A stretch of DNA of 35,451 bases from Coriobacteriia bacterium (GTDB taxonomy: Bacteria; Actinomycetota; Coriobacteriia; Anaerosomatales; JAAXUF01), in assembly GCA_013336165.1 (NCBI GenBank), contig JAAXUF010000015.1:1-35451 (forward strand). The letters are read 5' to 3'. Each line of letters begins with the position of its first letter. The first letter of the stretch is position 1. Positions 1 to 35,451 of the stretch are shown here, one piece after another. Under the pieces are notes generated by a model. It ran no database searches. It saw only the letters and a list, made by a program, of their open reading frames with translations, and was not told the origin of the DNA. Both the position numbers and the translations under genes were made by a program.

Positions 1-36
1 CGTCTTTGTTGCATCATCCCATTTCATGACATCACC

Positions 37-80
37 CCCAAAAAGAGAGTTGGACCCGGAACTTTCATTCCGGGTCCAAC
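37..80 (-). terminator. Rho-independent terminator of typA
   Basis: A perfect 12-bp inverted repeat (GTTGGACCCGGA at 49-60, its complement at 69-80) with an 8-base loop. Read on the minus strand, the stem is followed by TCTCTTTTTG. It lies about 70 bases past the typA stop codon, so it is placed to end the typA transcript. No gene is recognisable in bases 1-48. Confidence 0.85.
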
Positions 81-148
81 TTTAGGGGCGCGGTCCACTG
101 TGCGGGCCCCCTTCGACATTCAATCTCTCCTGCGCTTGCGACTTGCCT

Positions 149-1957
<1,809 letters not shown>

Positions 1958-2080
1958 GAAAACTCCGGTGGTTGGGTGCATGCCGGCCCGCGGATGCGGG
2001 CGCGAAGACGTAGCGTAGCACGAAGTGGGCCAGCATAGCCGAAATGAGCGCGCTCTCGCGCCGCGCCGGCGCTCCTCCGC

Positions 2081-2608
2081 CTACCCCTCCGGCAGCGACA
2101 GTTCCAGCAGGCAGTGCCTCGATCCGCTCTTGCCGAGCCGATCGAGAAACGTCAGATCGAGTCCGGCACCGGCAAAGGTTCCCTCGTCCACCGCCGCCGC
2201 GATGTCGCACAAGGTATCGACTTCCTCGGCGGCAAGGCCCATCCGGCGCCAGGTCTCCACCAGCGGACATGCCTCCATGCGCAGCACGATCTGCACCGGA
2301 CACCTGGCCTCGACTCCCGGCTCGAAGAGCGCCCCTTCGCTCGGCGACCCCTCGCAGAAGATCTCGCCGACAAGATCCAGGTTGCCGTCTTCGGCGGCCG
2401 CCCGGTACTTCTTGCCGACCTCCAGCCCGCGGCGGTAGATGCCGCGCTTCATCAGTTCCGCGGCTTTCTGCCCGCCGAGTTCCTCGGCAAGCGAGCGGTA
2501 GATGTCGGCGTACATGTAGGCGCGCGTCTCAAACGCCGCCCGCGTCTCGGCCCGAGCCTTTGCCAGCGCGGCTCGAAGCGATTCGATCGTCTCAATCTGA
2601 TCGTTCAT
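2081..2608 (-). CDS. L-2-amino-thiazoline-4-carboxylate hydrolase family protein
   Basis: 175 aa, cytoplasmic, no signal peptide. The C-terminal half has the pattern I associate with the ATC hydrolase family (PF14196): a Cys-Pro pair followed by a Trp/Phe-containing helix (ACPLVETWRRMGL), an LCDIAAAVDEG-type segment, and a closing strand with a small Cys-containing motif (SRHCLLELSLP). Characterised members open the thiazoline ring of ATC to give N-carbamoyl-L-cysteine. Most family members, in anaerobes especially, have no known substrate, so the reaction here is unproven. The start at 2608 is supported by a strong GGAGG. The gene begins 28 bases after the arcA stop on the same strand and is probably cotranscribed with it. 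I am fairly confident of the family and not of the substrate. Confidence 0.7.
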   Translation of the reverse strand: MNDQIETIESLRAALAKARAETRAAFETRAYMYADIYRSLAEELGGQKAAELMKRGIYRRGLEVGKKYRAAAEDGNLDLVGEIFCEGSPSEGALFEPGVEARCPVQIVLRMEACPLVETWRRMGLAAEEVDTLCDIAAAVDEGTFAGAGLDLTFLDRLGKSGSRHCLLELSLPEG

Positions 2609-2636
2609 ACCAACCTCCGTGATTCGTTGCCGGTTC

Positions 2637-3902
2637 TCAAAGCCCTTCGCGGCGCAGCGGACAGGTCATGCAATGACATCCGCCGCGGCCCTTGCCGATC
2701 TCGGTGCCGTCAATCTCGATGACTTCGATGCCGGCTGCGCGCAAGTTCGCGTTCGTACCTTCGTTGCGAGCATACCCGACAACGACGCCCGGCTCGATCG
2801 CCACGACGTTATTAGCGTCGTCCCACTGCTCCCTCGCAGCCTGGCACGCAGCTCCGCCGGTGGGAATGGCTCGAATGCGCTTCTCTCCTAGGGCGTCGGC
2901 GACCGCAGGCAGCAGCCCCGCCTCCTCGGTGATCTCGAATGCGTCGTCCCGATCCGACGGCCTCATGCTGAACACGCGCATGCCGTCGACGACGGACCGA
3001 TAGACGCATGCCGCATCGCGGTCGACCAGCGCAAACACCGTGTCGAGATGCATGTATGCGCGGTCCTGCTGCATGCGGCATGCGATCACCCGGTCGACCT
3101 CGCCGCTCGCGAACAGCGAGCGCGCCACGAACTCCACCATGCGGCCCGTTGATCGCTCCCCCATGCCGATGACCACGCATCCGTTGCCGATCGCCATCAT
3201 GTCGCCACCCTCAAGCGACGCCGTACGAGCGAACTCCTCGGCCGAGAACCGCTCGGCAGCACCCTGCGGCGGATACCAGAACCTGAAGTCGCCTTGCGCA
3301 AACAGCGGGTGGTGACGATAGACCGCCGAGACGTTTGCCACCTCAAGTTGGCGCGCCGTCCCCAGCAATGGCGGCAGCACCACCCCACCATAGAGCCAAG
3401 CCGACGAGTCGCGGGTGAACACCGTGTTGGGCAAAGGCGGAAGGACGAACGAATCCACGCCCGCGCAAACCGCTCCAAGCGAACTGCGATCGAGATGGGT
3501 GAGGTCGAACCCCTCGAGCTCGGAGACCAACAGGCCCGCGACCAGAACCTCGGCAAGCCGGGCGGAATCGAGAGCGAAGAGCCATGACCGCAGGTCACCG
3601 GCGAGCGAAAGCCCGACAGCGCTCGCCGAAACCGCGCCCAGAATAGCTTCTCGGCGAGCCGTCTCGGAAGACTCCAGCGCCTGTTCGAGCAGGTCGCCGA
3701 GTAGCAGCACCTCGACGCCTCGACTACGCAGGGCGGCGGTCAGCTCGTCGTGCTCGCGGCGGGCCTTCTCCACCCAGACCACATCGTCGAACAAGAACTC
3801 TGCGCGGTTGGAAGGCGTCAACCTCTCGAGCGAACGGCCCGGCCGGTGCACGAGCACAGTCCTGAGCCGGCCCACCTCGGAGTGCACTCCAAGCGACTTC
3901 AC
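2637..3902 (-). CDS. arcA: Arginine deiminase
   Basis: Hydrolyses L-arginine to citrulline and ammonia, the first step of the ADI pathway, in the cytoplasm. Family landmarks are present: [17 protein letters not shown] at the N-terminus, [29 protein letters not shown], and the C-terminal GGCHCMTCP, where the Cys before Met-Thr corresponds to the nucleophile (about residue 411). The ORF is open to an ATG at 3995. The family N-terminus, however, starts at the GTG at 3902, which has GAGGGGG about 5-8 bases upstream; this gives 421 aa, close to typical. Ornithine transcarbamylase, carbamate kinase and the ArcD antiporter are not in this window, so whether arginine is fermented for ATP cannot be judged. 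Followed closely by the ATC-hydrolase-family gene. Confidence 0.95.
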
Positions 3903-4060
3903 CCTCGGCCCCCTCTGCGGTTGTCCTCCGTACAGAATACATCCGCACATCCTCCACATTGCTCTCATCCCCGCAACACTGTCGAAGATGACCATAGGAA
4001 AGGCAACAACGTTCTTCCGACTACAGAATTACCTTCAGTGCTGTTTGAGGAGGATTCGCG

Positions 4061-4291
4061 ATGGAAGCAATTCACATCAGAACCGAAGGACTCGCCACAG
4101 ACGAGTCTGCGTTGCTTGTTGAGGGGACCGTCTCGCGGCTCAGCGGGGTATCGCGCGTCGTAACCGTCAAGTCGCTCAAACTCACCTCGGTGATGTACGA
4201 CGAACGAAAGATCAACCGCCGCACGATCCTGAAGGCCATCCGGTCCGTCGGCTTTCGCGCCCGCCCCTACCGAGCCATTCTCCCATCATGA
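4061..4291 (+). CDS. Small HMA-fold protein lacking the CxxC metal site
   Basis: 76 aa. The sequence follows the heavy-metal-associated ferredoxin-like fold: a first strand (HIRTEGL), a helix ending in RLSGVSRVVTV, a second strand (KLTSVMYDE), a helix (NRRTILKAIRSVGF) and a last strand (RARPYR). In metallochaperones and copper ATPases the loop after the first strand carries CxxC; here the aligned residues are T-D-E-S, and the protein has no cysteine at all. It is therefore unlikely to carry soft metals in the usual way. The start has a textbook GAGGAGG. It is divergent from arcA and precedes apbE on the same strand by about 105 bases. The function is unknown; the fold assignment is by pattern only. 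Confidence 0.7.
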   Translation: MEAIHIRTEGLATDESALLVEGTVSRLSGVSRVVTVKSLKLTSVMYDERKINRRTILKAIRSVGFRARPYRAILPS

Positions 4292-4337
4292 TGCCGAGTG
4301 CCCCCAGGGAATCTTGAAATCTCGGCGTCGAATTCGA

Positions 4338-4368
4338 TTGACCACGGCTGCGACGAACCAAATACAAT
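4338..4368 (+). promoter_or_regulatory. Putative promoter of apbE
   Basis: TTGACC at 4338-4343 and TACAAT at 4363-4368, with a 19-base spacer, somewhat long for a housekeeping sigma factor. A transcript starting about 7 bases later would begin downstream of the in-frame ATG at 4367, which favours the ATG at 4397 as the apbE start. It suggests apbE can be transcribed separately from the HMA-like gene. Confidence 0.45.
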
Positions 4369-4396
4369 GTCTCGAACGCCTAAGAAGGGTCGAGAC

Positions 4397-5353
4397 ATGG
4401 CGCACGCGGAATTGCCGAACATAACCGGAGGCTGGACTGGCTCGGCGTCCGCGACGATCTTCGCCTTCAACACGCTTGTGACAATCTCGGCGCAATGCGA
4501 TCAGTCCCTGATCGATGAGGCCGTCGAACTGTGCCGGTATTTCGAGCTGGCGTTCTCCCGCACGGTGGAGGACGGCGACGTCGTACGGATCAACCGATCC
4601 GCCGGAAAGCCCGTCGGAGTCGGTTTGGAGACGGCCGATCTCATATCGACCTCTCTGCGGTACTGCGAAATCTCAGGAGGCCTCTTCGATATCACCATGG
4701 GCGCGGTCACAACGCTGTGGGACTTCAATGAGGGAGTCATCCCTAGCCGACGAGACATCGTCGAGGCTCTTCGGCATGTGGGTTACCGGAACGTCCATGT
4801 CGATGGCACTACCGTGCGGATCGACGACCCCGCCGCCAAGATCGACCTCGGCGGCATCGCCAAGGGCTACATCACCGATGCACTCGCGAAACACCTCCGA
4901 GCCGGTGGTGTGACATCGGGCCTCATCAACCTCGGCGGCAATGCATTCGGCCTGGGGACGAAGCCGGACGGCTCGAAATGGCGTCTCGGCATTCGGGATC
5001 CGAACAATCCCGACGGAGGCCTCATCGGCGTTGTGGAAGTTGCGGATCGATCCGCCGTCACAAGCGGCTTGTACGAACGAAACTTCACCAGTGACGGTGT
5101 GCTCTACCATCACATCCTCGACCCAAAGACCGGTTTTCCCGCCGAGACCGACGTCAAGAGCGTGACGATTCTGTCTCCAACTTCGATTGACGGCGATGGG
5201 CTTTCTACCGCTCTGCTCCTCATGGGCGTCGAGCGAGCAATCGCTCTCATAGAGTCACTCGAAGGACTCGATGCGATCTTCGTCGACACTCACGACAACC
5301 TCATTTGCACCAGCGGAATCGGCACCGCTATCCCCTTCACGCGCGTGGGGTAG
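4397..5353 (+). CDS. apbE: FAD:protein FMN transferase (ApbE)
   Basis: Transfers FMN from FAD to a Ser/Thr of target flavoproteins. ApbE motifs appear in order: an N-terminal region with DGDVVRINRSAG, GGLFDITMGAV with a Trp soon after, KIDLGGIAKGYITDA (FAD site), LINLGGNAFGLG, and HHILDPKTGFPAE (metal/FAD site). About 318 aa from the ATG at 4397, chosen because AAGGG precedes it and the probable promoter lies just upstream; an in-frame GTG at 4298 and an ATG at 4367 are less likely. No signal peptide or lipobox is visible, unlike the exported Ftp lipoproteins of many Gram-positives. It probably acts in the cytoplasm, which would suit substrates that fold before Tat export. No FMN_bind-type target is encoded in this window. 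Confidence 0.92.
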   Translation: MAHAELPNITGGWTGSASATIFAFNTLVTISAQCDQSLIDEAVELCRYFELAFSRTVEDGDVVRINRSAGKPVGVGLETADLISTSLRYCEISGGLFDITMGAVTTLWDFNEGVIPSRRDIVEALRHVGYRNVHVDGTTVRIDDPAAKIDLGGIAKGYITDALAKHLRAGGVTSGLINLGGNAFGLGTKPDGSKWRLGIRDPNNPDGGLIGVVEVADRSAVTSGLYERNFTSDGVLYHHILDPKTGFPAETDVKSVTILSPTSIDGDGLSTALLLMGVERAIALIESLEGLDAIFVDTHDNLICTSGIGTAIPFTRVG

Positions 5354-5496
5354 CCGAGGAAAGAACTGCTTGGGCATGAGCGGCGCTCACGTGCCTCTCT
5401 TCAGCAGTCTACCTTGCGACGTTCGCTCGATATGCTTTGTTTGGACGCCACCCCGCGGCTCCTGCAATTCATGCCAGACCCGTTGCCATGCCGCCG

Positions 5497-6084
5497 TCAG
5501 AGTCCGCGCTCCGTCAACCAGCACTGGTCGTCAGACAGCTCCTGACGTCGACGCTTGGCTTCTTCAACCGACTCCTGCTTCACGTAGTCGGCGACGCGAG
5601 TCATGCGTGCGTGATTCATGAGCCACTCTGCATTCTCAGCAGCACGCTTGCGTCGGTCGACTGCATCTGGGATATCCCGTCGCCGAGGACGAATGCGTTG
5701 CAGCTTCACGGTCTTGGCCTGCAGGAGAGCCTTTGCCTCGCCAGCGACAGTGAACATCGCTTCTGGGTGAGGCGGCTGCTGGAGTCGCGCGGCGCTCAGC
5801 AGACCCAGCACTTGAAGCTTGGTAACCGCGAGTAGCAGACCCTCGCCCTCAAGTCGTCCTGCGAACTCGCGCTCAATGTGCAGGTAGTCGTACTGGCGGC
5901 CCGAAATGAAGCTGATGATCGCAAGCTCCTCAGCGGACACTTCGCGTTCCAGGCGTTGAACTCGCACATACGACCGCAGACGCTTGAGCCAACCGGGCGC
6001 GGCGCGAGTCAGCCTGCCAAACGTGGAGTTGGCGATAGGCAGGAGGATCTTCTCTGCCGCCCACACCAGCACAGCTTCCGGCAC
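5497..6084 (-). CDS. Hypothetical protein, weakly SieB-like
   Basis: 195 aa from a GTG at 6084, chosen because GGGAGGG lies about 9 bases upstream; the longest frame starts at a TTG at 6102. The N-terminal 40 residues are amphipathic (VLVWAAEKILLPIANS) and no clear transmembrane helix is seen. Residues about 45-90 (SAEELAIISFISGRQ, then a short region and FAGRLEGEGLLL) recall the cytosolic part of superinfection-exclusion protein B, where an EE-AI--FI helix precedes a V--L---GIL segment. This is a weak, by-eye resemblance. The C-terminal 60 residues are charged and probably helical. It is the last gene of a minus-strand block holding an abortive-infection gene, so a defence role is possible but not shown. 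Confidence 0.55.
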   Translation of the reverse strand: MPEAVLVWAAEKILLPIANSTFGRLTRAAPGWLKRLRSYVRVQRLEREVSAEELAIISFISGRQYDYLHIEREFAGRLEGEGLLLAVTKLQVLGLLSAARLQQPPHPEAMFTVAGEAKALLQAKTVKLQRIRPRRRDIPDAVDRRKRAAENAEWLMNHARMTRVADYVKQESVEEAKRRRQELSDDQCWLTERGL

Positions 6085-6259
6085 CTCGCGACTCCCTCCC
6101 AAGCGCTATATCCAACGTTGTACAGCATGCGCAGGCGCCCGTGCACTCTCTGCTCTCTACCTCCCGCGCTTTGGCCTGAGCTTGTTCGATAGCGACGTCA
6201 CTTCTCCGAAAGAAGCGCTCATGTCGACATTGTGATCGACTTCCTACGGAGTGCGCCTA

Positions 6260-7321
6260 TTACTCCTCAAACCATAGTGTCCTCATGAGATCCTGCGCCA
6301 CGGGGAGTGGTATCGTCGCAAGACTGCCACCGGCTTGTTGCAGAACGCCGACTGCAAGGTCTCCTTCAGGGAAGCATCCGTCTCGCCATCTCTTGTATAG
6401 TGCGGCACGGGTGTCGGGTTGAGTCGAGAAGTCCTTCACTTCTGCCGCTACATAGGGATGGAACCGGATGTACTGGCTCATCGAGAAGTAGACTCGGCCT
6501 TCCGGCGGCTCGGAAACGTCGCTCGGGTCTATAACGGGAATGCCATCTTCCGCCACAATCTCCTCAAGGGCATCAATGAGCGCCAACTGATATCCCGTGA
6601 CCATGAAGTCCTTTCCGGATAGCAGGAAGAGGTCGTTCGAGGCATCTGGGAAGTAGCGCGGCACATAAGTTGCGCTCGTGATGTTCATTGAAAGGCGGGG
6701 ACTGTCGGAAGCCCACTCCCTAGTGGAATCTGGCGGGGGATCCGCTACCACTGAACTGAATATCCCGTGGAATTCGTCAGGCACGTATAGCCAGTTGCTG
6801 GACGACTGCCAGATCAACTCATTCAGTCTGCGGTTCACTTCAACATCGAGTTCACTCCAAACCCATCTCGACGGTGCGACCGCAGCGTCGTACGTCGCAA
6901 GCACGGAGTACCAGTGAAGCGCCTTCGTGAGATCGATCTCTCGACTCACCGTCGGCTGCGCGCCCGACTCCGTCGACCGTCGGGGAGATTGGCTTCGCTG
7001 CAAGCATCGCGGAGCGCAGTCGGACACACATGGCCCTGAAGCCCCACATCCGACCCATTTTCCATCATCGCTCTCAACCCAGACCTCCACGCTGACTTTG
7101 CCGCGAAGCCCCCCGAGGTTGGCATAGACTGCTGGCGCCATCAATCGGGCCTGCTCAAGTGAAAGCGAAGGCATGTGCGCTCTGTCTTCGCGATGAAGAC
7201 CAACGTACCAGTACCGCTTCTTCGGGTCACTGTCGGCTGGCTCCACGTGCCATTCAACCCCGGGAGCAGTCTGCGCCATCGCCCGATGGACATCAGCATT
7301 ACTAGTCCTGAACAACCCCAT
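6260..7321 (-). CDS. Hypothetical protein, 353 aa
   Basis: I do not recognise this protein. It starts with ATG (MGLFRTSNADV) behind a GGGGGA ribosome-binding site, has no signal peptide or membrane segment, and is rich in Trp and Tyr in the middle (residues about 140-190). A stretch near residues 90-115 contains four cysteines (CGASGPCVSDCAPRC), which could be structural or metal-binding. The C-terminal part looks globular and acidic. Base composition is visibly more A/T-rich than in the flanking housekeeping genes, as in its two neighbours. It lies between the Abi_C gene and the possible SieB-like gene on the same strand, with 173 and 175 bases of spacing, so the three may be one imported module. 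Confidence 0.6.
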   Translation of the reverse strand: MGLFRTSNADVHRAMAQTAPGVEWHVEPADSDPKKRYWYVGLHREDRAHMPSLSLEQARLMAPAVYANLGGLRGKVSVEVWVESDDGKWVGCGASGPCVSDCAPRCLQRSQSPRRSTESGAQPTVSREIDLTKALHWYSVLATYDAAVAPSRWVWSELDVEVNRRLNELIWQSSSNWLYVPDEFHGIFSSVVADPPPDSTREWASDSPRLSMNITSATYVPRYFPDASNDLFLLSGKDFMVTGYQLALIDALEEIVAEDGIPVIDPSDVSEPPEGRVYFSMSQYIRFHPYVAAEVKDFSTQPDTRAALYKRWRDGCFPEGDLAVGVLQQAGGSLATIPLPVAQDLMRTLWFEE

Positions 7322-7341
7322 CGCGTCCCCCTACAGACAAA

Positions 7342-7359
7342 GCGGGCAGTGGTGCCCGC
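7342..7359 (-). promoter_or_regulatory. Small hairpin upstream of the 353-aa gene
   Basis: GCGGGC (7342-7347) and GCCCGC (7354-7359) form a 6-bp stem with a 6-base loop. On the minus strand it is followed by TTTG and then the ribosome-binding site of the 353-aa gene. It could be a weak terminator or attenuator between the Abi_C gene and the next gene. Evidence is only the inverted repeat. Confidence 0.3.
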
Positions 7360-7494
7360 CTGATGATGTTGCGCAAGTGTACTAGCTCGCCTTTGGGTCT
7401 GTCGAACGTCCAACGAAATGAGCAGACGCGCATCCGTTTGCTTGTCAGCGTAGCTCTTGGCGTTCTGCTCGATTCGCTTGTTGGGCAGGTGCGG

Positions 7495-8301
7495 TCAGAA
7501 TGGGATCGCATCATTCCAATCGAGCGCGTGACCCGTCTCGCCGTCCACCCGACCCTCCACTGTATCCATGAAGCGAACCAAGGACGCTACGTGCGCAAAG
7601 ACGAGAAGGCTCTCGTCATGATCCATTAGGTCGTTGTCATGCGCCAGACTCTGTTCATTCCGAGCACCATTCAGGGCCTCAAGGATAGATGTCGTCGACT
7701 TGAGTATCCGAAGGGTGATTTCGGATTCGATGGCGCCTTGTGCACGCACAGCCTTGATGTACTCACCCATGAGGCTATGCAGCGGCTTATCCCGGGAGAC
7801 CTCGATACCGCGCCGGCGGCACAAACGACGCATGTACTTCACCATGAAGGTGTGCAGGCGATCGATTGCCGCCTCAGTCTCGTTCCGATCGATCGCCTCA
7901 CGAACATACCGGGCGACAGTCTCGAACGCCTCGTCCGCATCAGGCGGCGCGACCAAAGCTGCCGCATCCGCAACAGGCGCGGATGTGCGAAGACGCTCGA
8001 TTATGGCCAGATCCTCAGGTGCGGGCGCATCAAACCCGTTCGTCTCGAAGTCAGCCCAGTTCTCCAGCAGAGGAACAAGTGCCCTAGCAACGGTGTGGTT
8101 GTCCGCGGTCTCCCAAAAAGCCCGCATGTGGTTGGCCTTGGACGCACCACGGTACCCGTAGTTGTCGTCGTAGATGTTGATGCCTGCGACGTCGCTAAAG
8201 TAGTCAGCGAAGGTTGTGTTCGAGAAGTTCAGGACGTAGCCGGAACCCATGCCCAGCAGTCGCTCCAGCTTCCGCTTCTCGACAACGCTTAGGTCAGCCA
8301 A
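7495..8301 (-). CDS. Abortive infection protein with Abi_C-type C-terminal domain
   Basis: 268 aa. The N-terminal region has the block usual in this group: a leucine-rich start, LLGMGSGYVLNFSNTTFADYF, then INIYDDNYGYRGASKANHMRAFW. The C-terminal third (TSILEALNGARNEQSLAHDN, then VFAHVASLVRFMDT) matches the abortive-infection C-terminal family (PF14355), with its RN-x(5)-AH motif; such R-x4-6-H patterns in AbiF/AbiD-like and HEPN proteins are associated with RNase activity. Likely role: phage defence by growth arrest or RNA cleavage; the trigger is unknown. I chose the TTG at 8301 because AGGGGGG lies 6 bases upstream; the ATG at 8328 has no such site. First of three accessory genes on this strand. 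Confidence 0.75.
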   Translation of the reverse strand: MADLSVVEKRKLERLLGMGSGYVLNFSNTTFADYFSDVAGINIYDDNYGYRGASKANHMRAFWETADNHTVARALVPLLENWADFETNGFDAPAPEDLAIIERLRTSAPVADAAALVAPPDADEAFETVARYVREAIDRNETEAAIDRLHTFMVKYMRRLCRRRGIEVSRDKPLHSLMGEYIKAVRAQGAIESEITLRILKSTTSILEALNGARNEQSLAHDNDLMDHDESLLVFAHVASLVRFMDTVEGRVDGETGHALDWNDAIPF

Positions 8302-8352
8302 ACGACACCCCCCTACTCTGCCCAACATCTGGTTAACAAACTGGCTGACGGT

Positions 8353-8688
8353 CTACTCGCCGTGAACTGAGCACCTGGTCTTCTTCGTGGCATCGTCGAA
8401 GGTGTACGTCCCGCCGGACGGACAAGCCTTGCCGATGCTCTTCAAGACCGTTCCGAAGGAGACCTCGGCCGTTGCCCCGGCGACGGGAACAATGTATTTC
8501 TTGTCGATTTCCTGCCTGATCGCTGTGCAGGCTATGGCACTCGCCTGTTCCTTGGCCGAATTCACCACGGCAGACGGATCCGGCAGATTAATGTTCTGAC
8601 CGTTCACTTGGGCTTTAGTCCCGCATCCGGCAAGCGCCAACGCACAGCAGATCACAAGTACCGAGAACAGGACTCGCTTTGTTGCCAA
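8353..8688 (-). CDS. Small exported lipoprotein with a pilin-like CPSGGTY tail
   Basis: 111 aa. A lipoprotein signal is clear: basic start (ATKR), a hydrophobic stretch, and the lipobox LAGC with Cys about residue 22, so the protein should be anchored to the outer face of the membrane. The C-terminus carries ACPSGGTYTFDDATKKTRCSVHG. The CP-GG-Y...C--HG pattern is one I know from C-termini of type IV pilin/pseudopilin-like proteins, where the two Cys form a disulfide; here it is attached to a lipoprotein, not a prepilin leader. Start is TTG at 8688 with GAGGAG 6 bases upstream. The hairpin between porB and this gene lies upstream of it. Function unknown. Confidence 0.8.
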   Translation of the reverse strand: MATKRVLFSVLVICCALALAGCGTKAQVNGQNINLPDPSAVVNSAKEQASAIACTAIRQEIDKKYIVPVAGATAEVSFGTVLKSIGKACPSGGTYTFDDATKKTRCSVHGE

Positions 8689-8782
8689 GAGAGACTCCTC
8701 TGATTGTCACCATCGAACGCGAAGCGGAGCGTGTTTCCCTCGAAGCATAGCATCCCCGACTGTCCGCAAAGCCCTCAATGAC

Positions 8783-8814
8783 AAGAAGCGGGCCCCGTTT
8801 CGGACCCGCTTCTT
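8783..8814 (-). terminator. Probable terminator of the por operon
   Basis: A 10-bp stem (AAGAAGCGGG at 8783-8792 with its complement at 8805-8814) can extend inward past one mismatch. It lies 26 bases past the porB stop on the minus strand. The T-tract is short and interrupted (CTTCTTGTCATT), so efficiency is uncertain. Confidence 0.6.
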
Positions 8815-8840
8815 TGAGACTGTCGTCGCATCCAGAAACG

Positions 8841-9770
8841 CTACTCCGCGCAGCGCCTCTCGATGTAGTTCCAGTACCGGTCGACCTCAGCCTGAACGCT
8901 TGCGAGCAACTCGGCGTTCTCGGGCTTGAAGAGGTGCTTGAAGCGGCCTTGCGGTTTCAAGAACTCCTCGATGGGCTTGCGGTTGGGGACCTTGACCGTC
9001 TGACGCCACACGCCATCTTCGACCTCGAACAGCGGCCAGAAGCCGGTCTGCACCGCGAGCTTCGTGATGGAGATCGTCTGGTCGGGAGCCGTGCGCCATC
9101 CGCGAGGGCATGTCGCAAGGATGTTGAGGAACGCGGGGCCTTCGACGTTGAACGCCTTCTCGGCCTTGTTGGTGAGGTCTCTCCAGTGGCTGATCGAAGC
9201 CTGCGCAGCGTAGGGCACACCATGGGCGGCGATGATCGACGTGAGGTCCTTGCGGCGCTGCTCCTTGCCCTGCTGGGCCTTGCCGACCTCGGCGGTCGTC
9301 GCCCATGCGCCGAACGGCGTGGCGGACGAACGCTGGATGCCGGTGTTCATGTACGCGCCGTTGTCGTAACAGACGTAGACCATGTCGTGGCCGCGCTCCA
9401 TGGCGCCCGACAGCGACTGCAGGCCGATGTCGTAGGTGCCACCGTCCCCGCCGAAGGCGACGAACTTGATCTTCTTGTCGGCGGGAATCTTGCCGGCGGC
9501 CTTCAGGCCTTTGAATGCAGCCTCGACGCCCGACACGGTGGCAGCCGCGTTTGCGAATGCGTTGTGAATGAACGGCGTCTTCCACGACGAGTACGGGTAG
9601 ATCGTGGTCGAGACTTCGAGGCACCCGGTGGCGCAGCCGGTGACAACCGCGTTATCGCCCGCGGCAAGAAGCACCTGGCGGGCCGCAATCGACGCACCAC
9701 ACCCGGCACACAGGCGATGGCCGCCCGCGAGGCGGTCTTCGCATGCAGCGAGTTCTTTTATCGTTGGCAT
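8841..9770 (-). CDS. porB: Pyruvate:ferredoxin oxidoreductase, beta subunit
   Basis: 309 aa, cytoplasmic. It carries the thiamine-diphosphate site of the enzyme that oxidises pyruvate plus CoA to acetyl-CoA and CO2, reducing ferredoxin. Seen: HRLCAGCGA near the N-terminus (Cys ligands of a proximal 4Fe-4S cluster), the TPP motif GDGGTYDIG continuing to YDNGAYMNTGIQ, and ATCPRGWR. The SSATPFGAWATT segment after the TPP motif is typical of PorB. The ATG at 9770 (MPTIKELA) is preceded by AAGGA; the frame runs open a further 20 codons into porA. It is the last gene of porG-porD-porA-porB and starts 13 bases after the porA stop. Confidence 0.93.
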   Translation of the reverse strand: MPTIKELAACEDRLAGGHRLCAGCGASIAARQVLLAAGDNAVVTGCATGCLEVSTTIYPYSSWKTPFIHNAFANAAATVSGVEAAFKGLKAAGKIPADKKIKFVAFGGDGGTYDIGLQSLSGAMERGHDMVYVCYDNGAYMNTGIQRSSATPFGAWATTAEVGKAQQGKEQRRKDLTSIIAAHGVPYAAQASISHWRDLTNKAEKAFNVEGPAFLNILATCPRGWRTAPDQTISITKLAVQTGFWPLFEVEDGVWRQTVKVPNRKPIEEFLKPQGRFKHLFKPENAELLASVQAEVDRYWNYIERRCAE

Positions 9771-9783
9771 GTGCTGGTCCTTC

Positions 9784-10971
9784 CTACCGTGTGCCGAGGT
9801 AGACGAGCCCGCTGGGCTCGGCGACGCCACCGGCTATGTCGGCCAAGTCGCTGTAGACCCGGCGAATGAGTTCGAGCTTCACGTCTGCGCCACCGAGGCC
9901 GTAGATGTAGTTCACCATGGCCGGGCGGGTCGTGCAGTCGTAGAGCGCGCTGCGCACCTCGAGGAAGAGCGGGCCACCCTCGGCGCCGAACGACTCGGCA
10001 CGGTCGAGCACCGCGACCGCCTTGACGCCCTTGAGAGCCTCGGCGATATCGACGAACGGGAACGGGCGGAACACGCGGATCTTGAGCACGCCGGCCTTGA
10101 CGCCCTGGGCCCGAAGCTCGCGCGCAATGTGGCGGACGTTGCCTGCGGTCGAGCCGATAACAACGATCGCGATCTCGGCGTCTTCCATGCCCCAGCCCTC
10201 GACGACGTCGAACGGGCGGCCGCTGACGGCAGACCACTCGGCGCCAACGCTCTTGATGACCCCGAGCGAACGGTCGATGGCGGTGCGCTCGGCCTGCTTG
10301 AACTCGAAGTACGTTCCGCCCAGACCGGCGAAGTTGCCGTGGCTGACAGGATGATCGGTGTCGAGGAGCGCGTTTTCGGGATGATACTCGCCCACGAACG
10401 CCTTGACCGTCTCGTCGTCCATGAGTTGGGCGCGATCGATCGAGTGCGTCGTGATGAAGCCGTCGAGCGTCGTCATGACCGGCAGCATGACCTGCGGGTT
10501 CTCGGCGACGCGAATCGCCATGAGCGTATTGTCGTACGCTTCCTGCGCGGTCTCCGCAAAGTAGATGATCCAGCCGGTGTCGCGCGCGCCCATGATGTCG
10601 GAGTGATCGCAATGGATGTTGATCGGTGCCGCTAGTGCGCGGTTGGCGTTGGCCATCACGATGGGCAGACGCAGACCGGCCGCGATGTGGAGTTCCTCCC
10701 ACATGTAGGCCAAGCCCTGCGACGAGGTCGCGGTCATGACGCGGGCGCCTGCGGCCGAAGCGCCGACGGCGGCGCTCATTGCCGAGTGCTCGCTCTCGAC
10801 CGTCACGTACTCGGTGTGCACGCGGCCCTGAGCGACGAACTTGGCGAACTCCTCGACGATGGTTGTCTGTGGCGTTATCGGGTACGCAGGAACGACGTCG
10901 GGAGCGCACTGGCGAAACGCCTCGGCGACAAGCGAGTTGCCCGTGGTGGCTACGATCTTCTGTTCGGCCAT
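9784..10971 (-). CDS. porA: Pyruvate:ferredoxin oxidoreductase, alpha subunit
   Basis: 395 aa. This subunit binds the pyrimidine end of TPP and shapes the substrate pocket. The AYPITPQT motif is near the N-terminus, followed by VESEHSAMSAAVGASAAGAR, TSSQGLAYMWEELHIA and INIHCDHSD, all close to archaeal and Thermotoga PorA as I remember them. FRPFPFVDIAEAL and VLDRAESFGAEGGPL mark the C-terminal domain. The CDHSD motif and overall pattern favour pyruvate over 2-oxoglutarate or branched-chain substrates, but substrate is inferred. It starts one base after the porD stop, so translation is likely coupled. Confidence 0.94.
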   Translation of the reverse strand: MAEQKIVATTGNSLVAEAFRQCAPDVVPAYPITPQTTIVEEFAKFVAQGRVHTEYVTVESEHSAMSAAVGASAAGARVMTATSSQGLAYMWEELHIAAGLRLPIVMANANRALAAPINIHCDHSDIMGARDTGWIIYFAETAQEAYDNTLMAIRVAENPQVMLPVMTTLDGFITTHSIDRAQLMDDETVKAFVGEYHPENALLDTDHPVSHGNFAGLGGTYFEFKQAERTAIDRSLGVIKSVGAEWSAVSGRPFDVVEGWGMEDAEIAIVVIGSTAGNVRHIARELRAQGVKAGVLKIRVFRPFPFVDIAEALKGVKAVAVLDRAESFGAEGGPLFLEVRSALYDCTTRPAMVNYIYGLGGADVKLELIRRVYSDLADIAGGVAEPSGLVYLGTR

Positions 10972-10972
10972 G

Positions 10973-11296
10973 CTACTTCACCTCCGGGAGTTCGCAGCCT
11001 TCGAGCGCCATCGAAATGGCGTCAGACGGGCATTCATGCGCGCAGATACCGCAACCTTTGCAGTGGTCGAGATCAAATGACACGACCTTGCCGTCATTGA
11101 GAACGACCGAGCTGTCGGGGCAGTAGATCCAGCAAATCAGGCACTGGGTGCACTTGGATTCGTCGCGCCAGGGGCGCTCGCTGCGCCAGCCGCCGGTGAC
11201 GTAATCAGCCGAGTTGCCGGCTTCGGGAATCATCGCGCCACGGGGGAAGTCTTCGCTCTTCCAGTCGTCGATGGAGGAAATATCCCACTTGCTCAT
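10973..11296 (-). CDS. porD: Pyruvate:ferredoxin oxidoreductase, delta (ferredoxin-like) subunit
   Basis: 107 aa. The C-terminal half is a bacterial 2[4Fe-4S] ferredoxin with two full motifs, CTQCLICWIYCP and CKGCGICAHECP, which pass electrons from the TPP site to free ferredoxin. The N-terminal half (about residues 1-50) is the usual PorD extension, including PRGAMIPEAGNSADYVTGGWR. Its ATG overlaps the porG stop in an ATGA arrangement, indicating translational coupling. Confidence 0.95.
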   Translation of the reverse strand: MSKWDISSIDDWKSEDFPRGAMIPEAGNSADYVTGGWRSERPWRDESKCTQCLICWIYCPDSSVVLNDGKVVSFDLDHCKGCGICAHECPSDAISMALEGCELPEVK

Positions 11297-11868
11297 CCCG
11301 CAGCCACCTCCTCATACGCGCGTTGGACGGAGTCAAGGTTCGCGTCGATGATGTCTTGGCCGAACTTCTTGCCAAACGTCTTGACCAGCAGGCCCTTGAC
11401 GGCATCCAGATCCACGACGCCGGTAAGACGCGCAAGCGCGCCGACCATCGGCGTGTTGGGAATGTCGCGCCCGATCGTCTCAAGCGCGATGGTGGTCGCG
11501 TCGCACGAAGCTACCACCACCGAATCCTTGACTCCGAGCACCTTGCGCAGCACCGCCGGAGCAGTGCACGTGTTGACGATGATAACGCCGTCGTCGGCGA
11601 CTCCTTCAGTCACATCGATGACATCGAGCAGGGTCTCGTCAAGGACGACGACGACGTGAGGGTTCTCGATATTGTTGTGGATCTCAATCGGTTGATCGCT
11701 GATACGCGTGAACGCCTTGATCGGCGCGCCCATGCGCTCGGGCCCATACTCGGGCATGGCCTGCATGTACCGGTCCTGCGACAGCGCAGTCTCGGCGACG
11801 AGCTTAGCCGCCGTAACCGCGCCCTGACCGGCGCGTGCGTGCCAACGGATCTCCGTCAGCTGCTGCAT
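11293..11868 (-). CDS. porG: Pyruvate:ferredoxin oxidoreductase, gamma subunit
   Basis: 191 aa, first gene of the operon. The N-terminus has the gamma-subunit signature IRWHARAGQGAVTAAKLVAE, followed by the YMQAMPEYGPERMGAPIKAF segment. This subunit completes the delta-alpha-beta-gamma enzyme and contributes to CoA binding. AAGGGAAG lies about 10 bases before the ATG. The 163 bases upstream (11869-12031) must hold the promoter; an AT-rich TATTCT is visible on the minus strand but I could not pair it with a convincing -35, so no promoter is called. Confidence 0.93.
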   Translation of the reverse strand: MQQLTEIRWHARAGQGAVTAAKLVAETALSQDRYMQAMPEYGPERMGAPIKAFTRISDQPIEIHNNIENPHVVVVLDETLLDVIDVTEGVADDGVIIVNTCTAPAVLRKVLGVKDSVVVASCDATTIALETIGRDIPNTPMVGALARLTGVVDLDAVKGLLVKTFGKKFGQDIIDANLDSVQRAYEEVAAG

Positions 11869-12031
11869 CGCGTTTCTTCCCTTTCACTCGGTCCCCTGTT
11901 GAAGGTGACCTCACCGCCGAAACAGGCGATAAGTCCTAACAGAATAGGGGCACCAAGGGGCATCGCGGCCGAGCCGAAGGATACGAGTAGTCAGGCGGCG
12001 CCAGCGTCTCGGTGAACGGCCGGCGCGAGAC

Positions 12032-12628
12032 CTACATCTCCCGGCGTGCCTCAAGGGCACGGCCGAGCGTCACCTCGTCGGCGTACTCCAGATCGCCTCC
12101 GACCGGCAGTCCGCTGGCAATCCGGGTGACCTTCACGCCGAGCGGTTTGATGAGGCGCGCGATGTAGAGCGCAGTGGTCTCGCCTTCGACGTTGGGGTTC
12201 GTGGCGAGCACCACTTCTGTGACTTCTCCGCTGGCCATCCTGTCAATCAGCTCGCGGACACGAAGACGCTCGGGGCCGATGCCGTCGATCGGCGAGATGG
12301 CTCCCTGCAACACGTGATAGAGGCCCCGGAACTCACCGGTACGGTCGATCGCCACGACGTCGCGCGGCTCTTCCACGACACACAGTTTCGTCCGGTCACG
12401 CTTGGCGTCCGCGCAGATTTCGCATACCTCGCCCTCGGCGAAATTGAAGCACACCGGGCAGAAGTGGATGGTGCGCTTCACCTCTGTGATTGCATGCGCA
12501 AGGCGCTGGGCATCGGCGTTCTCGGACGCAAGCAGCCAGTATGCGATGCGCTGAGCCGACTTTGGGCCCACGCCGGGCATACGCTCGAGCTCTTCGAGAA
12601 GACGGGCTATGGGAGCGGCATAGCGCAT
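12032..12628 (-). CDS. recR: Recombination protein RecR
   Basis: 198 aa. Acts with RecF and RecO in loading RecA at gapped DNA. Seen in order: the helix-hairpin-helix region (LERMPGVGPKSAQRIAYWLL), a four-cysteine zinc finger (CPVC-x9-CEIC), a Toprim domain starting at KLCVVEEPRDVVAIDR, and the C-terminal Walker-B-like region (GLPVGGDLEYADEVTLGRAL). Length and order are canonical. It follows ybaB by 3 bases and ends the ffs-dnaX-ybaB-recR cluster. Confidence 0.97.
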   Translation of the reverse strand: MRYAAPIARLLEELERMPGVGPKSAQRIAYWLLASENADAQRLAHAITEVKRTIHFCPVCFNFAEGEVCEICADAKRDRTKLCVVEEPRDVVAIDRTGEFRGLYHVLQGAISPIDGIGPERLRVRELIDRMASGEVTEVVLATNPNVEGETTALYIARLIKPLGVKVTRIASGLPVGGDLEYADEVTLGRALEARREM

Positions 12629-12631
12629 CGG

Positions 12632-12940
12632 CTACATCAGACCCGGGATGTTCATGCCGCCGGTGATCTCCGACATCTTTCGCGACGCCAGCTCCTGAGC
12701 CGAGCGGATCGCTTCGTTGACCGCGGCGGTCACCATGTCCTGCACCATTTCGACGTCATCCGGGTCGAGTGCTTCCGGGTTGATGGTGATCGAGCGCACC
12801 TGCAGGTCTCCTGTTATGGCAACCTTCACCATGCCACCACCTGCCGAGCTCTCGACGACCTCGCTCTTCAGTCCCTCCTGCATCTGGAGCATCCGGGCCT
12901 GCAGTTTCTGGGCCTGCTTGATCATATTGCCCTGGTTCAT
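12632..12940 (-). CDS. ybaB: YbaB/EbfC family nucleoid-associated protein
   Basis: 102 aa. A small dimeric DNA-binding protein of the nucleoid. The N-terminal helix (MIKQAQKLQARMLQMQE) and the GGGMVKVAITGDLQVRSITI strand block are characteristic, as is the C-terminal helix. The ATG directly follows the dnaX stop codon, so it is probably translated by coupling; it is followed by recR after 3 bases. This order is conserved widely in bacteria. Confidence 0.94.
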   Translation of the reverse strand: MNQGNMIKQAQKLQARMLQMQEGLKSEVVESSAGGGMVKVAITGDLQVRSITINPEALDPDDVEMVQDMVTAAVNEAIRSAQELASRKMSEITGGMNIPGLM

Positions 12941-14782
12941 CTAGTCGTCCTCTCCAATTGTCTCGTCTAACATACCATCGCCGAATGACATGAACCCTTG
13001 GTAGTCATCGGCAGCCTCGCTCTCATCTGTCTGTTCGTCTACCGGCTCCGTCGACAGCGCACCGTGCTCGGCAACGATCCTCGCACCTAGGCCGTCCACA
13101 AGGAACTGCGCGAGATCGGTTGGAGCGGCGTCGTCTGTGGCGGCCGGAGCGGCGGCGAGTGCCGAAGCAGGCTCGCTCGAGTGCTTGCGCTCGGGCTTGG
13201 GCGCCGGGCTTGCGGTGGGCTCATGCGATGCGGCGGCAGCCGCTCGATGCATGCCTCCGCGGCCGATCTGCATGCGGACGGGCGGAGCCTCGCCGAGCAC
13301 CACCGTAAGCGCGACTCTCAGTAAATCGCGCATCTCGGGTTCCTCGGCAAGCTGCATCGAGAACGACTGGTCCTGCGGAAACTCAAGCACCAGGGTGCCG
13401 TCGGCGTCGACATCCACGTCCACGGTCGAGAGCAGGTGCGCCCTAGCCGGCTTGCGGTCTCTGATCTCGGCAAGCACATCCGACCAGATCCGCTTCGCCG
13501 CAGCACGGTCTAGCTCGCCCGGACGCGTCGCCTGTCGCGAAGCGGCCTGACGTACAGGCGCTGCGGGAGCGGGCGCCGGCACTGATTCGGTCTGGCGCGG
13601 AACGATGGCCGCGGGTCTCGGCGCCTGCGCGCCCGTCCCACGCTCCAGCGCTTCGATGCGCTCGGCAAGGGACTCCAGCGTCATCTCGCCGTCCGGGCGC
13701 GCCATGCGAGTGAACGCGACCTCCAGTGAGAGCCGCGGGTCGCTCGACCAGCGAAGCTCGGCGGCAAGCTCGCCCAGAAGCGTGAGCACGCGTGCAAGCC
13801 GGTCGGGCCCGCCGAACTCGACGGCCTGCTCGGCAAGCGCCGTGAGGTCCTCGCTTCCGGCGTCGACGATGCCATGGCCGTCCCCTACCGCGGCGAGCAC
13901 GTACAAGTTGCGGAAGTGACCGGTGAGTTCGCGCACAAACTCGGCCAGGTCGGTGCCGTCTTCCACAAACGAAGCGACCCAGCGGAAACACGACGCGACG
14001 TCGCGGGCAGCGATCAGACCGGCGATCCCGAAGAGCTGCGCCGTGTCGACCTCGCCGAGAAGCCCTTCGACATCGGCCATGGTGATGGTGCCGCCTGTGA
14101 ACGACGCAAGCTGTTCGAGCGTGGTGATGGCGTCGCGCATCCCGCCGGACGCGTGGCGGGCAATGAGCGCGAGAGCGGCGTCCGGAACGCTGAAGCCCTC
14201 CCCTTCGCAGATCGCGCGCAGGCGGCCGACGATGTCGTCGATGCCGATGCGCCGGAAGTCGAAGCGCTGGCAACGGGACTGGATTGTCTCGGGAACCTTG
14301 TGCGGATGTGTGGTCGCAAGCACGAAGATGACGTGGCTCGGCGGCTCTTCAAGCGTCTTGAGCAGCGCGTTGAACGCTGCCGTCGAGAGCATGTGCACCT
14401 CGTCGATGATGTAGACCTTGTAGTGGCCGCGCGTGGGTGCGAACTGAACGCGACCGATGATCTCCTCGCGGACGTTGTCGACGCCCGTACGCGACGCGGC
14501 GTCGAGCTCGTAGACGTCCGGATGACGGCCCTCGGCGATCTCAAGACACTGTTGGCAGGTGCCGTCGGGATCCGGGGTGGGTCCGTGCTCGCAATTCAGC
14601 GCCTTGGCCAGAATGCGCGCCGTGGTGGTCTTGCCGGTGCCTCGCGGACCGCAAAACAGGTACGCGTGCGCGACGGTGCCGTCCCCGACGGCATTTCGCA
14701 GCGTACGTTCGATGTGCTCCTGGCCGACAACGTCGGAGAACGTCTGCGGGCGGTACTTCCGGTAGAGAGACTGGTGCGCCAT
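12941..14782 (-). CDS. dnaX: DNA polymerase III subunits gamma and tau
   Basis: Clamp-loader ATPase of the replisome, 613 aa. Seen: MAHQSLYRKYRPQTFSDVVGQ, the Walker A motif GPRGTGKTTTARILAKALNC, a Cys zinc module (CEHG ... CQQCLEI), Walker B with VYIIDEVHML, and sensor 1 in ATTHPHKVPETIQSRCQRFDF. The middle and C-terminal region (about residues 380-613) is Ala/Pro-rich and acidic, as in tau. The ATG at 14782 has AAAGG 7 bases upstream; an in-frame start 16 codons earlier is unlikely. No obvious slippery A-run for programmed frameshifting was noticed. Transcribed just after ffs on the same strand. Confidence 0.97.
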   Translation of the reverse strand: MAHQSLYRKYRPQTFSDVVGQEHIERTLRNAVGDGTVAHAYLFCGPRGTGKTTTARILAKALNCEHGPTPDPDGTCQQCLEIAEGRHPDVYELDAASRTGVDNVREEIIGRVQFAPTRGHYKVYIIDEVHMLSTAAFNALLKTLEEPPSHVIFVLATTHPHKVPETIQSRCQRFDFRRIGIDDIVGRLRAICEGEGFSVPDAALALIARHASGGMRDAITTLEQLASFTGGTITMADVEGLLGEVDTAQLFGIAGLIAARDVASCFRWVASFVEDGTDLAEFVRELTGHFRNLYVLAAVGDGHGIVDAGSEDLTALAEQAVEFGGPDRLARVLTLLGELAAELRWSSDPRLSLEVAFTRMARPDGEMTLESLAERIEALERGTGAQAPRPAAIVPRQTESVPAPAPAAPVRQAASRQATRPGELDRAAAKRIWSDVLAEIRDRKPARAHLLSTVDVDVDADGTLVLEFPQDQSFSMQLAEEPEMRDLLRVALTVVLGEAPPVRMQIGRGGMHRAAAAASHEPTASPAPKPERKHSSEPASALAAAPAATDDAAPTDLAQFLVDGLGARIVAEHGALSTEPVDEQTDESEAADDYQGFMSFGDGMLDETIGEDD

Positions 14783-14832
14783 GCGCCGCCTTTCGAGAGG
14801 CATACAACTCTGCCGAGAAGTATAAAACACGA

Positions 14833-14937
14833 GTGTGCCGAGCGGACCCGGACGCTCGTCAGGGGCCGCTTATGGCTGCTTCCTTCCGGACCTGACCAGG
14901 TTCACGGCATGTCGCCGTCCGAGCCCGCTCGGCACAC
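14833..14937 (-). ncRNA. ffs: Signal recognition particle RNA (4.5S/small type)
   Basis: The minus strand contains the universal SRP RNA apical core GGTCAGGTCCGGAAGGAAGC (within 14874-14897). The ends of the molecule pair: GTGTGCCGAGCGG at the 5' end (14925-14937 as complement) with its complement at 14833-14845. This gives a hairpin RNA of about 105 nt without an Alu domain. The 3' side runs into TCGTGTTTTAT, a plausible terminator tail. The placement upstream of dnaX is conserved in many Gram-positive bacteria. Confidence 0.95.
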
Positions 14938-14953
14938 TCACACGCGAGCCGTC

Positions 14954-14959
14954 AGTATA
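14954..14959 (-). promoter_or_regulatory. Putative -10 element of ffs
   Basis: TATACT on the minus strand, about 17 bases upstream of the predicted 5' end of the SRP RNA. No good -35 hexamer was found at the expected distance. The rest of 14960-15149 holds no recognised gene and should contain the promoter of the cysteine-synthase-family gene on the plus strand. Confidence 0.4.
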
Positions 14960-15149
14960 CGACGCGAGTGAAGGATGCGCGAGATCGTGCGTTGCCCGCG
15001 TCGCCCCAGAAACGCGCCCAAAGAACGACGAGGCCAGTCGACGACCAATCCCTGTTCCGCCGATCTCGGCGCGAATTCCTCGGCAATGTCAGGACGCTCA
15101 GTGTATGCTCCCTCGTGCGCATGCAATGTCGTACGAGAACGAGGACATC

Positions 15150-16142
15150 ATGACCGACACGCCTGACATGCAAGAAAACGCAGCTCGGCTCGGCCTGGGC
15201 AACGACTCTCGCCTCGCTCGCTACGATCACCTCCTCGACATGTGCGGCGACGTGGACAATCCCACGCCCATCGTGCGCCTCAACCGGATGCTCACCGGCC
15301 CTGACGTCGCGCTCTACATGAAGTGCGAATGGGTCAACCCATTCGGCTCCATCAAGGACCGCACGGCAAAGTGGCTGCTCAAGGGCCTGATCGAACGCGA
15401 CGAGCTCGACGACAAGACGGTCATCGAGGCCACCTCCGGCAACACCGGCATCGCGCTGGCTGCGATCACGGCCCTCCTCGGCAAGAGGATGGTCGCCACC
15501 GCGCCCCACGTGCTCTCGCCGGAAAAGACCGCACTGCTGCGCGCGTTTGGCGCCGACGTCCGGCTCACCTCGCCAGACGACACCTCCGGCCTGCACCCCA
15601 TGGACGTTGCCTTCAAGCTCGCCGCGCAGATCCTCAGCGAGAATCCGGACAAGTACGTCATGCCCAACCAGTACGACAACGCCGACAACGCGCGAGCGCA
15701 CTATGAGTCAACCGGCCCGGAGATTTGGCGCCAGACCGAAGGACACGTGAAGTACTTCTTCGCAGGGCTCGGCACGTGCGGAACGATCGTCGGCACGGCG
15801 CGCTACCTCAAGGAGCAGAATCCCGACATCCAAGTGATCGGCATCGAGCCGGTGAAGGGTCATCACATCTCGGGCCTCAAGAACATGGAGGAGACCGCCG
15901 TCCCCGGCAACCTCGACATGTCGGTAATCGACGAGATCGTGTGGGTCGATGACGCGATGACCGATGAGGCGGCGCTGAGGCTCTACCGGGAAGAAGCGCT
16001 CATGGTCGGGCCGTCGGCGGCGGCGATCACAGCCGGCGCGCTCCGATATCTGAGCCAACCCGGCCGGTCGGGCATCGGCGTCTCCATCGCACCCGACAGC
16101 GGGCAGAAGGCGGCGAGCTACCTCAACGAGATCATGGGGTAG
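15150..16142 (+). CDS. Cysteine synthase family PLP enzyme
   Basis: 330 aa, a fold-type II PLP enzyme. The PLP lysine is in NPFGSIKDRTA (about K69), the substrate loop is EATSGNTGIAL, and the glycine-rich phosphate site is GLGTCGTIVGTARYL. The usual reaction is beta-replacement of O-acetyl- or O-phosphoserine with sulfide to make cysteine. The first substrate and sulfur donor cannot be told from sequence, and CysM- or cystathionine-beta-synthase-like roles remain possible; there is no CBS domain. I chose the ATG at 15150 (MTDTPDM) with GAGG upstream; an in-frame ATG at 15126 is an alternative. The frame extends back through the SRP RNA region but that part is not coding. Confidence 0.88.
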   Translation: MTDTPDMQENAARLGLGNDSRLARYDHLLDMCGDVDNPTPIVRLNRMLTGPDVALYMKCEWVNPFGSIKDRTAKWLLKGLIERDELDDKTVIEATSGNTGIALAAITALLGKRMVATAPHVLSPEKTALLRAFGADVRLTSPDDTSGLHPMDVAFKLAAQILSENPDKYVMPNQYDNADNARAHYESTGPEIWRQTEGHVKYFFAGLGTCGTIVGTARYLKEQNPDIQVIGIEPVKGHHISGLKNMEETAVPGNLDMSVIDEIVWVDDAMTDEAALRLYREEALMVGPSAAAITAGALRYLSQPGRSGIGVSIAPDSGQKAASYLNEIMG

Positions 16143-16187
16143 GATAAGGGCTAATTCTGCATCACGTTACCGAGGGGGTTCTCGCCC

Positions 16188-17630
16188 GTGAGAGACATCA
16201 TCAATGCCGCGCTCGACGCAGCTGAAGTAGCAGGAGCATCGTACGCCGACGCGCGCGTCGTCGACTCGTCTCGCGAGGAACTCCGGGTCGCAAACGGCGT
16301 GGTCGAGGGCGTCGAACACGCCGACTCGTTCGGCATCGGCGTTCGCGCCATCGCTGACGGCGCCTGGGGCTTCGCCTCCTCGCGCGAAGTCACTGCTGCC
16401 GAGGCGGTGCGGGTTGCTCGGCAGGCGGTCGCGATCGCGCGCGCCTCTGCGCTCGTCGCCGGCACAGCTGTGCGCCTGGCGCCCGTGGAACCCGCCCGCG
16501 GCACGTGGTCGGGCTGCTGCGCGATCGATCCGTTCGCCGTCTCGCTCGAAGACAAGCTCGCGCTGCTCTTGGCAGCCGATGAGGTCTTGTGCCTCCAGCC
16601 GGAAGTCACGCTGACCGAGGCGCACTTGGGCTTCTACCGCGAGCGCAAGTGGTTCGGCTCCACCGAGGGCGCCTTCACCGAGCAGTCGTGGACGGAGTCC
16701 GGCGCAGGCCTCGTCGCCTACGCCGTGCGCGAAGGCGAGGTCGTCTCGCGCTCGTACCCCAACTCCCACGGCGGTGGCTGGCAGCAGGCTGGCTGGGAGT
16801 ACATCGCCGGCCTCGACCTCGTCGGCAACGCGCCGCGCATCGCCGAGCAGGCCGCGGCGCTCCTCACAGCACCCTACGTCGATCCCGGCACGCGCGACAT
16901 CATCCTCGACGGCGGCCAGGTCTCCCTACAGGTGCACGAATCCATCGGCCACCCCACGGAACTCGACCGGGTTCTCGGCGAGGAGGCGGCGTTCGCAGGG
17001 ACGTCGTGGGTCAAGCTCGAGGATGCCGGCAGCCTGCGCTACGGCTCCGAGCACGTGACCGTGACGGCCGATGCCACCATCCCGGGGTCGCTCGGCAGCT
17101 TTGGGTGGGACGATGAGGGCGTACCGGCACAGCGCGACACGATCGTGCGCGCGGGCGTGCTGGAGAGCTTCCTCGGCTCGCGCGAGACCTCGCCGCTCCT
17201 CGGCCGCGCAAGCAACGGCTGCATGCGCGCGGACGGCTGGAACCGCATCCCGCTCGTGCGCATGACCACGGTCTCGCTCGAGCCCGGCACGTGGGACTTC
17301 GACGACCTCGTGGCAGACACCGAAGGCGGCCTCTACCTCGAAACGAACAACTCCTGGTCCATCGACGACAAGCGCCTGAACTTCCAGTTCGCGACCGAAA
17401 TCGGCTGGGAGATCAAGGACGGCAAACTCGGGCGCATGGTGAAGAACCCCAACTACACCGGCATCACGCCCCAGTTCTGGGGCGCGTGCGACGCCATCTG
17501 CTCGCGCAAGCATTGGCAGGTCTGGGGCCTTCCCAACTGCGGTAAGGGCGAGCCGATGCAGGTCTCCCACGTCGCGCATGGAGCTGCGCCCGCCAGATTC
17601 CGCAACGTCCAGGTAGGAGTGGGTCGCTAA
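16188..17630 (+). CDS. tldD: Metalloprotease subunit TldD
   Basis: 480 aa. The catalytic partner of the TldD/TldE zinc protease, which degrades unfolded peptides and, in some systems, trims ribosomally made peptides or the CcdA antitoxin. The zinc motif HESIGHPTELD is at residues 250-260 (H250, E251, H255), and the third ligand Cys is in PNCGKGEPMQ near the C-terminus, so the active site is intact. Start is GTG at 16188 with GAGGGGG upstream. Its stop overlaps the tldE start by one base (TAATG), as expected for subunits made in equal amounts. No RiPP precursor or modification gene was seen nearby. Confidence 0.95.
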   Translation: MRDIINAALDAAEVAGASYADARVVDSSREELRVANGVVEGVEHADSFGIGVRAIADGAWGFASSREVTAAEAVRVARQAVAIARASALVAGTAVRLAPVEPARGTWSGCCAIDPFAVSLEDKLALLLAADEVLCLQPEVTLTEAHLGFYRERKWFGSTEGAFTEQSWTESGAGLVAYAVREGEVVSRSYPNSHGGGWQQAGWEYIAGLDLVGNAPRIAEQAAALLTAPYVDPGTRDIILDGGQVSLQVHESIGHPTELDRVLGEEAAFAGTSWVKLEDAGSLRYGSEHVTVTADATIPGSLGSFGWDDEGVPAQRDTIVRAGVLESFLGSRETSPLLGRASNGCMRADGWNRIPLVRMTTVSLEPGTWDFDDLVADTEGGLYLETNNSWSIDDKRLNFQFATEIGWEIKDGKLGRMVKNPNYTGITPQFWGACDAICSRKHWQVWGLPNCGKGEPMQVSHVAHGAAPARFRNVQVGVGR

Positions 17631-18982
17631 TGCTGACATCGCAGGAAGCACGGGCACTCGCACGCGCGACAGTCGCCATGACCGCCGAGACCGGAGCCGA
17701 TGAGGCCGAGGCCCTCGTCTTCGCCGAGAGCAGCGCGCTCACGAGGTTCGCGAACAACCGCATCAACCAAAACGTCGCCGAGGAAAACGCGCAGGTCAAC
17801 GTCCGTGCCGTTGTGGGCAAGCGCGTAGGCGTCGCCACCACGAACCGGCTCGACGTCGCGTCGCTGCGAGCGACCTGCGAAGCCGCGGTGGCCGCCGCGC
17901 GCATCGCGCCCGCGGACCCGGACTTCCCGGGCCTCCCCGGCCCGCACGACGTCGCGCTCCCCGACCGCGTCGCACCCGCCACGCTCGCGTTCGACGCCGA
18001 GGCGCGCGCCACAGCCGTCGCCGCCATCATCGCGCCCTCGCGCGAGCGCGGGCTGACTGCGGCCGGCAAGGTGCGCGTCGGGCACCACGTCACCGCAGTC
18101 GCGAACTCGCATGGCGTCAATGTGGGTATGGCGCTCACGGGCGCGCAGGCCACTGTGCTCGCGATGGGTGCGAGTGACAACGCCGGCAGCGGCTGGGCGT
18201 CGTTCTTGGACGCTGACGCTTCCAAGCTCGCAGCTGGAGCGCTGGGTCTCGAAGCCGCGGAGCTTGCGGTGCGCTCGGCGAATCCGGTGGCGCTCGATGC
18301 CGGCGACTACACCGTCGTGCTCGCACCCGAGGCCGTGGCCGACTTCCTCGACTTCCTCTCCTATGTCGGGTTCTCCGGCCGCGCGTTCTCTGAGGGTCGT
18401 TCGTTCATGACCGGACACCTCGGCGAGAAGGTGATGAGCGACCTGATCACCATCTCCGACTGCGCAGGCGCACCGCATGCAACGGGCGTCACCTTCGACT
18501 TCGAGGGCCAGCCCAAGCCACCGGTCTCCATCATTGACCGCGGTATCGCCGTGCAGCCGGTGACCGACTCGTACTGGGCCGCCAAGCTGGGTCGCCCGAA
18601 CACCGGAAGCGCGCTGCCCGCCCCCAACTCCTTCGGCCCGATGCCGTTGAACCTTGAGATGGCGCCCGGTGACCGCTCGCTCGCTCAGCTGATCGCGGGG
18701 GTGAAACGCGGGGTGTACGTGACGCGCTTCCACTACGTCAACGTCGAGGACCCGATCACGGTACTGCTGACCGGCATGACACGTGACGGCACCTTCATGA
18801 TCGAAAACGGCCTCCTCACACGCCCGCTCAAGAACCTGCGCTTCACGCAGAGCGCAGTCGACGCTCTTGCGCATTGTGAGGGTGTGACGCGCGAACGGCG
18901 ATTCGTGGGCACGGAGGAGGGCGCGTCGTATGTTCCCGGCCTACTGCTGAGCAAGTTCGCATTCACGGGGCAAACGGCCTAG
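17630..18982 (+). CDS. tldE: Metalloprotease partner subunit TldE (PmbA)
   Basis: 450 aa. The non-catalytic half of the TldD/TldE heterodimer. The family pattern is seen in the N-terminal region (FANNRINQNVAEENAQVNVRA) and the C-terminal beta-rich domain (DYTVVLAPEAVADFLDFL, SDLITISDCAGAPHATGVTFDFEG, GVYVTRFHYVN). It lacks the HExxxH motif of TldD, as PmbA proteins do. Translation overlaps tldD. The last ten residues plus stop have a partial copy at 25681-25713. Confidence 0.94.
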   Translation: MLTSQEARALARATVAMTAETGADEAEALVFAESSALTRFANNRINQNVAEENAQVNVRAVVGKRVGVATTNRLDVASLRATCEAAVAAARIAPADPDFPGLPGPHDVALPDRVAPATLAFDAEARATAVAAIIAPSRERGLTAAGKVRVGHHVTAVANSHGVNVGMALTGAQATVLAMGASDNAGSGWASFLDADASKLAAGALGLEAAELAVRSANPVALDAGDYTVVLAPEAVADFLDFLSYVGFSGRAFSEGRSFMTGHLGEKVMSDLITISDCAGAPHATGVTFDFEGQPKPPVSIIDRGIAVQPVTDSYWAAKLGRPNTGSALPAPNSFGPMPLNLEMAPGDRSLAQLIAGVKRGVYVTRFHYVNVEDPITVLLTGMTRDGTFMIENGLLTRPLKNLRFTQSAVDALAHCEGVTRERRFVGTEEGASYVPGLLLSKFAFTGQTA

Positions 18983-19034
18983 GAAGAGGTTGTCGGCGGC
19001 CTTCTCCCCGCACGCCGAGTCGAACCCATCAGTT

Positions 19035-19065
19035 TGAGGAACCCGCCCGTAAATCGGATAGAATA
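19035..19065 (+). promoter_or_regulatory. Putative promoter of the first luxR-type gene
   Basis: TTGAGG (19035-19040) and TAGAAT (19060-19065) with a 19-base spacer. The start site would fall about 12 bases upstream of the TTG at 19084, so the mRNA would have a very short leader. The -10 match is good, the spacer long. Confidence 0.35.
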
Positions 19066-19083
19066 GGGAACGCTTACGGCGCG

Positions 19084-20667
19084 TTGAACGGGATGCATAC
19101 TGCGGGCCTAAAGAAAGACTCTGCCGTGCCGATCGCAATGGAAACAACGAGAAGATCAAGCGGTCTTCTGAGAGCGCTTGCAGGGTTCTCTATAGTCCCT
19201 GCTTTGGGAATCGCCTCGTTCAGACTCTCGGCTTGGACGATGTTCTCGTCGGGGATCGAGTCACCGGACAACACGTACACGCTGTCCGTTGTCGCGCAAG
19301 CCTTGGTGGTCATCGCAGTTCTCCTCGCCCTGAGACGAAGCAGATTCTCTCCTCGGCAGACCACGATACCGATTGCGGTCGCCGCCTTGGCTATGACGCT
19401 CGGTGCGCTCTTGGCTACCTCGCCGATCTACTTTCAGAGCTTCACTTCCGATGCTGTGGTAATGGCTGGCGGAGTGCTTCACGGAGCCGCCTCTGCAATT
19501 CTGCTTCTGGGCTGGGGTAACCTCCTGTGCTCGATCGAACCTCGCCGGTCCGCCCCCTACATCGTCTTCTCGTTCATGATCTACGGCCTTTCTTCCGCCC
19601 TTCTCTCTGGGGCGTCTGCATCAGTGCTGGAGTTTGTCACACTGGCGCTGCCGGCAGCATCAGCCTTCTTCCTCGTCTGGAGTCTCAAGAATACGCAGAA
19701 CATGGAAACCCGAGAGGTCACGATTACGCGGCCCATTCTCAAGGGACTGCCTTGGGGCATGTTCACGCTCCTGGTCATCTGCGCGATCGTGAACAGTGCA
19801 ATCAAGGGACTCATTGCGGCAAACATCTCAACGGCAACTGCGTCCTACAATCTCCTTTTGACCGGACTCTATTCCGCGATCTTCCTCGTTTTGTGTGTTT
19901 GGCTATTCGGCCTCAAACGCGACGATCCGGAGAAGATGTGGCCCCTCTTCATCATCATCTTGTTCGGAAGCCTGCTCTTCTACTCATCGTTCTCATCTGA
20001 GCACCTTGATATGGCAAGTAGCTTCGTCTCAGTCGCGCAAGGTTGTATCACTATGTTCTTCTGGGTGTTCCTCGCGGCAGCCATATACAGACAGCAACTG
20101 CCCAGACTGATCTTCTTCGGCCTAGGCAACCTGGTCTTCAGACAGGTACCGTCCTTCTTGTCAGATGCCTTCGCGTGGATCGCCCCAGGGTTCTACATTC
20201 AGGCAAGCCGCACGCTCGCAGTTGCCATCACCAGCATGAGTGCTCTGCTTGTGATCATCGCCACAATCGTCTTGCTCACCAGGCAAAGCAAGAAGATCGA
20301 TGTTGAGATCAACTCACAGGCCAAGGCGGAAGCGCCGAGCGATGCGCTGCCCTCGGCAACAGACTCCCTCGCCGCGAGATACGGACTCACGTCACGCGAA
20401 TCAGAGGTCGTCACCATTATGGCGCACGGCTATACCCTCCGGCAGATCGGAGAGGCGCTCTACATAAGCCATGACACCGTGCGTTCACATTCAAAGAGCA
20501 TTCATCGCAAACTTGGCATCCACCACAAACAGGAATTGCTCAAAATGATTGAGCAGGAGAGCAAGGAGTATATGCTCGCCGGAGACTCGAATGGCACGCC
20601 ACCGGCGACCGAGCCTTCGACGGCCGACGGCGTTCGCACTGCCGCCGACCCTCCCTCTCCTTCCTAG
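19084..20667 (+). CDS. LuxR-type regulator with polytopic membrane domain (copy 1)
   Basis: 527 aa. About twelve hydrophobic segments occupy residues about 30-415, followed by a cytoplasmic linker and a LuxR/NarL-type HTH (about 433-490: LTSRESEVVTIMAHG, then QIGEALYISHDTVRSHSKSIHRKLGI). The membrane part has the WLFGLKRDDPEKMWPLF and LIFFGLGNLVFRQ motifs also found in copy 2 (27831-29273). It is a one-component membrane sensor that should bind DNA at the membrane; such proteins are abundant in Coriobacteriia next to reductase genes. The start is uncertain: TTG at 19084, ATG at 19093 or ATG at 19138, none with an ideal ribosome-binding site. The C-terminal 30 residues are a Pro/Thr/Ala-rich tail. 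It converges on the tandem reductase genes, with hairpins between. Confidence 0.9.
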   Translation: MNGMHTAGLKKDSAVPIAMETTRRSSGLLRALAGFSIVPALGIASFRLSAWTMFSSGIESPDNTYTLSVVAQALVVIAVLLALRRSRFSPRQTTIPIAVAALAMTLGALLATSPIYFQSFTSDAVVMAGGVLHGAASAILLLGWGNLLCSIEPRRSAPYIVFSFMIYGLSSALLSGASASVLEFVTLALPAASAFFLVWSLKNTQNMETREVTITRPILKGLPWGMFTLLVICAIVNSAIKGLIAANISTATASYNLLLTGLYSAIFLVLCVWLFGLKRDDPEKMWPLFIIILFGSLLFYSSFSSEHLDMASSFVSVAQGCITMFFWVFLAAAIYRQQLPRLIFFGLGNLVFRQVPSFLSDAFAWIAPGFYIQASRTLAVAITSMSALLVIIATIVLLTRQSKKIDVEINSQAKAEAPSDALPSATDSLAARYGLTSRESEVVTIMAHGYTLRQIGEALYISHDTVRSHSKSIHRKLGIHHKQELLKMIEQESKEYMLAGDSNGTPPATEPSTADGVRTAADPPSPS

Positions 20668-20724
20668 GCAGACCCTGATCCCGCAACCGCTACCCTCTGC
20701 GGGAGAATACTGGCGCCCGCGTAG

Positions 20725-20759
20725 AAGAAGGCCCGCGACAGGAAGCCGCGGGCCTTCTT
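20725..20759. terminator. Bidirectional terminator between luxR copy 1 and reductase A
   Basis: A 13-bp stem (AAGAAGGCCCGCG at 20725-20737, complement at 20747-20759) with a 9-base loop. It is T-rich on both exit sides and lies between convergent genes, so it can serve both. A near-identical copy is at 23168-23202. Confidence 0.8.
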
Positions 20760-20764
20760 GCTCG

Positions 20765-20785
20765 CTGCAGCTGGATCAGCTGCAG
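20765..20785. repeat. Second hairpin after reductase A
   Basis: A perfect inverted repeat with 9-bp arms (CTGCAGCTG / CAGCTGCAG) and a 3-base loop, between the reductase A stop codon and the terminator. The same element occurs after reductase B at 23208-23228. It may protect the 3' end or assist termination. Confidence 0.7.
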
Positions 20786-20802
20786 GACTATAACGATGCT
20801 GG

Positions 20803-23019
20803 CTAGATCGCCCGTGCTGCGTCGTACCCGGCCTGGACGGCGTACAAGATGTTCTTGTCCTTGCCTGCACTGGCGCAGTCTCCGACGAGAGAGACCGTGT
20901 ACTTGCTCTTGAGAGCATCGGCGAGCGTGGTGTTTGCAAGCATGTCCCAGCACTCGATGACCGTATCGCACTTCAGGGTCTTCTCGACTCCGGTGTTGAT
21001 CTTCACGACAACTCCGCCATCGACGATCTTCTGGACGGTGGCTGAGTCGAAGATCCTGACGCCATGAGCATAGAGGTGGGGAATGATGTACTGCCGGAAG
21101 TGAATGGACTGCTCCTTGTCGATCTTGGCGGCAACGTCTCCGTGAACCATCGTGACCTGCTTGCCCTGAGCAAGCAGATACATGGCGAGGTCGATCGCCT
21201 GGGCGCCGGCGCCGAGGATGACGACGTTGCTGCCGATCTTGGAGTTGTCGTAGCTGCCGATGTTGACGACCTTCGGGGATGCGACCGTGGAGCTGGCGAA
21301 CTTGGCATCCCGCTTCCCGCCGACCGCAACGATGATCGCATCGGGCTTCACGGTGTCGACGAAGGCGGCGTCGACCTCTTTGCCGGTAACGACGGTGACC
21401 TTGTTGAGCGACTGCTGCTTGGTGAGGAAGGCGATGAGGTCTTCGAGGCGCTCGTGGCTACCCTTGAACCCGCTTGCGGTCTTGACCAGGCCGCCGAGGG
21501 AGCTGCCCTTCTCGTAGAGGGTGACCTTGTGTCCCTTCTGCGCGGCACGACGGGCGGCCTCCATGCCGCCTGGGCCGCCGCCGATGACCATGACGTTCTT
21601 GACGGTCTTCGCAGCGGCCAGCACGTAGCCCTCGGGCAGTGCGGCATTGTAGGCACGCTGGAGGGTGGCGTTTACACGGCAGAGTTCCGGCCCCTTCAGG
21701 CCAGTCCCTGCATCGTGGCAGTGGAAGCAACGGGTGCACGGGGCGACCTCGTCGCGCTTCTTCGCCTGGAGCTTGTTGGGGAGATCGAAATCGGCGGTAA
21801 GCCCACGGTTCATGAAGACCAGGTCGATGTCGCCGTTCTTGACCGCGTTGTTGATGAGATCAGGAGCGGTACGCGGGTCCATGCAGCCGGCGCAGCCGAC
21901 GGGAATCTTGACGGCCTTCTTGATCCTGCTGGTTGCGGGGATGAAGGCCCCGTGACCGTGATGCTTGCCATCTTGCATTCCGTCGAAATGGATACGGTAG
22001 TCAAACATCGTACCGTAGCCGGTCATACCGTCAACACGGAAGCCCGCGTGCATCTGGTCAGGTGCCCAACGGGCGGCTTCGAGGCCGGGAGTGCTCTGGC
22101 GAATCTGAATGAAATCAGCTCCGGCCTTCTCCAGGAGCTTCGCCATTTCGATGGCTTCCTCGACGGTCTGGTACTTGTCGTTATCACCCAGCTTCGTATC
22201 GTTCTCCTCCATGGCATTGATGTGAGCCATGACGTTGAGACCCGGGGCGGCCTTCTTCACGGCCGCGATCTGCTCGCACATCCAGCGACAGCGGTTTTCG
22301 ACGCTCTGCGGGCCGTACTCATCCGTACGCGTATTCGTGGAGGCCGAGTGAATGCTGCTCAGGGCGTCTGCCGTAGCGGCCTTGACCTCAAGCACGTCCC
22401 ATCCCGCCTTCTGCAGGCGCACCGCGGCAGCGGCGATATCCGTCGTGTACTGGTGAATCTGATCGACGGTCCAAGTGCTGAGGTTGACTCCCATGCCGCC
22501 CGTGTTGAACTGCAATCCGCAATAGGCGCCGTCCTTGTGTATGGCGTCCGAGAGAACCTTCGCCGGCGCGATGCCCTCATCCAGAGTCTTGACCTTCATT
22601 GTGCTGCTTGGAGCTGAGACCGCACTGAAGCCCAAGTAGCTGAGCGCACCGCCCTCACACATCACGAGGGCCGCACCGCCCTTGGCAAAACCGGTGTAGT
22701 AGTAGAGTTCCCTGTCGGCGATCTTGGCAGTGGCCGAGTCAGGCGTGTCCGAGCCTGCTGCGGTCTTGATGATGCGGTTCTTCAGCTTCATGCTGCCGAT
22801 CTGAATCGGCGAGAAGATCGCGGCGTAGTCCGTCGTGTAGGTGTCATACGTTTCATCTTGCGGGTTCAGTATGTCAACGAACATCTTCTTCTCTGCGGGT
22901 GCCGCTGTCTGCGTGGTGGACGACCCGCAGCCACCCAGTACAGAAGCGGCAGTCACCCCGAGTGCTGCCACTGTGACGCCCTCGATGAATCCGCGTCTAG
23001 TGAGTCCCTCTTTCTTCAT
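20803..23019 (-). CDS. Tat-exported lipoprotein, OYE/dienoyl-CoA-reductase-like flavin reductase (A)
   Basis: 738 aa. The N-terminus is a Tat signal (LTRRGFIEG, Arg8-Arg9) ending in a lipobox (VLGGC, Cys31), so the folded protein should be anchored outside the membrane. An OYE-like FMN barrel follows (FSPIQIGSMKLKNRIIKT, NTRTDEYGPQSVENRCRW). Next are four cysteines at 428, 431, 434 and 447 for a 4Fe-4S cluster, then an FAD fold (NVMVIGGGPGGMEAARRA) and a second nucleotide fold (VVILGAGAQAID). The architecture is that of 2,4-dienoyl-CoA reductase and trimethylamine dehydrogenase. The substrate is unknown, and the usual OYE VEIHxAHGYL histidines are replaced (LEVKAATADAL). Start ATG with AAGGAG upstream. 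It probably reduces an extracellular organic compound; the electron route is not evident. Confidence 0.9.
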   Translation of the reverse strand: MKKEGLTRRGFIEGVTVAALGVTAASVLGGCGSSTTQTAAPAEKKMFVDILNPQDETYDTYTTDYAAIFSPIQIGSMKLKNRIIKTAAGSDTPDSATAKIADRELYYYTGFAKGGAALVMCEGGALSYLGFSAVSAPSSTMKVKTLDEGIAPAKVLSDAIHKDGAYCGLQFNTGGMGVNLSTWTVDQIHQYTTDIAAAAVRLQKAGWDVLEVKAATADALSSIHSASTNTRTDEYGPQSVENRCRWMCEQIAAVKKAAPGLNVMAHINAMEENDTKLGDNDKYQTVEEAIEMAKLLEKAGADFIQIRQSTPGLEAARWAPDQMHAGFRVDGMTGYGTMFDYRIHFDGMQDGKHHGHGAFIPATSRIKKAVKIPVGCAGCMDPRTAPDLINNAVKNGDIDLVFMNRGLTADFDLPNKLQAKKRDEVAPCTRCFHCHDAGTGLKGPELCRVNATLQRAYNAALPEGYVLAAAKTVKNVMVIGGGPGGMEAARRAAQKGHKVTLYEKGSSLGGLVKTASGFKGSHERLEDLIAFLTKQQSLNKVTVVTGKEVDAAFVDTVKPDAIIVAVGGKRDAKFASSTVASPKVVNIGSYDNSKIGSNVVILGAGAQAIDLAMYLLAQGKQVTMVHGDVAAKIDKEQSIHFRQYIIPHLYAHGVRIFDSATVQKIVDGGVVVKINTGVEKTLKCDTVIECWDMLANTTLADALKSKYTVSLVGDCASAGKDKNILYAVQAGYDAARAI

Positions 23020-23076
23020 GCCCCACTCCTTCCTTTGGATCTTCAGTTGTTGCGCCGCGGCAGTGCGGCCAACATG

Positions 23077-23082
23077 AATCTA
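23077..23082 (-). promoter_or_regulatory. Putative -10 element of reductase A
   Basis: TAGATT on the minus strand, about 57 bases before the start codon. It occupies the same position relative to the conserved upstream block as TAGGCT does in reductase B (41 bases from the GATAGCCC motif in both). The -35 position is GATGCG in both, not a consensus hexamer, which suggests an activator-dependent promoter. Confidence 0.35.
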
Positions 23083-23100
23083 CCGAGAGGGGCTGGTCCT

Positions 23101-23123
23101 CGCATCCCACCAACGGGGCTATC
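23101..23123 (-). promoter_or_regulatory. Conserved upstream block, reductase A
   Basis: 23 bases, identical at 20 positions to 25548-25570 upstream of reductase B, by eye. It lies between the dyad element and the -10-like element. It could be part of the activator site or the -35 region. Confidence 0.45.
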
Positions 23124-23138
23124 TCGCCTACTGCACTC

Positions 23139-23153
23139 CACATGAATGATGTG
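23139..23153. promoter_or_regulatory. Candidate operator upstream of reductase A
   Basis: CACATGAATGATGTG, an imperfect dyad with CACAT/ATGTG arms, 120 bases before the start codon. It differs at only two positions from the element at the corresponding place in front of reductase B (CACATCGATGATGTG). A plausible site for one or both LuxR-type regulators. Confidence 0.5.
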
Positions 23154-23167
23154 ATACGTACATCGAC

Positions 23168-23202
23168 AAGAAGGCCCGCGACAGGGAGCCGCGGGCCTTC
23201 TT
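23168..23202. terminator. Terminator after reductase B
   Basis: A 13-bp stem (23168-23180 with 23190-23202), loop of 9 bases, differing from the copy at 20725-20759 by one loop base. It separates the two reductase genes, which are therefore probably independent transcription units. Confidence 0.75.
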
Positions 23203-23207
23203 GCTCG

Positions 23208-23228
23208 CTGCAGCTGGATCAGCTGCAG
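23208..23228. repeat. Second hairpin after reductase B
   Basis: The same perfect 9-bp-arm inverted repeat (CTGCAGCTG / CAGCTGCAG) as at 20765-20785, at the same distance from the stop codon. It belongs to the duplicated unit. Confidence 0.7.
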
Positions 23229-23245
23229 GACTATAACGATGCTGG

Positions 23246-25465
23246 CTAGATCGCCCGTGCCGCGTCGTACCCGGCTTGGATCGCGTACAAGATGTTCTTG
23301 TCCTTGCCTGCACTGGCGCAGTCACCGACGAGAGAGACCGTATACTTGCTCTTGAGAGCATCGGCGAGTGTGGTGTTTGCAAGTATGTCCCAGCATTCCA
23401 CGACCGTATCGCACTTCAGAGTTGTCTCAATCCCTGCACCCGTCTTGATGACAATCCCGCCGTCGACGATCTTCTGGGGGGTAGATTCGCTCCAGATCTT
23501 GACACCCTTCGCCTGGAGATGCGGCGGAATGTACTGCCGGAAGTGTGCGGACTGCTCCTTGTCGAGCTTGGCGGCAACGTCCGCGTGAACCATCTGTACC
23601 TTCTTGCCCTGTGCAAGCAGGTAGAAGGTGAGGTCGACCGCTTGGGCGCCGGCGCCAAGGATGACGACGTTGCTGCCGACCTTGGAGTTGTCGTAGCTGC
23701 CGATGTTGACGACCTTCGGGGACGCGACCGTGGAACTCGCGAACTTGGCGTCCCTCTTGCCGCCGACAGCAACGATGATCGCATCGGGCTTCACGGTGTC
23801 AACGAAAGCGGCGTCGACCTCTTTGCCGGTGACAACCGTGACCTTGTTAAGCGTCTGCTGCTTGGTGAGGAAGGCGATGAGGTCTTCGAGGCGCTCGTGG
23901 CTGCCCTTGAACCCGCTTGCGGTCTTGACCAGACCACCGAGGGAAGTGCCCTTCTCGTAGAGGGTGACCTTGTGTCCCTTCTGAGCGGCACGGCGGGCAG
24001 CCTCCATGCCGCCAGGGCCGCCGCCGATGACCATGACATTCTTGACGGTCTTCGCGGGGGCCAGCACGTAGCCCTCGGGCAGTGCGGCGGTGTAGGCGCG
24101 CTGAGTGGCGGCGTTCACGCGACAGAGCTCCGGCTCTTTGGGGCTAATCCCCGCAGTATGGCAGTGGAAGCAGCGGGTGCACGGGGCGACCTCGTCGCGC
24201 TTCTTCGCCTTAAGCTTGTTGGGGAGCTCCGGATCCACGGTGAGCGGACGGTTCATGAAGATCAGGTCGATGTCACCGTTCTTGACCGCGTTGTTCATGA
24301 GGTCAGGAGCGGTACGTGGATCCATGTAGCCGGCACAGCCGACGGGAATCTTGACGGCCTTCTTGATCAGTGCAGCGCCGGGGATGAAAGCGCCGACACC
24401 GTGGTGCTTTCCATCCTGCAGCCCCTCGAAGTGGCTGGAGTAATCGAACTGCGTGCCGTAGCCGGTCATGCCGTCGGCATGGAAGCCCGCGTGCATCTGG
24501 TCTGGGGCCCAGCAGGCAGGTTCAAGGCCGGGGGTGCCAACGCGAACCTGGATCCAGTCGACTCCGGCCTTCTCGAGGAGCTTCGCCACTTCGACGGATT
24601 CTTCGACGGTGAGGTACTTGTCGTTGTCACCAAGCTTCGCGTCGTTCTCCTCGTAAACGTTGATGAGAGTCGAGACGACAAAGTCCTTGCCGCAGGCCGC
24701 CTTCATTGCCTGAACTATTTCACATAGCCAGCGGGCACGGTTCTCGATGCTCTGCGGACCGTATTCATCTTTGCGCTTGTTCTGGCGCCGGGTGATGAAT
24801 GCGTTCATGTCGTCTGAAGTGGCGCCCTTGAACTCGACGATGTCGAATCCCGCCTTCTTCGCGGCCAGCGCCTGCTGGGCGAAGTTGGCCGTGAGCTGCT
24901 TGATCTGTGCGACGCTCAGCGTGTCAACCTGCAGAATGGCCGCTGCCGGGCCGAGGCTTCCTGTGGTCATCTGGAACCCCACATAGGCGCCGGCTGCATG
25001 CACGGCGTCCGACATGACCTTTGCGCCTGCGGTGGCCTCATCGAAAGTCTTAAAGGTAGTCGAGGTCAGTCCATTGAAGCCGTAGGGGGCCATCACGCCG
25101 CCGTCCATCATTACCACCGCTGCGCCACCCTTGGCGAAGTTAGTCATGTAATCCAGGCTGTTTTGGCTGAGTGGCGGCTTCGACGAATGGGTGTCTGAAC
25201 CTGCCCCGGTCTTGATGATGCGGTTCTTCAACGTCAGGCTGCCAACCTTGATCGGCGAGAAGATCGCAGCGTAGTCGGTGGTGTAGGTGTCATACTTTGT
25301 GTCCTGCGGGTTCAGTGTATCAACGAACATGCTCTTCTCTGCGGGAGCTGCCGTCTGCGTGGTAGACGACCCGCAACCGCTCAGTACAGAAGCGGCAGTC
25401 ACCCCGAGTGCTGCCACTGTGACGCCTTCGATGAAGCCGCGTCTGGTAAGTCCCTCATTCTTCAC
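23246..25465 (-). CDS. Tat-exported lipoprotein, OYE/dienoyl-CoA-reductase-like flavin reductase (B)
   Basis: 739 aa, a paralogue of reductase A. Tat motif LTRRGFIEG and lipobox VLSGC match A almost exactly, as do the last 320 or so residues: cluster cysteines at 429, 432, 435 and 448, an FAD fold and a second nucleotide fold. Residues about 93-250, the first half of the barrel, are strongly diverged, with gaps (A: ELYYYTGFAKGGAALVMCEGG; B: SLDYMTNFAKGGAAVVMMDGG). The usual OYE histidine motif is replaced here too (VEFKGATSDDM). The start is GTG at 25465 with AAGGAG 6 bases upstream, where A has ATG. It should use the same redox chemistry on a different substrate. It has its own dyad element and -10-like sequence and ends at its own terminator. 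Confidence 0.9.
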   Translation of the reverse strand: MKNEGLTRRGFIEGVTVAALGVTAASVLSGCGSSTTQTAAPAEKSMFVDTLNPQDTKYDTYTTDYAAIFSPIKVGSLTLKNRIIKTGAGSDTHSSKPPLSQNSLDYMTNFAKGGAAVVMMDGGVMAPYGFNGLTSTTFKTFDEATAGAKVMSDAVHAAGAYVGFQMTTGSLGPAAAILQVDTLSVAQIKQLTANFAQQALAAKKAGFDIVEFKGATSDDMNAFITRRQNKRKDEYGPQSIENRARWLCEIVQAMKAACGKDFVVSTLINVYEENDAKLGDNDKYLTVEESVEVAKLLEKAGVDWIQVRVGTPGLEPACWAPDQMHAGFHADGMTGYGTQFDYSSHFEGLQDGKHHGVGAFIPGAALIKKAVKIPVGCAGYMDPRTAPDLMNNAVKNGDIDLIFMNRPLTVDPELPNKLKAKKRDEVAPCTRCFHCHTAGISPKEPELCRVNAATQRAYTAALPEGYVLAPAKTVKNVMVIGGGPGGMEAARRAAQKGHKVTLYEKGTSLGGLVKTASGFKGSHERLEDLIAFLTKQQTLNKVTVVTGKEVDAAFVDTVKPDAIIVAVGGKRDAKFASSTVASPKVVNIGSYDNSKVGSNVVILGAGAQAVDLTFYLLAQGKKVQMVHADVAAKLDKEQSAHFRQYIPPHLQAKGVKIWSESTPQKIVDGGIVIKTGAGIETTLKCDTVVECWDILANTTLADALKSKYTVSLVGDCASAGKDKNILYAIQAGYDAARAI

Positions 25466-25523
25466 GTTCGTCTCCTTGTTCGTCGGATATCGCCTGTTGC
25501 ACTAGGGCAGAGCAACTGAGCTG

Positions 25524-25529
25524 AGCCTA
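25524..25529 (-). promoter_or_regulatory. Putative -10 element of reductase B
   Basis: TAGGCT on the minus strand, about 59 bases before the GTG start. It is positionally equivalent to TAGATT in front of reductase A and, like it, lacks a consensus -35. Confidence 0.3.
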
Positions 25530-25547
25530 CCTGTGAGGGTTCACTTT

Positions 25548-25570
25548 CGCATCACATCAACAGGGCTATC
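25548..25570 (-). promoter_or_regulatory. Conserved upstream block, reductase B
   Basis: The counterpart of 23101-23123 (20 of 23 bases match). In this copy it also contains a further GATGTGATG half-site on the minus strand, the same word as in the dyad element at 25583-25609, so this promoter may bind a regulator at two places. Confidence 0.45.
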
Positions 25571-25582
25571 CTGCTTCCTCAC

Positions 25583-25609
25583 GCACATCACATCGATGAT
25601 GTGATGTGC
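25583..25609. promoter_or_regulatory. Perfect palindromic operator candidate upstream of reductase B
   Basis: A perfect inverted repeat with 12-bp arms (GCACATCACATC and its complement) around a 3-base centre, about 120 bases before the start codon. Its core (25589-25603, CACATCGATGATGTG) is shared with the imperfect element in front of reductase A. No T-run follows, so it is more like a protein-binding site than a terminator. Confidence 0.6.
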
Positions 25610-25844
25610 TTTTCGGCAACTGATCCCGTTCTCATGGCGCGCCGACGGCGGTTCTCACGCGCCTGGGAGGTCCCGCCCAAGCCAAGTTCGCGTTCACGGG
25701 AAAGACAGCGTAAAATGGCGCCGAAATCCTTCGTTGTCTTCAGCAGAAGACCCCAAACGACTGCGAGCACTCCAAGCGCATGAGCAAACCCCGCCTGCAA
25801 ATTGCGTCCGCACTCGCCCGTGAGGACGCATCCGTGAGCCTCGC

Positions 25845-26996
25845 ATGCTGAGGCCGCGCCGCAGCCCACGCATCCGTATGCCCGCAGACGCCACTCCCAA
25901 GCTGATACGCTCCGATGGCGGCGTCCGCGACATTCGCGAGGCACAGCGCCGAGGCGCCACCGATGACGCCGAGATGCACTGGGGTTCCCGAGAAGGCACT
26001 GCAGCCCCGGAGAAGCAGCGCCACGGCGGAAGCCGGACCCCTTTCGCGCAGGTCGACGCACGCCCGCAGCGCGGCGTGAACTCGCGACCCCGCTCCGGCA
26101 CCAACAGCCGCCTCTCGCCCGTGCGCGACGCCGGCGTCGCCGTCAGCGGCCGAGGCGACCGTCAGCGGACCGCCCGTCAGCGCGCCGTTCGCCGCAACCT
26201 CCTGGTTGCCGCGATCCTAGTAGTCTGTGTGGGTGTGATCATCACAGGATGGCGCTACGCTTCCGATCGCAATGCGGCCGCAAGTCCGCTCTCAACGCTC
26301 GGCGCACTGTTCTCGGCAGACGCATCGGCCACGACTAACGCCAAGGCGGCCGTCGTCAAGGCTCCTGATCCCACGCCGCTCTTCGCGGCGTACGGCGACG
26401 TCCAGATTCGGGTACCCGTGGCGCTCGCGCAGCTCAATGAGGTCATGTTCCATCAGGCGTCGTACTCCTACGCGCTGCATATGACCACGACGCTGCCCGA
26501 CGCCAATCTCAACGCCGCAGCCAACAGCAAAGGCACCACCCGCGACATCAGTACACAGCCGAAGGACGCAAGCGCGGTTCTTGTCGGCCAAGTGATTCGC
26601 GTGTGGCGCACAGGACGCACCGGCAAGCCCGACACCTCGGTGGACGTGGGGGCGTTGGCAGGGACGCAAGTGCTCGCGCCTGTGACCGGAACCGTCGTCA
26701 AAATCAAGGCGTACAAGCTCTACAGTAAATACGACGACTTCGAGATCCACATCCAACCCGACGGTCACCCCGAGCTTGATGTCGTGATGATCCACGTCAC
26801 CGACATCACTGCGACGCAGGGAATGCGAGTCGAGGCGGGAGTCACCCCGATTGCGGCGGTTCGCCTGCTCTCGAATCAGCTGCACGATCAGCTCGCCGAC
26901 TACAGCACGGGAACCGGTGACCACGTCCACATCCAAGTCAACGACGCGAACTTCCCCGGCTACAAGGGCCTGCAGGACGCGGTGGAAGCCGAGTAG
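25845..26996 (+). CDS. Membrane-anchored protein with degenerate LytM/M23-like domain
   Basis: Up to 383 aa. Residues about 1-115 are basic, low-complexity and probably disordered in the cytoplasm. One transmembrane helix follows (NLLVAAILVVCVGVIITGW), then an extracytoplasmic region. The last 130 residues resemble the LytM fold: VDVGALAGTQVLAPVTGTVVKI, then GMRVEAGVTPIA, then GTGDHVHIQV. The HVHI pair of M23 peptidases is kept, but the first zinc motif (H-x3-D) is not seen, so it is probably not an active peptidase; divisome EnvC-type regulators show similar loss. The start is uncertain: ATG at 25845 or 25878, neither with a good ribosome-binding site. It converges on the DUF951 gene. Confidence 0.75.
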   Translation: MLRPRRSPRIRMPADATPKLIRSDGGVRDIREAQRRGATDDAEMHWGSREGTAAPEKQRHGGSRTPFAQVDARPQRGVNSRPRSGTNSRLSPVRDAGVAVSGRGDRQRTARQRAVRRNLLVAAILVVCVGVIITGWRYASDRNAAASPLSTLGALFSADASATTNAKAAVVKAPDPTPLFAAYGDVQIRVPVALAQLNEVMFHQASYSYALHMTTTLPDANLNAAANSKGTTRDISTQPKDASAVLVGQVIRVWRTGRTGKPDTSVDVGALAGTQVLAPVTGTVVKIKAYKLYSKYDDFEIHIQPDGHPELDVVMIHVTDITATQGMRVEAGVTPIAAVRLLSNQLHDQLADYSTGTGDHVHIQVNDANFPGYKGLQDAVEAE

Positions 26997-27029
26997 CCCG
27001 AAAGCCGCAGCCGGTCGACATCTGCCTCT

Positions 27030-27233
27030 CTACTCGTCCCCGCGCTCCAAGAACCCTCGAAACCGCCTGTCGAACTCCGAGCGCACAAGCATGACCTTGC
27101 GGTCGCATCCTCGGCAGCGCAGCCCGATGTCGGCGCCGACGCGGACGATCTCCCACTCGTTCACACCACACGGATGCGGCTTCTTCAGTTTCACAACATC
27201 GCCCATCTTCACGGGCGTGATCGGTATCGTCAT
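27030..27233 (-). CDS. DUF951 family protein
   Basis: 67 aa. The family pattern is complete: GDVVKLKKPHPCGVNEWEIVRVGADIGLRCRGCDRKVML. Three Cys (PCG and CRGC) may bind a metal. DUF951 proteins are small, conserved in Firmicutes and Actinobacteria, often near ychF or parB-like genes, and have no established function; a nucleic-acid-binding role has been suggested from the fold. Start ATG with GGAGGTGA upstream. Divergent from the ACT-domain gene. Confidence 0.9.
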   Translation of the reverse strand: MTIPITPVKMGDVVKLKKPHPCGVNEWEIVRVGADIGLRCRGCDRKVMLVRSEFDRRFRGFLERGDE

Positions 27234-27425
27234 CGGCTCACCTCCGGGACCATCATGCTATGCGCATCTTAACCGCATCAAAATCCCGACCAAACCGCAG
27301 GTCACATCCCCGCTACGGCCGCCAGTGCGGTATAAGGAGTATAGCGCCGCGGCACACCACCTGCGCCTGCCGGCCGCAAGGATTGTCCACGCGAAGATCT
27401 CACCATTGAACCAGGAAGGACGCGC

Positions 27426-27701
27426 ATGCGAACCCCCGCCATCCTGTCGGTTCTCGGCGAAGACCGGGTCGGCATCGTCGCCGCGATATCGAGCGTGCTC
27501 GCTGAAGCGCACGCCAACATCGAGGACATCCGCCAGACCATCATCGACGGCATCTTCTCGATGACGATGCTCGTTACCGTCGACGAGAACTCAACCGCCT
27601 TCGACGCGCTCCAGCGCCGCCTCGCCGAGACCGCCGAGGACCTCGGTCTGCAGATCACTCTCCAGCGCGAAGACGTCTTCCGCTACATGCATCGCATCTA
27701 G
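27426..27701 (+). CDS. ACT domain protein (UPF0237 family)
   Basis: 91 aa, a single ACT domain: AILSVLGEDRVGIVAAISSVLAEAHANIEDIRQTIIDGIFSMTMLVTVDE. ACT domains bind amino acids or similar ligands and regulate partner proteins. In many Gram-positives this gene lies directly before a UPF0210 gene; here the UPF0210 gene (29413-30777) follows only after a luxR-type gene. Start ATG with AGGAAGGA upstream. The ligand is unknown. Confidence 0.93.
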   Translation: MRTPAILSVLGEDRVGIVAAISSVLAEAHANIEDIRQTIIDGIFSMTMLVTVDENSTAFDALQRRLAETAEDLGLQITLQREDVFRYMHRI

Positions 27702-27770
27702 CTAGGCTGGACTCTCCGCGAAGTGTCTCGGCGATGAACCGGATGCGCCCGATGGGAAACCCACGGGCTT

Positions 27771-27779
27771 TGCTATACT
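27771..27779 (+). promoter_or_regulatory. Extended -10 element of luxR copy 2
   Basis: TGCTATACT, an extended -10 hexamer (TGn plus TATACT) 52 bases before the ATG at 27831. No clear -35, which extended -10 promoters can do without. It indicates that this gene has its own promoter although the ACT gene lies upstream on the same strand. Confidence 0.5.
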
Positions 27780-27798
27780 CAGTGCTCGCCGAACTTTC

Positions 27799-27814
27799 AC
27801 TTGTCGCGACAAGT
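27799..27814. promoter_or_regulatory. Palindrome in the leader of luxR copy 2
   Basis: ACTTGTCGCGACAAGT, a perfect 16-base palindrome located roughly 13-28 bases downstream of the expected transcription start and just before the ribosome-binding site. A candidate autoregulatory operator. As RNA it could also form a short hairpin near the GGGAG site. Confidence 0.5.
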
Positions 27815-27830
27815 CGGGAGCTATAACACT

Positions 27831-29273
27831 ATGGCTATCAGGCAGGGAGTTGAAAGGCGCTCGCCCGGATACTCTGCCGCTGCCTCGATAGTCATCATCG
27901 CTCTTGGCATTGCGAGCTTCCGCGCGTCAGCTACGAGCATGTTCAAGTATGACGCGGACATGGGAACCCAGTTCTCCTACGCGCTCTCGATGCTCGTGCA
28001 AGTCGTTGCCGTGATCAGTGTCATCGCCTTCAGCGACCGCCTTCTGAAATCGAGAAGGGCTCTCGCTCTTGTCTTCTGGGGATCATTGGCAATCGTGCTA
28101 GCCGGGACATCGTTGGTCCTGCTATCTCTGGATCTGGATCCAGCCTCTTCAACGCTAGCCTACGACGCCGGAGTGGCCCTGTCCGGCGCGGGAAGTGCCG
28201 CAGCATTGCTGGGATGGGGCACAAGCTTCTGCTCCTTGGCGCCACGACAGTCCGCGGTTGCAGTATGCTTGGGCTTCTTCATTCACAGCATTCTGGCCTG
28301 CCTGTTCGATGTGCTTCCCAAGGCCTTCACGCTGTATTCGGTTTTCGTCTTCCCGATAATCGCGTCGACGCTTCTCGCCTATTACTACTATTCGCGCAAA
28401 GAGAGCATCCGACTCTACTCCACGCGGACGGCGAGCCTCTCCCCGTCTCAGTTGCCGTGGGGCATCATCTCGCTCCTGGTGCTGTGCTACCTGACGAGCA
28501 GCGTGTTGAGCGTGATCGTTTCGGGTCTCACAACCCCCATGACGGCCCTCTTGCAGCCGCTCGTCTTCGGTGTCAGTTTGGGCATCGTGTGCCTTTGGAT
28601 CTACGCCCTCAAGAGGGATGATCCTGAGAGCCTGTGGCCAATGTTCGTTTTGGGCTTGTTGGGGTGTCTGCTCATCTATCTGACATCTTGGCCGAGTGAC
28701 TCCAGCCTCCTGGTAGGCCTCATGGCCACCATGAAGCAATGGAGCATGATGTTTTATTGGGTGCTGCTTGCCGTGCTGATCTACCAACTCGGATTGTCGC
28801 CCGTTGTCTTCTTCGGACTGGGAAACCTCCTAATCGGTTCCGTCGGCAGGCTGATAGTTGAATTCAGTATGTCCTCGGTTGACGGCACCCAGGCGACCTT
28901 ATCGGCGACGTTCTTCACGTCCTTGATTGCGGTCTTCGCTTTCCTTATCGTCGTCGCCGCATTCTATGCACTCAAGTCCAAGAGATCTCTCATTCCGGAC
29001 AAGCGGGCGCCCGAAGCCGGCTCCAACATCGAGGAGGCCATGAACCACATCGCCCAAGAATACTGTCTATCCAAACGAGAGATCGAAGTCGTCGGCTTTC
29101 TTGTGCGGGGATACACGTTTGGTCAGATGGGCAAGGAGATGTTCCTTTCGATCGACACGGTCCGCTCCTACAGCAAGACCCTCTATAGGAAACTCGGAAT
29201 CCACAAGAAGCAAGAGTTGTATTCACTGATCGAGCAGCGGGCGGGCTCCCATTTGACCGAAACGGTGAGGTAG
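27831..29273 (+). CDS. LuxR-type regulator with polytopic membrane domain (copy 2)
   Basis: 480 aa from the ATG at 27831, which has GGGAG 10 bases upstream; an in-frame TTG at 27801 lies inside the palindrome and is less likely. About twelve hydrophobic segments, then a LuxR HTH at about 412-470 (LSKREIEVVGFLVRG, QMGKEMFLSIDTVRSYSKTLYRKLGI). It shares motifs with copy 1: ALGIASFR near the start, a Trp-Gly pair before a Cys-Ser (LLGWGTSFCSL), YALKRDDPESLWPMF and VVFFGLGNLL. The two are clear paralogues but diverged. A one-component membrane sensor; ligand unknown. It sits between the ACT and UPF0210 genes. Confidence 0.9.
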   Translation: MAIRQGVERRSPGYSAAASIVIIALGIASFRASATSMFKYDADMGTQFSYALSMLVQVVAVISVIAFSDRLLKSRRALALVFWGSLAIVLAGTSLVLLSLDLDPASSTLAYDAGVALSGAGSAAALLGWGTSFCSLAPRQSAVAVCLGFFIHSILACLFDVLPKAFTLYSVFVFPIIASTLLAYYYYSRKESIRLYSTRTASLSPSQLPWGIISLLVLCYLTSSVLSVIVSGLTTPMTALLQPLVFGVSLGIVCLWIYALKRDDPESLWPMFVLGLLGCLLIYLTSWPSDSSLLVGLMATMKQWSMMFYWVLLAVLIYQLGLSPVVFFGLGNLLIGSVGRLIVEFSMSSVDGTQATLSATFFTSLIAVFAFLIVVAAFYALKSKRSLIPDKRAPEAGSNIEEAMNHIAQEYCLSKREIEVVGFLVRGYTFGQMGKEMFLSIDTVRSYSKTLYRKLGIHKKQELYSLIEQRAGSHLTETVR

Positions 29274-29412
29274 AGCACGCCTTCGTTGACCGGACGTCGA
29301 GTGGTGCAAACCAGCCGGATCTGTGAAAGACTGTCGCTTAGAGGACTCCGCTTCTCAAGGACTCTCGACTCATGCACTCTTGTCGGCCCACCCCCGCCCA
29401 GGAGGTTTACTC

Positions 29413-30777
29413 GTGTACATCTCGCCCGAGGAAGTCGTCGAGACACTCACGATGATCACGCAGCAGCATCTCGACGTCCGCACTGTCACGCTCGGCCTCT
29501 CGCTCTCCGGCTGCGCGCATGAAGACGTCGACGTCATGGCGCGCCGCATCTACGACCGCGTCACCATCGCCGCCCAGCGCCTCGTCCCAGTCGCCGAGCA
29601 GATCGAGCGCGAGTACGGCATCCCCATCGTCAACAAGCGCATCGCCGTCACCCCGATCGCGCAGCTCGCCGCGGCCACCGCTGCCGAGGACCTCACCCCG
29701 CTCGCCATCACACTCGACCGCGCGGCGCTCGAGGTGGGCGTGAACTTCATCGGCGGGTTCTCGGCGCTCGTGCAGAAGGGTATCGGCGACGGCGATCGCC
29801 GCCTCATCGCCTCGATGCCGCAGGCACTGGCCACAACCGAGCGCGTCTGCGCCTCCGTCAACGTCGCCTCGACGCGTGCCGGCATCAACATGGACGCCGT
29901 GCTCCTCATGGCGCAGACGGTGCTCGCAGCTGCACACGCCACCGCCGACCGCGACAGCATCGCATGCGCCAAGCTCGTCATCTTCGCCAACATGGTCGAG
30001 GACAACCCGTTCATGGCCGGCGCCGTCCACGGCTCGGGCGAAGCCGACGCCGTCATCAATGTCGGCATCTCCGGCCCTGGCGTCGTGCGCGCCATCATCG
30101 CCGCGATGCCGCAGGACGCCGACATGACCGCCGTCGCCGAGGCCATCAAAGCCACAGCCTTCAAGATCACCCGCGTCGGCGAGCTCGTCGCACGCGAGGC
30201 AGCCGGGCGTCTCGGCGTGGCGCGCGGCATCGTCGACCTCTCGCTCGCCCCCACCCCCGCCGAAGGCGATTCCGTCGCCGAGATCATCGAGGCGATGGGC
30301 GTCGGCCGCTGCGGGGGACCGGGCACGACCGCCGCGCTCGCGCTCCTGAACGACGCCGTCAAGAAGGGCGGTGCCATGGGCACGAGTTCCATCGGCGGCC
30401 TCTCGGGCGCCTTCATCCCCGTCTCCGAGGACGCCGGCATGATCCGCGCCGCCGAGTGCGGAGCGCTTTCGATCGAGAAGCTAGAGGCGATGACGGCCGT
30501 GTGCTCCGTCGGCCTCGACATGATCGCGATCCCCGGCGACACCACGCCCGAGACGATCGCAGGCATCATCGCCGACGAGTGCGCCATCGGCGTCATCAAC
30601 TCGAAGACCACAGCCGTGCGCCTGATCCCGGCGATCGGCAAGAGTGTGGGCGACCGCGTGAGCTTCGGCGGGCTGCTCGGCGAGGCGCCGGTCATGGCGG
30701 TCAACAGCTGGGCCGGCACCGTCTTCGCGCACCGCGGCGGAAGATTCCCCGCGCCGTTGGGGAGTCTGAGGAACTAG
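29413..30777 (+). CDS. UPF0210/DUF711 (PFL family) protein
   Basis: 454 aa from a GTG at 29413 preceded by AGGAGG; the frame is open 30 codons further but without support. The family pattern is clear: the N-terminal [26 protein letters not shown], then [49 protein letters not shown] and [15 protein letters not shown]. The fold is related to pyruvate formate-lyase/ribonucleotide-reductase-like barrels, but no glycyl-radical motif is present and the function is not known. Its usual partner, the ACT protein, is encoded at 27426-27701, separated here by luxR copy 2. Confidence 0.93.
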
Positions 30778-30784
30778 GCGCTGC

Positions 30785-31531
30785 CTAGATACCTACAGTC
30801 TCCCTGAACTCCCGCACTTGTCGGCGTGCCACTGGGATGTGTGTCTCATCGCGGTCGGCCGCCACCACGTAGTAGCAGCCGTCCTGCCGCACGATCTCCT
30901 TGACCTTGTTCAGGTTCACCAGATAGCTGCGGTGCACGCGCGTGAACGCGTCGTGCGCGTACTTCTCCTCAAGCTCTCCGAGTGTGGTGTCGACGAGGTA
31001 CTGGTTCTCGTAGGTGTGCGCGTATGTCGACTTGTGCCTCGCCGAGAGAAAGACGATGTCGCTTGTGTTCAGCAGCACCATGCGACCGCCCTTGCGCACC
31101 GGCAGTTTGCGGAACTCCGAGTCGCCAACGCCCGTCTCGGCATGCACGCGGCCCAGGCCGCGCACGAGGCTTTCGATCCGAGCGGCGAGTTCGGCGACGC
31201 TGAACGGCTTGTTCACGTACTGCTGCACGCCCTGGCGAAACGCGAGGATCTTCGCGAGTTCCTCGGTCTTGGCGGAAAGCATGATGACTGGCAGCGTCGC
31301 CGTGAGCGGGTTGCTGCGGATGTCCATGAGTGTCATCCAGCCATCCACCCGCGGCATTATGATGTCGAGGACGACCACGTCGATGTGGTCCCTGCCGATA
31401 AGCTCAATAGCCTCGGCACCGTCGGCGGCCCCAAAGACGCGCATACCCTCGGCCTCAAGGCCTATGCGCGCCATCTCTACGATCTCCGCGTCGTCATCGA
31501 CGACGAGAACGTGAATTGGGTCTTCGGTCAC
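30785..31531 (-). CDS. LytTR-type response regulator
   Basis: About 248 aa from a GTG at 31531 with GGGGAG 7 bases upstream. The N-terminal receiver domain has acidic residues at 12-14, the phosphoacceptor Asp56 (VVVLDIIMPRVDG) and the NKPFS lysine. The C-terminal LytTR DNA-binding domain includes IVFLSARHKSTYAHT, VDTTLGELEEKY and FTRVHRSYLVNLNKV. A transcription factor activated by phosphorylation. No histidine kinase gene is in the window, so it is an orphan. It is 130 bases downstream of nfnB on the same strand and probably has its own promoter. Confidence 0.93.
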   Translation of the reverse strand: MTEDPIHVLVVDDDAEIVEMARIGLEAEGMRVFGAADGAEAIELIGRDHIDVVVLDIIMPRVDGWMTLMDIRSNPLTATLPVIMLSAKTEELAKILAFRQGVQQYVNKPFSVAELAARIESLVRGLGRVHAETGVGDSEFRKLPVRKGGRMVLLNTSDIVFLSARHKSTYAHTYENQYLVDTTLGELEEKYAHDAFTRVHRSYLVNLNKVKEIVRQDGCYYVVAADRDETHIPVARRQVREFRETVGI

Positions 31532-31580
31532 CGTTCGCTCCCCTGCACCATCCGACTGGAATACAATACCCGCCAAACGC

Positions 31581-31597
31581 ACGGTAAGTCATACCGT
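31581..31597. promoter_or_regulatory. Inverted repeat upstream of the LytTR regulator gene
   Basis: ACGGTA and TACCGT arms separated by 5 bases, 50-66 bases before the GTG start, between nfnB and the regulator. GTTTG-like words flank both arms (minus strand CAAACGG and GTGCGTTTGG). A possible autoregulatory site. Confidence 0.35.
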
Positions 31598-31660
31598 TTG
31601 TCGGCGCAGTGTGTAGGATTGTACCCCAGCGGAGCACAAGCGGACCGCATTCACCGCGGA

Positions 31661-33118
31661 TTATTGCGCCGTTTTCGTCTCTCGCAGCCAGCAATCCATC
31701 GCAGCCGCCGCTTTCTTGCCGGCTCCCATCGCCTTGATCACCGTCGCCGAGCCGGTCACGATGTCTCCGCCCGCGTACACGCCGGGCACACTCGTTGCGC
31801 CGTCCTCGCCGGTGACGATGTAACCGCGCTTGGTGACCTCGACCCCCGGCGCCGCCCGCGTGAGTAGCGGGTTGGCCCGCGTTCCCACCGCGACAATCAC
31901 CGTGTCGCACTCGATCGTGAACTCGCTGCCGGCCACGCACACCGGTGACCTGCGCCCGCTGGCGTCCGGCTCGCCCAGCTCCATCCGCGTGACCACGATG
32001 CCGGTCACCCAACCGTCATGTCCCACGATCGCCGACGGCGCGCACAGCATCTTGAACTCGATGCCTTCCTCGGCGGCGTGATGGACTTCCTCCTTGCGCG
32101 CGGGCATCTCCTCGGCGGTTCGGCGGTAGACGAGGAAGACCTCCTCGGCGCCGAGGCGAAGCGCCGTCCTCGCCGAGTCCATCGCGACGTTACCACCGCC
32201 CACGACGGCGACCTTGCGGCCGCGCCACACGGGCGTGTCGGCCTTAGCCGGAAACTCGTAGGCACGCATCAGGTTCACGCGCGTCAGGAACTCGTTCGCC
32301 GAGTACACGCCGTTGAAGTTCTCCCCAGGTATGCCGAGAAACATCGGCAGCCCGGCCCCGGAGCCGATGAAGACGGCGTCGAAGCCCTCCTCGGTCATGA
32401 GCTCGGGCACGTCGACCAGCTGACCGACGACGGAGTTGGTGCGCATCTCCACGCCGAGAGCCGAAAGCGTCTCGATCTCGGCCTCGACGATGCGCTTGGG
32501 CAGGCGGAACTCAGGGATGCCGTAGGAAAGCACGCCACCGGGCGCGTGCAGCGATTCGAGGATGGTGACCTGATGGCCGAGCTGCGCGAGTTCGCCCGCA
32601 CACGCCAGCCCCGCTGGCCCGCTGCCCACGACCGCGCAGCGCAGTCCGGATGCGGGCGCGACCGTCGGCACGCAGCGGTGCGCCAGCTCGCACGCAACAT
32701 CCGTGTCGCCGAGAAAGCGCTCGAGCCGCCCGATGGCGACCGCCTCGCCGCGCTTCGCGAGCACGCACGACGCCTCGCACTGCTCCTCCTGCGGGCAGAC
32801 GCGCCCACACACGGCCGGCAGCGCGTTGCGCTCTTTGAGCACGGCCACGCCACGCGGCAGATCGCCGTCGATGATCGCGCCGATGAATGACTTGATGTCG
32901 ATGCCGACCGGACATCCCTGCTGACACGTCGGGTTCGCGCACTGCAGGCAGCGCTGAGCCTCACCCATCGCCTGCTCGGCCGAGTAGCCTAGGCCCACCT
33001 CGGCGAAGGTGTCGCGGCGCTCGCGCGGGTCGCGCTCGGGCATCGGCGTACGCGGAGCACGCGACGGCTTGCGGCGCTCAGGCACGGACATGGGCGCGGC
33101 GTCTTCTAGTGGCGGCAT
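31661..33118 (-). CDS. nfnB: NfnB: NADPH-binding large subunit of NADH-dependent ferredoxin:NADP+ oxidoreductase (GltA-like)
   Basis: 485 aa, cytoplasmic. Related to the glutamate synthase small subunit. N-terminal cluster cysteines are in RCLQCANPTCQQGCPVGIDI and VCGRVCPQEEQCEASC (two 4Fe-4S). An FAD fold follows (CAVVGSGPAGLACAGELA), an NADPH fold (VAVVGGGNVAMDSARTALRLGA), then YRRTAEEMPARKEEV and the GDIVTGSATVIKAMGAGKKAA tail. With NfnA it uses reduced ferredoxin and NADH together to make NADPH by flavin-based bifurcation. The ATG at 33118 has AGGAG upstream and overlaps the nfnA end by 13 bases. No GltB large subunit is nearby, which supports Nfn over glutamate synthase. Confidence 0.9.
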   Translation of the reverse strand: MPPLEDAAPMSVPERRKPSRAPRTPMPERDPRERRDTFAEVGLGYSAEQAMGEAQRCLQCANPTCQQGCPVGIDIKSFIGAIIDGDLPRGVAVLKERNALPAVCGRVCPQEEQCEASCVLAKRGEAVAIGRLERFLGDTDVACELAHRCVPTVAPASGLRCAVVGSGPAGLACAGELAQLGHQVTILESLHAPGGVLSYGIPEFRLPKRIVEAEIETLSALGVEMRTNSVVGQLVDVPELMTEEGFDAVFIGSGAGLPMFLGIPGENFNGVYSANEFLTRVNLMRAYEFPAKADTPVWRGRKVAVVGGGNVAMDSARTALRLGAEEVFLVYRRTAEEMPARKEEVHHAAEEGIEFKMLCAPSAIVGHDGWVTGIVVTRMELGEPDASGRRSPVCVAGSEFTIECDTVIVAVGTRANPLLTRAAPGVEVTKRGYIVTGEDGATSVPGVYAGGDIVTGSATVIKAMGAGKKAAAAMDCWLRETKTAQ

Positions 33119-33945
33119 TTGCAGCTCCTGGTGAACTCGGCATCGGCGTCACGCTCGTCCTCGGTGTAGACGCGCTGGCGGCTCATCAGCTCTTCCCAGT
33201 CGACCGCGTGCCCATCGAAGTCGGGACCTTCCACGCAGCCGAACTTGGTGACTCCGTCGATCGAGACGCGGCACGCGCCGCACATTCCGGTGCCGTCCAC
33301 CATGATCGGGTTCAAGGACACCGTCGTCGGCACACCGAATTCCTTCGTAGTCGCGGCACAAAACTTCATCATAATTGCGGGACCGACCGCGAAGGCAGCG
33401 TCGATCGCACCGGCCTCGCACAGCTCCTTGAGCGGGTGCGTGACGAGCCCCTTGCGCCCGGCAGTTCCGTCGTCGGTGACGACGATGAGTTCCTTGAGCG
33501 GCAACGCACGAAGCTGTTCTTCGAGCACCAGCAGGTCGGCCGTCCTCGCGCCGAGAATCACGGTGACCTCGGCTCCGGCCTCGGCCATCGCACGCGCGAC
33601 CGGGTACGCCACCGCCGCGCCCACGCCGCCGCCTACGATCGCGACGCGCCCCACTCCCTCGACGTGCGTCGGCACGCCGAGCGGCCCGACGACATCGGCG
33701 AGTGAGTCCCCCACCTCCATGTGCGCGAGTTGGTGTGTTGTCTTGCCGACACGCATGAAGATGAAGCGGACCCAGCCTTCCTCGGCGGACCAGTCGGAAA
33801 ACGTCAGGGGGATGCGCTCGCCGGATGCGTCCGCCCGCACCATGAGAAACTGGCCCGCACGGGCTTTCCTAGCGATGCGCGGCGCTTCGACACCCATCTC
33901 ATAGACGGTGTCTGACAGCTGGCGTTTGTGGACGATACGGAACAT
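33106..33945 (-). CDS. nfnA: NfnA: FAD/2Fe-2S small subunit of NADH-dependent ferredoxin:NADP+ oxidoreductase
   Basis: 279 aa from the ATG at 33945, directly behind GGAGG. A member of the dihydroorotate dehydrogenase electron-transfer/sulfide dehydrogenase family. Seen: the FAD-binding region (KARAGQFLMVRADASGERIPLTF), the NAD fold (VAIVGGGVGAAVAYPVARAMAEAGAEV), and a 2Fe-2S site near the C-terminus (GTGMCGACRV, then KFGCVEGPDFDGH). The clustering with nfnB and the Cys pattern match Nfn. Related pairs act as sulfide dehydrogenase or ferredoxin:NADP reductase, so the exact reaction is inferred. Confidence 0.9.
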   Translation of the reverse strand: MFRIVHKRQLSDTVYEMGVEAPRIARKARAGQFLMVRADASGERIPLTFSDWSAEEGWVRFIFMRVGKTTHQLAHMEVGDSLADVVGPLGVPTHVEGVGRVAIVGGGVGAAVAYPVARAMAEAGAEVTVILGARTADLLVLEEQLRALPLKELIVVTDDGTAGRKGLVTHPLKELCEAGAIDAAFAVGPAIMMKFCAATTKEFGVPTTVSLNPIMVDGTGMCGACRVSIDGVTKFGCVEGPDFDGHAVDWEELMSRQRVYTEDERDADAEFTRSCKCRH

Positions 33946-33998
33946 GTTCCTCCGATGCGGTCGCGGCTTCTTTCTTGCGCTGGTCGCAGTGTCGCAAC

Positions 33999-34004
33999 AG
34001 TATA
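33999..34004 (-). promoter_or_regulatory. Putative -10 element of nfnA-nfnB
   Basis: TATACT within TATATACTG on the minus strand, 54 bases before the nfnA start. A good -10, no convincing -35. It is divergent from the promoter at 34086-34115. Confidence 0.4.
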
Positions 34005-34085
34005 TATCGGCCCGCTCCGGTCGGCCGCAGGCGTGGGGCGAGCGGTGCAAAGCAAGCGGCAAACGTGCCGACTGGCGGGGCGCGT

Positions 34086-34115
34086 TTGTATCTTACGCAA
34101 GGCGACTGCTATTAT
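34086..34115 (+). promoter_or_regulatory. Putative promoter of the secreted M23 peptidase gene
   Basis: TTGTAT (34086-34091), an 18-base spacer, and TATTAT (34110-34115) preceded by TGC, an extended -10. The leader would be about 65 bases. The remainder of 33946-34185 shows no gene. Confidence 0.5.
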
Positions 34116-34185
34116 TAGTCAGAATTGCGCCTTCCGGAGGCCACACACACCCTACGCAGCAGCCCCACCGGAGGAACTACAAGAT

Positions 34186-35388
34186 ATGCATCGCACCCGC
34201 TCATACTGCGCCATCATCCTCTCCCTTGCGCTGCTCTTGGGAAGCGTGACCTCCACCTACGCTGTGACCTCCTCGGATCTCACTGCAGCTCAACAGGCCG
34301 CTGAGACTGCCCGGCAGCAGGCCGCCGCAGCCACCGCGCTGGCAAACCAGCTGAAAGCCGAGACGCAAAGCCTCGACAAACAGGTCGATGCGCTCCAGGC
34401 CGATGCCGATGCTCTCGACCCCCAAATCGCCGAGGCGACCGCCCGCACCAACCAGCTCGAAGCCGACGTCGCCAGACTACGCGCGGAAATCACCTCAAAG
34501 ACGGCCGAGATCGAAACCAACACCAAGAACTACGCACAGCAACAGGAGCTGCTGGCCCAGCGCGTCTCATCCACCTACCGGCAAGGCTCCTGGTTCTACC
34601 TCGAACTGCTCCTCAGCTCCTCTAACATCCGAGATCTCATCGCCCATACCGAACTGGTCGCCCGCGTTATCCGCTCGAACAGCGATGCTGCAGCGCAGCT
34701 GGTGGAGACGAAAGCGGCGCTTGTGAGTGCGAAGTCCGCGCTCGACAACGCTCTTGCCGAGATCAGCGTCAAGCGCGACGAGGCCCGGGCCGCTCAGGCG
34801 TCGGTGCAACAGCTGCAGGATGCCCGCCAAGGCAAGGTCAACCAGCAGGCTTCGGTACTCGCACAGAAGTCGAGCCTGTTAGCCGCCACCAACAAGAATG
34901 TGAAGCAACTAACCGCCATTGCCGAAGCCGAGGAAGCCGAATCCGCTCGGATCGCCGCCGAGCTGTCTGGAGGCGGATCAGGCCAGTTCAATGGCGTGAT
35001 GACTTGGCCGACACCAAGCTGCTACACCATCACGTCTTCGTTTGGCTGGCGGATGCATCCGGTCCTCCACGTCAATAAGCTGCATACCGGCATCGACATC
35101 GGCGCGAGCGCGGGGGCGGCAATTGTCGCGGCTGGCGCGGGAACCGTCATCTCCACGAGCTACCTCACGGGCTACGGCTACACCGTCATGATCGATCACG
35201 GCAACGGAGTCGTGACCCTCTACGCCCACCAGCCTAGCGGGGGCATCCAGGTCTCCGTCGGGCAGCGAGTGACGAAGGGCCAGCGAATCGGCACCGTGGG
35301 TTCAACGGGCTACGCGACGGGACCGCACCTGCACTTCGAGGTGCGCATCAACGGGAACCCGGTGGATCCGATGCCTTATCTGAGGTAG
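34186..35388 (+). CDS. Secreted coiled-coil M23 (LytM) peptidoglycan endopeptidase
   Basis: 400 aa from the ATG at 34186 with GGAGG upstream. A Sec signal peptide covers about residues 1-27 (cleavage near STYA). Residues about 30-255 form two long Ala/Gln/Glu-rich coiled coils with the QRVSSTYRQGSWFYLELLLSS segment between, as in CwlO/EnvC/PcsB-type hydrolases. The C-terminal M23 domain is intact: SFGWRMHPVLHVNKLHTGIDIG (zinc His and Asp), GNGVVTLYAHQ and GPHLHFEVRINGNPVDP. It cleaves peptidoglycan cross-links, likely for cell separation or elongation, probably regulated through the coiled coil (FtsEX-like partners are not in this window). 63 bases to the window end hold no further gene. Confidence 0.93.
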   Translation: MHRTRSYCAIILSLALLLGSVTSTYAVTSSDLTAAQQAAETARQQAAAATALANQLKAETQSLDKQVDALQADADALDPQIAEATARTNQLEADVARLRAEITSKTAEIETNTKNYAQQQELLAQRVSSTYRQGSWFYLELLLSSSNIRDLIAHTELVARVIRSNSDAAAQLVETKAALVSAKSALDNALAEISVKRDEARAAQASVQQLQDARQGKVNQQASVLAQKSSLLAATNKNVKQLTAIAEAEEAESARIAAELSGGGSGQFNGVMTWPTPSCYTITSSFGWRMHPVLHVNKLHTGIDIGASAGAAIVAAGAGTVISTSYLTGYGYTVMIDHGNGVVTLYAHQPSGGIQVSVGQRVTKGQRIGTVGSTGYATGPHLHFEVRINGNPVDPMPYLR

Positions 35389-35451
35389 AGGCCGCCGGGG
35401 TGGGTGGGGGTCCTGTGCTCAGACATACTCGAAGTGGCCGCCAGGGGCGGC

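Follow-up and report, generated by a model that had tools for sequence, protein, structure and literature searches.

The three adjacent minus-strand genes A, B and C between apbE and the por operon most probably form an integrase-less cluster of integron cassettes (CALIN), in which gene A alone would act as an abortive-infection protein and genes B and C would be independent cargo. They lie in a window of 35,451 nucleotides, the whole stretch of DNA that was analysed. This explanation is testable and takes the place of a hypothetical multi-gene defence system, which a sequence-only reading had proposed for the same block.

The block and its attC sites

The genes, candidate recombination sites and flanks are arranged as follows.

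4298-5353, plus strand: apbE (PF02424), one flank of the block
5360-5445, minus strand: attC_C, degenerate, 52 bp after the stop of gene C
5497-6084, minus strand: gene C, 195 aa from a GTG start, member of a small cassette-borne family
6110-6190, minus strand: attC_B, doubtful degenerate remnant, 70 bp after the stop of gene B
6260-7321, minus strand: gene B, 353 aa, with a CGASGPCVSDCAPRC cysteine patch
7401-7486, minus strand: attC_A, 9 bp after the stop of gene A and on the strand of this gene
7495-8301, minus strand: gene A, 268 aa from a TTG start with AGGGGGG upstream; Abi_C (PF14355); N-terminal module at residues ~1-108, predicted HEPN domain at residues 121-257
8319-8325, minus strand: GTTGGGC (GTTRRRY), candidate upstream cassette boundary of gene A, a 7-base match that is weak alone
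8353-8688, minus strand: lipoprotein-like ORF, 111 aa, between gene A and porB
8841-11868, minus strand: por operon, the other flank of the block

The three ORFs, including the 353-residue protein with its cysteine patch, are present as the sequence-only reading had described them, and the gaps that it put at about 170 bases measure 173 and 175 bp. The TTG start of gene A fits its homologues, which begin at the same place. Both metabolic flanks that had been named, apbE and por, are there; the small lipoprotein-like ORF had gone unmentioned. The lower G+C content claimed for the block is modest overall (0.58-0.62 in A, B and C versus 0.636, sd 0.038, in 20 core genes of the window) and clear in GC3 (0.64-0.69 versus 0.80, sd 0.05, in the same core genes). 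The cassettes of the genome's own integron have a GC3 of 0.645 (sd 0.038), and the genes of the block, with gene B at 0.638, match these cassettes and not the core genes. The por operon is kept in 12 relatives, and the block, apbE or the lipoprotein gene follows behind it in none of the 12. Thus, no clean empty site is demonstrable.

Elsewhere in the window, a small bacterial SRP RNA (RF00169, 67.5 bits) is located on the minus strand at 14836-14931. Two adjoining, closely similar flavin oxidoreductases with twin-arginine leaders (738 and 739 aa) occupy 20803-25465 and are flanked by membrane-bound LuxR-type regulators (19084-20667 and 27801-29273). Gene content of this kind, together with the composition of the sister families, suggests that the genome belongs to Coriobacteriia.

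The sequence of attC_A, GCCCAAC...GTTCGAC, encloses the two imperfectly paired arms typical of integron attC sites. Because Rfam gave no attC family match, we built our own attC covariance models. The order-wide model R1 draws on 29 attC sites from six genomes and contains 22 pairs, of which 13 show compensatory changes; model R2 draws on 69 sites from the genome of the block itself. attC_A is in neither. Covariation in the attC stems was pronounced, with 210 cells changed on both sides versus 75 in shuffles. attC_A scored 44 bits with R1 (E 9.5e-10) and 64.4 bits with R2 (E 1.1e-15), within the range of the genome's own sites. One might read it as a chance hairpin in an ordinary genomic island, since its two neighbours attC_B and attC_C are weak. 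This reading is refuted by the E-value of 1.1e-15 from a model trained without attC_A, by the position of the site at the gene stop and on the gene strand, and by the integrase that the genome encodes and its roughly 70 other attC sites, and it retains a negligible probability. Within the window gene A is an intact cassette, and it is the one gene there whose cassette status is proven.

The other two sites are less well preserved. attC_C scored 18.4 bits with R1 (E 0.0082) and 16.9 bits with R2 (E 0.017) and has two repeats in common with attC_A (D16 and D20), so that gene C probably is a cassette with a decayed attC site. attC_B is doubtful: its scores (R1 11.3 bits, E 0.68; R2 8.2 bits, E 4.4) are not significant alone, and what speaks for it are its position, strand and length. 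Its distance of 70 bp from the stop falls just outside the range of -5 to 58 bp (median 7.5 bp) found in the attC array on contig C18 of the same genome. Gene B is presumably the passenger of a second cassette, as its position suggests, and may have been mobile in the past.

The attC site and the probable remnants in the gaps point to A, B and C as independently mobile single-gene cassettes. The block resembles a CALIN as defined by IntegronFinder (PMC9024848) in having cassettes of one gene each, followed by attC and sharing one orientation, in the lack of a nearby intI gene and in the large integron elsewhere in the genome. It differs in that only one of its three attC sites is intact: a CALIN has at least two attC sites and no integrase nearby, and the window contains one clear site, one degenerate site and one that is not significant, which on a strict count do not make a secure two-site CALIN. 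No integrase is encoded in the window; the genome's only IntI at E <= 1e-40 is found on contig C22.

A chromosomal integron in the genome, and its integrase across the order

Elsewhere the genome contains a chromosomal integron, recognized by both an integrase of the IntI subfamily and an attC array. The integrase on C22 scored 483 bits against TIGR02249 (cut-off 265) and matched IntI4 (PDB 2a3v) at 6.7e-91. Seven attC sites lie behind it, and C18, a separate 32-kb contig of the draft, carries an unbroken row of 44 attC sites with a mean spacing of 743 bp. The whole-genome search gave 75 attC matches. The block was presumably left by this large integron: three single-gene cassettes in one orientation would have been inserted between the por operon and apbE, and the resulting cluster would be small and partly decayed. 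Cassette ORFs of the genome include TIR, HigBA, PIN, HNH and SUFU proteins, for example a TIR-TM gene on C18 (L191:5316-6173) and a HigBA toxin-antitoxin cassette on C22 (L172:215-844). A second outlying attC pair, on contig C6 (C6:44433-46722, L194:2434-4723), encloses a single gene for a 713-aa HerA/DUF87-type ATPase.

Of the 69 genomes of the order, which appears to be coriobacterial, 49 encode the integrase (E < 1e-37). Outside the order integrases are sporadic (14 genomes of the phylum sample), and none of the same class occurs there among the matches listed. Many contigs stop shortly after the integrase, which would be the outcome if assemblies broke at repeated attC sites. An order-wide integrase is new for this group. 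A 2022 survey of RefSeq found Actinobacteria, the apparent phylum of the block, without complete integrons and with few CALIN (PMC9024848), in which respect the block is again unlike the CALIN of that survey; a 2021 perspective counts Actinobacteriota among the integron-bearing phyla (PMC8618304). The chromosomal integron of Treponema (PMC3607928) belongs to a different phylum, and the occurrence described here is order-wide. Anti-phage cassettes are already known from Vibrio, whose sedentary chromosomal integrons store such genes, as reviewed in PMC12409362, which cites Darracq 2025 and Getz 2025. The present genome has in common with those of Vibrio an extensive array of cassettes, a defence-like gene that forms a cassette by itself, and TIR and toxin-antitoxin cassettes; the difference is the bacterial group.

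Relatives of genes A, B and C

In favour of one undescribed multi-gene anti-phage system, imported as a unit, are the adjacency and common strand of the three genes, their atypical GC3 and the Abi_C/HEPN nature of gene A. Co-occurrence was examined in the best 80 loci from 445 gene A relatives in named genomes and in the 69 genomes of the order. Gene B or C was found in none of these 80 loci. Within the order, gene A has relatives in two other genomes, G004 (70% identity) and G049 (N-terminal part only), gene C has relatives in two others, G007 and G016, and gene B has none; outside the window, no genome of the 69 contains two of the three. Relatives of gene A were also found on 121 plasmids, those of B and C on none. 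The homologues are thus scattered and do not recur together, the outcome that the sequence-only reading had itself named as speaking against its proposal, and a multi-gene system is unlikely on this account. Together with the attC_A site and the attC-like remnant in the gaps, the existence of gene C homologues as cassettes beside other genes and the rejection of the SieB identity of gene C, this largely refutes the joint system, to which we assign only a very small probability. A, B and C are better regarded as transport companions. More generally, unrelated orphan genes that follow one another at intervals of around 170 bp may represent cassettes of an integron.

Genes B and C gave no meaningful scores in Pfam, PADLOC, NCBIfam or PHROGs. 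SieB, which gene C had been thought to recall weakly, is ruled out, as gene C matched no Pfam family at E <= 1. Import of the block is supported. Of the two phage-exclusion genes suspected in it, gene A stands as a plausible one, a HEPN/Abi_C protein whose family occurs beside defence genes, and gene C does not. Weak matches to Protoglobin, Peripla_BP_6, ThsB and SecE were far under the cut-offs or at chance level. The gene C homologues in G007 and G016 (35-41% identity) both have an attC site directly after the stop, and the one in G016 is located behind an integron integrase. A single-sequence fold of gene C reached a pLDDT of 47 and was set aside. For gene B, no relatives were found in plasmids, viral contigs, 85k genomes, the order or the phylum sample, where two of the collection scans seek near-exact peptides and have distant relatives outside their reach. 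A match in G453 (E 4e-4, 28% identity over 107 aa, three stops) was taken as chance.

The family of gene A, in turn, is repeatedly associated with integrons. The homologue in G004 is intact and has attC sites directly behind and in front. In 10 of 76 named homologues an attC-like site starts no more than about 20 bp from the stop, compared with 7 of 551 control ORFs from the same loci (p 4e-6). Cassette-like homologues occur in Gemmatales, Anaerolineae, Thermoflexales, Acidobacteria, Flavobacterium, Gammaproteobacteria, Neomarinimicrobiota and an archaeal MAG, and a covariance model independently recovers several of these attC-like sites. In the literature searched, the Abi_C family is not reported as an integron cassette. 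Its link to integrons in several phyla is new and concerns a common, uncharacterised abortive-infection family.

Predicted action of gene A

A profile search confirmed the Abi_C domain that had been noticed in gene A (PF14355, 35.7 bits, curated cut-off 24, E ~1e-8), and all 53 aligned family members match this profile. The structure predicted from 53 homologues (pLDDT 82) has two parts, a helical module at the N-terminus and a helical bundle at the C-terminus. Foldseek alone gave no matches at E <= 0.001. In VIA-align, the best 16 rows for residues 121-257 belonged without exception to HEPN proteins, among them MntA-HepT toxins and the C-terminus of AbiA, with Z 8.9-11.2; since a Z near 10 is only moderate for a helical bundle, the case for HEPN lies in the uniformity of these rows together with a motif. 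This motif, R214-x6-H221, corresponds to the Rx4-6H motif of HEPN RNases (PMC3710099), and both residues are invariant across 72 homologues (numbering from the TTG start; R223 and H230 if counted from the upstream ATG at 8328). The C-terminal half of gene A is accordingly predicted to adopt a HEPN RNase fold.

Abortive-infection proteins of the HEPN type whose N-terminal parts can be exchanged are already known (PMC3710099). Gene A shares with AbiJ and other proteins of this kind the C-terminal HEPN domain with the Rx4-6H motif, a swappable N-terminal module and the association with restriction-modification (R-M) operons. AbiJ proteins carry one of the named N-terminal domains AbiJ-NTD1 to 5. 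The N-terminal module of the gene A family, which may correspond to one of these or be distinct, matched no Pfam model in any of the 53 members; PADLOC is without a model for gene A. Gene A probably functions on its own, as an RNase of abortive infection. Its N-terminal module may sense a cue of phage infection, upon which, judging from the family, the HEPN domain, probably as a dimer, would cleave cellular RNA through R214 and H221. The cleavage would halt the cell and thus bring about abortive infection without a partner.

Alternatively, the block may be an integron remnant in which gene A is carried along unexpressed or inactive, or serves as a stress or toxin gene without an anti-phage role here. 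Chromosomal integron cassettes often remain silent. Those distant from an integron promoter are believed to be largely unexpressed (PMC12409362). No convincing promoter was detected upstream of gene A, and the decay of attC_B and attC_C would also fit an inactive remnant. However, gene A is intact with all catalytic residues kept, as is its homologue at 70% identity in G004, and its family is located among defence genes. Moreover, the small lipoprotein gene and the por operon directly precede gene A on its own strand, so that read-through from these genes may provide expression. We consider the silent-cargo alternative possible, at clearly lower probability than that of an active abortive-infection cassette. 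Taken further, the latter explanation would make this Coriobacteriia order one with large chromosomal integrons almost throughout, which scatter cassettes, including stand-alone HEPN abortive-infection genes, into core-genome sites, and the Abi_C family with its exchangeable sensor module a defence gene spread by integrons across phyla; for this wider picture the chances appear evenly balanced.

Members of the gene A family are often found directly beside genes for restriction enzymes, AbiEii, MmeI and pAgo. Among the genes next upstream of 71 homologues are five for XhoI-type endonucleases, five for AbiEii, three for MmeI and three for pAgo proteins, and R-M genes adjoin the homologues in loci L009, L010, L011 and L018 and in G004, including on plasmids. 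Gene A might hence be the effector arm of an R-M system, a PrrC-like guard whose partner was lost in this genome. A tight association between HEPN domains and R-M systems is described (PMC3710099), and an XhoI or MmeI gene is directly upstream in 8 of the 71 loci. Most homologues, however, have no R-M neighbour, and gene A moves alone as a single-gene cassette. In addition, the N-terminal module also travels with other domains: over ~108 residues it recurs in G049 at 56% identity, ahead of a CHAT caspase-like domain, and in Rhizobium tropici at 37% identity, ahead of an Mrr-type nuclease. A guard function thus seems rather improbable. The joining of one module to CHAT, Mrr or HEPN fits a recognition part coupled to varied killing parts.

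The CHAT fusion of G049 is encoded at L013:4916-6250, and the gene behind it (L013:4179-4952) shows 41% identity to a cassette gene beside the gene C homologue in G016 (L015:10523-11209). Both have the motif NRHWILHGRD in common, which recalls HEPN.
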